A stretch of 64,000 bases of DNA from an uncultured Gemmata sp. Lineage in GTDB: Bacteria; Planctomycetota; Planctomycetia; Gemmatales; Gemmataceae. Each line of letters opens with the position of its first letter. Position 1 is the first letter of the stretch. This document shows positions 1 to 64,000 of this stretch, piece by piece. Position numbers and translations under genes: made by a program. The DNA is taken from assembly GCA_937924775.1 (NCBI GenBank), contig CALDUT010000010.1, positions 1 through 64,000 on the forward strand, in the 5' to 3' direction. The notes under the pieces were generated by a model that did not search any database, had not been told where the DNA came from, and saw only the letters and a list, made by a program, of their open reading frames with translations.

Positions 1-176
1 GCTTGTAGCTCGGCCACGGGGTACAGGACGGTCTTCCGTTTGCCGCTGCCGACGCGAACGCAGGGGATGCGACCTTCTTGGGTCCACTGCCAAAGGGTGC
101 GGGTCGAAATGCCTAGGACCCTCGCTGCTTCGCGGGGCCGCAGGGCGAGGGGAGAGGAAAGGTCGGTCGGAACCAT
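1..176 (-). CDS. Excisionase/MerR-type helix-turn-helix protein, C-terminus cut by window edge
   Basis: The minus strand opens with ATG at 176 and stays open to base 1 (58 codons). The product reads as a HTH_17/AlpA-type domain: ALRPREAARVLGISTRTLWQW is followed by an Arg-rich wing (GRIPCVRVGSGKRKTVLYPV), the usual layout of small excisionase or MerR-like DNA-binding proteins of integrative elements. It probably binds the repeat-rich DNA just upstream (177-391) and directs excision or controls element genes; that role is inferred from family and context. The C-terminus is outside the window, so it may be a short excisionase or the N-terminal domain of something longer. Confidence 0.75.
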   Translation of the reverse strand, partial: MVPTDLSSPLALRPREAARVLGISTRTLWQWTQEGRIPCVRVGSGKRKTVLYPVAELQ

Positions 177-391
177 GATCGTTGCTCCAGCGGATCGCTT
201 GCCGCACAGCGCGGCTTGCTTACCCGTTGGCGCAGCGTTCGGTAAAAAGATGCCGAACAGTTGGCCCGGCGCGGGAAGTCGCCCAGAAAAACCAGGGTTT
301 GCGAAGAAAAGAAAATTTTGCAAGTGTTCGGCAATTCCTGCCGAACGATCGAACACCGAACACCGAACGGCTGCTATTTTGAATCGGCGTC
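177..391. repeat. Intergenic region with clustered CCGAAC/GTTCGG repeats
   Basis: No gene lies here. The hexamer CCGAAC or its complement occurs at 237-242, 253-258, 327-332, 341-346, 356-361 and 363-368. Positions 326-332 and 340-346 form a perfect inverted repeat (GTTCGGC, 7-base spacer, GCCGAAC). From 350 onward CGAACAC is repeated head to tail with a 7-base period. The region is directly upstream of the excisionase-like gene that starts at 176 and reads leftward, so it is probably its operator/promoter, an excisionase-binding array, or replication iterons of an element. The repeats are seen directly; the function is inferred. Confidence 0.6.
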
Positions 392-1015
392 TTAGTCGTC
401 AGGTGCGGCCAGGTCGGATGACGCGTCGCCCAGCAGGTGATAGGGGGCGAATTCGTCGTTCAGCAGCTTCAGGTAAGTTGCCAGCTTGCCGGCGTTCCTG
501 CAGATGGCTTTGTACTTCGCGTACCCCTCAAACTTTTCGTTGAAGAACGCGGAAGCCGTCGATGCCGACACACCCGCCATCTTGGCCAGTTTATTGTTGC
601 CGATGGGTTCCAGGTTCAGGCAACCGCCGTCGGCGTACTGGTGGTGCTTCGTCAGCGCCGCAATGAGTTTCGCCTTAGCGTCGCCTTGTGCCGTGTTTCG
701 CTTGCGCCTTGCGTGGGCCCACGTAATCACTCGTTTCAGGGCCGTCCGCACTTTGAAGTATCGCTGGTACCGGCGGGTGCCGATACGCAGGCGCCAACTC
801 TCTTCATGGTGGACGAGAAGGACGCAAAAGCCCCTCGGCGGCGGCGGCAGCGTCTGGGCCAACTTTTCCGGCAGCACCCGTAGGCCGTCACTATACAGTT
901 TCGCTTGGATGGTGGTCAGAACTTTTGGCTCAATATACGGGTTCTGACGTAACTGCGCGTATGCCTCTTGGCACCATTGGAGGAAGGTTGTCAGATCGGT
1001 AGACGAGTCGGACAT
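392..1015 (-). CDS. Hypothetical protein of a mobile element (207 aa)
   Basis: A 207-residue product I do not recognise. It is basic in the middle (residues about 75-110, rich in Arg and Lys). A possible helix-turn-helix lies at residues about 138-160 (NNKLAKMAGVSASTASAFF), followed by a Tyr/Lys-rich segment. This suggests a DNA-binding accessory or replication-type protein of an integrative element. It is on the same strand as the excisionase-like gene downstream and the small genes upstream. Its length, lack of a competing frame and plausible HTH support it being real. No enzymatic motif is visible. Confidence 0.6.
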   Translation of the reverse strand: MSDSSTDLTTFLQWCQEAYAQLRQNPYIEPKVLTTIQAKLYSDGLRVLPEKLAQTLPPPPRGFCVLLVHHEESWRLRIGTRRYQRYFKVRTALKRVITWAHARRKRNTAQGDAKAKLIAALTKHHQYADGGCLNLEPIGNNKLAKMAGVSASTASAFFNEKFEGYAKYKAICRNAGKLATYLKLLNDEFAPYHLLGDASSDLAAPDD

Positions 1016-1134
1016 GAGTTACCTCTACGGTGCCGGTCGGCTGGCCGGGGTGGCGGTAGAGGCGTCGCCATCTCGACCAGTCGCGTTGCCCGGGCGGGTG
1101 GCCACCCTGCCCGAGACCCGACATGGACATTGTA

Positions 1135-1371
1135 TCACAGCTGTTTGGGCGTATCCATCCCAGCCAGCCCCAAAATGCCATGGACAAACTCAACAGTGCG
1201 CATCTGTCGGCAGTCGGGGCAGCATAGCCGCAAAGGCGGCGATACCACTTGGTGTGTGACGATGACCATCTCCGCAGGGGGGGGAGGCGAAGGGGGTTGC
1301 GGGCAATGGCATTCGCCGTCGTCACCCAGTCGGGCTTCGATCTTGGCCAAGCGTTGCAGCAGTGTTCGCAT
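1135..1371 (-). CDS. Small Cys-rich protein (78 aa), possible zinc ribbon
   Basis: The product has 78 residues. An N-terminal helix (MRTLLQRLAKIEARLG) is followed by a CHC pair, a Pro-rich linker and a CCPDC cluster, suggesting metal binding. Its start overlaps the end of the upstream HTH-protein gene (stop at 1322), consistent with translational coupling in one element operon. Downstream, 1092-1113 holds a strong hairpin (GGGTGGCCACCC flanked by GGGC/GCCC) without a T-run. No family recognised. A longer overlapping frame (930-1325) is judged a shadow. Confidence 0.45.
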   Translation of the reverse strand: MRTLLQRLAKIEARLGDDGECHCPQPPSPPPPAEMVIVTHQVVSPPLRLCCPDCRQMRTVEFVHGILGLAGMDTPKQL

Positions 1372-1726
1372 GGTTAACCCTCGATTCGATGGATTGGATG
1401 CGTTCTTCCAGATCGGCCAGGGCGGCCGCCTTCAGGCCGTGATCCAATAACGCAATGCAGGCGCGTAGACGGATGCCTTCGTTGGCGGATGACGCTAGAC
1501 GCCGTAGCTCGTCAACCGCATGGGTCATCCCATCGGCTAATTGACCAATGGCCCGGGCCGTCATTTCTCGCCGCAACTCGGCGATGCGCTGGCGGAAGGC
1601 CGGGTCGGCCAAGCGACGGTGGGCGGTCTTCTCGCCGATGCCCAGTTCGGCGGCGGCGTCCCGGACGGTCAGACCAGCGGCCAACCGTGCGGCGAGCAAT
1701 TCGTTGATATCACGGCGAATGGTCAT
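1322..1726 (-). CDS. Phage-like helix-turn-helix protein (134 aa)
   Basis: Residues about 15-45 form a clear helix-turn-helix (LTVRDAAAELGIGEKTAHRR) followed by a helical C-terminal half with a heptad-like stretch (ADLEERIQSIESRVNHA). The size and layout match small terminase-like or regulatory HTH proteins of phages and integrative elements. ATG at 1726 lies 2 bases after the stop of a reading frame ending at 1729, and its own end overlaps the next small gene, so the three appear to be co-translated. The specific role is unknown. Confidence 0.6.
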   Translation of the reverse strand: MTIRRDINELLAARLAAGLTVRDAAAELGIGEKTAHRRLADPAFRQRIAELRREMTARAIGQLADGMTHAVDELRRLASSANEGIRLRACIALLDHGLKAAALADLEERIQSIESRVNHANTAATLGQDRSPTG

Positions 1727-1728
1727 AG

Positions 1729-1890
1729 TTAGTCGCAGTCAGCCAAACCCGTCCCCTGATGGCATTCTACCAGAGCCAGGATGGCGGCCTTGATGTGATC
1801 CGGCAGTGTCGGCCAGTTGTCACAAACGCGCTTCAGGTCGGCTGCTGCTCCCGTTGCTGCTCCCGAACCGGGATGTGCGTAGGAAACCCT
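1729..1890 (-). pseudogene. C-terminal remnant of an element gene next to the attachment site
   Basis: An open frame ends at 1729, 2 bases before the HTH gene, and reads DLKRVCDNWPTLPDHIKAAI and onward. This amphipathic tail resembles what I recall ending planctomycete integrases or small element proteins. Upstream the frame runs through the tRNA-Ser fragment, and no convincing start codon exists outside it. I read it as the 3' end of a gene separated from its 5' part by recombination at the tRNA. That history is inference. Confidence 0.3.
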
Positions 1891-1920
1891 AGGATTTCCG
1901 GCGTTTGGTGAATCGGGGGT

Positions 1921-1983
1921 GTGCTTTGCTAAAGCGGCGAGGGGGTAAAACCCCTCCGCGGGTTCGAATCCCGCCCTCTCCGC
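1921..1983 (+). tRNA. 3' part of tRNA-Ser(GCU): probable attachment-site remnant
   Basis: The segment contains an anticodon stem-loop with GCT at 1928-1930 and a long variable arm typical of class II tRNAs (GAGGGG at about 1939-1944 pairs with CCCCTC at about 1951-1956). It also has a perfect T-arm (GCGGG 1958-1962, loop TTCGAAT, CCCGC 1970-1974), then CCTCTCC and discriminator G at 1982. The expected 5' half (GGAGAGG plus D-arm) is absent upstream, so it is not a functional gene. Elements that integrate into tRNA 3' ends leave exactly such fragments at their distal end. Confidence 0.75.
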
Positions 1984-2049
1984 TAAACTCATGTACATTA
2001 TTTTGCGGCGAGTCGCATGGGGTGGCACAAGCGGCCACCCCGTCGCCGT

Positions 2050-2614
2050 TTACGCCCTCGGTCGGCGAATCGCTGCCATCCCCACCGTTGCCTGCTGCAT
2101 CGCTTTTTGCAGCGTGGGTGCATCGCTTTCTGCAGCGCGCGTGGCCCGCTCGAAATGCTCGTCCGTGGTCTGGGCGTAGTGCTTCAGGCTTACCTTGGCA
2201 TCGTGGCCCATCCACAGCGCGACGACATGGACCGGGAACTCCTCAAGCAACTCCGTCTTGTGGCTTGAACGCAACTTGCAGAACAGTTGCTCGTGTAGAA
2301 GCAGTTGCTTTTCGGACGGATTTTTCCCCATCTCCTGGGTTGACCGCAACTTGTGGAACAGTCGCAGCCACGGCTCCGAGCTGGCCCGCTTCACCAACTT
2401 CCTCACTCAACACCGTTCGCAGATTGCACGACGTCCAACCCGTCGGCCCTGTCGCTTTCGCCAAGTGGTCGCCGTCGATGACGAGCGCCTATCCCGGCTC
2501 GGCCAACTCGAGGACCTCCTCCCGATACTTCCGTAGTTCCGGGAAGAGGGGGATCGTAGGGCTTTGGTTACCGTCATAGCGGTCAGTCTTGGGCGACGGC
2601 AGGTTCAGCCAGTT
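2050..2614 (-). pseudogene. Tyrosine recombinase (phage integrase) relic
   Basis: Integrase homology is spread over disrupted frames. From about 2614 downward one frame reads a segment containing SPKTDRYDG and IPLFPELRKY, typical of the integrase middle, and then meets a stop at 2489-2491. After a frame change near 2400 the frame ending at 2050 carries LRSSHKTEL, HVVALWMGHDAKVS and LKHYAQTTDEHFERA, the C-terminal catalytic boxes with the His/Trp and the nucleophilic Tyr. The LFHKLRS/LFCKLRS stretch appears twice, about 72 bases apart, indicating an internal duplication. The N-terminal domain and the first catalytic Arg are missing. It reads toward the tRNA fragment and is probably non-functional. 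Confidence 0.75.
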
Positions 2615-3203
2615 GTGTTGAGACGAGGGCGGATCGTGTCGGCCGGGTCGTCCTCGGCCTAGATCAACAGTGTATCGCCAAGTGCGGTACAGTCGAAGCT
2701 GGGTGGCAGACTCTGCCACGGCAATCGGTGGGGGCTAAGTAGAACACGGCGTCCACCCCGTCCGTGCGGTCATAGATCCGCTTCCTCCTGGTCTGAGTTC
2801 ACGACTGCGGGAACAGATGCTCGATGTCGTCGCACTTCAGGGCAGTAGGTCACTCTGGTATGGCCTCTGTAGGCTCGTATCGACGAATATAAACTCAACA
2901 CCCGACCACCGGGAAGGCCGATTTCTAGACAGTCTCTGAGCCTGCTGACAGAACACATAATTACTAGCTAATCTTGGTCTGGTTATCTGCCAGCCACGCC
3001 AACCGCCCTCGGCCGCATGCCCATCTCAGGGCAGACCGACCGTCCGGTAACGCTTTATTTTATTCGCACAATTTTCTGTTACTTCCTCCCCGAAACAGCG
3101 GTTTGCGATGTGAGACTACCCATGACGACGGTCCCTGATGCCTAACTCCCGCCGGACCGGCAGCAGAGATCAGCTACATTCCGATCATCGGGTTGTCACA
3201 AAA
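2615..3203. other. Non-coding stretch between integrase relic and rhodopsin operon
   Basis: No convincing gene is visible on either strand. The left part is probably further decayed integrase or element DNA. The stretch from about 3050 to 3085 is AT-rich in otherwise GC-rich surroundings. Upstream control elements of the rhodopsin operon may lie here, but I see no clear operator. Confidence 0.5.
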
Positions 3204-3233
3204 TTGCCACTTTTTTGATAGCGATTCCATAAT
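3204..3233 (+). promoter_or_regulatory. Candidate sigma-70-type promoter of the rhodopsin operon
   Basis: TTGCCA at 3204-3209 and CATAAT at 3228-3233 are separated by 18 bases, a good match to a -35/-10 pair. Transcription would start near 3240. This rules out the upstream TTG at 3193 and favours translation from the GTG at 3301, which has CGGAG at 3288-3292, 8 bases before it. Confidence 0.5.
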
Positions 3234-3300
3234 TACACTCCCCGTCCGCGGTCCGGCAACGCGGCGGCAGGAATCCCTACGTGCCGACGGAGCCTTTCCC

Positions 3301-4152
3301 GTGACACTGTTTGGTGAATTGCCAGCGCTAAACCTATTTCAGTACAATTTAGTAGACAATGTCTTCTCGATGACAGTAGCCACTATGGGGGCGGCCGCTC
3401 TGTTTTTCTTCGCCGCTCGGTCGAGCGTGGCCCCAAAGTTCCGCCCAGCTCTTCTCGTGAGTGGCATTGTGGTGGCCATTGCCTGCTACCACTACTTCAT
3501 GATTCGCCAGTCTTGGCAGGGTGCCTACATCTTTGAGAGAACGGCTGACGAGAGTGGCCGGTATGTGGCCAGTGGCAAAGCGTTCAACGACTTCTACCGC
3601 TACGCCGACTGGATTCTGACAGTGCCTCTGCTCATGGTTGAGCTTGTCACCGTCATGGCTCTGCCAGCCGCTATGGCCCGGCCGCTGCTTCTTAAGCTGG
3701 TGGTTGCCGCTGCCCTGATGATCGGCCTGGGCTACCCAGGCGAGATCTCCAATGATTGGACCACCCGGCTCATTTGGGGGATCTTGAGCAGCGTGCCCTT
3801 CCTCTACATACTGTACGTGCTGTGGATCGAGTTAACAAAATCGCTGGATACTCAGCCGCAGGAAGTGCGAGGACTGATCGGAGCCGCCCGGTTGATAATC
3901 CTTATCACCTGGGCATTCTACCCGATCGCCTACGCCATCTACGGCGATTCCCTACCAGGAGCCATACCGGGCATCGTCGGCGAGAGGTCGGCCCTCGGGG
4001 TCATTGGGGTGCAGGTCGGGTACGCCATCGCTGACATCACAGCCAAAGCCGGGTTCGGTGTATTGATCTATCTGATCGCCCTGCGTAAGACCGCGGCCCT
4101 AGATCCAGCCGAACGGGAGGCGCAAGAGCGGGCTGCCGTCGCCTTGGCGTGA
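3301..4152 (+). CDS. Light-driven proton-pumping rhodopsin, xanthorhodopsin/Gloeobacter type
   Basis: A 283-residue seven-helix microbial rhodopsin of the inner membrane. From GTG 3301, helix C reads YRYADWILTVPLLMVE, giving counterion Asp103, Thr107 and carboxylic proton donor Glu114: the DTE set of outward proton pumps. Leu111 at the spectral tuning site predicts green absorption. His64 (CYHYF) matches the His that pairs with the counterion in xanthorhodopsin. Helix G has Asp245 and the retinal-binding Lys249 (ADITAK). Gly160 in LIWGILSS aligns with Gly178 of Gloeobacter rhodopsin (Gly156 of xanthorhodopsin), which opens the antenna-carotenoid fenestration. The helix A-E sequence follows Gloeobacter rhodopsin closely as I recall it. 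The open frame extends upstream to a TTG at 3193, but promoter and RBS positions favour 3301. Confidence 0.95.
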   Translation: MTLFGELPALNLFQYNLVDNVFSMTVATMGAAALFFFAARSSVAPKFRPALLVSGIVVAIACYHYFMIRQSWQGAYIFERTADESGRYVASGKAFNDFYRYADWILTVPLLMVELVTVMALPAAMARPLLLKLVVAAALMIGLGYPGEISNDWTTRLIWGILSSVPFLYILYVLWIELTKSLDTQPQEVRGLIGAARLIILITWAFYPIAYAIYGDSLPGAIPGIVGERSALGVIGVQVGYAIADITAKAGFGVLIYLIALRKTAALDPAEREAQERAAVALA

Positions 4153-4182
4153 CCTAACCCGAGGCGTTGTGAGGTCTGTCCA

Positions 4183-5043
4183 ATGCAGCACACCATTCTC
4201 GAGGCGATCGTGCTGGCTGGGTGTGTGGCAATAGTTGGCATGCCGCATGGAGGCCTGGACCATCTCTTTGGCCAGGCCGTCTTAGAGCCACTCGGAGGTC
4301 GGTGGTGGTGGACCTGGTTTACCAGCTTGTATCTCGGGGTGGCCGGGCTGATGGTGGCTGGTTGGTTGGTTGCTCCGGCCGTCACTGTGACAATGTTTTT
4401 CCTGCTGTCGGCCTATCACTTCGGTGCGGCCGATGGTCGCCGTGGGTTGGCTGGCTTGGTCGAGGGTGGGGCGGTCATTTGGGTTCCCTTGCTGGCTCGG
4501 CCGCAAGAAGTCTCTCAACTCCTGGCTTGGGTGATACCAGCTGGGCAGCCGGAGGTGGTGCTGGCTGCAATCGAGTTGCTACGACTGCCGTTGATAGTGG
4601 TCGCGGCTGGATTTTCCGTTTACTTACTTACGTTGGCATGGCGGGGTGAGATGGCATTGGCCCTTCGGTTGTGCGTGTTTGCCGGGCTATTCGCCGCTGT
4701 GCCGGTATTGATCGGGTTCGGTCTGTTCTTCTGCGGCTGGCACTCCCCGCATGAGATGTGGCAACTGGCCCGCTGGGCCAACCCGACTCGGCCGCTTGAA
4801 GGGCTTGCGACCGTGGTTCGGTTGGCTGCCCCCTGGGCGGCGGCTGCGATCATTGCTACGGCAATCATAGCCTGGTGGTTCGCCGAGAGTCGCAGTTTGA
4901 CGTCGGTTGTGGTGCAGGCCGTTTTTCTTGGCCTGAGTGCCGTGGCTGTGCCCCACATTCTGCTACACACGGCCGTCGACCGTCTAGGAGCCAACCCGCT
5001 TATCCGAAGGAAGTTGCAATGTACGAGCGTCGCGACTATCTGA
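4183..5043 (+). CDS. blh: Beta-carotene 15,15'-dioxygenase, Brp/Blh family
   Basis: A 286-residue integral membrane protein that cleaves beta-carotene into two retinals, the rhodopsin chromophore. The family's metal-ligand histidines are visible: PHGGLDH at 21-27, YHFG at about 78-81, WHSPHE in the second half and PHILLH near the C-terminus. Several hydrophobic helices lie between them. ATG 4183 follows the rhodopsin stop by 30 bases, with GTGAGG upstream. Its last 25 bases overlap crtY. Position directly after the rhodopsin gene strongly supports retinal supply as its job. Confidence 0.93.
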   Translation: MQHTILEAIVLAGCVAIVGMPHGGLDHLFGQAVLEPLGGRWWWTWFTSLYLGVAGLMVAGWLVAPAVTVTMFFLLSAYHFGAADGRRGLAGLVEGGAVIWVPLLARPQEVSQLLAWVIPAGQPEVVLAAIELLRLPLIVVAAGFSVYLLTLAWRGEMALALRLCVFAGLFAAVPVLIGFGLFFCGWHSPHEMWQLARWANPTRPLEGLATVVRLAAPWAAAAIIATAIIAWWFAESRSLTSVVVQAVFLGLSAVAVPHILLHTAVDRLGANPLIRRKLQCTSVATI

Positions 5044-6173
5044 TCGTTGGCGGTGGGCTGACTGGCGGGTTGATCGCTCTGGCCGTGCGTCACTGGCGGC
5101 CGACCGCCACGGTAACGGTAGTCGAACGAGCCGCTCGACCGGCCGGTAACCACACCTGGGCGTTTCACGCTATGGATGTGCCGTCGGCGGCCGACGATTT
5201 CATCCGCCCCCTGGTGGTTGCCAGCTGGGATGGCTATCGGGTGCGATTCCCGGGGTACGAGCGGGAGGTATGCCAGCGGTACTCGTCCATTACCGCCGAC
5301 CGCTTCGCTGCGGCGGTTGAGCAGAGTGGATGTGAGCTGCTAACCGGGGCCGAGGTGGTGCGGCTGACGGCCGACCGGATCGAACTGGCTGATGGCCGGG
5401 AGCTAGCCGGTCGGTGCGTGATCGACGCCCGCGGCCCGGCTGCCAACCTGCCACTAGGCTGTGGGTTCCAGAAGTTCGTTGGGCTCGAGGTTGAGGTGGA
5501 CCGACCGTGGCCGCACCCGCTGCCGACCGTGATGGACGCCGCCGTGCCGCAGGACGACGGCTACCGGTTCATGTACACCTTGCCGTTCACACCCACCCGC
5601 GTGCTGGTCGAGGACACTTATTTTAGCGACGCCCCCCACCTAGACCGGAATAAGCTGCGAACCCGGGTCGGCGACTACCTGCGGGCTCACGGGATCAGTT
5701 CGTGGCGGGTGGTGCGAGAGGAGTCCGGAGTGCTACCGATGCCATGGTCCGGCGGTGGGGCAGCGGTGGATCGCAGCGGGCCGTTGGTAGTAGGGTACGC
5801 CGGTGGTTGGTTCCACCCGGCCACGGGGTACTCGATCCCACTGGCGGTGCGGTTGGCTCTGGCGGTGGCAAGCGTGCCGCCGGAGCAGGCCCACGTTGCC
5901 GCCGCCAAGTTGGCCCGCCAGGTAGCCCGCCGGCAGCGATTCGGTCGGTTTCTCAATTGGTTGTTGTTCACACTGGTCACGCCCGACCAGCGGTGGCGAG
6001 TATTCCGCCGCCTCTATCGTTCACTCCCCGACGAGGTCATGTGTCGGTTTTACGCCTGTAGGTTCAATGCGATTGACGCCGGACGTCTGCTCGTGGGGTG
6101 GCCTCCCCCCCTCTCTCTTTCCCGCTTGATCCATCGCCCCGAGGTGCGTCCGTGCCTGCTGCCGTTGACATAG
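5019..6173 (+). CDS. crtY: Lycopene beta-cyclase, CrtY type
   Basis: The 384-residue FAD-dependent enzyme would convert lycopene to beta-carotene, the Blh substrate. The N-terminus has the dinucleotide-binding motif YLIVGGGLTGGLIA. The central part carries the lycopene cyclase pattern (VIDARGP near 125, and GYAGGWFHPATGYS near the C-terminal third, which is characteristic of CrtY). I start it at ATG 5019, preceded by GAAGGAAG; the open frame extends to 4875 but that part lies inside blh. It overlaps blh by 25 bases and crtE by 22. Codons are rich in G or C at third positions. Confidence 0.9.
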   Translation: MYERRDYLIVGGGLTGGLIALAVRHWRPTATVTVVERAARPAGNHTWAFHAMDVPSAADDFIRPLVVASWDGYRVRFPGYEREVCQRYSSITADRFAAAVEQSGCELLTGAEVVRLTADRIELADGRELAGRCVIDARGPAANLPLGCGFQKFVGLEVEVDRPWPHPLPTVMDAAVPQDDGYRFMYTLPFTPTRVLVEDTYFSDAPHLDRNKLRTRVGDYLRAHGISSWRVVREESGVLPMPWSGGGAAVDRSGPLVVGYAGGWFHPATGYSIPLAVRLALAVASVPPEQAHVAAAKLARQVARRQRFGRFLNWLLFTLVTPDQRWRVFRRLYRSLPDEVMCRFYACRFNAIDAGRLLVGWPPPLSLSRLIHRPEVRPCLLPLT

Positions 6174-7168
6174 CCCCCACTGGCCGGCAAGCCGACCCGC
6201 TAGCCGTTTTCCACCGCCCGATCAAAACGGCCCCGCCGGGTGTACCGCCACGGCTATGGGAGAAGGCCCTAGCTGGACCGGTGGCCGAGTTCCTAAGCCG
6301 CCCCGGCAAGCGGTTCCGCGGCGAGCTCGTGGTGCGGTCTTGGGAGTTGGCTGGCCGCCAAGACGCGCCACCTCCGGCCCTACCGCTAGTGGTCGAGTTG
6401 CTGCACGCTGGGTCGCTGATTGTGGACGACATACAGGATGGCTCGGTGCAGCGGCGGGGCCGAGCGGCTCTGCACCGACAGGTTGGCTTACCGGTGGCCC
6501 TAAATACTGGCAACTGGTTGTACTTCTGGTCGCTCACCCTGCTCGGCGAGCTCGGCTTGCCAGCGGCCGTTGAGCGGCGGCTGCACCGGCTGACGGCAGC
6601 TGCCGTTCGACGCTGCCATGAGGGCCAGGCGCTCGACCTGACAGCCCGGATCGGTGACCTGCACCTGGCTGAGGTGCGTACCGTCTGCCGGTTGGTGAGT
6701 GAGTGGAAGACGGGCAGCCTGATGGGGCTGGCGGCCACCCTTGGGGCCACTGCCGCTGGCGGCAGCGACGCCCTGGTGGCCGCCCTGGAGCGGTTCGGGA
6801 CACGGCTCGGGGTGGCCCTCCAGATGCAAAACGATCTGAGCGAACTGACTGGGGCAGCTGGCCCGCTCAAACACCCGGAAGACCTGGTTCACGGCCGGGT
6901 GACGTGGCCATGGGTATGGGCGGCCGAGAGGCTGCCGGCCAGGAGCTTCAACGCTCTCCAGGCGCGGGGGGCCAAGCTTGCGGCCGGGATTGGGGACGCT
7001 GCTGCCCTGGCGACCGATCTGCTGGCTGCCCTTGGCTCGGACCCCCGTTGGCCGGTGCGGGACGAGCTAGCTGCCGCCTACGCTGACCTGGCTGCGGCCG
7101 TTGGCCCTCACCCGACGCTAGCTGCTATCCGGGCTGAAATTGACCGGCTGGAGCGGAAGTATGCCTAA
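6152..7168 (+). CDS. crtE: Polyprenyl (geranylgeranyl) diphosphate synthase, CrtE-like
   Basis: The 338-residue trans-isoprenyl diphosphate synthase supplies GGPP for CrtB. GKRFRG and the first Asp-rich motif DDIQD (92-96) are intact. The second motif, normally DDxxD, is NDLSE at 227-231 (MQNDLSEL), a conservative but unusual departure that could affect chain length or metal binding. I prefer GTG 6152, which has GAGGTG just upstream; an in-frame GTG at 6098 is the alternative and adds 18 residues. It overlaps crtY upstream and the PsiE-like gene downstream. Confidence 0.85.
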   Translation: MPAAVDIAPTGRQADPLAVFHRPIKTAPPGVPPRLWEKALAGPVAEFLSRPGKRFRGELVVRSWELAGRQDAPPPALPLVVELLHAGSLIVDDIQDGSVQRRGRAALHRQVGLPVALNTGNWLYFWSLTLLGELGLPAAVERRLHRLTAAAVRRCHEGQALDLTARIGDLHLAEVRTVCRLVSEWKTGSLMGLAATLGATAAGGSDALVAALERFGTRLGVALQMQNDLSELTGAAGPLKHPEDLVHGRVTWPWVWAAERLPARSFNALQARGAKLAAGIGDAAALATDLLAALGSDPRWPVRDELAAAYADLAAAVGPHPTLAAIRAEIDRLERKYA

Positions 7169-7652
7169 ACCCGCCCAGCCCCTAGTGGACGATCGCACCC
7201 GGACGGTCATCACCCGAGTGTTCCGGCTGCTCGAAGACATCATCTTCATCGGCCTAGGAGCGTTGCTGGCCGGCACTGCCATGTACCTGCTGGCGAACGC
7301 CTCTCTCAACTTCAGCGGACATCTGATCGCGCTCAACCTGACTGGGCCAGCCGTCATCACTCTCATCGAGGAGCTGCTACTGGTACTGCTAGTGGTCGAA
7401 ATTCTATACACAGTTCAGGTATCGTTCCGTGAGCATACACTGGCTCCGGAGCCGTTCCTTCTGATCGGGCTGATCGCGGCTGTTCGCCGGGTGCTGGTCA
7501 TCACTGCCGAACAAGCCGAGCTGAAGAACAAGGGCGAGGACGTGTTCCGCTATCTGATGATCGAGCTGGGCGTGTTGACCGTGCTCATCGTGGCGTTGGT
7601 GGCTTCGGTGATGATGCTCCGGCGTCCGGGCAAGGAGACGGGGCATGGCTGA
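7161..7652 (+). CDS. PsiE-like integral membrane protein inside the rhodopsin/carotenoid operon
   Basis: A 163-residue protein with about four membrane segments (roughly 25-50, 60-85, 93-112 and 135-158). The pattern of an acidic residue pair in a hydrophobic helix (LIEELLLVLLVVEILYTV) followed by an amphipathic stretch ending AAVRRVLVIT matches the phosphate-starvation-inducible PsiE family. ATG 7161 has GAGCGGAAG before it and overlaps the crtE stop by 8 bases; its own end overlaps crtI by 8. PsiE proteins have no established biochemical function. The context suggests a part in assembling or regulating the photosystem, but this is inference. Confidence 0.75.
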   Translation: MPKPAQPLVDDRTRTVITRVFRLLEDIIFIGLGALLAGTAMYLLANASLNFSGHLIALNLTGPAVITLIEELLLVLLVVEILYTVQVSFREHTLAPEPFLLIGLIAAVRRVLVITAEQAELKNKGEDVFRYLMIELGVLTVLIVALVASVMMLRRPGKETGHG

Positions 7653-9132
7653 CCGGCAGGCAGCGGTCATCGGTAGCGGGTTTGGCGGGTTGGCGGCCGC
7701 CTGCCGGCTGGCTGCTCTGGGCGTCAAGACTACCCTGTTCGAGGCCCGGGACAAGCCTGGCGGCCGGGCTTATGTGTACACGGACCAGGGGTTCACGTTC
7801 GACGCAGGGCCGACGGTTATCACGGCCCCGGAGTGCCTGCAGGAAGTGTTCACGGCCGGTGGCAAGCGGCTTTCGGATTATGTCCAACTGCTACCAGTGA
7901 GCCCGTTCTACCGGCTCGTCTGGCCAGACGGCGTGCAGTTCGACTACGTTGGCGACGTGACCGCCCTGGAGGAGCAGATCCGCAAGATCAGCCCCCGCGA
8001 TCTCGACGGCTATCGGCGCTTCTACGACTACACGAAGCGGGTGTACGCGAAGGGGTACGAAGAGCTTGGGGCGACGCCGTTTTTGCGGTTCTGGGACATG
8101 GTCAAGATCGCCCCGCATTTGGCTTGGCTGCGAGCCGACCGAAGCGTCTACCACACCGTTAGCCAGTTCGTGAAAAGCAAGCACCTGCGGCAGGCGTTTA
8201 GCTTCCATACCCTGCTGGTCGGTGGCAACCCATACACCACCAGCAGCATTTACACCCTCATTCATTACTTGGAGCGAAAGGGGGGAGTGTGGTTCCCCCG
8301 GGGCGGCACCGGGGCGTTGGTGCGGGCCTTTTGTAAGCTGTTCACTGACCTCGGCGGGGAGTTGCGGCTCAACGAGCCGGTGCTTCATATCGACGTAAAG
8401 CAGAACGGGACGACCAAGCATCTCGTCACGACGAACGCCGGCACGAAAGCGTTTGACCTGGTGGTGTCCAACGCCGACGTGCACCACACCTACCACCGAC
8501 TCTACGCCACATCGCCCGACGCCGTCCGGATGGCGAGCCGGCTCGAGCGTATGGAATGGTCGATGTCGCTGATGGTCCTTTATTTCGGGACCAACGTGCG
8601 GTATCCCGATCTGGCCCATCACACGATCCTGTTCGGCCCGCGGTACAAGGGGCTGCTGGACAACATCTTCCGCGGCAACCGGGTAGCCGACGACTTCAGC
8701 TTGTACCTGCACGCCCCGACGGTGACGGACCCGTCCCTGGCACCGCCGGGCGGGGAAGCATTCTACGTTCTCAGCCCGGTGCCGCACCTCGGCCGGGCGA
8801 ACATCGATTGGGCTGAGTTCGGGCCGGTGTACGCCGACCGCATCCTGGCGGCACTGGAACAGCACCTGCCCGGTCTGCGGGCGAACATCGTCACCCAACG
8901 GATGTTCACACCGGCCGATTTCCGAGATGTTCTGAACGCCTACCATGGTTCGGCCTTCTCGCTGGCCCCGCGTTTGACCCAGAGTGCGTACTTTCGGCCA
9001 CACAACCGGGACGCGGGTATCCCCGGGCTGTATCTGGTGGGGGCCGGCACCCACCCCGGGGCTGGTGTGCCGGGGGTGGTGAACTCGGCCAAGACGACGA
9101 TTGAACTGATACGCCGGGAGCTGGGGCTGTGA
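7645..9132 (+). CDS. crtI: Phytoene desaturase, CrtI type
   Basis: The 495-residue FAD-dependent desaturase/isomerase would convert phytoene to lycopene. The N-terminus has AAVIGSGFGGLAAACRLA, then FEARDKPGGRA and FDAGPTVIT, all standard for CrtI. The C-terminal FAD signature is YLVGAGTHPGAGVPGVV. Length is typical. ATG 7645 follows AAGGAG at 7632-7637. It overlaps the PsiE-like gene and shares a GTGA junction with crtB. A 561-codon antisense frame (7891-9576) is a shadow of this GC-rich gene. Confidence 0.95.
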   Translation: MADRQAAVIGSGFGGLAAACRLAALGVKTTLFEARDKPGGRAYVYTDQGFTFDAGPTVITAPECLQEVFTAGGKRLSDYVQLLPVSPFYRLVWPDGVQFDYVGDVTALEEQIRKISPRDLDGYRRFYDYTKRVYAKGYEELGATPFLRFWDMVKIAPHLAWLRADRSVYHTVSQFVKSKHLRQAFSFHTLLVGGNPYTTSSIYTLIHYLERKGGVWFPRGGTGALVRAFCKLFTDLGGELRLNEPVLHIDVKQNGTTKHLVTTNAGTKAFDLVVSNADVHHTYHRLYATSPDAVRMASRLERMEWSMSLMVLYFGTNVRYPDLAHHTILFGPRYKGLLDNIFRGNRVADDFSLYLHAPTVTDPSLAPPGGEAFYVLSPVPHLGRANIDWAEFGPVYADRILAALEQHLPGLRANIVTQRMFTPADFRDVLNAYHGSAFSLAPRLTQSAYFRPHNRDAGIPGLYLVGAGTHPGAGVPGVVNSAKTTIELIRRELGL

Positions 9133-10064
9133 CCGACGAGCGGGCGAGCATCCGGCGGCACAGCAAGAGTTTCGCCCTAGCAGCCCGGCTGCTGGCCCCG
9201 GCCGCCCGTCGCTATGCCGAACGGCTGTACGCCTGGTGTCGATTCGCCGACGACGCGGTCGACCACGCCCCGAACCTGGACGCGGCTGCGGCCGCTGTGA
9301 CGGAGTTGCGGGCCGACCTCGAAGCGGTGTACGCCGGCCGGGAGCCTCGGACGGTCGAGAGCAAGTTGCTGGCCTCAGTGGTTGCCGAGTGTAAGCTGCC
9401 CCGGACGTACCCGGACGAGTTGCTGGCCGGCCTCGGCATGGACGCGGCCGGCACACGCTACCGAACAGTCGACGACCTGCTGATGTACTGTCACCGGGTG
9501 GCGGGTGTGGTTGGGTTGATGATGTGCCACACCCTGGGGGTGGCCGACGACCGGGCCGGGCCACATGCCGGGGCACTCGGCCTCGCCATGCAGCTTACCA
9601 ACATCGCCCGGGACGTGGCCGAGGACTGGAACCGGGGCCGGCTATACCTTCCTCTCGACTGGCTGGGTGAGGAACCCCCGGCCGGCCAGCGGCTGGCCGA
9701 CGCGATGGCGGCCCCGGCTGTGCGGCGGCTACTCGAACTGGCCGACGCCCACTATGACAACGGGTTGGCCGGGCTGCCATACCTAACCGAGCGCTGCCAG
9801 CTAGCGGTACGGGTGGCGGCCGACCTGTACCGAGCCATCGGTGGTCGGGTTCGGGCAGTAGGCTGTCGGCCCTCAGCCGGGCGGGCGGTCGTGCCCGGCT
9901 GGCGTAAACTGGTCGCAGTGCTGTCGGCTGTCCTCCGGGTCGTTGTCGCACACCGCCCGATGGCCGTTGGCCCGCCGACTACGGTCTGGTCGTACACCCC
10001 GGGCGCCGGGTACGTTCCAGCGAATCCCGGTGCCCTCTTACTTGCTACTGGAGGACCGACATGA
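9129..10064 (+). CDS. crtB: Phytoene synthase
   Basis: The 311-residue squalene/phytoene synthase would condense two GGPP to phytoene. Both Asp-rich motifs are visible: YAWCRFADDAVDH near 35-47 and LTNIARDVAEDWNRGRLYLP near 157-176. GTG 9129 overlaps the crtI stop in a GTGA arrangement. The end overlaps the small membrane-protein gene in an ATGA arrangement. With crtE, crtI and crtY it completes the route to beta-carotene. Confidence 0.94.
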   Translation: MTDERASIRRHSKSFALAARLLAPAARRYAERLYAWCRFADDAVDHAPNLDAAAAAVTELRADLEAVYAGREPRTVESKLLASVVAECKLPRTYPDELLAGLGMDAAGTRYRTVDDLLMYCHRVAGVVGLMMCHTLGVADDRAGPHAGALGLAMQLTNIARDVAEDWNRGRLYLPLDWLGEEPPAGQRLADAMAAPAVRRLLELADAHYDNGLAGLPYLTERCQLAVRVAADLYRAIGGRVRAVGCRPSAGRAVVPGWRKLVAVLSAVLRVVVAHRPMAVGPPTTVWSYTPGAGYVPANPGALLLATGGPT

Positions 10065-10303
10065 TAACCACCCGCGAGGCGTGGCACGTGGTAACGTTTG
10101 GTCTGACCCTAGTTCTGATCGTAGCCACCGTGCTGTTCGTGCTGGTTGGGCTCAACCCGAAGCAGGAGAGTTATGGCCATCTACCCTGGGTGTACGCCGG
10201 GCTGTCGATCATCGGTGCGGCGATCCTGTGGCAGGTGTCCGGGTGGTTCGCCCAAGCGGCCTCCGACGACTCGGCTAGGGCAAATCCGAATCGGATGAGC
10301 TGA
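10061..10303 (+). CDS. Small two-helix membrane protein (80 aa) ending the rhodopsin operon
   Basis: The 80-residue product has two hydrophobic segments (about 10-31 and 43-65) joined by a short polar loop with KQESYGHLPW, and a polar C-terminal tail. ATG 10061 overlaps the crtB stop (ATGA), with GGAGG at 10050-10054, so it is clearly translated as part of the operon. I do not recognise the family. It could be a carotenoid-pathway scaffold or a rhodopsin accessory subunit; neither is shown by the sequence. Confidence 0.65.
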   Translation: MITTREAWHVVTFGLTLVLIVATVLFVLVGLNPKQESYGHLPWVYAGLSIIGAAILWQVSGWFAQAASDDSARANPNRMS

Positions 10304-10333
10304 GCCGGCGGCTCGACCGACAGCATGGTCGGT
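10302..10333 (+). terminator. Two adjacent hairpins after the rhodopsin operon
   Basis: GAGCC/GGCTC (10302-10314) and ACCGAC/GTCGGT (10316-10321 with 10328-10333, 6-base loop) sit right at and after the last stop codon. No T-run follows, so they may protect the 3' end rather than act as a classical terminator. Confidence 0.35.
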
Positions 10334-11283
10334 AGCGACCGCCATCTGCCGGTTCGGCGGCACAGACACACCCATCAGTCCCCGGGCTGGTCTGTTTGTA
10401 GCACTAATCTGCGCGGCACATGCGTCACCCTGATACGGTTAGCGCTGGGGAGGCGAGCGAATCGGCCGGAGTCGAGCAGCGTCTGGTCGAGCAATATCTG
10501 GCAGTGGCGAGCGAGCTTCACCGAGTGGCGGCTCCCTAACGGGCTTCGACTCCGGTTTCCTGGAGAAGACCCGCGTTCCGGGAAAATAGTTTGAGGATCG
10601 CCCCTTAGTGCAACCTGTTGATGTGAAACAGTCCCTGTTCGACGAACCCTGGTTCGAGTTGCGTACGCCCCAGGGAGCTTTTTAATTATGCCTGTAGCCC
10701 TGTTCCCCACGGTTTTAGAGCGACGAAGCTGAGAGCCTTCCACTCCGCTTAACGCCTGTTCTGTATGTTGCGGTGAATAGCGTTGAGTGGCATAAGTGAC
10801 CATTAGGTCAGAATTTATGCTTTTGGTCCGCAAAGCGATGTTGTTATCTGTCCGATTCTGCGGTCCTGAATTGTTAAGCAGACACGTCTGGCGATTCTAA
10901 ACAAAAAACTTTAGCTTGCTTTTCCGCAATCGGCGGATGATCGTTGGGTAGACAGGTCGGGTGTTGTGAACCTGTTTCGTTTCTGAACGTGATGTGGAGC
11001 TTGCCAGTAAGCTGCTGCCGTCGAGAGGGCGCTACAGATCCTCGGAATTTCCTTCGGGGGCTCTGAAAAGCACTGTGGCTCCGTTGTGAGGAGTGGGGTA
11101 TTTGCGATCGGCTTTGGCCGCGTCATCTTCTGATCTTGTCTGTGTTATCTGGAGTCTAGTCATTTCACTCAAAGGTAGGGAGTTCTGTTTCCTTGGCCGC
11201 TCTCAACCTCATTGGCTGAACTCCATTAGGCTTTCGCTATACAATAGTGATAAGCTCTGCCGACCTCTGAGGTCCGCTGTTCG
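10304..11283. other. About 1 kb intergenic region right of the rhodopsin operon
   Basis: No convincing gene. A 39-codon frame at 10420-10539 (starts MRHPDTVSAG, ends SELHRVAAP) has protein-like composition and may be a gene remnant or a tiny peptide. A terminator-like hairpin sits at 10647-10683. The segment from about 10800 is AT-richer. A possible -10 (TATACAAT, 11238-11245) precedes the heme genes, with only a loosely spaced TTGGCT at 11212-11217 as -35. This probably marks the right edge of acquired DNA. Confidence 0.5.
10647..10683 (+). terminator. Candidate Rho-independent terminator
   Basis: CCCTGG (10647-10652) pairs with CCAGGG (10670-10675) across a 17-base loop and is followed by AGCTTTTT. 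The stem is short and the loop is long, so this is a weak candidate. Confidence 0.3.
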
Positions 11284-12117
11284 ATGAGTGTTTCACCCTT
11301 TCAAGGTGTCACCCACGCCTGCTTCGCCTTGAGCTATCTGTGTGCGTTGTTACTCGAAATCGCACGCGTATTGTGGCCGGCCCGGGGCTGGCGGGTAGCG
11401 AGTTTGCTTTTCGGCGCTGGGGGGATTGTGGCGCATACCGCGTATTTGCTCTACAATCAGCCGCCACCGGCGGCTCCGTATGGTTCGTTGTTGCTGCTGG
11501 CGTGGGTGCTGGCACTGTTTTACATCTACGGTACTGTTCACCATGCCAAACAAGCCTGGGCGGTGTTTGTACTCCCGGTAGTGCTTGGGTTGGTGGGATT
11601 GTCGTTGGTTTGGGTCATGACGGCTCCAGAAACCACGTCCTGGAGTGCCACCGAATGGACCGCCGCTCATCGGATTTGGGGAGCGATCCACGGGGTCATG
11701 CTGTTGCTGGGGGCTGTGGGAGTCAGTGTGAGCTTCCTCGCCAGTGTGATGTACTTGATGCAAGCCCGGCGACTGCGGAAGAAGGTTCTGCCCGATAGTG
11801 TCGTGCCAATTTTGAGCCTGGAACGGCTCGAAACCATGAACCGGCGGGCGTTGAACGTCGCTTTTCCCCTTCTCACGGCCGGTTTATTTCTTGGATCGCT
11901 GCTTTTGCCGGAGGCTTACAGGCTAGAGGGGCACTGGTTGTCGCTCAAGATCCTTTCCACCGCCGGTTTGTGGCTGGTTTTTCTGCTGTTGGTGTATCTG
12001 CGTTATGCCGTGCATGTCCCGCCACGGCGGTTGGCTTGGCTGTCGATTCTGGCGTTTGGTTTACTCTTGCTGGCCTTGTTAGCATCGCATCCCTTTGCCG
12101 TTGGAGGTACCGCATGA
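11284..12117 (+). CDS. hemX: Cytochrome c assembly family membrane protein, HemX/CcsA-like
   Basis: A 277-residue protein with about eight membrane helices and the cytochrome c assembly pattern around AHRIWGAIHGVMLLLGAVG, followed by a helix ending MYLMQARRLR. Placement directly before hemA with an ATGA overlap is typical of HemX, which in other bacteria influences HemA levels; CcsA family members handle heme for cytochrome c maturation. The Trp-rich WWD motif of true CcsA is not obvious, which favours HemX. ATG 11284 has no strong RBS. Confidence 0.75.
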   Translation: MSVSPFQGVTHACFALSYLCALLLEIARVLWPARGWRVASLLFGAGGIVAHTAYLLYNQPPPAAPYGSLLLLAWVLALFYIYGTVHHAKQAWAVFVLPVVLGLVGLSLVWVMTAPETTSWSATEWTAAHRIWGAIHGVMLLLGAVGVSVSFLASVMYLMQARRLRKKVLPDSVVPILSLERLETMNRRALNVAFPLLTAGLFLGSLLLPEAYRLEGHWLSLKILSTAGLWLVFLLLVYLRYAVHVPPRRLAWLSILAFGLLLLALLASHPFAVGGTA

Positions 12118-13382
12118 ATCTCCGGGCGATTGGGTGTAATGTCGAATCGGCCACTGTGGAGCTTCGCGAAAAGCTGGCGTTTGATTCGGTGAAAACCCAG
12201 AAAGCGCTTGCGGAACTCAATGCACGCTATGCGGCGGAAGCGGTGATTTTGGGAACGTGCAATCGCGTGGAACTGTATGTGGCTCGCCAAGAAACGGTGG
12301 CCCCGTTGCATGCGCCCCTCATTGCCGAATTTCTCAGCGAAGTTCATGGTTTGCCAGCCCAGGAAATCGCCCCGCACCTCTATGAACATGCGGATGCTGC
12401 CGCGGCCCGGCATCTGTTTCGCGTGGCTAGTGGCCTCGATAGCGTGGTTTTGGGTGAAAGCCAAATCGCCGGGCAGGTGAAAGAGGCCTTTGAGTTTGCC
12501 CAGAAAGCCAATGCCACCGGCCCCCTGCTCAATACGCTTTTTCCCGCGGCGTTGCGGGTGTCTAAACGGGTCCGCAGTGAAACCGGAATCGCTCAAGGTC
12601 ACGTTTCGGTTTCCAGTGCTGCGGTCGATTTCGTCCGCCAGGTGTTTGATACGTTCACTGATAAAACCATCCTGGTGATTGGAGCCGGCAAGATGGGCCG
12701 GTTGACCCTGAATCACCTCGCGGAACTGAAACCGGCGGCTGTCTTGGTGACCAATCGCAATTCCGCCCGGGCCGAACAAAGTGCCCGCAAATGCAACGGC
12801 CGCGTCATTGCCTGGGAACAGCTCGACGATGCTTTGGTGCAGGCCGACATCGTTCTCAGCACCACCGGGGCCCCCGAACCGATTGTGTCACGGCGGCGTT
12901 TCGAGGACAAAGTCCGCCGCCGCCGGGCCGGGCGGACGTTGCTCATCTTCGATATGGCCGTTCCGCGGGATTTTGACCCCGAGATTCACGACGGCGATAC
13001 TGTGAATCTGTTCAACGTGGACGATCTTACACGCGTGGCCGATCAACGCATGGCCGAGCGCCGCCGGCACATTCCCGCGGCGGAAGCCATCATCGAGGCT
13101 GAAGTGGCCAAATTCGTGGCCGATTGGAACCGACGGGCCAACGGCCCGGTGATTGGGCAACTGACCGCGGAGGTAGACAAACTGCGCGAAGCCATCCTCG
13201 GCCCGCTTCTGGTCAAATTGAACGGCAAACTGACAGACCCTGAGAAGGCCTTTATCGAACAGGCTTTCCGTTTGTTCCAAAATCGCCTCTTGCACGGTCC
13301 GATTGCAGCGTTGCAAGAGGCCAGTCACGAAGGACACGGCAGCCTCCGCGACGCCCTCCGCAAACTGTTTGGACTCAAGTGA
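12114..13382 (+). CDS. hemA: Glutamyl-tRNA reductase
   Basis: The 422-residue enzyme reduces Glu-tRNA(Glu) to glutamate-1-semialdehyde, the first step of C5-pathway heme synthesis. The catalytic Cys49 lies in GTCNRVELY. GLDSVVLGESQIAGQVKEA, the NADPH-binding ILVIGAGKMG and the C-terminal dimerisation helices are all present, and length is normal. ATG 12114 overlaps the hemX stop. Codons are less GC-biased than in the rhodopsin operon, consistent with a native core gene. Confidence 0.96.
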   Translation: MNLRAIGCNVESATVELREKLAFDSVKTQKALAELNARYAAEAVILGTCNRVELYVARQETVAPLHAPLIAEFLSEVHGLPAQEIAPHLYEHADAAAARHLFRVASGLDSVVLGESQIAGQVKEAFEFAQKANATGPLLNTLFPAALRVSKRVRSETGIAQGHVSVSSAAVDFVRQVFDTFTDKTILVIGAGKMGRLTLNHLAELKPAAVLVTNRNSARAEQSARKCNGRVIAWEQLDDALVQADIVLSTTGAPEPIVSRRRFEDKVRRRRAGRTLLIFDMAVPRDFDPEIHDGDTVNLFNVDDLTRVADQRMAERRRHIPAAEAIIEAEVAKFVADWNRRANGPVIGQLTAEVDKLREAILGPLLVKLNGKLTDPEKAFIEQAFRLFQNRLLHGPIAALQEASHEGHGSLRDALRKLFGLK

Positions 13383-13513
13383 AAGTGAAAATTTCTGTTC
13401 ACATCAAAAAATAACAGCGGCTCGTCTGCGGATCCTGGGAGTTGGCCTGAAACAACGCGGACGGATTCTCATGACCCGTCCGCCGGTTGACAAAATGGCC
13501 GCCTGAACACCGA

Positions 13514-15001
13514 TCAGACAATCTCTTTCAATTCGAAACCTTTGCGGTACTCGCGGAAAAGCATCGCATTCGCTTTTTCGGCCAGGCTCTTATCGGTCAC
13601 TTCGAAGCGTTCTGTTTTCGGGTTGATGGGCAGTACCGGGCCGATCCGGGCCATGGTCTTATCGAGATCGACCTTGTTGGTCTTCAAGTGTTCCAACATA
13701 CCGGTGGCGAAGGCCTTGACGTTACCATCGCCACCCACCACATCCACGATTTGTGATAGGGTCAACTCCGTGCCCAAACGATAGCTGATGTTAGCCAAGT
13801 GGCACAAGGCCGCGGAAAGGTGGCCTTCGGCGATGTCGCAGGTGAGGTCTTCGTATCGGCGGCTGCGCACCGCTTTGACGAAGTTATCGAAGTGGAGTTG
13901 ATCGCCGCCGCCGCCGAAGCGTTGGATTTCTTGGCCATTTTTGTCGTAAGCGATTCCGCTGGAATAGGTTGGGCAAACGACATAACCTTCCGTACCTACC
14001 CAAATATTCCCGACCTTGGCCCCTTTGTAGTCGCTGGTGGGCAACCCGCGGACTTCAAAAATCATCTTCTCGGGGCCATAGTCGAAGACGCACAGTTGGG
14101 TGTTCGCAGTTTCGCCGTCGTCGATGTAACCAAAGCGTCCACCCAGGCTGAAGACCGAGTTGGGCATGGTGGTTTTGCCTAGTCCCCACCGGGCTTTGTC
14201 CATTTCATGAACACCTTGGTTGCCCAAATCGCCGTTGCCGTAGTCCCAAATCCAATGCCAGTCGTAGTGGACGGTACCGTTTTTGGTGTTGCGACGCGGC
14301 AACTTGAGGGGGGCCGGGCCGCACCACAAGTCGTAGTCCATCGTCTTGGGGGGCTGCTGCTCGCCCATCCGCAAACCCACATCGCCAATGCTTGGGCGCG
14401 ATTTGTAACACAACCCAATCGCCAAGTCGACCTTACCAATCTTGCCACTGCGCACAAACTCAATCGAATTCCGCATGCCGGGATTGCTGCGGCTTTGCGT
14501 ACCAACTTGGCAGATCCGTTTGTACTTTCGGGCGGCGGCCAGCATAATCGCCCCTTCTCGGACGTTGTGCGTGGCCGGTTTTTCACAGTAAACATCTTTG
14601 CCATTTTCCATCGCCCACACCGCCATCAGGGCGTGCCAATGGTTGGGCGTGGCAATCGCGACAATGTCGATGTCCTTATCCACCACCACTTTGCGAATAT
14701 CCTTCTCGAATTTGGGGGCTTTCCCTTGCACTTGTTCGATTTTCTTCATCGCGTTGCCAATCACGGCTTCGTCGCAATCGCACACGGTGACAATTTCACA
14801 GTTGTTCTTGCCAAGAAAGCCATTGACATGGCTCATCCCGCGGCCACGAACGCCCACCACAGCCACGCGGAGTTTGTCGGCCTGAGCTTTGGCCGCGCTG
14901 GTGACTGGTTGTTGAGCAGTCGTATAGGACCCGGTGGCAGCCGCGGCAGCGGCCAGAATCGCGGAGCGGTTCAAGAATTCGCGACGACTGAAAATGTCCA
15001 T
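13514..15001 (-). CDS. Tat-exported Gfo/Idh/MocA family oxidoreductase
   Basis: A 495-residue NAD(P)-dependent dehydrogenase-like protein. A twin-arginine leader (SRREFLNRSAILAAAAAATG) is followed by a Rossmann fold (LRVAVVGVRGRGMSHVNGFL) and the conserved CEKPATHNVREG lysine motif of the family. The C-terminal GFO_IDH_MocA-type domain is present. Such exported members are very abundant in planctomycetes and are thought to act on sugars in the periplasm; the substrate is unknown. ATG 15001 is preceded by GGGGAG on the coding strand; an in-frame start at 15019 is less likely. Confidence 0.88.
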   Translation of the reverse strand: MDIFSRREFLNRSAILAAAAAATGSYTTAQQPVTSAAKAQADKLRVAVVGVRGRGMSHVNGFLGKNNCEIVTVCDCDEAVIGNAMKKIEQVQGKAPKFEKDIRKVVVDKDIDIVAIATPNHWHALMAVWAMENGKDVYCEKPATHNVREGAIMLAAARKYKRICQVGTQSRSNPGMRNSIEFVRSGKIGKVDLAIGLCYKSRPSIGDVGLRMGEQQPPKTMDYDLWCGPAPLKLPRRNTKNGTVHYDWHWIWDYGNGDLGNQGVHEMDKARWGLGKTTMPNSVFSLGGRFGYIDDGETANTQLCVFDYGPEKMIFEVRGLPTSDYKGAKVGNIWVGTEGYVVCPTYSSGIAYDKNGQEIQRFGGGGDQLHFDNFVKAVRSRRYEDLTCDIAEGHLSAALCHLANISYRLGTELTLSQIVDVVGGDGNVKAFATGMLEHLKTNKVDLDKTMARIGPVLPINPKTERFEVTDKSLAEKANAMLFREYRKGFELKEIV

Positions 15002-15119
15002 GAGAAGCTCCCCGGCCAACGCCGGTTGTGGGAAGGAGAATCAGAGGAAGGAGGGCCTATTCGTCTTTAAAACACTGTAATCCGAATCCCGACGAGAAGA
15101 AAGAGGCAACTTCATCTGC

Positions 15120-16973
15120 CTACCAACGGAGTTCTGCCCCCCATTGGATACCGTGAATGACCAAATCCCGTTGGTGGAACAGTGGTTGCGGCCGATTCTG
15201 CCCACTGGGCAACACTGCCGGAGCATTCGGAACAAAGGTCAGATCGACCACGCGGTCAATCTGATCGCCGGGGCGAATAACGTTCGTCCACAGGAGGAAA
15301 TTGTACCCCGTGAAGACTCGCAACGTCTCGGTGAGGTTATAACCGAGGTTTACTGTCACCTCCGGCACAACGCTGAAACGATCCCGGGTGAAGCGACCCA
15401 AATTTGGCCCCGCTGCAATCAAGCCGCCGCGGAAGTTCATCGGCGGCATATCTGGGCGTTGCCGTACCTGAAAGCCGTTAATTTCTAAAACCTGATGCGT
15501 GGTGCCCAAGGCCACCGAAGTACGGGTATTGAGGAACCACCGACCGGCTTGCCGTTCGTAAAAGGCCCCGATTTGCCCGCCGTTGAAGTAATTCCGCGTC
15601 GTAAACTGATCTTGCACAAGAACTTGAGTTCCCACCGGATCGGGAACGACCAATCGGGAACCACCCGGACCGATCACAGCGATGTTTTCCGTGATTATCA
15701 GGCTTTCCCGCAAGTTCAAATGCCGGTAGCCGATAAACCACTCCCCCCGAGCGGCACAATTCGTGAACCAGCATGTGCGCACGTTCACATCCGCTCCCCA
15801 CAAGCGGCTTTCCCCGGTTACGGTTAGGGTTCCGCGGAGAATACCTGGTACCGCGACGGCTTCACCCGTTTCACCGATGACCGTATCGGTGCCCGGCAAC
15901 GTATTCGGAGCGAAGACGGGCCGCGTGATGAGCGGGAATTGGTCCGACGTGACGCTAACCGTGCGGGAACGCTCGCCCAGGAAAAAGAAACTGCCATCGA
16001 TTCCGCAGGAGTGGTTCTCTGTGATCCAAAACCCACTGCGAATCCGCAAGCCGCTGCGCGTGCTATCGATCAGCGGCCCAGGCCCGATGATGGCGGCGGT
16101 GCCCGGTTCGCCCAAATAGCCATTCAGGGCGGTGTTGGCGTTGGTCGTACCCAAAACCGGAATCGCAAAACCCGGCATCCACCATAACAAGTATTCCCCA
16201 CTGATGAAGGCGCGGCTTAGTCCGGCATTGTCTGGGTCGGCGTAATCGTCTCCGACCAGTGTCAGGTTGCGGTGAAAGCCGTGGTGAAAGAGGTCACGCA
16301 ATCGCGGATAATCGCGCGAGAGTTGAATCGCCGGTGAGCCGAAGGTTTCGCGATGTCGGCCATGCTTGGCCGCATGCAGTGGATAGAGGAACTCCGCGGG
16401 CTGCAACTCCGGTTGGAAGGCCGGCAACTCGCGTGGAGCCGGCAGAGTGTCGCTAGAGGGTGGCATTGGCTCTGGAGTTCGAGCCGAAGGCATTTCGCGG
16501 GGCAGGGGATCGTAGATGAATGGAACCGCAGGAGCTAATTCGTCAGACGTTACAACCGCCCGCGTCGCAGCGCCGGGTTGAACGTGAACGGGCACCGGAG
16601 CCGAGGTCGAACGAACCGACGTATTCGGGAGTTGGGCCATCGCTGGTGAGGAGCGAGAAATGCCGCCCCCCGTGAGGGGACCAACGTGAGTCATACCGGG
16701 GGCAGAAACCGGGCCGCCCGCCCGAACAACTGGATTTTCTGATGTAACAGATTGCGCAGCCACTATTTGTGACGAGGGAGGGAGCGAATCGACTGTGCGA
16801 GCGGGAACCCAAACCGGTCCGGCTTCAGCACGCAAGGCCAGGGCGCTGGGTGGCGAACCGATTTGTACCGAGGTTGGCAGTAACCCCGGTGCGGTTGGCG
16901 GACTGGCCGCGGTCATGGCTCCGCCGGCCAACAGCACACCCAACCCCATTGCCTTGATGCGCAACCGCTTCAT
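15120..16973 (-). CDS. BBP7 family outer-membrane beta-barrel protein
   Basis: A 617-residue secreted protein. Basic N-terminus and hydrophobic leader (residues 1-24), a long Pro/Ser/Thr-rich region (about 25-210), then a barrel domain starting near ISGEYLLWWMP, the hallmark of planctomycete BBP7 proteins. The barrel has repeated aromatic strand motifs (GEWFIGYRHLNL, NYFNGGQIGAFYERQAGRWF, LRVFTGYNFLLW) and ends close to WGAELRW with a terminal aromatic. Probably sits in the outer membrane as a porin or surface barrel. No neighbour explains its function. Confidence 0.85.
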   Translation of the reverse strand: MKRLRIKAMGLGVLLAGGAMTAASPPTAPGLLPTSVQIGSPPSALALRAEAGPVWVPARTVDSLPPSSQIVAAQSVTSENPVVRAGGPVSAPGMTHVGPLTGGGISRSSPAMAQLPNTSVRSTSAPVPVHVQPGAATRAVVTSDELAPAVPFIYDPLPREMPSARTPEPMPPSSDTLPAPRELPAFQPELQPAEFLYPLHAAKHGRHRETFGSPAIQLSRDYPRLRDLFHHGFHRNLTLVGDDYADPDNAGLSRAFISGEYLLWWMPGFAIPVLGTTNANTALNGYLGEPGTAAIIGPGPLIDSTRSGLRIRSGFWITENHSCGIDGSFFFLGERSRTVSVTSDQFPLITRPVFAPNTLPGTDTVIGETGEAVAVPGILRGTLTVTGESRLWGADVNVRTCWFTNCAARGEWFIGYRHLNLRESLIITENIAVIGPGGSRLVVPDPVGTQVLVQDQFTTRNYFNGGQIGAFYERQAGRWFLNTRTSVALGTTHQVLEINGFQVRQRPDMPPMNFRGGLIAAGPNLGRFTRDRFSVVPEVTVNLGYNLTETLRVFTGYNFLLWTNVIRPGDQIDRVVDLTFVPNAPAVLPSGQNRPQPLFHQRDLVIHGIQWGAELRW

Positions 16974-17188
16974 GGCCGCTCCTCGACATCGCTTCCCTTA
17001 ACTGTTTCGGCTTGCCCCCCCGTTGTCCCGCAAAGTTTCTCGCAACAGCACACCACAATTTGCCAGCAAAGATGACGTAGTTTCCTTATCTTGTGGTCCT
17101 GGCCCTACAGCCGCCGCTCCGGATCGACCTTGACACTCTGGCGCGAATTTGGAATGACATTCCTAGCTGAATGAACGGAGACAGCGAA

Positions 17189-17572
17189 GTGAAGCCAATC
17201 GCGCAATGGGCGGCAAACATGTTGACGGGGCAGCTTGGACTGGCCGTCGGTGTTTTGCTGGTTGTCGTTGCCGATGCGCGGGCCTTCTATTGGTTCGAGT
17301 GGCCCGGTAGCCGTATTCCGCGCGAACCATCGCTGATTGAGTCGCCACACTACAACCAACCTGGCAATCCCCCGCGACCCCATGAACCCCCAGAAACCGG
17401 AGGCCCAGTACCGCCCATGATCAACCCACCGGTACCGGTAGATCGAACTCCGGTGAATCCACCTGAGCCGATTCCTGAACCCGCCAGTGGGCTATTAGCG
17501 ATCGCTGGTTTGAGTGCGTTGCTAGCTGAGAAGTGGCGGAAGTACCGGCAGCACCGAGAAGTGAAGGAGTAA
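17189..17572 (+). CDS. Small secreted protein with PEP-CTERM-like sorting signal
   Basis: 127 residues if started at GTG 17189, which has GGAG at 17177-17180; ATG 17171 in the same frame is the alternative. A signal peptide (hydrophobic LGLAVGVLLVVVADARA) is followed by an aromatic patch, a Pro-rich spacer with many Pro and Asn residues, then PEPASGLLAIAGLSALL and a basic tail (KWRKYRQHR). The tail has the three PEP-CTERM parts: PEP motif, hydrophobic helix, basic end. The Pro-rich body has no recognisable domain. It may be anchored or processed by an exosortase, if the genome encodes one. Confidence 0.6.
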   Translation: MKPIAQWAANMLTGQLGLAVGVLLVVVADARAFYWFEWPGSRIPREPSLIESPHYNQPGNPPRPHEPPETGGPVPPMINPPVPVDRTPVNPPEPIPEPASGLLAIAGLSALLAEKWRKYRQHREVKE

Positions 17573-17730
17573 ACCGAGGAACTGACACTTCGAAACCCAA
17601 CTCCGTCACAAAACCGCGAAATCTCGGCTGAGTGTTATTCTGTACAAATATTGACCACTGCATCTTCGATGCGTTACCACAAAGCTCCGCATCTGAAGCT
17701 TTGTGGTAAAATTTCTGCCATTTTCCTAAA

Positions 17731-18909
17731 TTATGCGGCCCGGCGAATTGCTTTTTGCAAATACATTGCGCATACTTCAATAACACGAGCTTGCTGCGAT
17801 TCTGTAATTTCGGGAAACATCGGCAGCGCTAGCACGGTCTTTGCAGCTTCTTCGCTGGTTGGAAAATCACCTGTGCGATAACCCAAGAATTGGAAACATT
17901 CCTGCTCGTGTAAGCACAGTGGGTAGTAGATTTCCACACCGATGTTGTTGTCCTTCAGGAACTTCACCAGCGGGTCGCGGTGCATTGCTGGGACGCGCAC
18001 TACATATTGGTTAAAAGTGTGGCGGCGGTCGGGCTGAGCCACCGGTCGGCGTATGAAGCCGTGCAGGTTGGCGTTTTCGATAAGGGCATCGTACCGCTGG
18101 GCCGCGGCTTCGCGGGCTTCCAGCCATTGTGGAACATACGGGAGCTTCACCCGTAAAACCGCGGCATGAATGGCATCAAGCCGCATGTTGTAGCCTATAT
18201 ACTTGTGGTAATACTTGATCTCAGAACCATGAACCCGCAGCGCCCGGAGCTTGCGGTCGAGATTGGGGTCGTTGGTGACCACCATGCCGGCATCGCCCAA
18301 TGCCCCGAGGTTTTTCGTGGGGTAAAAGCTCAGGCAAGCGGCGATTCCCAGTGAACCGCACCGTCGGCCTTGATATTCGCTGCCGAAGGATTGGGCTGCA
18401 TCCTCGATAACGTAAATTTGGTGGGCATCCGCGATTTCCCAAATGGGAGTCATATCGCAGCATTGCCCAAACAGATGCACGGGAATAATCGCCCGGGTGT
18501 GCCGCGTGATTTTCGCTTCGATCTGACGGGGGTCGATGTTGAAGGTGAGCGGGTCGATGTCCACAAACACCGGCTTCGCACCCACCCGGCAGACTGCACT
18601 GGCAGTGGCGAAAAACGTAAACGGTGACACAAGAACTTCATCCCCTGGGCCAATGTCCAACGCTCGCAGGGCGAGAACCAATGCGTCGGTGCCCGAACCA
18701 CAACCGACTCCGAATTGCGTCCCGCAGAATGCGGCAACTTCTTGCTCAAACGCCGCGACTTCAGGGCCCAGAATCGCCTGACCGGAACCCAAAACGCGCA
18801 AGACCGCGCTGTCGATCTCGGCTTTCAGCATGCGGTATTGAGCTTGAATGTCGCAAAGGGGAACTGGCGGGGGAGTCGTGTTTGCTCCGGTCGGGGCTGA
18901 GGATGTCAC
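17731..18909 (-). CDS. DegT/DnrJ/EryC1/StrS family aminotransferase
   Basis: The 392-residue PLP-dependent sugar aminotransferase probably makes amino-sugar nucleotides for envelope polysaccharide. Motifs in order: [16 protein letters not shown] (phosphate binding), [33 protein letters not shown], and [15 protein letters not shown] with the PLP lysine. GTG 18909 has a strong CAGGAGG upstream on the coding strand, so the open frame reaching 19086 is not the true start. It is divergent from the glycosyltransferase at 19045, suggesting a shared promoter region and a shared surface-sugar role. Confidence 0.88.
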
Positions 18910-19044
18910 GCGACGGCCTCCTGCAGGGTAGGGTGCAAAATCGGGCTTGACCGCAAGCCGGGAATTTCGAAAGTTGGTTATCCCTACGATAAGCGGGGGG
19001 AATCTGTCAACCCGGCTTGCCCACTGAACGCGAGGAACCAACGT

Positions 19045-19947
19045 ATGACAACCGCTGTGGCATCCGAAGCACCGTCGGCCAATCATCAGCTTGAGAAGCC
19101 GCTTGTTCAGCAGGATCTCGGCCCTCTGTTGGCCCCACTGCTAGAGCGAATTCAGAGCGATCCTAACGCCCGGGTCACCATTTTGCAGCAGTTGTTGGGT
19201 GATTCTGCGTGCCGGCAGTTGGGGATTTACCCTTTGCCACCGGGTTTCCAACTGTCGGTGGTTATTCCGGTTTACAACGAAGAGCGGTGGCTTGCCGAAC
19301 TGGTGCGCCGCGTGCAAGTGGTGCCGATTCCCAAAGAGCTGATCATCGTTAACGATTGCTCCACCGACGGGACACCCGCGATTCTCGCCCAACTCGAGCA
19401 GCAGTACGACAATATCCGCGTCTTCCATCAGCCCAAGAACATGGGCAAAGGCGCGGCGTTACGCGAGGGTTTCAAACATTGCACCGGGGATTTGGTGATT
19501 GTCCAAGACGCGGACTGGGAGTATGACCCCGCGGAATACCCGAAGCTCATTCAACCGATCATCGACGGCCGGGCTGATGTGGTCATTGGGTCTCGCTTTA
19601 TCGGGGAGAGCCACCGCGTCCTGTACTACTGGCACTCGGTAGCCAATAAAATCCTTACTATGCTCTCGAATTGGTTCACTAATTTGAACCTTACTGATAT
19701 GGAGACATGTTACAAAGTCTTCAAACGCGAGATCATCCAAAGCATTCCGCTGAAAAGCAACCGGTTTGGCTTTGAACCTGAAGTGACAGCGAAAATCGCC
19801 CGCAAGCGCAAGGGCCAACCCCGGTGGCGGGTCTACGAAGTCCCGATCAGCTATTCGGGCCGCACCTATGAGGAGGGCAAAAAAATTGGCATGAAGGATG
19901 CCTTCCAAGCGCTCTATTGCATCGTTCGCTACTGGATCGCGGATTAA
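19045..19947 (+). CDS. Glycosyltransferase family 2, dolichol-phosphate-mannose-synthase-like
   Basis: A 300-residue GT-A fold enzyme. The catalytic core begins at about residue 70 ([14 protein letters not shown]), with [23 protein letters not shown] and the metal-binding [12 protein letters not shown]. It then has [10 protein letters not shown] and ends in the typical C-terminal region without extra membrane helices. The N-terminal 70 residues are an unusual extension with no domain I recognise. Likely transfers a sugar to a lipid carrier. ATG 19045 has GAGG upstream. Confidence 0.85.
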
Positions 19948-20147
19948 TGAAACCCGGTGGTCTTGTCGTGTTGTGGAAGGCTGGTTTTCTTGTGCCCAAT
20001 GCCTGCAAATCCGCCCATCGCCCGTATCGGGCTGGGCATCTTTGCTGCCAGATTGCACCAAGTGATTCGGAAGTGCTAACGGTAACGGTCACCGTACACG
20101 GCGACCGTGTGCCACAGCCAGACTCGGTGGATTTTCAGCCCCTTCTG

Positions 20148-21443
20148 CTAGATGAACTTGGTTTGCCCCGCGACAGCAATCGGCGGGGAAACTAGTTTGG
20201 TATTCCAGTCGTAGGGGGGCAAGGCCGCGTCGGGTGAGACTCCAAGAACACCCTTGAGAAGGTCTTCCTTCGACTCCATGGCCATTTTCCAGGTGATTTC
20301 TTGGCCGGTGTACGCCGCCATACGGCCCATAATTGCTAGAAGGGTGCTGAGGGCCATGTAATCGCCGTTATTGATCGGTTTGTCGGCCCGGATGGCGGCG
20401 AAGAGAGCGTCGTGTTCAGCTTGGAACATTTGGTTGAACGGGCCTTCAAACACCCAGTGATCCTGGCCGGATTGGATTGTCAGTCCGTTGGTGCGTTCGG
20501 AAAGCAAGGCTTTCCCCCGGGTGCCGAGGGCGACAGCGCTCAGATCACCCTTGGTCTTTGGATGCTGTCGTGTGTTACTGACCAATCGCGTGCCGTTGGC
20601 ATACTCGTAGACCACCGAGAAGTGGTCATAGATGTTCCCGTATTCGGGGCCGGTGAGTACACTGCGGCCACCCATACCGATTGCCTTGCGCGGATATTCG
20701 CCATTCATCAGCCAGGCGCAGACATCGAGGAAGTGAATATGCTGTTCAACGTTAAAATCTCCCGAAAGCCACGAGAAGTTGTACCAATTGCGCATGTGGT
20801 ACGTCATGGTGGACCAATCTGGCTGACGGGGTTTGGCCCAGCGACCACCGCGGTAGTCGTTGGCAAAGAGTGTGACAATCTCACCGATGGCCCCGCCGTG
20901 AATCCGCTTGACGGTTTCTTGGAAGCCGTTGTCGTAACGCAGACACAACCCGGAAACCACCGACAACCGCTTCTTGCGAGCCAATTCGCACGATTCTAAT
21001 ACCGAACGGACGCCGGGTGCATCGACCGCAACGGGTTTCTCGGCGAACACATGCTTGCAGGCCTCCACGGCGGCTTTCAGATGCAGTGGGCGAAACTGCG
21101 GCGGTGTGGTCAGAAGCACAACATCGCAGCGGTCGATCACTTCCCGGTAAGCGTCGAAGCCCACGAAGCGGGCATCGGGCTTGACATCCACTTGCCCCGC
21201 GATCGACTCTTTCTTCTGCAAAGTCGCAAGACTTTCTGTGAGGCGATCCTCGAAGGCATCCGCCATGGCGACGAGTTTCGCGTTCTTGTCGGCTTGCAGG
21301 GCATTGATGGCAGCGCCAGTACCACGGCTGCCGCAACCGATGAGCCCGACTTTTAGAACATTCGTCTCACCGGCATACAAAGCCGGTGCGGTCATTGCGG
21401 CCACTGTGGACGCGGCTAAAAACTGACGCCGTGTGGTCGCCAT
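20148..21443 (-). CDS. Tat-exported Gfo/Idh/MocA family oxidoreductase
   Basis: 431 residues, a second member of the family in this window. The Tat leader is TTRRQFLAASTVAAMTAPALYA, followed by LKVGLIGCGSRGTGAAINAL and the FAEKPVAVDAPG lysine motif. AAGGAG precedes ATG 21443. It has the shorter C-terminal domain compared with the 495-residue paralogue. Substrate unknown; presumably periplasmic sugar or cyclitol oxidation. Confidence 0.88.
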   Translation of the reverse strand: MATTRRQFLAASTVAAMTAPALYAGETNVLKVGLIGCGSRGTGAAINALQADKNAKLVAMADAFEDRLTESLATLQKKESIAGQVDVKPDARFVGFDAYREVIDRCDVVLLTTPPQFRPLHLKAAVEACKHVFAEKPVAVDAPGVRSVLESCELARKKRLSVVSGLCLRYDNGFQETVKRIHGGAIGEIVTLFANDYRGGRWAKPRQPDWSTMTYHMRNWYNFSWLSGDFNVEQHIHFLDVCAWLMNGEYPRKAIGMGGRSVLTGPEYGNIYDHFSVVYEYANGTRLVSNTRQHPKTKGDLSAVALGTRGKALLSERTNGLTIQSGQDHWVFEGPFNQMFQAEHDALFAAIRADKPINNGDYMALSTLLAIMGRMAAYTGQEITWKMAMESKEDLLKGVLGVSPDAALPPYDWNTKLVSPPIAVAGQTKFI

Positions 21444-21543
21444 TGGCTTCTCCTTGAGAGGAAGGTGAGGAAATTCTTGGGGTGGGTCGTTGCGATAGTA
21501 ACCGAAAACTCACAAGTTGTGTACGAACTTTTGGTGACAACAA

Positions 21544-22143
21544 TCACGAACGGCCCACACGACCGGCTTCTGCCGCGGTAGTGAAAGTTGCGGCTTTGCG
21601 GACTATCCACAATCGCGGGGCCGACTTGCTACCGGTTTCACCCTCGATCACTTCGATCGAGAAGCTATTGCTGGCCTTTCGGAAGAGTTGTTCCACAGCC
21701 ACCGCCTCCTCCGCACCCCCGGGATGACCGGTGTAAGCCAAGACTGTCAGAACACCGCCGCCACGCAACAGTTCCAACGCAGCCGAGATGGCGGGAAGCG
21801 TCGACTGTGGGTGTGTGGTGATAGTATGATCGCTGCCGGGTAAATAGCCCAAGTTGAACATCACCGCGCCGATGCGGCCGTGGAACGCCGCAGGAATAGT
21901 CTCACGCAACCTGGCATGGTCACATGCGAGAAGGGTGACGTTCGCAGCGTGGCAGATGCGAGTCGCGGTGGCGGCCAGAGCTTCTGGTTGAATATCGAAG
22001 GCGAAAACCTGCCCCTGCGGACCCACGCACTCCCGAAGGAAAAGAGTGTCCCAGCCATTGCCCGCGGTTGCGTCGATGGCGATTTCACCTTGCGTCAGCG
22101 CGGTCCGCACTGCGGCATGCGCTATCTCCGTGAGTCGCGGCAT
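21544..22143 (-). CDS. mnmM: YtqB/MnmM-like SAM-dependent methyltransferase
   Basis: A 199-residue class I methyltransferase. DATAGNGWDTLFL is the SAM-binding motif and MFNLGYLPGSDHTITT is the YtqB family signature. YTGHPGG follows, as in Bacillus YtqB. Bacillus YtqB has been identified as MnmM, which methylates nm5(s2)U to mnm5(s2)U at the tRNA wobble base. The gene overlaps the FAD oxidoreductase gene upstream by 22 bases. That enzyme could make the nm5 substrate. The assignment to tRNA is from family knowledge; other methylation targets are possible. Confidence 0.75.
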   Translation of the reverse strand: MPRLTEIAHAAVRTALTQGEIAIDATAGNGWDTLFLRECVGPQGQVFAFDIQPEALAATATRICHAANVTLLACDHARLRETIPAAFHGRIGAVMFNLGYLPGSDHTITTHPQSTLPAISAALELLRGGGVLTVLAYTGHPGGAEEAVAVEQLFRKASNSFSIEVIEGETGSKSAPRLWIVRKAATFTTAAEAGRVGRS

Positions 22144-23183
22144 AGGTACTTTCGGACATTCACACTGTTGTCGATTTCACCTTCGCCACACAAGTGGGCG
22201 GCCAGTTGGTGAGCAAAATAGGGTGCTAGTAAGGAACCTTTGGCCCCTAAACCATTGAAGAATGCGAGTTGAGGATGCTCGGGATGACGCCCTAACACCG
22301 GGTAACCCGCGTCAATCACCGGCCGAACTGCGGCGCGGTGAGCGACGATCTCGTATGGTAGGCGAAGAAATTCACGGAGCTTGTTTTCCAGCTCGGCTCG
22401 GCCCTCCGCGGTGGGTATGGCATCGAGCGGCTGCCATGTGTGGGTGGCGCCCAGATAAAAGAGTTCCGATGGTGAAGTGAGCGGTGTATGATCGCAAGCC
22501 GTGTCGGTCGCTTCCGCTGGCACCAACCACACTCCCCGATGGACCACACGCGATTCCCGCAATTGGGGAATTCGCAAGGTGAGGATTTCGCCTTTCGCAG
22601 CATTGAAGCTGATGCGGCCAAACCACGGGTCCGGCTCGGGAGTAAAGCCGCAGCAAAAAATGACTGTACCCGCCACAGGGAGTTCACGCCGATTTATTTC
22701 TACCCGTTGATAAAGACCGCGGTGGCGAAAGTACTCCCGTGAACAGTCAAGGTAACACGGCACATCGAGCCGAGCGGCATCGGGCATCTCGAAGCCACCC
22801 AGCGGAGCGGCGAAAGTGTCGGGTATGTCTGTGATGGGCTGTACAAGACCGCGGAGGATGGTGGCTTCCCGGCGGTAGAATTCGTCGCGTTCGGCAGTTG
22901 TGGCAAACAGACGGATCGCTGGTCGTTGGTAGAAGAACCGCTCGCCGGTTTCCGCTTCGACCCAACGATAGAACGCCACCGCAGCGGGGTAAAGCTCGTC
23001 CCAGCGCCACGATTTGGCGAGCCGTTTGCCGGTGACGGGGGTGATGAGCCCCGCTGCCACATGCGAGGCGGACGGTCCCGATTCACGATCCACGATGTAA
23101 CAGCTTCGCCCGCGGCGTAGGAGCTGCCACGCGAGCGTTGTACCGGCCAGCCCTTGGCCGACGATGAGAAATTCCGGCGTCAT
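22122..23183 (-). CDS. FAD-dependent oxidoreductase, MnmC(o)-like DAO fold
   Basis: 353 residues. The N-terminal FAD motif is FLIVGQGLAGTTLAWQLLRRG, followed by AAGLITPVTGKRLAKSW and a DAO-type C-terminus (GYPVLGRHPEHPQLAFFNGLGAKG given in short: positions about 310-330). It resembles the oxidase half of MnmC, which removes the carboxymethyl group from cmnm5U34. The downstream, overlapping MnmM-like methyltransferase would supply the second MnmC activity. ATG 23183 overlaps the upstream small gene (ATGA). A different amine oxidase substrate is possible. Confidence 0.65.
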   Translation of the reverse strand: MTPEFLIVGQGLAGTTLAWQLLRRGRSCYIVDRESGPSASHVAAGLITPVTGKRLAKSWRWDELYPAAVAFYRWVEAETGERFFYQRPAIRLFATTAERDEFYRREATILRGLVQPITDIPDTFAAPLGGFEMPDAARLDVPCYLDCSREYFRHRGLYQRVEINRRELPVAGTVIFCCGFTPEPDPWFGRISFNAAKGEILTLRIPQLRESRVVHRGVWLVPAEATDTACDHTPLTSPSELFYLGATHTWQPLDAIPTAEGRAELENKLREFLRLPYEIVAHRAAVRPVIDAGYPVLGRHPEHPQLAFFNGLGAKGSLLAPYFAHQLAAHLCGEGEIDNSVNVRKYLCRDSRR

Positions 23184-23491
23184 GAAGAATCGCGTGACGG
23201 GGAGGCGAAGAGCGTTTCAAGGTCGAAGCGGCGGCGGAGGTCCCGATCGCGTGCACCGCGGACCAATTCATAGATACCCGGAATATCCAGGGTTTCATCT
23301 GGTGCTAACCGGCAGGCATTCCGCTTGGCGAGCGCGGCTGCAAACAATCGCGGTAAACAGTCGGCACAACTGAGATAATAGGTTTTGAGTTCGTGGGTGA
23401 GGCCATCACTCCAGCGGGCCGCGATTTTGTACACCGCAGGCGTCGGACACCCTACCGCATAACAAATCACCGGATAACCGGACAGTGCCAT
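23180..23491 (-). CDS. Small Cys-containing protein (103 aa), function unknown
   Basis: The product has two Cys pairs: CYAVGC near residue 10 and SCADC near 41, separated by a beta-like stretch (YKIAARWSDGLTHELKTYYL). This suggests a small zinc-binding fold. The C-terminal half is charged and helical. It overlaps the FAD oxidoreductase gene by 4 bases and sits 27 bases after rnc, so rnc, this gene, the oxidase and the methyltransferase may form one RNA-processing operon. I do not recognise the family. Confidence 0.6.
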   Translation of the reverse strand: MALSGYPVICYAVGCPTPAVYKIAARWSDGLTHELKTYYLSCADCLPRLFAAALAKRNACRLAPDETLDIPGIYELVRGARDRDLRRRFDLETLFASPSRDSS

Positions 23492-23518
23492 GATCTAGAT
23501 GACATTCTAAGGGGCGAT

Positions 23519-24283
23519 TCAATCGGAGGGATAAGGCAGCGGCTGATTATTCAGATGAGCCAGAGCATTCATCGCGGCTTTTAGTTCGGCTTCTTTCTTG
23601 GTCCGCCCCCAGGCCGCCGGGAATCGCTCATTGTTGATTTGCGCTGCGACTTTGAAGCACTTATCGTGATCCGGGCCTTGCTCGTCGAGCAAAAAATAGC
23701 GTGGGGTGTCGCCGTAGCGGCGTTGTGTGAGTGTTTGCAATTGCGATTTGGCGTTGGCCGCGGTCGCATCGCGGGCGACCCGTTCAATCTCCGGCTCGAT
23801 GAAATCGAGAATGAAAGCCCGGGCTTCGTCCCAACCGCCGTCGAGGAAGATCGCCGCGACCAAAGCTTCAAAAACATCCGCCAGCATATTAGCGGGGATT
23901 TCCCCGTGCGTGTTGACGCCCTTACCCAGGAACAGAAAATCGCCCAAACCTAACTCTTGGCTGAACCGGGCACAAGTTTTGCGGCTGACCACCACCGACT
24001 TGACCCTAGTCAAATCGCCTTCCTGATACTCGGGAAATCGCTGATACAGTTGTTCGCAGGTGACCAAGCCGAGAACGCTATCGCCCAAAAATTCCAGCCG
24101 TTCGTTCGAAGCGGTGCGGGTATTCGCACTGGAGGTGTGAGTGAGGGCCGCCCGCAGGAGTTCTGGCCGTTTGAAACGGTAGCCGATCACCTTTTGGCAT
24201 TCTTCGAGAATGGCGAGTTCACGGCTACCGTGGTGTGTTTCCGGGGGTGGCATAGCGAGTCTGACAAATTTCGGGCGGGCCAT
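23519..24283 (-). CDS. rnc: Ribonuclease III
   Basis: 254 residues from ATG 24283. The RNase III signature NERLEFLGDSVLGLV carries the catalytic acidic residues; a second acidic set lies in ADVFEALVAAIFLDGG. The C-terminal dsRNA-binding domain ends AAWGRTKKEAELKAAMNALA. It processes rRNA and structured mRNAs. No start has a good RBS: GTG 24310, ATG 24283 and ATG 24253 are all possible. ATG 24283 lies in the loop of a perfect inverted repeat, so 24253, 6 bases beyond the repeat, is a serious alternative. Confidence 0.94.
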   Translation of the reverse strand: MARPKFVRLAMPPPETHHGSRELAILEECQKVIGYRFKRPELLRAALTHTSSANTRTASNERLEFLGDSVLGLVTCEQLYQRFPEYQEGDLTRVKSVVVSRKTCARFSQELGLGDFLFLGKGVNTHGEIPANMLADVFEALVAAIFLDGGWDEARAFILDFIEPEIERVARDATAANAKSQLQTLTQRRYGDTPRYFLLDEQGPDHDKCFKVAAQINNERFPAAWGRTKKEAELKAAMNALAHLNNQPLPYPSD

Positions 24284-24318
24284 AAGTATGCTTGTCAGAC
24301 AACCTATCACCGTCTGAC
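24259..24318 (-). promoter_or_regulatory. Alternating inverted repeats at the rnc start (candidate mRNA switch)
   Basis: On the + strand GTCTGACAA (24259-24267) is a perfect 9-base inverted repeat of TTGTCAGAC (24292-24300). The same central arm can pair over 7 bases with GTCTGAC at 24312-24318. The two hairpins are mutually exclusive, and one of them encloses the ATG at 24283. RNase III autoregulates through a leader stem-loop in enterobacteria, so a similar control is plausible here. The repeats are seen directly; the function is inferred. Confidence 0.45.
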
Positions 24319-24456
24319 TAACAAGTCAACGCAGACAAACCACGGAACCGCCGGCTTTCTCGTTATTCAGGTGGTACCCCAAGGTCAGAGCCAGCCTCTG
24401 TCCAAGTTCTGGCCTGAACTGGCGAGAATATCGTTGCGCCCCAAGCCGAGATGTCG

Positions 24457-25326
24457 CTATTTCGACTCTTCCGGTTGGGCGGGTAAAGCGGCGTTCGAGT
24501 TGTTGTTAGGCTGATTGGGGCGAGCCGAAGGTGCAACGGGTTCTGCCGGTTTGCTTGCCTCGAGCCGGGCTAGTTTTTCCCGGCAATCCTGAAGGCCCTT
24601 CTGGAGTTCTTTCATGGTATCTTCTACCACTTTGTATTGCGAATCCCGGAGAGCTTTCCGCTCCAAGTCGGCGGCTTTGTTCCTTTCCACTTCACCGGTG
24701 AGTTTGTTCAGTTCTTCCCGAAGGCTTTTGAGATCGGCTGCTGCTGTGGCTTGCCGATCCTTGAGGGTCTCTAAGGCGGCGATTTCCTTCTTGAGGGCTT
24801 CCAGCGAGGTGATGCGTTCGCGGAGAACTTCAATCGCTGCGGAATCTTTTTTGACTCCTTCTGCATTATTGGCAATGTCTTTACGCATTGATTCGATGGC
24901 TGCAAGAGTGTCGCGCTTGACACTCTCGATCGTGGCCGCATTGTGCTGAACTCGTTCTTTGATGGTTTCGAGCTCGATTTTCAGGGAATCCAAACCGCGG
25001 ATGCGCTCGTATTGGGTGGTCACACGACTGTTGAATTCATCTTTTTTGATAAACTCCGCTCGGGCTTCGCGTTCCCGGTTCAACTCCGACCGCAACTCCG
25101 CGATGCTCGACGACAGGTTGTTGAAGATGTTGATGGCAATCAGCGTAATAATGCTAAGAATAGTTCCGCCAAACACCCGCCAGAAAAGGGACATTTTCTC
25201 CTCGTCTTTCTTCTCGACCGGCTTTTCGCTGCCAGAGTCCACCGCCGAACGCATCGTCTCCATCGCGTTCAGGGGCTGGTGTGCGGACGGTTGATGATCG
25301 GCATCTAACGATCGACGCGGTGTCAT
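24457..25326 (-). CDS. Membrane-anchored coiled-coil protein
   Basis: 289 residues from ATG 25326, which has GGGAAGGA upstream. A charged N-terminus of about 45 residues is followed by one membrane helix (SLFWRVFGGTILSIITLIAINIF, about 46-68 with the hydrophobic core TILSIITLIAI). A long Glu/Lys/Arg/Leu-rich coiled coil then runs to about residue 255, and the tail is Pro/Asn-rich. No catalytic motif. It is probably a structural or tethering inner-membrane protein; no neighbour indicates a role. Confidence 0.7.
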   Translation of the reverse strand: MTPRRSLDADHQPSAHQPLNAMETMRSAVDSGSEKPVEKKDEEKMSLFWRVFGGTILSIITLIAINIFNNLSSSIAELRSELNREREARAEFIKKDEFNSRVTTQYERIRGLDSLKIELETIKERVQHNAATIESVKRDTLAAIESMRKDIANNAEGVKKDSAAIEVLRERITSLEALKKEIAALETLKDRQATAAADLKSLREELNKLTGEVERNKAADLERKALRDSQYKVVEDTMKELQKGLQDCREKLARLEASKPAEPVAPSARPNQPNNNSNAALPAQPEESK

Positions 25327-25536
25327 GGCGGTTCCTTCCCCTCGTCGCACGTCCTGGTAAGTGCGGTAAAATGCATAGCGTGATCATCGCTATCACGCAA
25401 TGGGTGTTGTGCAAGATTCAGACACCTCGGCCTCACACTACTTGCGCTGCAATCAGTTGAACAAGTCCACTTTCCGGAATTTCGTATCTTGTCTTCAATA
25501 TCGGCCATCGGAACAATCTGGACGACTGGAATTTCC

Positions 25537-25980
25537 ATGCGTGCGGTGATTCAGCGGGTTCGCCGGGCGGCGGTGCGAGTAGGTGAGGAGATTACCGGGG
25601 AAATTGCCCACGGGTGGCTGGTGTTGTTGGGCATCGCTCCCGCGGATTTGCTCCAACATGCGGTGTGGTTAGCAGAAAAGATCGTCCATTTGCGGGCCTT
25701 TCCCGATGAGGGGGGCAAGATGAACCGTTCGGTGTTGGATGTGAGCGGTTCCGTACTGGTGGTGAGTCAATTCACACTGTATGGCGATTGTCAGAAGGGA
25801 CGGCGGCCGAGTTTCACCGGGGCCGCCCCGCCTGCGGTGGCTGAGTCACTGTACGAGGCCTTCATCACCGCCTTGAAACGCTGGGGCGTGCCCGTGGCCA
25901 CCGGGCGATTCGCCGCGGACATGCAAGTGGAACTGATCAACGATGGCCCAGTGACGTTTGTTATCGACGCCCCGGCGTGA
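25537..25980 (+). CDS. dtd: D-aminoacyl-tRNA deacylase
   Basis: The 147-residue enzyme hydrolyses D-aminoacyl-tRNA and mischarged Gly-tRNA(Ala). The cross-subunit active-site motifs are intact: SQFTLYGD with the catalytic Thr region, and NDGPVTF near the C-terminus (the Gly-cisPro equivalent). ATG 25537 gives the canonical [13 protein letters not shown] start; the upstream extension of the frame is not needed. It converges on the DUF1501 gene. Confidence 0.95.
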
Positions 25981-26075
25981 CAGGTTCGCCCGCGGCGTGC
26001 CCGCGCGCATCCCCCGGCGGCCGGTAGGTGCCGGAGGATGCCGACAGGACCCGCCACGGCCCCTGCCGCCGAAGG

Positions 26076-27512
26076 CTAAGCGATGATGTCGTGAATCACT
26101 TTGCCTTTGACATCGGTAAGCCGTTCATCCTTCCCATTGTGGCGGAAGGTGAGACGGGTGTGGTCGAGGCCCAGCAGGTGAAGGATAGTCGCATGCAGAT
26201 CATGGACGTGGACGCGGCCTTCCACACCATAGAGGCCGAATTCATCGGTGGCCCCATAAATGCATCCGCCTTTGACCCCACCGCCAGCCAACAGCATAGA
26301 GAAGCCGTAGGGGTTGTGGTCGCGGCCGCTGCTGCCTTCAGTCATCGGGGTGCGGCCGAATTCACCGCCCCAAATGACCAGCGTCTCGTCGAGAAGGCCG
26401 CGTTGCTTGAGGTCGCGGATGAGAGCTGCCGTGGGTTGATCGGCTCGTAGGCACATTTTGCTATGATTGCTTTCGATATCGGCGTGGGCATCCCATTGGC
26501 TGCCGGCGCCGCAGTAGATTTGCACGAAGCGGACCCCACGTTCGATGAGCCGCCGAGCTAACAAGCAGCGGATGCCGTATTCCATCGTCTCTTGACGGTT
26601 GAGGCCGTAGGCCTCTTTGGTTTTCTCCGTTTCTTGAGACAGATCCACCGCCTCGGGAGCGTGGGCCTGCATCCGGAACGCCAATTCGTAAGCGGCCTGA
26701 CGGGCGTCGAGTTGCGTATCGCCGGGGCGTTCCCGGCGGTGGATGCTATTGAGTTCGCCGATCAGTTCGAGCTTGTTTTTCTGACGTTCCTCGCCGACGT
26801 CACTGGGCGTGTCCAGATTCAATACGGGGCTTTTGCCACCGCGGAAGAGCGTACCTTGATAGGTGGCCGGCATGAAACCCGTGCCCCACACCCGGGCACC
26901 GCCAAAGACTTGCCCGCCGCCTTCTGTGAACACAACGAACCCCGGCAGATTGCGGTTCTCACTGCCCAAGCCATAAAGCGCCCAGGCCCCCAAGCTGGGC
27001 CGGCCCGCCAGGATCGAGCCGGTATTCATTTGACACACACTGCCCACATGATTCAGACCATCGGCCCAGCACGCACGCAAGAGCGTGAAATCGTCGGCAC
27101 ATTGGGCCATCTGGGGAAGCCAATCGCTGAAGTCCATGCCGCTTTGGCCGTATTTGGCGAATTTCCGCTTCGAGGCCAACAGGTTGTTGCCACCGGTGCC
27201 CATCGGCGTGATGACCTTGCCGAAACTGGCTGGCAGCGGTTGGCCGTGCCGGCGGGTCAGTTCCGGTTTAGGATCGGTCAGATCGACGTGGCTAGGTCCA
27301 CCCTCCATAAACAGGAAGATGACCCGTTTGGCTTTTGCTTCGAAGTGGGGTTTCTTGGGGGCCAGCGGGTCGATGTCCACCTTCGTGTCCGCGGCACGCG
27401 TTTCTTCCGCCAGCAGGGCGGCGAAGGCCAACGCGCCGAAACCGTTACCACAGCGTTGGAGGAATTCCCGGCGTGTGTGGTACAGTGGAACGTGGGGTTG
27501 CTGTATCGTCAT
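26076..27512 (-). CDS. DUF1501 domain protein
   Basis: 478 residues with a Tat-like leader (HTRREFLQRCGNGFGALAFAALLAEE). The body shows the sulfatase/phosphatase-like fold of the DUF1501 family: FLFMEGGPSHVDLTDPKPEL near the N-terminus, TLVIWGGEFGRTPMTEG and GRDHNPYGFSMLLAGGGVKGG (signature around 385-410). DUF1501 proteins occur almost always beside DUF1549/DUF1553 proteins in planctomycetes, as here (28788-30971). They are thought to work together in the degradation or handling of complex organic matter; the reaction is unknown. Confidence 0.9.
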   Translation of the reverse strand: MTIQQPHVPLYHTRREFLQRCGNGFGALAFAALLAEETRAADTKVDIDPLAPKKPHFEAKAKRVIFLFMEGGPSHVDLTDPKPELTRRHGQPLPASFGKVITPMGTGGNNLLASKRKFAKYGQSGMDFSDWLPQMAQCADDFTLLRACWADGLNHVGSVCQMNTGSILAGRPSLGAWALYGLGSENRNLPGFVVFTEGGGQVFGGARVWGTGFMPATYQGTLFRGGKSPVLNLDTPSDVGEERQKNKLELIGELNSIHRRERPGDTQLDARQAAYELAFRMQAHAPEAVDLSQETEKTKEAYGLNRQETMEYGIRCLLARRLIERGVRFVQIYCGAGSQWDAHADIESNHSKMCLRADQPTAALIRDLKQRGLLDETLVIWGGEFGRTPMTEGSSGRDHNPYGFSMLLAGGGVKGGCIYGATDEFGLYGVEGRVHVHDLHATILHLLGLDHTRLTFRHNGKDERLTDVKGKVIHDIIA

Positions 27513-27536
27513 GGTATCGGAACCCTGCTTTTGGAG

Positions 27537-28766
27537 TTAGTTGGGTGGAAGAGTGAGGGCGGTGGTTTCGCCCGCACGGACTTCCACTTCGGCTTGGAGT
27601 ATTCCGGCATGGATGCGGTATTGGCCCGCCGGCACATGGGTTATTGTCGCTTTCCCATCTTGAACTTCCGAACGTAAGTCCAAAGCGTACATGAGCCGGT
27701 GGAGAAGTGACTCGTTGTTTAGCAAGGCTTGCGGATCTCTCGGGAACAAGCGAACTTCGTCGATTTCCGCGGGGGCTGCGATTTCGACTGTACCCGAATG
27801 GGCCTCGTCGAATTTCAGTTCGGTGGTCACTCGTCCGGCGTCGGGCAGATCCACCCATTTCCATGTGATCGGGCCATTCTCGATCCGCGCGTAAATCAGA
27901 TACCGGCCGGGGGGAAGGTTGGTGAAATCGAATCGGGGAACAGATTTTTCGAAACGCAGGCTAGCGATCCGGGGAGCAAACGAAATGGACTGAACCGTGG
28001 TGCGAATGCCATCGTCGCCGGAGAGTTGGCTGCCGACACTATCGGAGATGGGTTTGCCGTCTCGGCCCAAGCTCACATAGCCGACCCGAATCGACTGGTC
28101 TTCCTTCAGAGCGGGCAATACTGTGCCTTCAATATAGGGCACTTCTAACTCGCCAGGCGGTTCAGCCAGCGAGCGGCGACGCAGGGCAATAAACGTACCT
28201 GCGACCACACTCTTGTGTTCCCCAGGCAGGCACAGATAAATCCGGCCCGGGATTTGGCCATTGGCTGGGCGGCCCAATTCCAAGGTCATGGCATAGCCGT
28301 TAGGGACGAAGCTGGTTTGCGGAAGGTTCGTGCCGTCGCGGATGGAAAGCTGTAGCGACAGGATATGGTCGGACCACGGCTGCGACGGTTGGACCACCCG
28401 CTTCAAACCCTCGCGGAGGTCAGTTTTGCTATCAAGGTCGATGGCGATACTCCGCTCGGGGAAGAATTCGTGGCCTTGTCGGATGGTGAGGCGGTGGCCT
28501 TCGAGTTCAACACGATCAGGGGTGAAGGCTTTCCCCTCCAACCGACCAGTCACTGGCGTTTCGGGGATCGTGTGTTGGGCCGGGTCCATCGCGTGGACAG
28601 GGATGGGCGGCGATGGGGCCGGCGTGGGCGTTGGGGGGATGGGTTGGCTGAGTGTGGGGCTTTGCACTCGGTCTGCTGCCGGGGGGCTGGGAGTCTGCGG
28701 CTGGCTACACCCAGAGCCCAGGCCGCCGACCAGGGCCAGCACGACAGTCAGTGGAAGTCGCGGCAT
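27537..28766 (-). CDS. Secreted lipoprotein between DUF1501 and DUF1549/1553 genes
   Basis: 409 residues. A short lipoprotein leader ends at LGSGCS, followed by a Pro/Thr-rich linker to about residue 60. The rest is beta-rich with transthyretin-like segments (FDFTNLPPGRYLIYARIE and ITHVPAGQYRIHAGILQAEV), suggesting carboxypeptidase-regulatory-like folds. GGGGAG precedes ATG 28766, and 21 bases separate it from the gene upstream, so all three genes form an operon. Probably an anchored binding partner of the two enzymes; function unknown. Confidence 0.65.
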   Translation of the reverse strand: MPRLPLTVVLALVGGLGSGCSQPQTPSPPAADRVQSPTLSQPIPPTPTPAPSPPIPVHAMDPAQHTIPETPVTGRLEGKAFTPDRVELEGHRLTIRQGHEFFPERSIAIDLDSKTDLREGLKRVVQPSQPWSDHILSLQLSIRDGTNLPQTSFVPNGYAMTLELGRPANGQIPGRIYLCLPGEHKSVVAGTFIALRRRSLAEPPGELEVPYIEGTVLPALKEDQSIRVGYVSLGRDGKPISDSVGSQLSGDDGIRTTVQSISFAPRIASLRFEKSVPRFDFTNLPPGRYLIYARIENGPITWKWVDLPDAGRVTTELKFDEAHSGTVEIAAPAEIDEVRLFPRDPQALLNNESLLHRLMYALDLRSEVQDGKATITHVPAGQYRIHAGILQAEVEVRAGETTALTLPPN

Positions 28767-28787
28767 GGGCGTTCGCTCCCCGGGGCG

Positions 28788-30971
28788 TCAGTCGATGTAG
28801 AGAAACTCGTTGATGTTCAACAACGCATGGCACAGGTCCACAACGGCTTCGGTCGGCGAGCCTTGATGCCGCTGCAAGAAGGCCAGCATGGCGTTGCGCT
28901 CTTCCTCTGTGGGTGAACGGTTGATGGCCAGTTGGAAGGCGCGATCAACGACTTTCGGATGATCCGTGCCCACCTCCAGCGTGACGCGAGTGGCGAAGGC
29001 TTTGGCAAACCCGAGAACGACACTGTCGTTCAAAAGTGTCAGTGCTTGCGGGGCGGTGGTGGTGGCAAATCGCCGGGCGCAGGTTTCGTTGCGATCAGGA
29101 GCGTCGAAGAGCAAAAACAGCGGGTAGCGCAGATTCCGCTTCACAAAAACGTAGATGCTGCGGCGGTTGCGTTCCTTGGGATCGGGGGTGGGTTTCCAGG
29201 CGGGCGTCGTCTTTTGCAATTCGGCGGGCAACTCAGGGAAAATACTGGGTCCACCGGCTTTGTGGTTGAGCTGCCCGCTGACAGCCAGCATGGCGTCGCG
29301 GAGGGTTTCCCCATCCAGACGGCGACGCGGAAACTGCCAGAGCAAGTGATTGTCTGGATCGATGTTCGCCCCTGTGGCCTGCCCGCGGCAATCTTGACGA
29401 TACGCGGCACTGGTCACAATTAGCCGGTGAATATGCTTCAGCGACCACGCGGCGGGTCGGGGCCCATCGGCTGGAACCACGGTGGGGTTCATCAGTTCGC
29501 TGGCGAGCCAATCGAGCAATTCTGGATGCGTTGGCTTATCCCCGGCCACACCAAAATCACTGGACGTTCGCACGATGCCATAACTGAAGTGGTGCTGCCA
29601 CAATCGGTTGACAATGACCCGGGCCGTCAAGGGATTATCCTGCGATGCAATCCAAGCCGCCAATGCCGCACGGCGACCCGGTGAACCATTTCTCGGCTCA
29701 GCCACAGCATCCTGTGGAGTAATAACGTTGATGTAACCAGGAACAACTTTATCTCCGGGTTTACGCCATTCTCCGCGTTTGAACAGATAGGTTGGCGGCG
29801 GTTCGGGAAGGTCCGTCATAACCATAGCTTGCGGTGGATCGGCCGGTTTATCCTTCTCGAACTGGGCGAGCTGAGCTTTGAGGGCGTCGTAGTGTTCCTT
29901 ATCTGTTCCCTTGAGGCTTTTGGAAACGTCCTTGGCTCCGGAATACACCTGCTTTTCCACCATCGCGGCGATCTGTTTTTCCAACGGCGAGCGTTTCTCG
30001 AAGGGAATATCGAGAAGGTTGGCGTATTCTTCGGGGAAGCGTTTCCGTTGCCGTTGGCTTTCCTTTTGCCGAAGCGGTTCTTCGATTGTTGCGATGGCCT
30101 GACGGATCTCGGCGGTTTTGGCTTGCCAAGCAGCCAATTGTCGGTCGTATTCGGCTTGCTGAGCGGGTGTGAAGAGTTTCTTCTCGATGGGCCAGAAACC
30201 CGCGAAGAACGCCTGCATGCGGAAGTAATCATCTTGCGTGACGGGGTCGTATTTGTGGTCGTGACAGCGGGCACAGCCGGCCGTGAGGCCGAGGAAAGTG
30301 GCCGCGGTGGTGTCGGTGATGTCGGTGATGATTTCGTAGCGACGCTGTTCGAGGTTGACGGCGTTGTATTCGTCGGGGTAGTGTCGCAGAAAACCGGTGG
30401 CGATCCAGGCATCCCAGCTATCAGGATAAAGTTCATCCCCAGCCAGCTGCTCTTGGAGGAAGCGATCGAAGGGTTTGTCCGCGTTGAAGCTTTGGATGAC
30501 ATAGTCGCGATAACGCCAGGCGTGCGGACGGACACCGTCGGCATTGAAGCCATCGGTTTCCGCGAAGCGGACCAAATCCAGCCACCACAAGGCCTGCCGT
30601 TCACCAAATTGGGGGCTGGCGAGAAGCCGGTCCACGAGTTTTTCGTAAGCCTGTGGCGAGGTATCGTTGACAAACGCCGCGACTTCCTCCGGAGTCGGTG
30701 GAAGACCGATGAGGTCGTAATACAATCGGCGAATCAGGGTCTGCCGGTGGGCTTCTGGGGCATATGTCAGGTTGTGTTCGGCGAGTTTGGCCAGGAGAAA
30801 GTGGTCGATGGGGTTGTGGAGAGACGTTGGGGGATTGTTGACTTTGGGCGGGGCAGGGCGTTGAAAAGGATGAAAGGCCCAGTCTTCCGGTAGCGGGTCA
30901 GCCGCGGGTGCGAGGGGGGTGAAGACAATGCCAATGAGTGCGATGATCGAAACGCGGAGTAGCCGCGGCAT
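28788..30971 (-). CDS. DUF1549 and DUF1553 domain protein
   Basis: 727 residues. A signal peptide (LLRVSIIALIGIVFTPLAPA) is followed by the DUF1549 domain (about 40-250), with LIRRLYYDLIGLPPTPEEV, WWLDLVRFAETDGFN and a heme-like CARCHDHKYDP. A coiled middle (about 255-400) is followed by DUF1553 (about 445-700) with ARVIVNRLWQHHFSYGIV and APQALTLLNDS. It lacks the N-terminal PSCyt1 cytochrome domain often fused in this family. AGGAG precedes ATG 30971. Secreted or periplasmic. Pairs functionally with the downstream DUF1501 protein by conserved context. Confidence 0.9.
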   Translation of the reverse strand: MPRLLRVSIIALIGIVFTPLAPAADPLPEDWAFHPFQRPAPPKVNNPPTSLHNPIDHFLLAKLAEHNLTYAPEAHRQTLIRRLYYDLIGLPPTPEEVAAFVNDTSPQAYEKLVDRLLASPQFGERQALWWLDLVRFAETDGFNADGVRPHAWRYRDYVIQSFNADKPFDRFLQEQLAGDELYPDSWDAWIATGFLRHYPDEYNAVNLEQRRYEIITDITDTTAATFLGLTAGCARCHDHKYDPVTQDDYFRMQAFFAGFWPIEKKLFTPAQQAEYDRQLAAWQAKTAEIRQAIATIEEPLRQKESQRQRKRFPEEYANLLDIPFEKRSPLEKQIAAMVEKQVYSGAKDVSKSLKGTDKEHYDALKAQLAQFEKDKPADPPQAMVMTDLPEPPPTYLFKRGEWRKPGDKVVPGYINVITPQDAVAEPRNGSPGRRAALAAWIASQDNPLTARVIVNRLWQHHFSYGIVRTSSDFGVAGDKPTHPELLDWLASELMNPTVVPADGPRPAAWSLKHIHRLIVTSAAYRQDCRGQATGANIDPDNHLLWQFPRRRLDGETLRDAMLAVSGQLNHKAGGPSIFPELPAELQKTTPAWKPTPDPKERNRRSIYVFVKRNLRYPLFLLFDAPDRNETCARRFATTTAPQALTLLNDSVVLGFAKAFATRVTLEVGTDHPKVVDRAFQLAINRSPTEEERNAMLAFLQRHQGSPTEAVVDLCHALLNINEFLYID

Positions 30972-31159
30972 CTCCGGCTCCTGTAGGCGGGAACAAACTC
31001 TGCTATTGGATTAAGATACCCGCCGTCAGACGGGGCAGACAATAAAAATCCGGCCCTACGCCGTCCTCGCCCCGAATAGTCTGTTCAATTTTTGGTCAGA
31101 CCAAGTCTCCTGAGCTATTGGGTCTTGCGTCCCGGAGGGGGCTCCGTGTTTGGGTATGT

Positions 31160-32479
31160 TCATTTGGCCCCGGTGAGGGCGCGGCTGAGGGCGTAGTGGA
31201 CTTCCGCGGAGTTACGGACAATCAGGGATTGCGTGGGGGCGTGGTAGAGGATGCTGCCGGGACCATGGGTGTCGCGGCCTTCCCACGAGAGCGGATCAAT
31301 TTTGCGGATCAATTCGATGATGTTCGCCACGTTGGCTTGCTGCTGTTGCAAGTTCAAAAAGGGACCCCACAGAATATCACTGAACATGCCACCGTTGACC
31401 AAATCCCCAATGTAATAGACGCGGGTCGTCAGGAGCGATTTGGCCCGTTCGACCGTCATAATCTGGATCGCTTCATCACGGACGATGAAGGTCAGCCCTT
31501 GGGTAGCGAGGACCGAACGCAACGCGGTGCGGGCCGAAATCCCCTTCGCTTGCAGGGTGACACCGCGACTGAGATCCAAGTTGAGGTCTTCCAACGATTT
31601 CTTATCGACCAACAGGGGTTGGTTGATCATGTTGGAGAGATCCTGGAGGGCTTCTTCTAAAGGCCGTTCGAGGAAAGTGACCGTCACCGCGGATTCCAAC
31701 GCTTCGATGATCTTCTTCTCTTGGTCGCTCAGAGGAATTTGGTTCGCTTTGAGGCGGCGTTCAGAGAGTTCTTTCCAGTTCGCAGGGAATTCGACGTCGG
31801 AAATCGCCGGTAGCGACGACTTGTTCATCTGCTTTTGCCATTCCACCCAGCGGCGGCTGCTCTCGACATAGTGGGCTTGGGCGTCTGCGATCCGATCTTT
31901 GAGAGATTCGGTTTGCCGCAAAGCCAGCACCGAGGGGTTATTGGGATACAGCCGTGCCAGTCGGGCGATCTCGGCTTCGGCATAATTCGTCTTGCCCTCG
32001 GTCTGATATTTCTCCACCAGTTTAATGCCGGCGAGAACATCCTTGTACTCCGCAAGCTGTTTGGCCGCGGCTTCCTTGAGAGCGTCTTTGACCTCATTGG
32101 CTTTGGGATCGAGCCAAATCCCAGGCGGATTGGGATTGGCGGCGGGCCGACCTTCAATAGCCGCTAACGCCGCGTCGAGCTTGGCGGTCAATTGCGTACG
32201 TTTGGCTTCGCTGATCCCGGGCGCCAGTTGGAGATTCGCCTTGGCGGTTTTGAGCGTTTGGAGGGCCTTAGCGGTATGGCGACCTTTGGCCAGGGCATGG
32301 GCGTTGTCGATTTGCAGAAGCACTTCAGCTTCCGCTTTTTGTTCAGCGATTTGGCGTTGGAGTTTGGCGGCTTCGATGGGGTCGGGTTGTCGTCCCGGTT
32401 GGGCGAATGCGCCGGCGACGAACAGACCCATTGCGGCCACACTTGCCGCGAGTACTCGGGACATGGTTACGGCGGTCAT
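31160..32479 (-). CDS. Periplasmic protein with secretin-N-like domain
   Basis: 439 residues from ATG 32479, which has GGAGGG just upstream. A signal peptide (VLAASVAAMGLFVAGAFA) is followed by a helical, TPR-like half (about 30-240). Residues about 255-345 resemble the STN/secretin N-terminal fold: VTFLERPLEEALQDLSNMI, GVTLQAKGISARTALRSVL, LTFIVRDEAIQIMT. The C-terminal stretch ends with LIVRNSAEVHYALSRAL, like the N1 domain of secretins. No secretin beta-domain is present. It may be an accessory of a type II-like secretion or surface system; exact role unknown. Confidence 0.65.
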   Translation of the reverse strand: MTAVTMSRVLAASVAAMGLFVAGAFAQPGRQPDPIEAAKLQRQIAEQKAEAEVLLQIDNAHALAKGRHTAKALQTLKTAKANLQLAPGISEAKRTQLTAKLDAALAAIEGRPAANPNPPGIWLDPKANEVKDALKEAAAKQLAEYKDVLAGIKLVEKYQTEGKTNYAEAEIARLARLYPNNPSVLALRQTESLKDRIADAQAHYVESSRRWVEWQKQMNKSSLPAISDVEFPANWKELSERRLKANQIPLSDQEKKIIEALESAVTVTFLERPLEEALQDLSNMINQPLLVDKKSLEDLNLDLSRGVTLQAKGISARTALRSVLATQGLTFIVRDEAIQIMTVERAKSLLTTRVYYIGDLVNGGMFSDILWGPFLNLQQQQANVANIIELIRKIDPLSWEGRDTHGPGSILYHAPTQSLIVRNSAEVHYALSRALTGAK

Positions 32480-32694
32480 CGTGCCCTCCGGATTCTACCT
32501 GTACAGAAAAACTCCACCCGTACAGACAAACCCAACCCCTATTGAGTTAACGTACCCGCGCCCAAGGCTGTTTGCCAAGATTTTTCACTATGCCGGAAAT
32601 AACAACAGCCGTTAAACCCGTTTGGGCTACGCTTCCTCACCAACATTGACCACACGGAGCAGACATGGTAATTCGCCCTTTGGGAGGAATTGGT

Positions 32695-33405
32695 ATGCGC
32701 CGCCGGCGACAAGTCCTATCCGCGATGGCGATACTGGCGACAGCACTGGGTTTGGCCGCCGGTGGGTTGCTTTACGTTATCCAAAAGGCTCCCGCGTTTT
32801 ATATTGCTGCCGATCACCCCAGTGATTGGGACACCCATGAAAGCTCCGCCCGGTTTCTGACCCGGGTCCTCGATTTGCAAAATGACATTCGCTCGAAAGA
32901 CGCTTGGGGCGATACCTTCTCGGTTGAGGAAATCAATTCCTTTTTCATCGAAAATCTCGGGCCTGGCGGAAAATTCACGGACAGTTTGCCCCCTGGGTTC
33001 CACTCGCCCCGTTTGGCCATCGATGGCGACCGACTGTTTTGGGGAATTCAGTACGGGGAAGGATTTTGGAGTACGATCCTGTGGTTGGAACTGAAGGTGT
33101 GGCTGGTCGCGGGGCAAACCAACTTGGCTGCTGTTGAAATTTGCCATCTGAAGGCCGGGGCGCTGCCGTTTGGTTCACTCTCGTTGCTCGATAAGATCGC
33201 CGACGTGGCCCGCGACATGAGCATGGACATCACTTGGTACCGTAACGGGCGTAATCCTGTGGGTTTGGTCCGATTCTTCGCCAGACAGCCCCGAGCCACC
33301 TCCCAGATTCTCACCTTGGAGGTGAAAGAGGGGAAAATCGTCGTCGCGGGGCGAACGTCCCTCGACATCGGCCCGGTGGCGAACCTCAACGCGGCGAATC
33401 CTTAA
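32695..33405 (+). CDS. Membrane-anchored hypothetical protein (236 aa)
   Basis: ATG 32695 has GGAGGA at 32682-32687, better than the in-frame ATG at 32665. An Arg-rich start and one hydrophobic segment (about 8-30) form a signal anchor. The remaining roughly 200 residues are soluble, with a conserved-looking stretch SVEEINSFFIENLGPGG and mixed alpha/beta composition. I do not recognise the family. Its last 20 bases overlap the convergent phosphoesterase gene. Confidence 0.6.
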   Translation: MRRRRQVLSAMAILATALGLAAGGLLYVIQKAPAFYIAADHPSDWDTHESSARFLTRVLDLQNDIRSKDAWGDTFSVEEINSFFIENLGPGGKFTDSLPPGFHSPRLAIDGDRLFWGIQYGEGFWSTILWLELKVWLVAGQTNLAAVEICHLKAGALPFGSLSLLDKIADVARDMSMDITWYRNGRNPVGLVRFFARQPRATSQILTLEVKEGKIVVAGRTSLDIGPVANLNAANP

Positions 33406-33739
33406 GATGGAAACACCAACTGCTGTCCGGTTTCTGCCACAAACTCGCTCGGCCTTGTAATTTCCTTCCCCTCAGCTCAAGTTCGACGCGCTCGGCCGTT
33501 TCGAGCAGCCATTGGCATTCACCCTGATCCCACCGGCGAACTACGCCCCGATCGCCCGACACTGGGCCTTCGTAGTCCAGATACATCAACCGGTGCTCGA
33601 CGTTGCGCTCCGCGACAATCACGCGCTGGGCCGCCGGCTCCTCAGACAAACGCCAAGCTCGTAATACGCTCCCAGTCTCCACGAGAAAATCCCAATGGAG
33701 TATTGGCCAGTCGTGCTGAAGGACGACAAATCGGACCAC
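33386..33739 (-). CDS. Stand-alone LigD-type 3'-phosphoesterase domain protein
   Basis: 117 residues from GTG 33739; ATG 33790 is an alternative with no RBS. The sequence VVRFVVLQHDWPILHWDF matches the phosphoesterase module usually fused to DNA ligase D, with its metal-binding His-x5-His-x-Asp pattern. MYLDYEGPVSGDRGVV matches the second motif. The Arg that follows the Asp in active LigD modules (DFRLE) is Leu here (DFLVE). It would act in 3'-end healing in DNA repair, but no ligase or Ku gene is nearby and the missing Arg leaves activity uncertain. Confidence 0.7.
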   Translation of the reverse strand: MVRFVVLQHDWPILHWDFLVETGSVLRAWRLSEEPAAQRVIVAERNVEHRLMYLDYEGPVSGDRGVVRRWDQGECQWLLETAERVELELRGRKLQGRASLWQKPDSSWCFHLKDSPR

Positions 33740-33813
33740 AAATCGGCCTACGATTTTGGGAATAATCCGGATACAATGCCATGCTAGCAAAAAATAGCAT
33801 TGAGATCCGCATC

Positions 33814-34311
33814 ATGGCTAAGACGAAAAAGAAGGACAAGAAGGAAAATCCCGACGGTACGGTGAACATTTGCCGCAACCGCCGGGCGTTTCACGATTAC
33901 GAAATTCTCGATACACTCGAATGCGGGATTGTGCTGGTGGGAACAGAGGTGAAAAGTCTTCGCGAAGGCTATGCCAGTTTGGAGGATGCTTACGCCCGCA
34001 TTGAGGATGGCGAGGTGTGGTTGATCGGGGCCGAAATTCCCGAGTACACTTTCGGCAACCGGCTCAATCATAAGCCAAAACGGCCCCGGAAACTCCTGCT
34101 GCACCGCCGGGAAATCGCCAAATTCGCTGGGAAAGCCTCCGAACGCGGCCTGACACTGGTCCCACTGCGGCTGTACTTCAAAGACGGGAAAGCCAAAGTG
34201 GAACTGGCCGTTGCTCGCGGCAAACAAGCTCACGACAAGCGCGAATCGCTCAAGAAAGCCGACGCTCAGCGGGAAATGGACCGGGCCATCGCGGCCCGCC
34301 GGCGTCGCTGA
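33814..34311 (+). CDS. smpB: SsrA-binding protein
   Basis: The 165-residue tmRNA partner in trans-translation rescue of stalled ribosomes. NRRAFHDYEILDTLECGIVL, GTEVKSLREG, ASLEDAYARIEDGEVWL and the basic tail (QREMDRAIAARRRR) are canonical. ATG 33814 gives a lysine-rich start typical of SmpB; the frame extends to 33781 without support. No tmRNA gene was found nearby. Confidence 0.96.
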   Translation: MAKTKKKDKKENPDGTVNICRNRRAFHDYEILDTLECGIVLVGTEVKSLREGYASLEDAYARIEDGEVWLIGAEIPEYTFGNRLNHKPKRPRKLLLHRREIAKFAGKASERGLTLVPLRLYFKDGKAKVELAVARGKQAHDKRESLKKADAQREMDRAIAARRRR

Positions 34312-34356
34312 GCGTCGCGACCGGGTACAAAAGCCGACCAACCACGGAGGGTTGCT

Positions 34357-35421
34357 GTGCGGTTAGCTGCATTGGTGGAATCTGCGACGCATGTGTGCTG
34401 CCGCTACCGGTTGGCTGCGTTCCGCCCAGCGTTACTGGCTCGCGGGTATACCCTCGACATCCACTCGCTGCCCCGATCGCTCCTAGGTCGCTTCCGACTG
34501 GGTCGGGAGCTGGCCCACTACGATGCGGTCATCCTCCAGCGGAAATTGCTCCCGCGTTGGCTTTTGACCCGGTTGCGACGTTGCACCCAATGCTTGATCT
34601 TTGACTTCGATGATGCCCTCTGGCTACGCGATTCCTATTCCCGTAAAGGTTTTTATGATCCCAGTCGCGTGGCCCGGTTCCGGGCAACAGTCGAAGCCGC
34701 GGATCTGATTGTCGCCGGCAACGACTATCTGGCCGCCGAAGCCCGGCAATACACGGCCGCAGAGCGCGTCCATGTCGTTCCAACGTGCATCGATGTCGCA
34801 AATTATCCATCCCAATCAGTAGCTCCTCTGAACCCAGTTGGTGGCGCGGAAATCACTGGGTCATCAGTACTTGCGTCAGAATCGCGGCCTCTGACGCTTG
34901 TCTGGATAGGTTCTTCTAGCACCCTTCAAGGCCTGGAACGCTTCGCCCCTACGCTCTCGGCCATCGGGCAGGCCTTACCCGGCATGCGGTTGAAACTCAT
35001 CTGCGATCGGTTTACGGAATTTCCTCCCCTCTTGGTTCAACGGTGCGTGTGGGAGGAAACTACCGAAGCTCGGGAGATAGCCACTGCGGATGTCGGGATT
35101 GCGTGGGTACCGGATGACCCCTGGAGCCGCGGCAAGTGCGGGTTGAAGATTTTGCAGTATCAAGCCGCGGGATTGCCAGTGGTGGCCAATCCGGTGGGCG
35201 TTCAAGCCCAAATGGTTCATCCGGGTACAGGCTTTCTGGCCGTGACTACCGAACAGTGGGTGGAGGCGATTCGAACGCTCGCCGCCAATCCATCCTTGCG
35301 GATGACATTGGGGCAAGCCGGGCGGCGGCAGGTCGAAGCTCGCTACAGCATTGACGCGGGGGCCCAGTTGTGGTTGGAGTTGCTGTCCCGATGGCCCTGC
35401 CTCGCACGGCGAGCCGGTTGA
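34357..35421 (+). CDS. Glycosyltransferase, GT4-like GT-B fold
   Basis: 354 residues. The C-terminal half shows the GT4 nucleotide-sugar site: LVWIGSSSTLQGLERFAPTL, ADVGIAWVPDDPWSRGKCGLKILQYQAAGLPVVANPVG with the conserved Glu position replaced within KCGLK (signature around 255-290). The N-terminus has a glycosyl-acceptor fold with YRLAAFRPALLARGY and LIFDFDDALWL. GTG 34357 has CGGAGG at 34345-34350. The two-kinase gene starts 11 bases downstream, so both probably build or modify a lipopolysaccharide-like glycan. Confidence 0.8.
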   Translation: MRLAALVESATHVCCRYRLAAFRPALLARGYTLDIHSLPRSLLGRFRLGRELAHYDAVILQRKLLPRWLLTRLRRCTQCLIFDFDDALWLRDSYSRKGFYDPSRVARFRATVEAADLIVAGNDYLAAEARQYTAAERVHVVPTCIDVANYPSQSVAPLNPVGGAEITGSSVLASESRPLTLVWIGSSSTLQGLERFAPTLSAIGQALPGMRLKLICDRFTEFPPLLVQRCVWEETTEAREIATADVGIAWVPDDPWSRGKCGLKILQYQAAGLPVVANPVGVQAQMVHPGTGFLAVTTEQWVEAIRTLAANPSLRMTLGQAGRRQVEARYSIDAGAQLWLELLSRWPCLARRAG

Positions 35422-35432
35422 GGTCTGAGATC

Positions 35433-37121
35433 ATGTGGAACGACGTGCGACGGAAGTTGGCCGCGCTACTGAAGGTTCCCTCTGGACCGCTGGTCCGTGC
35501 CAATGGCCGCGTGTGGCGATTGACGGCAGAAGGTTATCTACTTTTCGGCCCTTGCGGCCCCGACCTCGATCGCTGGATCGCCGACGGGCGAGCTGAAATC
35601 ATCAAAAACGGACCTCACCGGACCGTTTACCGGGTTCCCCTGACCGAAGGCAGTGTGTATGTGAAGCACTGCCGCATCAATGGGCCCCGGGCGTGGGCCC
35701 GCGAACTTTTTCGGCTGCCAAAAGCGCAATTGGAATTTGACAACGCGGAAAAATTGCGTATACTCAACATAGGTACAGTTTTTCCGCTGGCCTGGGGAAA
35801 AGCGGATCAATTCTGGCCGGGCGAAAGTTTCCTTATCACGCGCGATTTGGCCCCCGCGCGACTGCTGTCGGCGATTCTGAATCAGCCTTTGCCGTTGGAG
35901 CGTCGCCAGCGGTTGGCCGGCGCTTTGGGGCGGTTTTGGGCTTGGCTACACGATCAGGGGGTGATTCATCCTGATCCGCACCCTGATAATTTGCTTGTCG
36001 ATTTCGAACCTGGAGGTGAACCACGGTTTTATTTGCTCGATATTCATGCCTTGCGCTTTGGCCTGCCTCTGACGTGGGACCAAAGCCGCGCCAACCTGAT
36101 TCTCCTGAATCGGTGGTTTCAACTGCGTGCCCCAGCGACCGACCGCTTGCGGTTCTGGCGAAACTATTGCTCTGCGCGAAGAACTTTGGAGGTTCCCCCC
36201 GCGAACGACGATGTGGAACAAGCCACACTCGCTTCCAACCGCCGGTTCTGGCTGGCCCGCACGCAACGCTATAGCGGTACCCACCGGAGCATTCGCAAAA
36301 TTTGCCAAGGCAGCTATCGTGGCCTGGCTGTTCGCGAACTTCCTGATGGTTTTTTGCAGTTGTTTCTCACAAACCCGGATGGTCTGTTCGCCCTTCCTCA
36401 GACCCGGATTCTGAAACAGTGCCTCCACTCCACAGTAGCGGAAGTGGAGATGTCAACACCAGCCGGCCCACGCCCGGTCATCGTCAAGCGTGTGGCCGCA
36501 TCGAGCGTCTGGTCGGGCTGGAAAAATCTTCTGCGTAGTTCCGCGGTGCGGCGGTCGTGGCTTTTGGGTCACGGCCTGATTGAGCGGCAACTTCCTACAC
36601 CGCGACCGTTGGCGATGATTCATCGGTATTGCGGCCACCTGCTTCCCATGGAAGGGTATTTAGTCACTGAGAAAGTTCCCGCGGCCTGCGGTTTGCCGGA
36701 GGCGGTCCAGGCCACGCGCGATCGGAAGAGGATTCGCGTGTGGGCCGAGCGTTTAGCGCGCTGGGTGCGTCGAATGCACGATCGGGGTGTGTCGCACCGG
36801 GACTTGAAAGCGCCGAACATTCTGCTTCAGTACGCCACCACCGATCCGGCGAACGCGGTCCCGGTTTTCATCGACTTGGTGGGTGTGCGGGCTAGCTCCC
36901 AAGCGGTGCCGTGGCTGCGACGCGCGAAAGATTTGGCGCGGTTGAATGCGAGCTTTCTCGCCCTACCGCACATTACGCGCACTGAGCGTCTGAGATTCTT
37001 GCTGACCTATCTGCGAACCGGGGAAAGAGAATTGGACTGGAAAAAATGGTGGCACGCGGTATCGGTGGCAACTTTAGCCAAAGTGGTCAAAAACCGCCGT
37101 GCCAATCGCCAACTGGGCTAA
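35433..37121 (+). CDS. Tandem two-domain lipopolysaccharide-kinase-like protein
   Basis: 562 residues from ATG 35433, with GAGGT upstream. There are two kinase-like domains of the WaaP/InaA type. Domain 1 (about 60-240): Lys78 in VYVKHCRI, catalytic HPDPHPDN with Asp181 and Asn186, metal Asp203 in LLDIHAL. Domain 2 (about 345-500): Lys352 in VIVKRVA, SHRDLKAPN with Asp457 and Asn462, Asp481 in FIDLVG. Both look active. It probably phosphorylates sugars of the LPS core in concert with the GT4 just upstream. Tandem duplication inside one chain is unusual and could allow two positions to be phosphorylated. Confidence 0.8.
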   Translation: MWNDVRRKLAALLKVPSGPLVRANGRVWRLTAEGYLLFGPCGPDLDRWIADGRAEIIKNGPHRTVYRVPLTEGSVYVKHCRINGPRAWARELFRLPKAQLEFDNAEKLRILNIGTVFPLAWGKADQFWPGESFLITRDLAPARLLSAILNQPLPLERRQRLAGALGRFWAWLHDQGVIHPDPHPDNLLVDFEPGGEPRFYLLDIHALRFGLPLTWDQSRANLILLNRWFQLRAPATDRLRFWRNYCSARRTLEVPPANDDVEQATLASNRRFWLARTQRYSGTHRSIRKICQGSYRGLAVRELPDGFLQLFLTNPDGLFALPQTRILKQCLHSTVAEVEMSTPAGPRPVIVKRVAASSVWSGWKNLLRSSAVRRSWLLGHGLIERQLPTPRPLAMIHRYCGHLLPMEGYLVTEKVPAACGLPEAVQATRDRKRIRVWAERLARWVRRMHDRGVSHRDLKAPNILLQYATTDPANAVPVFIDLVGVRASSQAVPWLRRAKDLARLNASFLALPHITRTERLRFLLTYLRTGERELDWKKWWHAVSVATLAKVVKNRRANRQLG

Positions 37122-37318
37122 AAACAACGAACTCCGATTACACCCGGTGAATTGTGAAGAATCGCCCAACAGATCGCCGACATTAGTGAGGCTGAGGTGG
37201 ACTGCGTGTTGGTTATGGGTCGCTGGCTAATTTGGGCTGGCGTAACGGCAGCGGGGCGAGTGGAGTCGACCATTCGCTGTCGGGCCATCCTGCTTCCCTT
37301 GTCGCAGAGGCGATAGGT

Positions 37319-38212
37319 ATGCCGTTCCTGCCGCTGCCGCTTCGCGGATTGCTCCCGATCGGGCCAGGAATGCTCGGTCTGGTGTTGGCAGGTTGCGGGT
37401 CCCTACAACTGGATCGGCCGCCTGCGGGAGTCCGCGCCGTAGCCGATGCAGTCCCTATAGCACAAGCGGGAACCCCGATTGTTGCGCCCGGGAAGTTCGC
37501 GACCCGCCGCGAATATTACGTTCTTTATCACGATTTTGAGATCGACACCCATGACCCCTTGTTTACAGAACTCGATGCCTTGCCCGATCAAGTCGCACGC
37601 GCGTTGAACCTCCCGCCCTGCGATGGCGTGGTCCAAGTTTTTCTGTTTGATACGCAAGAACGCTACGAACGCTTCATGCACAAGAAGTACCCGGAATTGC
37701 CAAAACGCCGGGCCTACTTCCTCAGCCAACCGCGAGCCGGAGGATACGATGAACTGAAAATCTACACCTGGATGGGCGACCATCTGACAACCGATTTACG
37801 CCACGAACTGACCCATGCGATCCTTCGCGGAACGTTGAAGGACGTACCCCTGTGGCTCGATGAAGGTTTGGCCGGCTACTTCGAACTGCCACCAACGCAC
37901 GCGGGCGTTAACCCCAGCCATTTGGAAACCCTCGTGCGGGCATCGTTTCGCCCCAACCTGGCCCGGTTAGAGAAGTTCAACCAAGTGGCCCAGATGGAGA
38001 AACCCGAATACCGCGAAGCCTGGGCATGGGTCTACTTCATGCTCCACAGTGGACCGGCGACGCAGAAAGTGTTGCACGACTACCTGCAAGCACTCCGGAC
38101 CAACCCCAACCCCGGTCCACTGTGGCCACGCTTGCGCGACGTGGTTCCTGACCCAGATCAGGCCTTGATGGATTTCCTCGCGACAGTGGAGGTTCCGCCG
38201 CACAAACGGTGA
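37319..38212 (+). CDS. DUF1570-type lipoprotein with zincin motif
   Basis: 297 residues from ATG 37319, with an AGAGG-type RBS upstream. The lipoprotein signal ends LVLAGCGS. The catalytic-type motif HELTH in TTDLRHELTHAILRG is followed 20 residues later by PLWLDEGLAGYFE, giving the HExxH...E layout of gluzincin metallopeptidases. The remainder is helical. It is probably anchored at a membrane facing the periplasm. Peptidase activity is predicted from the motif only; no substrate can be named. Confidence 0.75.
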   Translation: MPFLPLPLRGLLPIGPGMLGLVLAGCGSLQLDRPPAGVRAVADAVPIAQAGTPIVAPGKFATRREYYVLYHDFEIDTHDPLFTELDALPDQVARALNLPPCDGVVQVFLFDTQERYERFMHKKYPELPKRRAYFLSQPRAGGYDELKIYTWMGDHLTTDLRHELTHAILRGTLKDVPLWLDEGLAGYFELPPTHAGVNPSHLETLVRASFRPNLARLEKFNQVAQMEKPEYREAWAWVYFMLHSGPATQKVLHDYLQALRTNPNPGPLWPRLRDVVPDPDQALMDFLATVEVPPHKR

Positions 38213-38357
38213 TGGCTGACCTGAGTCCACATACCATCGCCTCACTGGACAGCGGAACTGTTCTGCTCGAACAGATCGCTAGAACACCGACAACGGCAGA
38301 GTTTGCGATGGAGCAGAAGTGTTGTCCTCGTGTTTACCTAAAGATTGTTGAGACATC

Positions 38358-39338
38358 ATGATTGCCATAACCGGAGCCGCAGGTTTTATTGGTTCGAATC
38401 TGGCTCACACGCTCGCTGCGCAAGGCGCATCGTTACTCTTGGTGGACGACGCGATCACACCGGAAAAAGCCGGGAATCTCGCTAGTTTGCCGCGTTTTCA
38501 ATTCACTCGGCCGGAAGAGTTCCTCAACGACCTGGCGGCCGGATTTGCGCGGCCTGAAGTCATCTTTCACCTGGGGGCTTGTAGCGACACCACCGCAACG
38601 GATTGGGATTACCTCCGGCGCAACAATATTGAGTATTCGCAGCACTTGTGGCGGTGGTGTGCAACACAGGGGGTGCCGCTTCTGTACGCCTCGAGTGCCG
38701 CGACCTACGGGGATGGTTCGCGCGGCTTCGACGATCGCACGCCGCCCGCCCAATTGTATCCGCTCAACCTTTATGGGAAAAGCAAGAACGATTTCGATGC
38801 GTGGGCCTTGGCCGAAGTCGCTGCCGGTCGCCCGCAGCCGCCGAAATGGGCCGGGCTGAAGTTTTTCAACGTCTACGGGCCGCGCGAGAGCCATAAAGGC
38901 CGCATGGCCAGTGTCGTTTTCCAAACATGGCGGCAAGTGAAAGCCACGGGGATGATGAAACTGTTTCGGTCAACGGATGCCAAGTATGCCGATGGTGGTC
39001 AGGTTCGCGATTTTGTCTTTGTGGGCGATTGTGTCCATCACCTTCTGTGGTTATGGCGGAACGATGCGCCCAACGGGCTGTACAACTCGGGTACAGGTAC
39101 ACCGCGAACGTTTCAGGAATTGGCGACTGCGGTCTTCAACGCCCTCGGGCTTCCGCCTCGCATCGAATATATCGACATGCCCGCGGATTTGGCAAAACAG
39201 TATCAGAATTTCACCTGCGCTGATATGACGAAACTGCATGCGGCAGGCTGTACACTCGCCGCAACTACGCTAGAAGCCGGTGTGTGGACAACGATTCAGT
39301 GGCTTGAGGAGAATGCCGCCTTCCGGATCGCGGCCTAA
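38358..39338 (+). CDS. hldD: ADP-L-glycero-D-manno-heptose-6-epimerase
   Basis: The 326-residue SDR epimerase makes ADP-L-glycero-D-manno-heptose for the LPS core. IAITGAAGFIGSNLAHTL binds NADP; HLGACSDTTATDWDY is the HldD signature. Catalytic YGKSK follows, then FNVYGPRESHKGRMASVV and VRDFVFVGD. Length is normal. It indicates that this planctomycete makes heptose-containing LPS, in keeping with the kinase and glycosyltransferase at 34.3-37.1 kb. Confidence 0.93.
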   Translation: MIAITGAAGFIGSNLAHTLAAQGASLLLVDDAITPEKAGNLASLPRFQFTRPEEFLNDLAAGFARPEVIFHLGACSDTTATDWDYLRRNNIEYSQHLWRWCATQGVPLLYASSAATYGDGSRGFDDRTPPAQLYPLNLYGKSKNDFDAWALAEVAAGRPQPPKWAGLKFFNVYGPRESHKGRMASVVFQTWRQVKATGMMKLFRSTDAKYADGGQVRDFVFVGDCVHHLLWLWRNDAPNGLYNSGTGTPRTFQELATAVFNALGLPPRIEYIDMPADLAKQYQNFTCADMTKLHAAGCTLAATTLEAGVWTTIQWLEENAAFRIAA

Positions 39339-39401
39339 CCATCGCACGGCCGGCGAGAATCCGCTACGCTATCTGTAGCCCCTTCTCGGACACCACGAGC
39401 G

Positions 39402-40154
39402 ATGAACTTTTTCATCACCGCCGGCAATACGCTATCCATGATCGACCAGGTGCGGTGCGTCACGAACATTTTTTCGGGTCGTACTGGAGCCAGCATTGCC
39501 CAAGCGGCGTGGGGACGTGGACATCGCGTGACACTGACAACTTCGCATCCGGAAGCTTTGGCCGAATTCGGCATCAACTTCCGTGCACTGCCGGAGCGGT
39601 TCACTGTCCTTCCGTATCGCACATTCGAGGATTTGGCCGCGATCATGCAAACCGAAGTGCGCTTGGGAAACTACGACGTTGTCTGTCATTCCGCGGCGGT
39701 CAGTGACTATCTGTCCGCAGGAACCTTCACGCCCAACCCCGGCACCTTTTTCAACGCCTGCACAGGCGAATGGGAAGCGCAAGTCGGGCCCCCGACACTG
39801 ACAGAACAGAAAGCGGGCAAAATCAAAAGCAACGAACCAGAGCTGTGGTTGCGGCTGGCACGGGCTCCCAAACTGGTGGATCGCATTCGCCAGCCGTGGG
39901 GCTTTACCGGGATTTTGGTGAAATTCAAATTGGAAGTCGGGATCAGTGAGTCGCACCTGTTAGCCGTGGCGGACGCCTCTCGGGTACAATCGGAAGCGGA
40001 CTTCATCGTGGCCAATACTCTCGATGGGGCTGCCCATTGGGCTTACCTCGGCCCACTGGCAGGGCGTTACGAACGTATTCCCCGGCAGGAATTGACCGAG
40101 CGGCTCATCGTGACTGTTGAAGATCGCTATCAGGAGCGGGTTCGCCATGGCTAA
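39402..40154 (+). CDS. coaB: Stand-alone phosphopantothenate-cysteine ligase-like protein
   Basis: 250 residues, corresponding to the CoaB half of bacterial CoaBC. The nucleotide-binding start FFITAGNTLSMIDQVRCVTN and FSGRTGASIAQAAWGRGHRVTL match the family pattern (GxTxxxID.VR.ITN.SSG). SAAVSDYL and the EQKAGKIKS segment carry the residues of the CoaB active site. It joins cysteine to 4'-phosphopantothenate in CoA synthesis. Its end overlaps the CoaC-like gene by 8 bases. The decarboxylase domain usually fused in front is encoded separately downstream. Confidence 0.8.
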   Translation: MNFFITAGNTLSMIDQVRCVTNIFSGRTGASIAQAAWGRGHRVTLTTSHPEALAEFGINFRALPERFTVLPYRTFEDLAAIMQTEVRLGNYDVVCHSAAVSDYLSAGTFTPNPGTFFNACTGEWEAQVGPPTLTEQKAGKIKSNEPELWLRLARAPKLVDRIRQPWGFTGILVKFKLEVGISESHLLAVADASRVQSEADFIVANTLDGAAHWAYLGPLAGRYERIPRQELTERLIVTVEDRYQERVRHG

Positions 40155-40839
40155 CGTGCTGCTGGGCGTGACGGGAAGTGTGGCGGCGATGCGCACACCG
40201 GTGCTGTTTGAGGCTCTCCAGAATGCCGGCCACAGTGTGAAGGTGGTAGCAACTTCCGCGGCGACTTACTTTTTCGATGCCGCCGCCCTCCGTCGGCAAT
40301 CCCTAATGCCGGTCGGCTTTTCGGATCAACCGGAGTGCCTTCGCTCCCTCTTATTTGTTGACGACGATGAATGGCCTGGGCGGGCGGATGGCGAACATTA
40401 CCGCCGTGGCGATCCGGTTCTCCACATCGAATTGCGGAAATGGGCGGATTTGTTGCTTATCGCCCCGCTCGATGCAAATACTCTGGCGAAGCTGGCTGTC
40501 GGGTTATGCGACAATTGCCTCACCTGTATATGGCGAGCGTGGGACAGCTCGCGACCGGTGGTACTGGCCCCCGCCATGAATACGCTCATGTGGCAGAATC
40601 CGTTGACCAAGCGGCATCTGCGGTCGCTGGCGGCCGATGCTGGCGCAGGGCACATTCCCGGCCATCTCGCCGATGAGGCGCTGATTCAGCAAATCAACGA
40701 ACGCAGCCCGACACTGCGGATCGTCGGCCCGATGATCAAAACGCTGGCCTGTGGTGACACGGGAATCGGAGCTATGGCTGAAGTGACCGACATTGTTGCT
40801 GCGGTGCAAACTCTCTTGGCCCTACTGAAAGCCGCGTGA
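40147..40839 (+). CDS. coaC: Phosphopantothenoylcysteine decarboxylase, eukaryote-like
   Basis: 230 residues from ATG 40147 with AGGAGC upstream. FMN-dependent HFCD family: LLGVTGSVAAMRTPVLFEAL, the long motif DPVLHIELRKWADLLLIAPL, DANTLAKLAVGLCDN, and VLAPAMNTLMW with the conserved PAMN. A C-terminal LACGDTGIGAMAEV flap carries the active-site Cys. The DPVLHI...DANTL...CDN...GAMAEV arrangement closely follows animal PPCDC rather than the usual bacterial CoaBC. It decarboxylates the CoaB product to 4'-phosphopantetheine and probably forms a homotrimer or dodecamer, like relatives. Confidence 0.85.
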   Translation: MANVLLGVTGSVAAMRTPVLFEALQNAGHSVKVVATSAATYFFDAAALRRQSLMPVGFSDQPECLRSLLFVDDDEWPGRADGEHYRRGDPVLHIELRKWADLLLIAPLDANTLAKLAVGLCDNCLTCIWRAWDSSRPVVLAPAMNTLMWQNPLTKRHLRSLAADAGAGHIPGHLADEALIQQINERSPTLRIVGPMIKTLACGDTGIGAMAEVTDIVAAVQTLLALLKAA

Positions 40840-40843
40840 TCCT

Positions 40844-41506
40844 ATGAGTGCTTCTCCCCTCCGCCGGCTCGATTGGATCGAGCGGCTCGAACGCTTGTAT
40901 ACTGCCGTGGTGGCAGATGTACTCGACAAACTCGGTTTTCGTAACCAGTGCATGCATTCGCGCATTCGCCCCCTCTGGCCGCAAGCGAAGTGTGCGGGTT
41001 TCGCCCTTACGGTGCAAACGGTGCCAGCCCGCGATCTGGCGCCGGCCCACCCCTACGCGGGAGAACTGTTGGCTGTGGATTCGCTGCAGCCAGGCGATGT
41101 ACTAGTTGTTTCCGAATCGAAGTGGAGCTTTTGGGGCGAGTTGCTTTCCACCGCAGCACGCTACCGGGGTTGCAAGGGTGTGGTTCTCGATGGCCCTACC
41201 CGCGATTCGCTGGCGATCCAGGCCATGAAATTCCCGGTGTTTCACGTCGGCTTCCACCCGGCCGATAGTCTAGGCCGGCTCGATGTGGTCGCCCACAACG
41301 TCACGATTACTTGCGCTGGCGTCTTGGTTCACCCCAACGATCTCATCCTAGCCGATCATGACGGTGTCGTGGTGGTGCCCAATGCGATCGCGGAGGACGC
41401 CTTACAGCGAGCCGAAGAGAAAGTCCGCGGCGAAAATCTGGTCCGTAAAGCTTTGGCGGACGGCATGAGTTGTACGGAAGCGTTCCACAAGTACGGCATT
41501 CTCTGA
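40844..41506 (+). CDS. RraA family protein (HMG/CHA aldolase-like)
   Basis: 220 residues. The RraA-like core is visible: GELLAVDSLQPGDVLVV, then GVVLDGPTRDSLAIQAMKFPVF with the substrate-binding Arg-Asp pair, and LADHDGVVVVPNAIAED. The family includes class II pyruvate aldolases and RNase E inhibitors, so the function cannot be fixed. It lies 4 bases after coaC and probably belongs to the same transcript. An aldolase or 2-oxoacid decarboxylase role is more likely than RNase inhibition. Confidence 0.75.
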   Translation: MSASPLRRLDWIERLERLYTAVVADVLDKLGFRNQCMHSRIRPLWPQAKCAGFALTVQTVPARDLAPAHPYAGELLAVDSLQPGDVLVVSESKWSFWGELLSTAARYRGCKGVVLDGPTRDSLAIQAMKFPVFHVGFHPADSLGRLDVVAHNVTITCAGVLVHPNDLILADHDGVVVVPNAIAEDALQRAEEKVRGENLVRKALADGMSCTEAFHKYGIL

Positions 41507-41539
41507 ACATAAAAAGATCGGCCAGGGTTCAGCCTTGGG

Positions 41540-42997
41540 TCAGGTCAACGGATACAGGGGCCGGCGGATGCGGCGGTACTCGAAGCGAGCCGGGTTGATC
41601 GCGGTCAGCCCCGGGGTATCGACTTCGATGATGGTTCCATGAAGCGGAGCATACGCAGCTTTGTACGCGACCGCAGCCTTCACCACGATGATGCGAGCGG
41701 TGTGCGGATTGATTCCCAAGCTGGTGAGTTGGCCAAGGCTGAAGGGTGGGGTGCGCAGCGAATTGACCACAAGAAGGTTATTGTCGCCCAAGTCCAGAAC
41801 TGCGGTGTGCCCTTGGTTATTCCAGCGTCGGCCGCCGTGCCGGGCTTCAGATTCTACCCATTTGCCTTCATGGAGTGAACGCACCACACCCCGTAGGCGT
41901 ACTGGCTCACCGTGCCAAGTGCCGGTTGAACCGCCTACCACTACTTCAACAGTCGCCCCAATTCCTGCGGCTTTGGCCTGTTGAACCGCCCCGGGGGCAT
42001 AGAGTGTAATGAGGAATCCCCGCGCTTGCTGCCGGAGCAATTCCGCGAGCAGCACGGTGCCGTCGCCAGCCGAACCACCACCAACGTTATCGCCTAGATC
42101 AATGAGCAATACCGGGGTGGTCGAACTCCTGATGGCCCGACCAACGGCCTCTTCCGCGGCGGGAACCGTGACATTCAACTGTTCGCGGACATCCCACATG
42201 GCTCCGGCCAGTTCTTCGGCGATGTTGCACGCGGAGTCGCGACTATTGTCAGTGACGGTGATGACGCTGCCACCCATCTCCGGGACATCCGCATAAGGAA
42301 ATCCGGCCATCAGGCTGACGGCCAACACGCCGGGCAGGCTTTCCGCGGCGCGGGCCTGTTTCATCAGGCTGGCCATCGGCTCGCGGGCGGTATCCTGGCC
42401 CAGCAAGTTGAGCATGAGAGGGGGTTTGGCGACGTAACACACTGGGCGAATCTGGCCCTTGACGCACCGGGTCAGCAGTTCGGCCGCGTGCAAGCCGCAA
42501 GATCGCTGGTCGATGTGGGGATAGGTTTGATAGCCGATGAGAATGTCGGCGTATTCGGCCATCTGCGGCGTAACGTTGGCGTGGAAATCGAGAGTGACGG
42601 CCAACGGGGTGTGCGGACCAATGGCTGCGCGCACGCGGCGGAGCGTTTCTGTATCCGCATCAGGGTATTGGGGGGTCACCATGGCACCGTGGAGAGCCAA
42701 CAGGACACCATCAGCCCGGGCCAGTTGGAATCCGGTTGTCAGAGCATCGGTGAAATGTTCGTAGAATTCGTTGGTCACCGGCCCGGCCGGGGTGGCCCAC
42801 GCCATGGCGACAGGAATGGCCACGTACCCGAACTTCGTACCCTCGATGAAGCCACCGATTTCGTGGTGGGCGTCTTGCCACACTGGCATCAGGGCATCGC
42901 CATAGGTCAGGCTGCCTTCGCGAAACCGTTGCAAATCTGCCGGCAGCGGAGCGAAGGTATTCGATTCGTGCATGAATCCACCAATGGCGATACGCAT
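41540..42997 (-). CDS. M81 family metallopeptidase, MlrC-like
   Basis: 485 residues. The N-terminal DUF1485 domain opens IAIGGFMHESNTFAPLPADL with the metal-binding His-Glu-Ser-Asn pattern, followed by LLALHGAMVT, VTLDFHANVT and DQRSCGLHAAELL. The C-terminal MlrC domain has LLIDLGDNVGGGSAGDGTVLL. The namesake opens the linearised microcystin peptide, but most homologues occur far from toxin degradation and may cleave other peptides or amides. It diverges from asd. Confidence 0.85.
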   Translation of the reverse strand: MRIAIGGFMHESNTFAPLPADLQRFREGSLTYGDALMPVWQDAHHEIGGFIEGTKFGYVAIPVAMAWATPAGPVTNEFYEHFTDALTTGFQLARADGVLLALHGAMVTPQYPDADTETLRRVRAAIGPHTPLAVTLDFHANVTPQMAEYADILIGYQTYPHIDQRSCGLHAAELLTRCVKGQIRPVCYVAKPPLMLNLLGQDTAREPMASLMKQARAAESLPGVLAVSLMAGFPYADVPEMGGSVITVTDNSRDSACNIAEELAGAMWDVREQLNVTVPAAEEAVGRAIRSSTTPVLLIDLGDNVGGGSAGDGTVLLAELLRQQARGFLITLYAPGAVQQAKAAGIGATVEVVVGGSTGTWHGEPVRLRGVVRSLHEGKWVESEARHGGRRWNNQGHTAVLDLGDNNLLVVNSLRTPPFSLGQLTSLGINPHTARIIVVKAAVAYKAAYAPLHGTIIEVDTPGLTAINPARFEYRRIRRPLYPLT

Positions 42998-43157
42998 AAT
43001 GGAACTCGAAAAAAAACGGGATAAACAACACTACCGGCTGCAGGGCCGATGGGAGTATACCTTTACTCAAGTGATGGTATTCCGCCCGTCAACGAAATTC
43101 GTATTCTTTCTGGAAAGCATCCAACCTGAGGTTTCAACGAACTTTGAGAGGTGTACT

Positions 43158-44177
43158 GTGGCTGTGAATGTGGCGGTGGTCGGTGCGACGGGGGCCGTGG
43201 GCGACTTGATGCGGAGGGTGCTGGCGGACCGGAACTTCCCGGTGCGGTCGATCAAATTTTTGGCTTCCGAAAAAAGCGCCGGAAAAACCGTCGAATTTGC
43301 GGGGAAACAGTACACGGTCGAAGCCATCCGGCCCGAGGCTTTTGAGGGTGTGCAGATCGTTCTGAGCAGCACCCCCAGTTCGGTGAGCCGGGAGTACTCA
43401 CCCCTCGCGGCGAAAGCCGGGGCTATCGTTATTGATAATTCCTCCGCGTGGCGGATGGACCCCGATTGCCCGTTGGTAGTTCCTGAAGTGAACGCTCACG
43501 AACTGCACAACATCAAAAAAGGCATTGTCGCCAATCCGAATTGTGTGGCAATCCCTTTGTGCGTGGCCCTCAAACCGCTGCATGATCTCGCGAAGGTCAA
43601 GCGCGTGGTCGTGGCGACGTACCAATCTTCGTCCGGCAAGGGGGCCAAAGGTCTCCTCGACTTCCACGCGCAGGTCACGGCGTGGGCCGCGGGGCAACCG
43701 GTGCCGGCGCCGACCGCTCACCGGGCCCAACTGGCGGGTAATGTGGTCACGCTCGACTGGACGCTGGATCCCAACGGTTTCACTGAAGAAGAAAACAAAG
43801 TCATCAACGAAACGAAAAAAATCCTGGGAGATCCAAATATTGGTGTGTGTCCAACCTGTGTGCGTGTCCCGGTGCGTGTGGCCCATTCGGAGGCCATCAC
43901 CGTGGAATTCCACCGGCCGCTGGCCGTCGCGGAAGCCAAAGCGGCACTGGCCAAGGCTCCGGGCATCGTCTTCATGGACGAAACCATCGATGGCCGGTTC
44001 CCGCAGCCGATACACGCGGAAGGCAGCGATCACACCTTCGTGGGCCGTGTGCGGCAAGACCCAAGTCTCCCGAACGCCTTATGCTTGTGGGTGGTGGCCG
44101 ATAATCTCCGCAAAGGCGCGGCCAGCAACGCGGTACAATGTGCGGAAGAACTCGTCCGCCGCGGCATCGTCCGGTAA
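43158..44177 (+). CDS. asd: Aspartate-semialdehyde dehydrogenase
   Basis: The 339-residue enzyme reduces aspartyl phosphate to aspartate semialdehyde for Lys, Thr, Met and diaminopimelate. Rossmann motif VAVVGATGAVGDLMRRVL, catalytic Cys in VANPNCVAIPL, and RVPVRVAHSEAITVEF near the C-terminus. GTG 43158 has GAGAGG just upstream; the open frame reaching 42972 overlaps the divergent MlrC gene and is not needed. Presence of a complete asd is of interest because peptidoglycan precursors were once thought absent in planctomycetes. Confidence 0.94.
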   Translation: MAVNVAVVGATGAVGDLMRRVLADRNFPVRSIKFLASEKSAGKTVEFAGKQYTVEAIRPEAFEGVQIVLSSTPSSVSREYSPLAAKAGAIVIDNSSAWRMDPDCPLVVPEVNAHELHNIKKGIVANPNCVAIPLCVALKPLHDLAKVKRVVVATYQSSSGKGAKGLLDFHAQVTAWAAGQPVPAPTAHRAQLAGNVVTLDWTLDPNGFTEEENKVINETKKILGDPNIGVCPTCVRVPVRVAHSEAITVEFHRPLAVAEAKAALAKAPGIVFMDETIDGRFPQPIHAEGSDHTFVGRVRQDPSLPNALCLWVVADNLRKGAASNAVQCAEELVRRGIVR

Positions 44178-44275
44178 CTGTTCGGGCGTCGCATTCACGT
44201 CGGGTGCCGGCCAGAAGCACTGAAAGGTGGAAAACTTCGTGTGGCTACGGCACCCACGGGCTGTAGTCTCGGGGT

Positions 44276-45028
44276 ATGCGTAACTTCAAGCTCACGATCC
44301 GTTACGACGGTACCGATTTTTGGGGCTGGCAAACCCAACCCGGTCGACGGACGGTCCAAGAAACGCTGGAGAATGCCATTCGGGCTATTACGCAAGCCGA
44401 TGTTGTGCGTCTCAATTGCAGTGGGCGCACGGATGCCGGCGTTCATGCGGTCGGGCAAGTGGCTAACGTCTTTTTGGCAACCAAGCTCCGCTGTGAAACC
44501 CTGCGGAAGGCCATCAACGCGAAATTACCTGACGATGTGTGCATCCGGGATGTGGTCGAGGTCCCCCAAAGCTTCTGCGCCAACAAGGACGCGGTGCGGA
44601 AAATGTACCGCTACGTCGTTCACGATGGTCGCCTGCCGGACCCGTTTTTGCGGAAGTATGCGTGGTTCGTTCGCCATCCTCTCGATGCTGCGGCGATGCA
44701 CCGGGCAAGCCGCTGCCTGGTCGGCCGGCACGATTTTCGCTGCTTTGAGACGGAGTGGCCAAACCGCTTAACCAGTGTCCGTACGATCACGCACCTGAGT
44801 GTGAATCGCTTGGGCGAATACATCTGGATTGATGTGGAAGCCAACGGTTTTCTCTACAACATGGTCCGGGCGATCGCCGGTAGTCTGGTTCAAGTGGGCC
44901 GGGGGCTATGGCCAGAGTCGCGGATTGAAGAAGTGCTTCAAGCGCTGGATCGCCGCTTGGCCGGCCCCACGGCTCCCCCGCATGGCCTTTTCCTGATGTG
45001 TGTGACGTATAACCCATGCCCGAGCTAA
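44276..45028 (+). CDS. truA: tRNA pseudouridine synthase A
   Basis: The 250-residue enzyme modifies U38-U40 of the anticodon stem. LTIRYDGTDFWGWQTQPG is the N-terminal signature, and the catalytic Asp lies in NCSGRTDAGVHAVGQ. NFLYNM-type motif appears as ANGFLYNMVRAIAG. Length is typical. Its end overlaps aroA by 13 bases, so they are co-translated. Confidence 0.95.
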   Translation: MRNFKLTIRYDGTDFWGWQTQPGRRTVQETLENAIRAITQADVVRLNCSGRTDAGVHAVGQVANVFLATKLRCETLRKAINAKLPDDVCIRDVVEVPQSFCANKDAVRKMYRYVVHDGRLPDPFLRKYAWFVRHPLDAAAMHRASRCLVGRHDFRCFETEWPNRLTSVRTITHLSVNRLGEYIWIDVEANGFLYNMVRAIAGSLVQVGRGLWPESRIEEVLQALDRRLAGPTAPPHGLFLMCVTYNPCPS

Positions 45029-46359
45029 TCTACCCTGCGGAACTACCGATTCAGCCCTTCACAGAGCCCGCTTGCGGCACCGTGACCGTTCCCGGCAGCA
45101 AAAGCATTACCAACCGGGCGCTGGTTCTCGCCGCCTTAGCCAGCCGTGATGGTGTCGACAATGACGGTTCTTGCACTCTTGTGGGTGCATTACGCAGTGA
45201 AGACACCGAGGTCATGATCGCCTGCCTCCGCCAGCTGGGATTTTCGATCAGCACCGAGTGGGACCACAACCGGGTGATGGTTCACACCAATCGCTCGGGT
45301 CGGCTGATCCCCGCACAGCATGCGGACCTCTTCGTGGCCAATTCGGGAACCACGATGCGTTTTCTGGCGGCGATGGTCAGTGCCGGCGACGGGGAGTACC
45401 GGCTCGACGGCGTTCCGCGTATGCGCGAACGGCCGATTGAGGATTTGCTCGTCGCGTTGCGTCAGTTGGGTGTCGATGCCCAAAGCGAGACCAACAATGG
45501 TTGTCCACCCATTCGCATTCGCACCGCTGGGCTGAAAGGGGGGGAAGTCCGGGTCCGGGCCGATGTGAGTAGTCAGTTCGTCAGTGGTTTGATGATGGCT
45601 GCGGCTTTCGCCCACAAGGATGTGACCATCCGCATCGAGGGTCAGCGCGTCTCGGAACCCTACATCCACATGACAGAAGGGATGATGGGAGCGTATTGGT
45701 TGATCACATTCACAGCCATCGGGCCCGACGTTTACACCATCCCAGCCGCGCCGCGGATTCAGGGGCCGCGGGAATTTCTCGTGGAGCCGGATGCTTCGGC
45801 GTCCAGCTACTTCTGGGCCGCGGCGGCCATCACCGGGGGCACGGTCGCAGTGCGGGGATTCCGCGACCCGTTCGCTTCTCTACAAGGCGACTTGCGTTTT
45901 GTCCGGGTTCTAGAAGAGATGGGTTGTCGGCTTTCGTCCGCTGGCGAGTGGCTCACCGTTCACGGTGGTCCCCTGCGGGGTATTGACGTCGATATGAACG
46001 CCATCAGCGACACGGTCATGACGCTGGCCGCGGTGGCGTGTTTTGCCGAGGGGCCGACAACGATCCGCAACATCGCCCATATCCGCCACAAAGAAACCGA
46101 CCGTATCGCGGCAGTGGCCGCGGAATTGCGGAAACTGGGCGCTGAGGTGGAGGAGCGGGCCGATGGGCTGACGATCGTTCCGCGGCCGCTGCGGGGCTGT
46201 GCGGTGGATACCTACAACGATCACCGCATGGCGATGAGTTTGGCCCTGATTGGCCTCAAAGTGCCAGGAGTGGTCATTCGCAACCCGGGTTGCGTGGCCA
46301 AGACTTACCCAGGCTTCTGGGACGATCTCGAACAGCTGCGTCAGGATTCACACCGGTAG
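45016..46359 (+). CDS. aroA: 3-phosphoshikimate 1-carboxyvinyltransferase (EPSP synthase)
   Basis: 447 residues, the sixth step of the shikimate pathway. VTVPGSKSITNRALVLAAL binds shikimate-3-phosphate; FVANSGTTMRFLAAM, RPIEDLLVALRQLG, and the C-terminal IRHKETDRIAAVAAELRKLG and YNDHRMAMSLALIG are all intact. A small acidic insertion (DGVDNDGSCTLVG) follows the first motif. It overlaps truA upstream and converges on the ABC ATPase gene with only 29 bases between. Confidence 0.95.
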   Translation: MPELIYPAELPIQPFTEPACGTVTVPGSKSITNRALVLAALASRDGVDNDGSCTLVGALRSEDTEVMIACLRQLGFSISTEWDHNRVMVHTNRSGRLIPAQHADLFVANSGTTMRFLAAMVSAGDGEYRLDGVPRMRERPIEDLLVALRQLGVDAQSETNNGCPPIRIRTAGLKGGEVRVRADVSSQFVSGLMMAAAFAHKDVTIRIEGQRVSEPYIHMTEGMMGAYWLITFTAIGPDVYTIPAAPRIQGPREFLVEPDASASSYFWAAAAITGGTVAVRGFRDPFASLQGDLRFVRVLEEMGCRLSSAGEWLTVHGGPLRGIDVDMNAISDTVMTLAAVACFAEGPTTIRNIAHIRHKETDRIAAVAAELRKLGAEVEERADGLTIVPRPLRGCAVDTYNDHRMAMSLALIGLKVPGVVIRNPGCVAKTYPGFWDDLEQLRQDSHR

Positions 46360-46388
46360 GTGTAGGTAGAACTGAGTTTCCACCGTTC

Positions 46389-47390
46389 TTACGCCGCCGG
46401 TGTGGACGCAACTTGGGTATCGACGGGTGTTCCGTTGGTATCGGCTGGAGTCGAGTAGCCGCGACGGACCACTTCGTTGAAGAGAGTATCAAGATTGACG
46501 CGGCGTAGCTCCAGGCGTCGCAGCCCCCAGTTTTTCGCGATAATCTTGGCCGCTAACGATTCCCGCGGGTCGCGGCGATCGCGGGCGCGGACTTCGAATT
46601 CGAGAAATTCGCCATGCCGGCCTTTTTCTTCCACACTGACCAATTCGGGTTGTTCGCGCAAAAACGGCAAAACCGCGTCGGCCGGTCCGCGAACCTCAAT
46701 CCAATAACTCGGCTCACGGGATTCGATCGCTTTCATCGTTTCATCGAGCCGGATACGGCCCTTGTCGATGATGATGACCCGCTCGCACACTTTCTCCACT
46801 TCCGTCAGGATGTGGGTGGAGAGCAGAACGGTGTGCTGACCGCCGAGTTCGCGGATGGTGCTGAGCGTTTCGTTGATCTGCACCGGGTCCAGCCCGCTGG
46901 TGGGTTCGTCGAGAATCAAAATGGGTGGATCCGCCAAAAGGGCATCAGCAAGACCCACCCGTTGCCGGTAACCTTTCGAAAGCGTGCTGAGCAAGCGGTT
47001 TTGCACTTCTTTGATACGGCACTTCTCGACGCACTGGGCGATACGGGCATTGCGGCGAGCGCGTTCCACCCCTTTAAGCTTCGCCCGGTATTGCAAATAC
47101 TCACTCACCCGCATCTCACCGTAGAGCGGTACACTTTCGGGCAAATAGCCGATGCGGCGGCGAACCTCCATCGACTCATACATGACGTCGTAACCGGCGA
47201 TCCAGGCATAGCCGCTCGAAGCGGGTAGCCATGTTGTCAGGATGCGCATACAGGTAGATTTTCCGGCACCGTTGGGGCCGAGAAAGCCCACCAATTCGCC
47301 CGGTTGGACCTGAAAGGTGACATTGTCCACGGCCAGAACAGAGCCATAACTTTTGGTCAAATTCTGAACATCGATTGCGGGCGTAGCCAT
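46389..47390 (-). CDS. ABC transporter ATP-binding protein, GldA-like
   Basis: 333 residues from ATG 47390; the frame continues upstream to 47474 with other ATGs, none with a better RBS. Walker A GFLGPNGAGKSTCMR, signature variant LSKGYRQRVGLADAL, Walker B ILILDEPTSGLDPVQ and the H-loop STH are present. The C-terminal extension (about 225-333) is typical of GldA/NatA-type exporters. No permease is encoded beside it, so the membrane partner is elsewhere. In planctomycetes such ATPases often pair with Gld-type permeases; the substrate is unknown. Confidence 0.88.
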   Translation of the reverse strand: MATPAIDVQNLTKSYGSVLAVDNVTFQVQPGELVGFLGPNGAGKSTCMRILTTWLPASSGYAWIAGYDVMYESMEVRRRIGYLPESVPLYGEMRVSEYLQYRAKLKGVERARRNARIAQCVEKCRIKEVQNRLLSTLSKGYRQRVGLADALLADPPILILDEPTSGLDPVQINETLSTIRELGGQHTVLLSTHILTEVEKVCERVIIIDKGRIRLDETMKAIESREPSYWIEVRGPADAVLPFLREQPELVSVEEKGRHGEFLEFEVRARDRRDPRESLAAKIIAKNWGLRRLELRRVNLDTLFNEVVRRGYSTPADTNGTPVDTQVASTPAA

Positions 47391-47589
47391 ATTCGCCTGG
47401 TTGCTTGTGCCGAAAGAAGACAGCAACATTCCCTTGGGCATGATGATATGCCCCGAGCCGTCCGGGACAAGCACTCATCCGCAAGCCTGGCCTCCACTGT
47501 AGCATGAGCGTGTTTCCAGCACCGATTGTTTACGGTACACTGGTGCATAGCGACAGCCTCTTTCTCCCTCCGTACGGAGCCCGTGGACC

Positions 47590-50500
47590 ATGATCAGCCG
47601 GCTCATCCGTCTTGCAGCCTTGACCACTGCCCTGGTTACCCCCGCAATTACCCCCGCGGTGGCTGGGGCGCAACCCCCTCAAGGTGGCCCGCTATCTCCG
47701 GCCGATGCTCATAAAGCCCTCCGTGTGGCCGAGGGTTTTCAGGTGGAACTGTTCGCGGCCGAACCGCTCCTAATGAATCCCACTAGTATTGATGTGGACC
47801 ACAAAGGGCGGGTCTGGGTGGCGGAAGCCGTCAACTACCGGCGAGTGAACTTCAATCGGCCAATTCTCCGTCCTGAAGGGGATCGCATTGTTGTGTTGGT
47901 GGACGAGAAAGGCACCGGCCAAGCCACGAAAGCCGTCACCTTCTACCAGAGTAAAGATCTGGTAGCGCCGCTGGGGATTTGCGTAGCTCCCTATCCGGAT
48001 GGGAAAGGTCAGAGAGTGTTCGTGGCCCATTCGCCCGACCTTTTAGTCTTTGAAGACCGCGATGACGATTTGAAAGCTGATGGCCCCCCTAAGAAATTGC
48101 TCAGCGGCTTTCGTGGCTTTGATCACGACCATGGCTTGCACGGGCTGAGCATTGGCCCCGATGGTAAGCTCTACTTCACGGTGGGGGATAGTGGCGTCGA
48201 TGGCCTTCAAAGCGCAGAAGGTCGAGGTCGCAAGTGGAAGAGCAACGACAGCGACTGCCGCGCGGGGACCGTGTGGCGTTGCGATCTCGATGGCACCCAT
48301 CTCGAACTGATCGCCCACAACTTCCGCAACAATTACGAGTGCTGTGTGGATTCCTTCGGCGAAATCTGGCTGTCGGATAACGACGACGACGGCCATCAGC
48401 AGACCCGGATCTGTTACGTCATGCCAGGCGGCAACTACGGCTATCATCCTCGCGGACCGGGGCAAAGTCACTGGCACGAAGAACAACCCGGCATTGTCCA
48501 CAAGGTTCTCCGCACCGGGTTCGGCAGTCCGACCGGCATCGCTTTCTACGAGGGGAGTTTGTTCGGTCCCAAATATACCGGAGCTCTCTTGCATTGTGAT
48601 GCCGGCCCACGCGAAGTGCGGTGGTTTTTCCGCAAGCCCCGGGGGGCTGGGTATGAGCTGGGCAAAGAAGTGTTGCTGACCAGTAGCGACAATTGGTTTC
48701 GGCCCAGCGATGTGTGTGTCGCTCCAGATGGCAGCATTTTTGTGGCCGACTGGTACGATCGCGGCGTGGGCGGGCACGGCATGGGCGATCCCTTTGATGG
48801 GCGGATTTACCGCATTACACCGCGTGGCCACAAAGGTTACACCGTACCGGAAGTGACACCCGAGACGAACGAGGGCATCCTCGCAGCATTGGCCTCCCCC
48901 AATCTAGCGACCCTTCATATCGCGATGACCCGCATCCGCCAGCTAGGAAAAAACGACACTACTGACTTTCTCGCCGAAGCCTTGGGCAAGGATCAACCGG
49001 CTTGGCTGAAAGCCCGAGCCAATTGGGCGTATTTTCGTCGCCTGATGGATATGAAACATACTAATATCGGGTTGATCCTTCTGCGGCAGTCAGTCGATCG
49101 TGTCCAAAAGGTCCGCATCAGCAGAGAAATCCAAAAAACGATGGGGGAAAAGACAGCGGCTGGAGCCTTCGTATCGCCCATGACGCTCAATCTTCTGGAT
49201 ATGGCCTTCATTCGGGAATGGATGCTTTCGCTCCGCGACGCCCCAGCGGAGGTGGTCGCGCCGGCACTGATTTGGGCGGCGAAACAATACGACGGCCACG
49301 ACCATTTCTACCGGGCCGCGCTGAATATCGCTTGCGGTAACGATCCGGCCCGGCGCGAGGCCATCCTCGCCGACTTCCACAAGCATTTCTCACAATGGAA
49401 CGATCAAGTCGCTGACTTGGTGTGGGAATTGCGGCCCAAGTCGGTGCTGCCGCGGCTGGGGGAATGGCTAGCCGACAACACCTTAACCGCACCACAGAAG
49501 GCCCGCATCGTCGAGATTATTGCCGCCAACGATGATCTTGCTGCCGGGCGAACGCTGCTCCAGGTCCTGACGTCCAACGCGGCCGGGGAAGTCAAAACGC
49601 AGGCTCTTCAGAGCTTGCGCTTGTTCCTTCCCACCAAATGGAAGGGTCTTCAGGACAGCCCGGAATTGGCCGCGACGATCCATGATCTCCTCGTCCACGA
49701 CACCACCCGGCTAATGGGCGTTCAGCTCATATCCGCAGCGGTGGCTGTCCATCGGGTGGCCGATGTCGAGAAAATCGCTCGCGATGAGGCGGCACCTCTC
49801 GAGTTGCGGCACACGGCGATTCGCACTCTCGGAACGCTGCCCACAGATCGGAGTGTTGAGGCCCTCATCGCATTGGGAGCACCGAAGAATGCCTTCAGCA
49901 TCGAGTGCGTGAAAGCCTTGGGAGAATTGCTGCCCAAAGGGGCCAAGCCGCCCGCGTATGCGCAAAAGGCCCTGGAAGCTTTGCAAATGGCCATCACACT
50001 CGAAACGTCAACGCCCGAAATCCGCTCGGCAGCACTCCAGGCCCTGGCGGCCAACCGCATCGGGACCATTTGGCTTTTGGATACACACCAAAAAGGCGAA
50101 TTGCCGAAGGAACTCGTGGCCCAAGCAGGGCAGTTATTGCGGAATTCGCCCTTTCAAGGCGAGCGGAACCGAGCTTTGCTCCTTTTCCCTGCACCGGGCA
50201 AACTCAACCCGAAGAAGCTTCCTCCAGTCGCCGAACTGGCCAAGCGCACGGGCGACCCCGTCCGCGGCCAGGCCATCTGGAACGCCAGCCTTACGGGAGC
50301 CTCCCAGTGCGCCAAATGCCATATGGTTCGTGGTGTCGGTGGCCAAATCGGCCCCGATCTGTCGATGATCGGTAAAAAGAGTGCTCGCGAGGCACTTTAT
50401 GAATCCCTGTTGTACCCCTCGAGGGCGATTGCCGATCAATACATCCAACACCAAGTCCTGACGACCAGCGAAGTGACCATCACCGGCTTACTGGTCGCGG

Positions 50501-51183
50501 AAACGCCCGAGGCCATCACCCTGCGTGACGCCAACGGCAAAGACACCACCATTCCCAAAAAGGACATTGACGGCGACATCCGCAAGCTGAAAACCTCCCT
50601 GATGCCCGAAGATATCGTCGCCGCTCTCTCAGAGGACGAATTGGTCGATCTGGTCGCCTATTTGGAAACCTTGAAAGTTCCAGCATTGACCCCCGATACG
50701 TTCGCCATGGTGGGCCCGTTCCCGGCGAGAGATATGATCGTCGCTCTGGATAGCGCCTATGGACCCGAGTTGGGGCCTTTCGATCCAAAAGCTCACTTCC
50801 TCGTCCAGAATGGCTCGGAGGTGAAGAAGTTGACATGGACGATGCTCCACCCCAACGGCCAAGGCTACTTCGATCTGGCCGCGCGGCATGGCCAAGCCGC
50901 GACAAACTCCGCGTCGTACATGTACGCGGAGATCCAGTCACCGGTGGAGCAGGACTCCGAGATCCTTCTGGGCCCTGACGATGGCGCACGTCTGTGGGTG
51001 AACGATCACGAAGTTTTCATCACACGCGAAACCAAAGCTGCGATCCCGGAAGCCCACAAGATTCGCGTGAAACTCAAAAAAGGAGTCAACACGGTACTTC
51101 TCAAAGTCGCCAACGGCAATAATCCACACGGCTTCTACTTCACCGTCATTTCCCCGGAAGAAACCAAACTCATCAAACGATGA
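47590..51183 (+). CDS. PVC-type heme-binding CxxCH dehydrogenase-like protein
   Basis: 1197 residues. A signal peptide (LIRLAALTTALVTPAITPAVAGA) is followed by a beta-propeller membrane-bound dehydrogenase domain (about 40-430), with GFQVELFAAEPLLMNPTSI and GLHGLSIGPDGKLYFTVGD. A HEAT-like helical region covers about 430-870. The single heme c site CAKCH is near residue 907, inside MVRGVGGQIGPDLS. The C-terminus (about 1025-1197) resembles a PA14-type beta domain. Probably a periplasmic sugar or alcohol dehydrogenase that passes electrons through its own cytochrome; substrate unknown. It stands alone, followed by a lipoprotein gene. Confidence 0.88.
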   Translation: MISRLIRLAALTTALVTPAITPAVAGAQPPQGGPLSPADAHKALRVAEGFQVELFAAEPLLMNPTSIDVDHKGRVWVAEAVNYRRVNFNRPILRPEGDRIVVLVDEKGTGQATKAVTFYQSKDLVAPLGICVAPYPDGKGQRVFVAHSPDLLVFEDRDDDLKADGPPKKLLSGFRGFDHDHGLHGLSIGPDGKLYFTVGDSGVDGLQSAEGRGRKWKSNDSDCRAGTVWRCDLDGTHLELIAHNFRNNYECCVDSFGEIWLSDNDDDGHQQTRICYVMPGGNYGYHPRGPGQSHWHEEQPGIVHKVLRTGFGSPTGIAFYEGSLFGPKYTGALLHCDAGPREVRWFFRKPRGAGYELGKEVLLTSSDNWFRPSDVCVAPDGSIFVADWYDRGVGGHGMGDPFDGRIYRITPRGHKGYTVPEVTPETNEGILAALASPNLATLHIAMTRIRQLGKNDTTDFLAEALGKDQPAWLKARANWAYFRRLMDMKHTNIGLILLRQSVDRVQKVRISREIQKTMGEKTAAGAFVSPMTLNLLDMAFIREWMLSLRDAPAEVVAPALIWAAKQYDGHDHFYRAALNIACGNDPARREAILADFHKHFSQWNDQVADLVWELRPKSVLPRLGEWLADNTLTAPQKARIVEIIAANDDLAAGRTLLQVLTSNAAGEVKTQALQSLRLFLPTKWKGLQDSPELAATIHDLLVHDTTRLMGVQLISAAVAVHRVADVEKIARDEAAPLELRHTAIRTLGTLPTDRSVEALIALGAPKNAFSIECVKALGELLPKGAKPPAYAQKALEALQMAITLETSTPEIRSAALQALAANRIGTIWLLDTHQKGELPKELVAQAGQLLRNSPFQGERNRALLLFPAPGKLNPKKLPPVAELAKRTGDPVRGQAIWNASLTGASQCAKCHMVRGVGGQIGPDLSMIGKKSAREALYESLLYPSRAIADQYIQHQVLTTSEVTITGLLVAETPEAITLRDANGKDTTIPKKDIDGDIRKLKTSLMPEDIVAALSEDELVDLVAYLETLKVPALTPDTFAMVGPFPARDMIVALDSAYGPELGPFDPKAHFLVQNGSEVKKLTWTMLHPNGQGYFDLAARHGQAATNSASYMYAEIQSPVEQDSEILLGPDDGARLWVNDHEVFITRETKAAIPEAHKIRVKLKKGVNTVLLKVANGNNPHGFYFTVISPEETKLIKR

Positions 51184-51230
51184 CAGCCCATACCCCATTT
51201 GTACACTGTACCAGACAAGGATACGACAAC

Positions 51231-51893
51231 ATGGACGCTTTCTTCTGTGCGACACGGCGATTCCCGGTGGGGCTACTGGCCGCAACGCTGCTTGCCGCGT
51301 GGGCGTGCCAAAAAACCGCGGAGCCAACTGCCCCCAACGCGGCGGCGGCGATATCCTCACCGACTTCACGTTCCGATGTGTCAAACGTCGCCAAACTGGA
51401 CCTAGCCCCTCCGCCCCACCCACAACCAATTGACAAAACCCGCCCTCAGCCGCTGTCCAACACTTCCGAGTCGCCCCCACCCAAGGCGGGCAAAAAGGGA
51501 CTGGTGGCGAATCTCCCGGTGGATCGGATGGTTAGCGGAACCCTGGGCAGCCTTCTAGGGCAGACGGATAATTTACAACCCGCGGAGCAAGAGAAACTCC
51601 TCGCTCGACGGAAAGCCGCTCTCGTGGGAACTTGGACGGCGGACCTGGGCTTGGGTCAGACCGAGGAATTGACCTACATGGCCGATGGCACGTTCACGCG
51701 CACGCGGACCGGGTCTCAACCGGTGGCGATCCGCGGCCGGTACACGGTGAAATCCGTGGCCGGCACACGCGGGGTTCGCATGCAATGGGAAACGGACCAG
51801 GGCATGCAAAGCTTCATCGTCACCTTCGAAGGGAACGAGCTTTTACACCCCAGTTCGTTGCCAGGTGTCGTGGGGACTTTCCGCAAGAAATGA
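51231..51893 (+). CDS. Putative lipoprotein (220 aa)
   Basis: ATG 51231 gives a hydrophobic leader ending LLAAWACQK, a slightly atypical lipobox. A Pro/Ser/Thr-rich linker (about 30-95) is followed by a compact beta domain (about 125-220) that starts LVGTWTADLGLGQTEELTYM, reminiscent of lipocalin-like DUF proteins that begin with GTW. It follows the heme dehydrogenase gene by 47 bases on the same strand. Specific function unknown. Confidence 0.6.
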   Translation: MDAFFCATRRFPVGLLAATLLAAWACQKTAEPTAPNAAAAISSPTSRSDVSNVAKLDLAPPPHPQPIDKTRPQPLSNTSESPPPKAGKKGLVANLPVDRMVSGTLGSLLGQTDNLQPAEQEKLLARRKAALVGTWTADLGLGQTEELTYMADGTFTRTRTGSQPVAIRGRYTVKSVAGTRGVRMQWETDQGMQSFIVTFEGNELLHPSSLPGVVGTFRKK

Positions 51894-52059
51894 CAGTTTC
51901 GCCGAACCGCTGGTGCCCGACACAGCCCACAACCCGCGAACGCTGACTGTTGCCGCAGAAACCCCACATGCTGGCTGCATGGTGGCGTGGCCCCCCGGGC
52001 GCTTCTCACGGTGAGTGAGGAAACGTCCCGGGGTCTCGGCTGCAAGTCCGTTGTCAGCA

Positions 52060-54951
52060 TCAATCGAGCGGTTGCGGATAACGGCGATCGTCGCGGCGGT
52101 TGCGGTTATCCCGGGGGATTCGCCCAGCGGTCAGTTTCGGTGGCGTCACCGCCGGAATCAGCCGGACTTCGTTGCCATTGTGGTCGAAGCATTTGGTTTG
52201 CAGCGTTTCTGGTGGCACCCCAGGTTGGCCCGTGATCGTCACTTCCAACTTGCCGCGTTCTTCGAGGGCTGCAATGTCTTTGCGGCGCTTGTTCAGCAGA
52301 TAATGCGCGACATCGGGATGACAAGTGACCTGAACCACCTGAATGGCCGGTGCCCGGTGCGCGGCCAGTTGGAGCATTCGCATCACTTCGATCGCGAGGC
52401 TTTCGCTGGTTTTGATGAAGCCGTTGCCATTGCAATGGGGGCAATCCTGGAACAGGCTGCGCTTCAGGCTGGGCCGGATGCGCTGCCGTGTCATTTCGAT
52501 CAAGCCAAACTGGGAGATGCGGAGAATTTTGGTTCGGGCGCGGTCACGGCGGAGGGCTTCGCGGAAGGCATCTTCCACTTTGCGGCGATGCACTTCACTT
52601 TTCATGTCGATGAAATCGTTGACGATCACGCCGCCCAGGTCGCGCAGCCGCAGTTGTCGGGCGATCTCGCGAGCCGCATGGAGATTCATTTGGAAGGCGG
52701 TTTCTTCCGCGTTGTTATCGGCCCGGAAGTTGCCGCTGTTGACGTCGATAGCCACCAGGGCTTCCGTTTGCTCAATCACCAAAGAGCCACCCAACGGCAT
52801 TTCGATGCGTTTTTGGTAAATCTTGGAAATCTCTTCTTCGATGCCGTAGCGGTGGAAGAGGGGTTCGGTGTGATTGAAGAAGCGGATGCGATTGGCGAAC
52901 TTCGGCATGACAATCTGGAGGAATTCGCTGGCATGGGCGAAGGCTTTTTCTTCATCCACCCAGATTGTGTCGATATCGGCGGTGAAGATGTCGCGGATCG
53001 TCCGGGTGATCATGTCCGATTCGCGGTAGATTTCCACGGGGCTCGAGTGGCGTTTGAGCCGTTTGACCACCACTTGCCACAAGCGTAACAAATACGCGAG
53101 GTCGTTTTGTAGTTCTTTGGCGTCGCGATCGACGGCCGCGGTGCGAACGATGAAGCCAACACCCTTTGGAGGTGAAAGAGTGTTCATAATTTCTCGCAGA
53201 CGGCGGCGGGCGTCGTGATCTTCGATTTTGCGGGAAACTCCCACCCGGTTTAGGCTGGGCATCAGAACCAGATAACGACCGGCGATGCTGATGTAGGTAC
53301 TGAGCGTAGGGCCTTTGGTGCCGACAGCTTCTTTGATAACTTGGACGATCACTTCTTGCCCACGTTTGAAGATTTCCTGAATCGGGGGTTTGGGCAATCC
53401 GCCGTCACGCCCGCCCTTAGGACCCCCATTTTTGTAGCCTCCACTGCGGGCTCCTCGCCCGCTGCGGTCGCGTCCCCGGCTGCCCCGCCCGCGTCCCCGT
53501 TCTGTCCGATCGCGGCGAGCGGTGTCGAAGTCGTCATTGAAACCGCGACCAGAGATTTCTGTAACCTCTTCCGGCTCAAGATTTTCCGGAACGATCTCGA
53601 CTTCGTGGGCCATTTGGCGGGCTTCTTCCTCCGCGGCTTCGGCGGTTTCTGGGTCGCCGACGAAGCGTTCTAAGTGTTCCTCACCATTTGTCGCGGTGGC
53701 CTCCTCCGAGGATGGCGGCGGTTCCACGAACCGATCATTAGGGGCCTCGGGGTCGAAATCGGCCGTGCTGGTTTCAAAAAACGGCTGGATTTCCGGTTCC
53801 TCGTCGTCTGCGGGCGTGGTTCGGCGTTCAGCCCCGGTCATGTAGCGGGGTTTGTCGTCGGGGTTGTCGTCGGTTTCTTCCTTTTTCTTGCGGCGGGACC
53901 GTGGTTTGGCGGCATCGGCGGTTTCCGTGGGTTCTTCGGCTTTGGCCTTGGCTTTCCGACCGCGGGATTTTTTGGCCCCTTCCACCGGTTCGGCCGTGCC
54001 CGGTTCGAGGGGGTCCACTGGCGGAACCGGATCGCCGCCTTCCAGCGCTTCAATTCCGGCGACCCATTCGTTCGCGGTCTCTGTCGTGGCTTTTTCGGAC
54101 GCAACCTCTTCAGCGGCTGAAACTTGTGTCTCAGAAGCCGCCGTGGCCGGGGTGGGTTGTGCGGGTTCCTCGACAATTCCTTCGCCGAATTCGCGGTCTT
54201 CCGCTGGCGGCGAGGTAGGCGATCGCTGGACTCCGGTGAGAGGAGGGGCGGCTTTCTGGGCTGATTCTCGTGAGCGTTGGAGCGATTCGGGAACCGCGAC
54301 CGCTTCCGGGGGGCTTCCAAGAACCCCAGTGGCAAAGTCGTTGTCCTCACCCCGGGTTTCGAGGGGGGGCACTTCCGTGGCTTCACCTTCGGTTTCGATA
54401 CCGGCTTCGCCACCTGCGGTCCATTCTTCGTCCGCGATAGCTTCAGGGAGTGTCTCCGTCTCAGCCTCCGGGGCGAAGGAATCATCAATTCCCGAAGCGA
54501 ACTCCTCGTCTTCGACCAATTCTTCGCCAGAGGGAGGTTCGGAACCGGGGGAAGGGGGTTGCGGTTCAAGCCAGGCAGTCAGTTCGCGGGGGGCGGGGCG
54601 GTGGCCGCCGTGGCGTCGCGACCGGTTGCCGTTGTCGCTACCGGGAGCAGGGCCGTATTCCCGTTCCATTTCGGCTTCGTAGGCTGCAAGGTCTTCCCGG
54701 GATAGCAGATGCTTGTAATAAGCTGGATCCACATCGGAGACATGCAAAAACCCATTGCGACCGATACCGAAATCGACGAACGCTGCTTGAATGGAGGGTT
54801 CAATGTTGACGATCCGGCCTTTGTAGATGTTCCCCACATAACTTTCTTGGCTGGTTCGTTCGATGTAGAGTTCTTCGAGGACGCCATCTTCGACAATGGC
54901 AATGCGACACTCCTCCGGTTGGAGGACGTTGATGAGCATTTCTTTTTTCAT
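52060..54951 (-). CDS. rne: Ribonuclease E/G with a large disordered insertion in its S1 domain
   Basis: 963 residues from ATG 54951. The S1 domain begins normally (ESYVGNIYKGRIVNIEPSIQ, GIGRNGFLHVSDV, to about 80) but is interrupted by about 440 residues of acidic, Pro/Glu-rich and finally Arg/Gly-rich sequence, and resumes at IQEIFKRGQEVIVQV (about 522). The catalytic DNase-I-like domain has both metal Asp residues (LVAIDVNSGNF and GVIVNDFIDM) and the Zn-link CPHCNG. Unlike proteobacterial RNase E, the disordered part is internal, not C-terminal. It may scaffold degradosome partners or bind RNA through the RG-rich end. Confidence 0.93.
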   Translation of the reverse strand: MKKEMLINVLQPEECRIAIVEDGVLEELYIERTSQESYVGNIYKGRIVNIEPSIQAAFVDFGIGRNGFLHVSDVDPAYYKHLLSREDLAAYEAEMEREYGPAPGSDNGNRSRRHGGHRPAPRELTAWLEPQPPSPGSEPPSGEELVEDEEFASGIDDSFAPEAETETLPEAIADEEWTAGGEAGIETEGEATEVPPLETRGEDNDFATGVLGSPPEAVAVPESLQRSRESAQKAAPPLTGVQRSPTSPPAEDREFGEGIVEEPAQPTPATAASETQVSAAEEVASEKATTETANEWVAGIEALEGGDPVPPVDPLEPGTAEPVEGAKKSRGRKAKAKAEEPTETADAAKPRSRRKKKEETDDNPDDKPRYMTGAERRTTPADDEEPEIQPFFETSTADFDPEAPNDRFVEPPPSSEEATATNGEEHLERFVGDPETAEAAEEEARQMAHEVEIVPENLEPEEVTEISGRGFNDDFDTARRDRTERGRGRGSRGRDRSGRGARSGGYKNGGPKGGRDGGLPKPPIQEIFKRGQEVIVQVIKEAVGTKGPTLSTYISIAGRYLVLMPSLNRVGVSRKIEDHDARRRLREIMNTLSPPKGVGFIVRTAAVDRDAKELQNDLAYLLRLWQVVVKRLKRHSSPVEIYRESDMITRTIRDIFTADIDTIWVDEEKAFAHASEFLQIVMPKFANRIRFFNHTEPLFHRYGIEEEISKIYQKRIEMPLGGSLVIEQTEALVAIDVNSGNFRADNNAEETAFQMNLHAAREIARQLRLRDLGGVIVNDFIDMKSEVHRRKVEDAFREALRRDRARTKILRISQFGLIEMTRQRIRPSLKRSLFQDCPHCNGNGFIKTSESLAIEVMRMLQLAAHRAPAIQVVQVTCHPDVAHYLLNKRRKDIAALEERGKLEVTITGQPGVPPETLQTKCFDHNGNEVRLIPAVTPPKLTAGRIPRDNRNRRDDRRYPQPLD

Positions 54952-55099
54952 GGATATGTCGGTGTTAGGTTCATGGTTGTGGCTGCTGGTGTCGGTGTTG
55001 GAAGGAAGAAGAATTGGGCGGTAATGCTTTTGCGTTCCGGCCATCGGCGGGATAACATCCACCTCAACCAACACCAGTCATCCACAAACCACCAACAAG

Positions 55100-55900
55100 T
55101 TACTCCACCACCGGGCCGTTGGGGGACGCCCCCCAATCGCTAGCGGCCACAGCAGGTTGTTGATCGCGTAAGGGTTTTAAACGTGCGCTGAGGGCCGCGA
55201 TTTCCGCCGCTGTCAGCGGGATACTCTCGGGCGGGCCATCCGGTGGAACATCGCCAGGATCGGCGGGAACCACTTCATCCCGGAGTTCTACCACAGTTCG
55301 TTCAAGGATCGCTCCGCGGTCGGACCAATTGTCGAGGCCAAGAAGGCGAAGCAATTCTTCAGCGCGGGCCGTGCCCTCCTGTGTGACCCACACATCCAGA
55401 GCCACCGAGGTGGTCACGGCAATGCCGCGAATATAGGGGCGTATGTTCAGACGTTTGGCTGTGGGTTTGAGACGCTCGACCCAAATAGCTGGTTGGCAGA
55501 GCCAGTGGGCCGCCTGTTCTGCGATCCGCGACCGGTCTTCCGCGGGCAGAGGGAGTTCATAGACGACCCGGCGGACGCGGGCGGTGGCAGTCGGGGGCAC
55601 CAGCCGCACCCGAGTGAATGTCAGCCCCTGGGGTGCCTGCTGGTTGAGTGTGTGGAGAATGTCGTTGGCGTCGCGTGGTTCGGTGAGTTCGAGTTCGACA
55701 ACTTCATCGCGGCCAACAACGCCCAAGGGTAAGGAGAGCGCGAAGACCAGACGAGGCGAGGGGCGGAATCCAGCGGTAGACTTGAAGGGGATAGCAGCAC
55801 GGCGGAGCATCCGCTCGATGCACCGCATCAGGTCGTGATGGCTAATCAGTCGCAATAGTCCCGCTTTGGCGAAGCGCAAGCGGAGTTTGTAACCGGTCAT
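55100..55900 (-). CDS. DUF2344 / TIGR03936 family protein
   Basis: 266 residues from ATG 55900. KLRLRFAKAGLLRLISHHDL and MLRRAAIPFKSTAGFRPSPR are the DUF2344 signature; FALSLPLGVVGRDEVVELEL follows. In many bacteria this domain is encoded next to, or fused to, a radical SAM protein, often beside rne and rplU. Here it precedes rne on the same strand, but no radical SAM gene is next to it. A frame extension to 56092 adds two Cys pairs and could be a real zinc-ribbon N-terminus, but I favour 55900. Confidence 0.82.
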   Translation of the reverse strand: MTGYKLRLRFAKAGLLRLISHHDLMRCIERMLRRAAIPFKSTAGFRPSPRLVFALSLPLGVVGRDEVVELELTEPRDANDILHTLNQQAPQGLTFTRVRLVPPTATARVRRVVYELPLPAEDRSRIAEQAAHWLCQPAIWVERLKPTAKRLNIRPYIRGIAVTTSVALDVWVTQEGTARAEELLRLLGLDNWSDRGAILERTVVELRDEVVPADPGDVPPDGPPESIPLTAAEIAALSARLKPLRDQQPAVAASDWGASPNGPVVE

Positions 55901-56244
55901 TGAGTCCCGGCATCGCCGGCAATTCCCGCTCCACAATAATTGGCTCGGTGGGGTCGGTCGAACAACCGTTACCGAGGGATGCTGGCCATCGAGCCGTGTG
56001 ATGGGAAATTGTGGCGTTAGCCCCTCCCCAACCCCTCGAACGTGAGCGCCGCAAGTTGGACAGCCGACGGTGTCAGAGTGGAAACGAGCCAACGAAAAGC
56101 ACAGGTAATTTGCTGATAAGAGTTTGCGCTTCTCATTGTGCGATCTTGTCTCTTACTAGCCGCTGTCTCAACCCATCGGACTGAGGCGATGGAACGGTGG
56201 CGGTTGTGAGCGTTGGTCCCTCTGCGGGAACTGGGTGACCGTTC
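55901..56244. other. Intergenic stretch between ptsI and the DUF2344 gene
   Basis: About 340 bases without a confident gene. An open continuation of the DUF2344 frame covers 55901-56092 and encodes CPTCG and CRRC, so part may be coding. No clear terminator, promoter or RNA element was seen. Confidence 0.4.
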
Positions 56245-58017
56245 TCAATCGGCTCCGTCGGAGGGGAGTATTTTGCGTAGTTGGTGGCTTAAAAAATTAC
56301 ATACTTGGCGAGCCGTTCTCAGGGTCAGCGCTTCGGCCGCGATGCGCTCCGCTTCAGCGATGGTCAGCGCTCGAATTACCCGTTTGATTTCGGGAATTTT
56401 CCGCGGTGTGGCGCTGAGCTGGCGTAGCCCCAAGCCTACTAAAAGCGGGATGTAGAGCGGTTGCCCGCTCATTTCCCCGCAAACATTCACTTCAATCTGT
56501 TGTTTTTGGGCAGCTTGCACCACCATTTGAATCAGCCGCAGCACGGCGGGATCCGCGGGTTGGTACAAGTGAGCCACATGTTCATTATTGCGATCGGCCG
56601 CCAGCGTGTATTGAATCAGGTCATTGGTTCCAATCGAGAAAAAATCAACCTCGCGAGCCATGACGTCCGCGAGCAGGGCGGCCGATGGTACTTCAACCAT
56701 TGTACCAACTCGGACGTCGCGTTTGAAGGGGATTCCGGCATCTTCCAACGATTCCTTCACGTCGTTCAAAAGCAATTTGCACTGATGCAGCTCGTCCATC
56801 GTGCTGATCATGGGGAACATGACCCGCAGATCGCCATAAACGGCCGCGCGGAGAATGGCTCGCAATTGGGTTCGGAATAAGTCAATGTGGCGTAAGCACA
56901 ACCGAACGCTACGCAACCCCAAAAAAGGATTTTTTTCGCCGCTGACGGCCCCCGAGACGCTGGAGAACTTGTCGGCCCCCAGATCGAGGGTCCGAATCAC
57001 GACGGGGCGGTTGGGTCCCAGTGTGTGTAGCACAGACGTATATGCCGCGTAATGTTCCTCCTCGGTCGGATGGGCGGATTTATTGAGGTAGAGAAATTCC
57101 GTGCGGTAAAGTCCGACCCCTTCGGCGCCGCGGTCCAGACAGTGGGCGGCTTCGGAAGCCAATTCGATATTCCCCAAAAGGCGAATGGGGACGCGGTCGT
57201 CGGTAACTGCGGGCTTATCCCGGAGATGCTCGTAGCGGTCGGGCCGCGTCAGCAATTCGGCTCGCTTTTGTTCATATTCGCTGAGAGTGGCCTCGTCAGG
57301 ATTAAGGATCAGCACGCCTTTCGTGCCGTCGACGATCACCGTGTCGCCACCGGAAACATCGGTCAGGAATCGCCCCAAACCGACCACAGCAGGAATTTCC
57401 AAAGCCCCGGCCAAAATGGCGGTGTGGCTTGTGGCCCCGCCGCTTTCGGTGGCAAAGGCCCGCACCGTTCGCGGGGTGAAATCGACCGTGTCGGAGGGTA
57501 ACAGATCGTGGGCGAGAATGATCACCGGTTCAGTGATGTTTTCTAGCGGGTTGGTGGGATGCCCCAGCAGCGACGCGAGGACTTGCCGCTCAATGTCGAT
57601 GAATTCGGTGGCTCGGCGGCGGGCTTCGGCGGCGCCGTGGTCGCCCAAACGCTTCCCGGCGTCTTCTAAGCGTTTGACGAATCCGCGAATGACCCGGCTG
57701 ACGGCGTATTCCGCGGAGTAGTTTTCCGAACGGATGCGGTCTTCGATCTCGCGGCGCAGCGCTTCGCCTTCGATCATGGATTGCTGCGCCCCGAAGATAT
57801 TGCCAAACTCTTGGCCGAGTTTATCGCTCATACGCTGGCGGGCATCGCGCGCATCGGCGGCGGTTTCTTCCAGAGCGCGGCGAAGTTTGGCGATTTCGGC
57901 GTCGACCTGATCGGGTGGGACCGAGCGGTAGGGAATCAGTACGCCTTCGGTATCCAGCACCAGAGCCGGACCGATCGCAATACCGGGCGAAACTGCAATG
58001 CCGTACCGTTTTTCCAT
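56245..58017 (-). CDS. ptsI: Phosphoenolpyruvate-protein phosphotransferase (PTS enzyme I)
   Basis: The 590-residue enzyme I takes phosphate from PEP and passes it to HPr. GIAVSPGIAIGPALVL opens the N-domain; the active-site His lies in GGATSHTAILAGALEIPAVVG. The PEP-binding barrel has GVGLYRTEFLYL, VMFPMISTMDEL and NVCGEMSGQPLYIPLLVGLG with the catalytic Cys. No GAF domain is present, so it is EI rather than PtsP. It lies downstream of HPr and EIIA genes; no membrane EIIC is present, suggesting a regulatory phosphorelay. Confidence 0.93.
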   Translation of the reverse strand: MEKRYGIAVSPGIAIGPALVLDTEGVLIPYRSVPPDQVDAEIAKLRRALEETAADARDARQRMSDKLGQEFGNIFGAQQSMIEGEALRREIEDRIRSENYSAEYAVSRVIRGFVKRLEDAGKRLGDHGAAEARRRATEFIDIERQVLASLLGHPTNPLENITEPVIILAHDLLPSDTVDFTPRTVRAFATESGGATSHTAILAGALEIPAVVGLGRFLTDVSGGDTVIVDGTKGVLILNPDEATLSEYEQKRAELLTRPDRYEHLRDKPAVTDDRVPIRLLGNIELASEAAHCLDRGAEGVGLYRTEFLYLNKSAHPTEEEHYAAYTSVLHTLGPNRPVVIRTLDLGADKFSSVSGAVSGEKNPFLGLRSVRLCLRHIDLFRTQLRAILRAAVYGDLRVMFPMISTMDELHQCKLLLNDVKESLEDAGIPFKRDVRVGTMVEVPSAALLADVMAREVDFFSIGTNDLIQYTLAADRNNEHVAHLYQPADPAVLRLIQMVVQAAQKQQIEVNVCGEMSGQPLYIPLLVGLGLRQLSATPRKIPEIKRVIRALTIAEAERIAAEALTLRTARQVCNFLSHQLRKILPSDGAD

Positions 58018-58105
58018 ACGCCGGGAATGTCCGGTGGCCCCCTGCGTGCCGGATGCAACGCGGTGGGGCCAAGGACCGGTTGCGCGGGCTGTTGGTTGAG
58101 GTTCG

Positions 58106-58588
58106 CTAGATGGTGTAGTCCTCTCCGCCAGGGGAACCCAGGACTTCGGCGAGCGTATCGATGGCGCGGGCGGCGTCGGGTCCGTGGACTTCCAGAATAA
58201 TTTCGGACTCCGGTAGCACTACAAGGGAGATCAAATCCCAAATATTAGCACCATCGGCTCGCATTTCTCCGTTCCAAATAGTGGCTGTGCAGGAGAATTG
58301 CTTAAGGGTCCGGATGAAGCGGTCGGCCAGGCGGGGGTGAAGACCGTTGGGATTGCGCACCCGCACAATCCGACGCAAACCGCACGACGACGCCGCGGGG
58401 CAATCCGTTGCGGGTGCCGGAGGGTCGCCGCTGGCGGCGGGCGGTGTTTGGGCACGGGGGCCCGGCGAGAGGCTCTCGCGCGGTCCTGAGCCGTTACTAG
58501 CCCCTCTCCCCGACATGGCCGTTCCTCGTGGTTCCTCCTCGTACTGAGAATAAGGCCGATCATACGGCCGGCCAACGGCATTCACCAT
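58106..58588 (-). CDS. HPr family phosphocarrier with N-terminal extension
   Basis: 160 residues from ATG 58588, which overlaps the EIIA stop by 7 bases; ATG 58516 (after a GAGG sequence) is the alternative, giving 136. The first half is Pro/Ser/Ala-rich and disordered. The HPr fold occupies about 75-155, with phosphorylatable His and conserved Arg in NPNGLHPRLADRF. The usual Ser46 region reads GANIWDLISL, with Asn in place of Ser, so HPr-kinase regulation is unlikely. It acts between EI and EIIA. Confidence 0.82.
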   Translation of the reverse strand: MVNAVGRPYDRPYSQYEEEPRGTAMSGRGASNGSGPRESLSPGPRAQTPPAASGDPPAPATDCPAASSCGLRRIVRVRNPNGLHPRLADRFIRTLKQFSCTATIWNGEMRADGANIWDLISLVVLPESEIILEVHGPDAARAIDTLAEVLGSPGGEDYTI

Positions 58589-59085
58589 TCGGGTGATGCT
58601 CCTTCCAGTAAAGTCCAGATTTCTTCACGGGTTTGACAATTCCGCAAGCGCCGGACAAAGTCGTCATTGCGCATGGCCCGCACGACGGCTTCCAAAGCCC
58701 GCAGATGATCGCCCGGGCGATCATGCGGGGAAATCAACAGAACAAATACATAAACGACTTCGCCATCGAGGCTGTCGAAGGGAAGCCCGGTTCGCGACAG
58801 AGCCATCGTCCCGATCAGCCGATCCACCGCGGGGTGCCGCGAGTGCGGGATGGCGATGTTCCGACCGATGCCCGTAGTACCCAATTGTTCCCGACGCAGG
58901 ATGGCTTTGACAATCTCGTTGACGTCTTCAGCGTGAATGTGCCCGGCTTCCTGCAACGCCGAAACCATCTCATGAATCACGGCTTCTTTTACCTGGGCCA
59001 CGCTGGCCGGGTCGCACCCATGCGGTGCGTTGACCGACAGAGCCGGAATAATGGCCTCCCGAACGATAAAGTTACTTAAACGCAT
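58582..59085 (-). CDS. ptsN: PTS EIIA component, PtsN-like
   Basis: 167 residues. The EIIA(Fru/Ntr) fold: EMVSALQEAGHIHAEDVNEIVKAIL, then GRNIAIPHSRHPAVDRLIG with the phosphorylated His, and VFVLLISPHDRPGDHLRAL. The family regulates potassium transport, nitrogen and stress responses in its nitrogen-PTS form. It begins 79 bases after hpf on the same strand and overlaps the HPr gene, echoing the hpf-ptsN order of proteobacterial rpoN operons. Confidence 0.88.
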   Translation of the reverse strand: MRLSNFIVREAIIPALSVNAPHGCDPASVAQVKEAVIHEMVSALQEAGHIHAEDVNEIVKAILRREQLGTTGIGRNIAIPHSRHPAVDRLIGTMALSRTGLPFDSLDGEVVYVFVLLISPHDRPGDHLRALEAVVRAMRNDDFVRRLRNCQTREEIWTLLEGASPEW

Positions 59086-59164
59086 GCCATCCTACTCCTC
59101 GTCGCCCGGTCGGTCAGGTGGGTTCACCCCCGCGGTGGATATCTCGATCATGGCGGACAGACGG

Positions 59165-59500
59165 TTACTGCCCGGTGGTGTTGCCGTGTGCGGGGTCCCG
59201 GCGATGGTCCTGAATCTTCTCTTTATAAGTAGTGATCTGATGTTTGATGTGGGCCATCGCGCGGGTGAAAGCGTGCATCGCGTCGCTATCTTCATCACGG
59301 GCCACGAATTCGTGGTCGTGTTCAGCCGTCGCGACGATTTCGACCTTCAGATGCCCATTGTGTTCTTTATGCAGATCGACCGTCACTTCAATCATCGTTA
59401 GTCGGTTAAAGAAGTGGAGAAGCTTTTCCGCCTTCTCTTTCAGCTGGTTTTGGAGGGCTTCGTCGAGGTGCCCATGACGGGCGGATACAACGACCTGCAC
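59165..59500 (-). CDS. hpf: Short ribosome hibernation promoting factor / RaiA
   Basis: 111 residues from GTG 59500, which has GAGGAAA upstream; longer starts in the same frame lack an RBS. The fold is visible: VQVVVSARHGHLDEALQNQL, VTVDLHKEHNGHLKVEIV, and DAMHAFTRAMAHIKHQITTYKEKI. It lacks the C-terminal dimerisation domain of long HPF. It binds the 30S decoding centre in stationary phase. It heads the PTS gene string. Confidence 0.9.
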   Translation of the reverse strand: MQVVVSARHGHLDEALQNQLKEKAEKLLHFFNRLTMIEVTVDLHKEHNGHLKVEIVATAEHDHEFVARDEDSDAMHAFTRAMAHIKHQITTYKEKIQDHRRDPAHGNTTGQ

Positions 59501-59786
59501 GGATTTCCTCACTCTCTGGGAAACGGGGCCGCTCGGTTGGCGGACCGATCCTGGGCTTTCACACCGGATATCCACTGGGATGCTCCAGGTACCTGATCGG
59601 CTGATTGTATCTCAACTGGCCGCTGTCTTCAACCGCCCTGCGTCATCGGTGACAGCCTAGCCACACCCCAACCGACCGTCCCATAGACCAATTTGTGTCG
59701 ACGCCCCTCCAAGTGAGCTTAATCGGCTATCTTGGCCTCCGTTGCTGGCTTGAGTCCCCAGCGTGGCCTCATGCCGTCGAAGCCGA

Positions 59787-60419
59787 TCACTGGCTGGGCA
59801 ATTCGGCGATCGTAATATCTTTGTAATAGACTTGGGCTTTCGCACCCCCGTGAATCTGTAGGCCGATAATTCCGCGGCGTTCGATTTTTTCGTCCTGTTC
59901 AGTGTAATCTACCGTCAAATGGCCGTTGAGCCACAGGCGAATCCGCGGGCCTTCACACCGGATGACATATTCGTTCCAGTCTTCTTGTTTTACCAACTTC
60001 TCCCAAATCTCTTGCGGTGGTTGGGCCAAAATCTTCCGTCGCCGGGATTCGTCGTACAAGGCCCCCCAGTAGTGTTGCCCTATGTCGGCTTGGTATCCGA
60101 TCACTTCGTGGTCATTGGGAATCCGTCGGGTGCGGAACTGGATGCCGGCATTGGCTTTGGCTTTATCCCCGAGCAATTTGAAGGTCACTTTCAGTTCGAA
60201 GTTCTCGAAGGTTTTGGTGGTACAGAGAAATTCATTCCGGGGCACAACTGTTTCGAGCGAGCCGCCGACAATGCAACCGTCTTCGATTTTCCACGTTTTC
60301 TTAGTGTCGCCCTCCCAACCGTAGAATGTTTTGCCGTCGAACAGTGGCACCGGGGAACCCTCGGCAGCGATAGCCACAGACGCGATGGCCAGAAGGGTGC
60401 AGACAAAAACACACCGCAT
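59787..60419 (-). CDS. Secreted DUF1080 (3-keto-disaccharide hydrolase-like) protein
   Basis: 210 residues from ATG 60419 (GGGAG upstream on the coding strand); the open frame to 60653 has no support. A signal peptide (FVCTLLAIASVAIAAEG) is followed by the DUF1080 jelly-roll: VPLFDGKTFYGWEGD, then ELKVTFKLLGDKAKANAGIQ with the family's Asn-Gly-Gly/Asn-Ala-Gly turn, and EWNEYVIRC-type motif EDWNEYVIRCEGPRIRLWLNG (about 150-170). These bind or cleave oxidised disaccharides and occur in large numbers in planctomycetes. Confidence 0.9.
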   Translation of the reverse strand: MRCVFVCTLLAIASVAIAAEGSPVPLFDGKTFYGWEGDTKKTWKIEDGCIVGGSLETVVPRNEFLCTTKTFENFELKVTFKLLGDKAKANAGIQFRTRRIPNDHEVIGYQADIGQHYWGALYDESRRRKILAQPPQEIWEKLVKQEDWNEYVIRCEGPRIRLWLNGHLTVDYTEQDEKIERRGIIGLQIHGGAKAQVYYKDITIAELPSQ

Positions 60420-60573
60420 AGGAAAACTCCCATCAGCCTGAAGGAATTGCGGGCTTGTTGTAGCAAAATCCGTGATGGGGTCGCGGCCATGCGGTTTCGT
60501 ATGGATCCGGGTGAGGATTTTGCTCTTGGTTTGGCCCACTGGGTTCCGTCTTAAACGCAAATAAGACCAGCAC

Positions 60574-63414
60574 TTATATACCCACATATACAAAGTTGCC
60601 CACAACTGTGTTATCTGCCGGGAATTCTTTGCTGGAGGGTTCGGGGACCACATCGAGACGCAGCCAGCGGCGGGTTGAACGGTGGTCGGGCACCGCCACT
60701 AACAACTCTGCGATGCTGTCGCCATCAAGATTGCCCGCGGCCAGTTCTACAGGTAGCACGGGCGTTGGCACGGGTTCGAGCATTCGCCGGGAACCCACGC
60801 TGGGCGAGGGGGGTGGCGTTACAAAAAAGCTTGCCAGGGATTCGCCGGAGCTTGTGAAAACCTTCACATGAACTCCTGCAAACGGGTTTTGTGCCACCGC
60901 GAGGATGGCGGCCCTACCCTGACCGGTGACATCCGCCGACGCGACATTCACCGGTCCTCCAAAGCCGGGGAAAGCATAGGTCGATAACTTGAGCTGCCCA
61001 TTCTTGAAAAGCTTGAGATGACCTTGCCCGCCGGTAGCGGCGATCACGGCGATTTCCATGGCGCTATCGGCGTTGGTATCCCCGGCCGCAACCCGCACTC
61101 CACCGGCGAAATTCTCAAAGGCATAAAACGATCCTATTTCCAAGGCATCGGCACCGCGGAAGAGTTTGACATGGGCCGCACCGGTCGCGCTGCCCACAAC
61201 GATGGTTGCCGAATTCTGGCCATTTCCACGGCCAACGGCCAAGCTTACGCCACCATGGAACCTTTCGAAAGCGATGAACGAAAGGATTTCCTCCCCAGTT
61301 TGGCCGTCGAAAACCTTCACGTGAGCCGCGTGTGTGGCTGTGCCCACCACCCAATCGTCCATGCCATCACCGTTAACATCTCCCACCGCGACAGATACTC
61401 CACCTTGGTAATCAACAAAGGGAACAATATCACGAACGAACTCGCCAGTACGGGCCTCGAGAACCCGCACCACGGCCAGCATCCCGGGGCCACTGCCAAG
61501 AAGGAGAAACTGCACCGGGGCGGGTGAGAATGCAGTTGAAACTGGCGGGGAAAGACCGGAAGAGGGCAGGTTCGGGTTCGCGGCCGGCGGCGCCACGGTT
61601 GGCGGTGACGATGGAAGTTCTGGTGGAGGTTCCGGCATGGGATCGGGCGAAGACCCAGGGGGGGAATTCGCGACAGCTTTCACAACGATGGTGAATGTTA
61701 CTACCTCGCTGGTATCTTGCCCGTCGTGGTCGGTTCCGCCACTATCTTGGACCACGACACTCACAGTGGCCGATCCGCTCGCACCGGGGGCCAAGTGAAA
61801 ATGGAGCCGACCAGTGCTGTCGATGACCGGTCCTTCAGCAAACAGAGCCGTATGACTGTTCGTGAGATGATAGGTCGCTGTTTGCTGGGCTTCATCCGGT
61901 CCGCCGCCCGGGAAAAAGGTGGCAAACTGTGGGAATTCCCATTCTCCACTATCCTGATCAACCTCGATGATGGCATGGCCCAGTATTACCGTGGGAGGAT
62001 CGTTCACGGGTTCCACGGCGATCGGCACCCAAACGGCTTCTCCACCCAAGCCAGCGTCTGAATCCGCGCTTGCAGCTTGCACGCGGAAACCAAAGGAGGC
62101 GATTCGATCGTTCCAATCGGAATGGGGGGTGAAGCGTAATCCGGCTTCCCCTTGGGCGACCGTGATAAACGCTCCCTCCTCAATGACCGTCACTCCGTCG
62201 CTGAAGTACAGGGTTCCGTGGGTGATGTCCGTGATTTTGAAGTGTGTGGTCACCGCATCCCGGGGATCGCGGATAATGACCAGGCCGCTGGTGGTTTGTA
62301 CATCTTCTTTCGTGCGGGCGTTAGTTGTATAGGGCGTTAACGGCTGCGGGTTTCGAGGCGTGAACGCGACGCCGCGGAAGGCGGTGTTGGCCGCCGCGCT
62401 GGCCAATTCGATCACTTCGCCCTCGAGCGTGCCGTGATAACCGCTGGTATCCGTGAATGTTACCAGTTTGTTGCCGTTACTTATGAGATAGAGCGTCACC
62501 CCTTGATCATGGACCAAACCCGTCAGGCCGCGGAAGATACTGCCTGCGCCACCGATCTGCCCGTTCAATGACCAGCTTTGGCCATCGAAGGTGTATTTGA
62601 ACAATCCGCCCGCGTCGGAATTGGTTTCATCGACCAGATACAACGTATCCACACCAGGAATCGTGCTATTGAGATCGGCGAAGAAGAAGCCGGCGACATG
62701 GCCCCGGGTGGGTAAACCGGTCAGGTTCGTGATGGTTTGATTAGCGGTGGTGGGCAAACCATTGCCGACCGTGCCAATTCGGAATGCGTTTCCACTGGCT
62801 GTAGAAACATAAAGCTGGTTGTCGAAAATTCCGACAGCACGCAGACTGGTGACCGACGAACTCACGACGGTTCCACTTCCACTGCTGCCCCAAGTGGTAT
62901 ACACTACACCAGTATTGGAACCAATCACCCACAAGTCGGTCCCGTCGGTACTGGCGACACCTCGGATATTGCCTTCACTGAAACTGGTGGTGCTAGTACT
63001 GGTATCGACTTGGCCCTTGGCATCGACACGCGCAATCACCCGTGGTACATCCGTACTCGTGAAGGCATGGACAGCGGCTGAACCGCCCAAACTCCGGGCG
63101 TAGCCGGTGAGGACCAGATATTCCCCGTTGGCCGATAGGGTCAGCATTCCCTCGGTGGTGGCGTTGCCGCTGGCCACAAGCGGCTTGTGCGTTCCGCTGG
63201 GCGTGGTGGGTAAGGCGATCGACTGCACCCACTCGCCATCGGGGGTGTATTCATCGAGAAAAACCGCCGTTGCCCGGCTTGTGAGCGCCGCCGATCCATC
63301 GCCCACGCGATAAATTATCAAATTCCCGCTGCCGAACGCCGCGGGAGTCCAGCGATCTTCCAAGGGTTCGACACGCAGAACCGTTCGCACCGTCGGGTGA
63401 GACTGCGACTGCAT
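60574..63414 (-). CDS. Large surface protein with FG-GAP/VCBS repeats and LEDRxTPA start
   Basis: 946 residues. It has no classical signal peptide; instead the N-terminus carries VEPLEDRWTPAAF, a motif typical of Gemmata-type exported proteins. Residues about 15-340 look like a beta-propeller. Two cadherin-like/DUF segments follow (about 340-585), then a Pro-rich linker (about 590-640). FG-GAP repeats at about 650-900 follow the pattern VAVGDVNGDGMDDWVVG and AHVKVFDGQTG, repeated at least four times. Probably a cell-surface or adhesin-like protein. No enzymatic motif. Confidence 0.8.
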   Translation of the reverse strand: MQSQSHPTVRTVLRVEPLEDRWTPAAFGSGNLIIYRVGDGSAALTSRATAVFLDEYTPDGEWVQSIALPTTPSGTHKPLVASGNATTEGMLTLSANGEYLVLTGYARSLGGSAAVHAFTSTDVPRVIARVDAKGQVDTSTSTTSFSEGNIRGVASTDGTDLWVIGSNTGVVYTTWGSSGSGTVVSSSVTSLRAVGIFDNQLYVSTASGNAFRIGTVGNGLPTTANQTITNLTGLPTRGHVAGFFFADLNSTIPGVDTLYLVDETNSDAGGLFKYTFDGQSWSLNGQIGGAGSIFRGLTGLVHDQGVTLYLISNGNKLVTFTDTSGYHGTLEGEVIELASAAANTAFRGVAFTPRNPQPLTPYTTNARTKEDVQTTSGLVIIRDPRDAVTTHFKITDITHGTLYFSDGVTVIEEGAFITVAQGEAGLRFTPHSDWNDRIASFGFRVQAASADSDAGLGGEAVWVPIAVEPVNDPPTVILGHAIIEVDQDSGEWEFPQFATFFPGGGPDEAQQTATYHLTNSHTALFAEGPVIDSTGRLHFHLAPGASGSATVSVVVQDSGGTDHDGQDTSEVVTFTIVVKAVANSPPGSSPDPMPEPPPELPSSPPTVAPPAANPNLPSSGLSPPVSTAFSPAPVQFLLLGSGPGMLAVVRVLEARTGEFVRDIVPFVDYQGGVSVAVGDVNGDGMDDWVVGTATHAAHVKVFDGQTGEEILSFIAFERFHGGVSLAVGRGNGQNSATIVVGSATGAAHVKLFRGADALEIGSFYAFENFAGGVRVAAGDTNADSAMEIAVIAATGGQGHLKLFKNGQLKLSTYAFPGFGGPVNVASADVTGQGRAAILAVAQNPFAGVHVKVFTSSGESLASFFVTPPPSPSVGSRRMLEPVPTPVLPVELAAGNLDGDSIAELLVAVPDHRSTRRWLRLDVVPEPSSKEFPADNTVVGNFVYVGI

Positions 63415-63657
63415 GGAGCCAGCTCCCCCAGATCACCGATTGAAAGCATTCCAGCATCGGGCGCGAATCCATTCGTTGCCACCCGATTATTACGATGCTA
63501 GCTGCGTTATGAAAGTCGAATTTTCACTAATGCGCAAAATCTTTTGTCTGAGTTCCAATCTTGCGGTCTCTTCTTCTCTTCTGGCCGCCTCGCCCTAATA
63601 CACTGATCTGGCGGATTGGTTTTCCTGTGATGAGGTACACCGGCCGAGGTACAACCC

Positions 63658-64000
63658 ATGCGAAACCCCACTTACTGGCCAAGTTTTCTTCAAGCCAGTC
63701 TATCGGCGTTGGCTGTGATGCTGACCAGCCTGCCGCCTGTGCCGGCGGATGAAACCAGCAGAGCTGAGGAGAAGTGGATTCCCCTCTTCAATGGCCAAAA
63801 TCTCGACGGTTGGACTCCTAAAATCACCGGGCACGATTTAGGGGAGAACTACGCCGATACCTTCCGCGTCGAAGAGGGGTTGTTGAAGGTACGTTACGAT
63901 AAGTACCAAAACGGCGAGTTCGCGGACCAATTCGGCCATCTTTTCTACAAAGACAAATTCTCACATTACCGACTGCGAGTTGAATACCGTTTTGTGGGCG
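63658..64000 (+). CDS. DUF1080 protein, C-terminus cut by window edge
   Basis: ATG 63658 opens a frame that stays open to base 64000 (114 codons). A signal peptide (SLSALAVMLTSLPPVPADE) is followed by the DUF1080 start (WIPLFNGQNLDGWTPKI) and then DTFRVEEGLLKVRYD, GHLFYKDKFSHYRLRVEYRF. It is a second family member, divergent from the FG-GAP gene. The rest of the gene lies outside the window. Confidence 0.88.
   Translation, partial: MRNPTYWPSFLQASLSALAVMLTSLPPVPADETSRAEEKWIPLFNGQNLDGWTPKITGHDLGENYADTFRVEEGLLKVRYDKYQNGEFADQFGHLFYKDKFSHYRLRVEYRFVG

Follow-up and report, generated by a model that had tools for sequence, protein, structure and literature searches.

In proteorhodopsin/retinal clusters, a rhodopsin gene is found together with blh and carotenoid biosynthesis genes. 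Clusters of this composition are also described in the accessible passages of a study that lists Planctomycetota among rhodopsin-bearing MAGs (PMC13043013). Publications of 2017 and 2019 describe rhodopsins from planctomycetes, and the accounts include an Isosphaera-like planctomycete rhodopsin with a carotene-cleaving gene (PMC5459899) and five green planctomycete rhodopsins (PMC6461901); the statement in the first-pass annotation that such rhodopsins are little documented in planctomycetes does not hold in view of these three sources, as far as their accessible passages go, and of the 63 planctomycete loci outside Phycisphaerae which a named-genome scan returned among the best 80 of 90 relatives. 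In their accessible main-text passages, the three papers describe neither the gene order of a planctomycete operon nor its last gene, the residues of its Blh or a transfer. Our literature search, whose coverage excluded supplements and most subscription journals, returned no account of this operon, of a CrtB anchor or of the Blh change described below, and no paper joining Gemmataceae with rhodopsin. The operon is not new to the phylum; new are its horizontal exchange, its conserved last gene and a Blh without an equivalent of His192.

The locus lies in a 64,000-nucleotide stretch (the window) of a contig from an uncultured Gemmata sp., and we propose, with a probability of about 0.82, that it is a self-contained phototrophy operon, in which retinal synthesis would be combined with an outward proton pump and the last gene would hold CrtB at the membrane, and which would have been gained by transfer within the Gemmataceae. 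Eight open frames on the + strand at 3301–10303 (Table 1) follow each other in the order rhodopsin, blh, crtY, crtE, psiE-like gene, crtI, crtB and small membrane-protein gene. A 30-base gap separates rhodopsin from blh, and the later junctions overlap by 25, 22, 8, 8, 4 and 4 bases, sizes that depend on the choice of start codon: the upstream alternative starts (crtY GTG 4875, crtE GTG 6098, psiE TTG 7140) only lengthen the overlaps, and two overlaps are lost if the downstream in-frame starts crtY TTG 5070 and crtE GTG 6281 are used. All coordinates and overlaps given in the first-pass annotation, which had described every junction after the first as overlapping, were reproduced. Transcription into a single mRNA and coupling of translation are probable for the operon; a promoter scan gave 2 sites against 1.3 expected, and terminator-like sites numbered 7 against 5.2 expected.

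Table 1. Features of the operon and of the sequence upstream of it, in window positions
Feature	Position	Strand	Evidence
62-base stretch covering the 3' 61 bases of tRNA-Ser(GCT), probable attachment site	1923..1984	+	100% identical to the genome's tRNA-Ser(gct) gene on C14
Tyrosine-recombinase gene, degraded, next to and overlapping the tRNA fragment	1931..2680	-	tblastn
Xanthorhodopsin-type rhodopsin, 283 aa, GTG start (alternative TTG 3193)	3301..4152	+	PF01036 136 bits
blh, beta-carotene 15,15'-dioxygenase family, 286 aa	4183..5043	+	TIGR03753 151.6 bits, cut-off 95.25
crtY, lycopene beta-cyclase	5019..6173	+	TIGR01789 331 bits, cut-off 215.2
crtE, polyprenyl (GGPP) synthase	6152..7168	+	PF00348 139 bits; motifs
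psiE-like membrane protein, 163 aa	7161..7652	+	PF06146 34.8 bits, cut-off 23.9
crtI, phytoene desaturase family	7645..9132	+	TIGR02734 657 bits, cut-off 238
crtB, phytoene synthase	9129..10064	+	PF00494 218 bits
Two-helix membrane protein, 80 aa, no known family	10061..10303	+	conserved beside crtB

Profile matches over the curated cut-offs were obtained for PF01036, PF15461/TIGR03753, TIGR01789, PF00348, PF06146, TIGR02734 and PF00494. The claim of a complete gene set is borne out; the best NCBIfam match of CrtB, a 15-cis-phytoene synthase model, scored below that model's cut-off. In the proposed pathway, CrtE would form geranylgeranyl diphosphate, from which CrtB would make phytoene, CrtI lycopene and CrtY beta-carotene; Blh would then convert beta-carotene to retinal, and the rhodopsin, with retinal bound at Lys249, would in the light add to the proton motive force. 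The earlier assertion that known enzyme functions lead to retinal stands for the gene set and carries two caveats, namely a Blh without the His192 equivalent and a CrtE in which the first Asp-rich motif, DDIQD, is present and the second, NDLSE, is degenerate (no second DDxxD). A similar second-motif change is found in CrtE of the planctomycete relatives compared.

By its residues, read directly from the sequence, the rhodopsin is assigned as a xanthorhodopsin-type outward proton pump. Alignment to the best-matching relatives of solved structure (psXR 9wfa, Gloeobacter rhodopsin 6nwd and xanthorhodopsin 3ddl) places D103, T107, E114 and K249 at the positions expected of such a pump, in agreement with the first-pass annotation. 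Among 65 planctomycete rhodopsins the D, T and E are invariant (65/65), and the Lys is found in 64, the remaining sequence being cut off. With xanthorhodopsin subgroup I (Salinibacter XR, Gloeobacter rhodopsin) it shares the DTE motif, the helix B His (H64), the retinal Lys and the antenna-window Gly (G160), a position that is Gly in 62 of the 65 planctomycete rows and Phe in 3. According to the accessible part of one report, subgroup I clusters are without conserved retinal genes (PMC3646047); unlike these, the window rhodopsin sits in a full conserved retinal cluster. The seven antenna-site residues given there include G156, L194, L197 and I205, which are kept in the window (I205 by eye), and T160, A198 and G201, which are replaced by S, I and A. 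CrtZ-type (PF04116) genes had no match in the genome, and its four PF00487 genes matched no NCBIfam carotenoid model at E 1e-10, the nearest being DesA and GntB models, below cut-off. As neither a hydroxylase nor a ketolase was identified, synthesis of antenna pigments by this organism was dropped as an idea.

Within its class the operon is common. The order rho-blh-crtY-crtE-crtI-crtB is found in 44/44 planctomycete loci outside Phycisphaerae that have all six genes (window included), and all six are present in each of the 35 loci with more than 7.5 kb after rhodopsin, which makes the gene cluster more than chance; the search of planctomycete genomes suggested in the first-pass annotation thus found the same gene order. 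The tallies leave out L072–L077 and L079–L089 (mostly other phyla or records whose title gives no organism), L004 and L091 (distant rhodopsin), and L001–L003 and L005–L009 (duplicates of other loci or of the window); the two Phycisphaerae loci among those left out, L073 and L082, have another gene order and other Blh residues. Compared with proteorhodopsin/retinal clusters, the window has the order rho-blh-crtY-crtE-(psiE)-crtI-crtB-small, an extra two-helix gene and non-canonical Blh histidines. One of the 63 loci among the best 80 of 90 relatives is that of the cultured Rubripirellula obstinata (L048), which has the same operon, and with this strain and a compact 7-kb construct, whether planctomycetes use light becomes a question for the bench.

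A planctomycete host, as had been assumed, fits the nearest named relatives among the matches listed, which are Fimbriiglobus (Gemmataceae) and Gemmata MAGs. The operon has 3.3 kb of contig before it, and parts of the initial 3 kb are found again close to the ends of contigs C1 and C6 and in other places, as an assembly or binning artefact might look. Such an artefact is nevertheless scarcely credible, given that the other 43 loci have the same order and that the right flank is kept at 80% in the congener G022. Mis-binning, named in the first-pass annotation as a threat to its reading, was examined and rejected because the 613-kb contig also has rpoB (from 147,755).

The Blh of the window is a homologue, and putative dioxygenase, without one residue reported as essential. 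By spacing and alignment, the equivalents of His21, His78 and His188 are H22, H79 and H187, and these are kept in 61/61 planctomycete Blh outside Phycisphaerae. The His192 equivalent is E191 in the window, and in the alignment of the 61 sequences this position is Gly in 53, Glu in 8 and His in none, while His is found there in 5 of 6 other Blh rows, two of them Phycisphaerae. In the accessible part of a study of a marine Blh, replacement of His192 by alanine left <5% activity (PMC9227343). This might suggest that the planctomycete Blh is impaired or that its product is not retinal, in which case the rhodopsin would obtain retinal from elsewhere or be poorly loaded. We consider this unlikely, as blh comes next after rhodopsin in 62/65 loci (the other three end just past rhodopsin), the other three histidines are kept throughout, and such long retention argues for function. 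In addition, the window Blh has an extra histidine, His262 (counted by alignment), one turn after the conserved His258 and in a different helix from the E191 position, which fits a shifted ligand and may replace the missing His192 equivalent. More tentative, and in our view rather doubtful, is the wider idea that Planctomycetia Blh is a re-wired carotene dioxygenase, in which the fourth metal-binding His has moved from the HSxRH motif (now Gly/Glu) to His262, giving a new metal site in a unit with a membrane-anchored phytoene synthase partner that has spread between species; if true, these rhodopsins would depend for their retinal on a class of enzyme whose metal site is new. The Blh structure model (pLDDT 91.9) gave no PDB fold match at E 0.001 or better and hence no metal-site template, and a PDB sequence search at E up to 1 gave no match.

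Together with this Blh, the operon exposes a second unstudied part, a membrane protein that is conserved and linked to phytoene synthase. The last gene is present in 40 of the 43 planctomycete operons (out of 65 loci) with enough sequence after crtB; in L013 the stretch is without crtB, and its second contig, L173, has the last gene and is outside the 43. It adjoins crtB in 40/40 and is in frame with it in 19/40, including one Gemmataceae locus (L090). The model of a fused CrtB relative matches CrtM-like and HpnC structures, with which it has the squalene/phytoene synthase fold in common, and carries beyond this fold a C-terminal two-helix hairpin. Eukaryotic squalene synthase too has a C-terminal membrane anchor. 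We propose that the last gene encodes a membrane anchor or partner of CrtB, which it would most likely keep at the membrane. It is quite possible, if less probable, that the protein works for the rhodopsin or for carotenoid synthesis as a whole and not for CrtB, as an assembly factor or pigment carrier: its five strong matches in 95 family genomes are all in rhodopsin carriers, it was not found in three psiE-bearing operons, and 16 of the 19 in-frame loci keep an ATG preceded by a GGA-type stretch (a count that has no chance control), so that it can be made alone. The position beside crtB and the shared open frames, however, speak for CrtB. A Pfam search with the last gene and with three of its relatives, at E up to 10, returned only membrane families that scored below cut-off.

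The trees indicate that the operon has been exchanged horizontally within the Gemmataceae. The RpoB of the congener G022 is 98.6% identical to that of the window genome and groups with it (support 100/100), whereas the operon proteins of the two are only 72% (rhodopsin), 45% (Blh) and 58% (CrtB) identical. In the six-protein tree the window groups with G046 of another genus (96/96; crtI and crtB of G046 come from a second contig) and G022 with G047/G074 (99/98, 100/100), the AU test giving p 6e-6 against a window+G022 grouping. The psiE-like gene, which is present in the operons of the window, G007, G008, G045 and G046 and was not found in those of G022, G047 and G074, marks one of two operon clades in the family; in locus L010 its PF06146 score is 38.4 bits. 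An old duplication in Gemmataceae, giving two operon types that were then lost differentially per species, would explain without transfer why genus g20 holds both types (G045 and G046 vs G047) and why rhodopsin is patchy (9/95 family genomes). It is improbable, however, since each of the nine carriers has a single rhodopsin, the chromosomal sites differ between two species with near-identical RpoB, and the operon is an outlier in composition. Its GC is 0.644, a value that no 7-kb stretch elsewhere approaches more closely than 0.598, and GC3 from crtY to the last gene is 0.75–0.82, the highest value among 24 mechanically listed ORFs being 0.71; the GC3 of rhodopsin (0.70) and that of blh (0.68) lie within the range of the rest.

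On this reading a complete retinal-phototrophy unit was swapped between Gemmataceae genera, and arrival at a tRNA-Ser/integrase hot spot, possibly driven by an integrase, would fit the scar 0.6–1.4 kb upstream of the operon, where a tRNA-end repeat is present with an integrase remnant. An intact 475-aa integrase (G000:C6) matches the remnant by tblastn at 64.5% over 110 columns and 36% over 266, in two frames; four Rfam matches in 1–12000 (E up to 0.5), below the gathering score, all lie around the tRNA fragment. One end of the element is seen, the contig beginning 1.9 kb before this fragment. The G022 operon has an intact tRNA-Ser(GCT) and integrase scraps upstream, the integrase copies beside both operons being broken. 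As the flanking chromosome differs between the two, the tRNA link is a shared context and not a mapped island with two ends, and no such scar was detected at most of the other operons. The first-pass annotation is silent on both the scar and the transfer. In other vehicles, a plasmid search gave 3 records with the rhodopsin query and 3 and 4 with two Blh queries, and no canonical Blh was confirmed among the viral contigs searched.

The C40 route of the operon would stand beside a resident squalene route (HpnC, HpnD-like and HpnE) of the genome, and among the five genomes of the genus tested a third PF00494 copy is found only in the two rhodopsin carriers.

A retinal-phototrophy operon is present in many planctomycetes; the copy in the window is real and, judged from its sequence, probably functional. 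Re-reading of the open reading frames, together with profile names for all genes except the last, confirmed the eight plus-strand genes and the junctions described in the first-pass annotation: rhodopsin and blh are separated by 30 bases, and the later junctions overlap by 25, 22, 8, 8, 4 and 4 bases. The genome (4.79 Mb, 97% complete) has a single rhodopsin, and the window begins at base 1 of a contig of 613 kb on which rpoB is also found. The CrtE product retains the first Asp-rich motif, while the second reads NDLSE and is likewise altered in the planctomycete relatives among those listed; its top NCBIfam match, far under the cut-off, is a family 2 encapsulin cargo polyprenyl transferase.

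Features of the operon region (window coordinates)
Feature	Position	Remark
tRNA-Ser(GCT) fragment	1923-1984	exact copy of the 3' part of the genome's own tRNA
rhodopsin	3301-4152	profile-supported name
blh	4183-5043	profile-supported name
crtY	5019-6173	profile-supported name
crtE	6152-7168	profile-supported name
psiE-like	7161-7652	profile-supported name
crtI	7645-9132	profile-supported name
crtB	9129-10064	profile-supported name
last gene (80 aa)	10061-10303	no family match at E 0.001
cytochrome c assembly protein and glutamyl-tRNA reductase genes	11284-13382	downstream of the operon

Rhodopsin was found in 9 of 95 genomes of the family and, the present one included, in 2 of 19 of the genus; a phylum sample of 392 genomes gave 18 matches, 16 of them above the cut-off. 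A scan of named genomes (best 80 of 90 relatives) yielded 63 planctomycete loci outside Phycisphaerae, of which one, from Rubripirellula obstinata, has a cultured source. As to whether planctomycete genomes share the gene order, a check proposed in the first-pass annotation, the six core genes follow an identical order in 44 of 44 loci holding all six (loci of the best 80 of 90, the Gemmataceae genome G074 and the window), and all 35 loci with more than 7.5 kb past rhodopsin hold the six (best 80 of 90). The order differs in both Phycisphaerae loci. Gemmataceae operons are tightly packed as a rule. At locus L066 a single open frame (11000-12832) spans blh and crtY, and at L015 the crtI-crtB overlap is replaced by a gap of about 466 bases. 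In G046, from another genus, the genes are divided between two contigs, rho-blh-crtY-crtE on L013 and psiE-crtI-crtB-small on L173, and 1.5 kb of other DNA follows crtE; either the operon itself is split or the assembly is broken there. The rhodopsin of L004 (G054:C775) is only about 30% identical, and no blh or crt match lies within its 3.3 kb.

Rhodopsin phototrophy had initially been considered little documented in planctomycetes. This does not hold, and novelty at the level of the phylum is gone, because the accessible parts of three papers already report planctomycete rhodopsins: a xanthorhodopsin-like gene with a carotene-cleaving gene in an Isosphaera-like planctomycete (PMC5459899), five green rhodopsins in freshwater planctomycetes (PMC6461901) and rhodopsin-bearing MAGs that include Planctomycetota (PMC13043013). 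In the accessible parts of two others, no rhodopsin occurs in the isolates compared (PMC11588811) and planctomycetes appear in the reference list only (PMC9601134). No description of the operon's anatomy was found in the literature as far as it was accessible. The operon is of a known type, and its last gene and Blh are the two parts that deserve experiments.

The solved structures closest to the window rhodopsin are psXR, Gloeobacter rhodopsin and xanthorhodopsin. All the pump residues claimed for it are present (counterion D103, T107, donor E114 and retinal K249), as is H64, and the tuning position is Leu, which we take to indicate green absorption by analogy with proteorhodopsin. Across 65 planctomycete rhodopsins, made up of the window, G074 and the 63 loci outside Phycisphaerae from the best 80 of 90 relatives, none departs from D, T, E, H or the tuning Leu; the retinal Lys is seen in 64, the remaining sequence being cut off. 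The antenna-window glycine (G160) is Gly in 62 and Phe in 3 of this same set. Four of the seven antenna-site residues listed in the accessible part of PMC3646047 are kept in the window (I205 by eye). From these residues a carotenoid antenna is possible, and we put it no more firmly because no CrtZ-type hydroxylase was found in the genome and, at E 1e-10, its four desaturase-family genes matched none of the NCBIfam carotenoid models.

In a marine Blh, exchange of His21, His78, His188 or His192 for Ala leaves less than 5% activity, according to the accessible part of PMC9227343; by spacing and alignment these residues correspond to H22, H79, H187 and E191 of the window. The first three are invariant in 61 planctomycete Blh proteins outside Phycisphaerae (best 80 of 90), in which position 191 is Gly in 53, Glu in 8 and His in none, the eight with Glu being those of the eight Gemmataceae. 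Six other Blh proteins, two of them from Phycisphaerae, have His (five) or Gln (one) at this position. Of the 61, 58 have His262, four residues beyond His258 (L065 has Tyr there and two are cut off), as against none of the six others, a small outgroup in a comparison whose counts ignore kinship; the alternative candidate His27 also occurs in 58 of the 61, yet in two of the six others as well. In the predicted structure (pLDDT 91.9), H187 and E191 lie on one helix and H258 and H262 on another. These data fit a putative move of the metal ligand from position 191 to His262.

The operon has been transferred between genera. RpoB of the window genome and of its congener G022 is 98.6% identical (1071 columns; support 100/100), and their operon proteins share 72% (rhodopsin), 58% (CrtB) and 45% (Blh) identity. 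A six-protein tree groups the window with G046, G045, G008 and G007 (support 91/94; psiE in all), and G022 with G047, of the same genus as G046, and G074 (support 100/100), in whose operons psiE was not found. Forcing the window and G022 together was rejected (AU p 6e-6, to be taken as indicative, as the pair was picked after the trees had been inspected). GC content is 0.644 in the operon versus 0.581 at 11-64 kb of the window, and 0.641 in the G022 operon versus 0.59 in its surroundings; GC3 in crtY and each of the five genes after it is higher than in any of the 24 mechanically listed long ORFs, which is not so for rhodopsin and blh.

In our reading, tRNA-Ser is a hot spot of integration, and the operon moved or was exchanged by way of it. 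A broken tyrosine-recombinase gene overlaps and adjoins the tRNA-Ser fragment; ARAGORN finds no tRNA within the window, and the complete tRNA-Ser(GCT) lies on contig C14 of the genome. At other places in the genome, longer relatives of the recombinase stand beside tRNA-Ser(GGA) (475-aa frame, PF00589 above cut-off) and tRNA-Ser(CGA). In G022 the operon, on contig C48 of that genome, lies behind a complete tRNA-Ser(GCT) and remnants of an integrase; the flank 5' of this tRNA, which holds a DNA polymerase I gene (by eye), matches C14 of the window genome. The right flanks differ: that of the window matches C55 of G022, and that of G022 matches C3 of the window genome, where no operon genes were found in 14 kb around it. 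Against a general rule, G022's is the only tRNA-Ser in 60 loci scanned for tRNAs, and the window-type integrase is matched at only 4 of 82 loci, the window and G022 among them. In a lake planctomycete an integrase-like stretch (L047:1508-2089, minus strand; 37% identity to the tRNA-Ser integrase) lies 0.9 kb upstream of the rhodopsin. Parts of window 1-3300 recur at the ends of C1 and C6 and, near 501 kb, on C10, and the assembly may therefore break at tRNA-Ser/integrase copies.

At eleven loci a conserved HTH and B12-binding-like protein (Pfam scores under cut-off) is encoded 5' of rhodopsin, e.g. L053:8930-9844 (minus strand), on the minus strand and directly upstream in 8 of 8 listed placements; none was seen adjoining the window operon. 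It recalls the CarH/LitR light regulators.

With E allowed up to 10, every family that the last gene matches stays below its cut-off. Of 43 planctomycete operons with room for it (best 80 of 90, the window counted), 40 carry a homologue, the three exceptions being psiE-bearing Gemmataceae. The 95 family genomes give five strong matches, each in a rhodopsin carrier; two weak matches (E about 5e-4) are left uncounted. It shares one open frame with crtB in 19 of the 40 (best 80 of 90); an ATG preceded by a GGA-type stretch is retained in 16 of these 19 (absent from L030, L061 and L066), and therefore fusion and free protein may both be made. The AlphaFold model of a fused CrtB (L068) has a phytoene-synthase-like body, which matches CrtM-like and HpnC structures, then a loose linker, and ends in a two-helix hairpin modelled with confidence (pLDDT 88.4). 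We propose that the last gene product is a membrane anchor or partner of CrtB. The genome has three PF00494 genes, namely the operon crtB, an HpnC (above cut-off) and an HpnD-like gene (under cut-off) that adjoins an HpnE; across five genomes of the genus there are three copies in both rhodopsin carriers and two in the other three.
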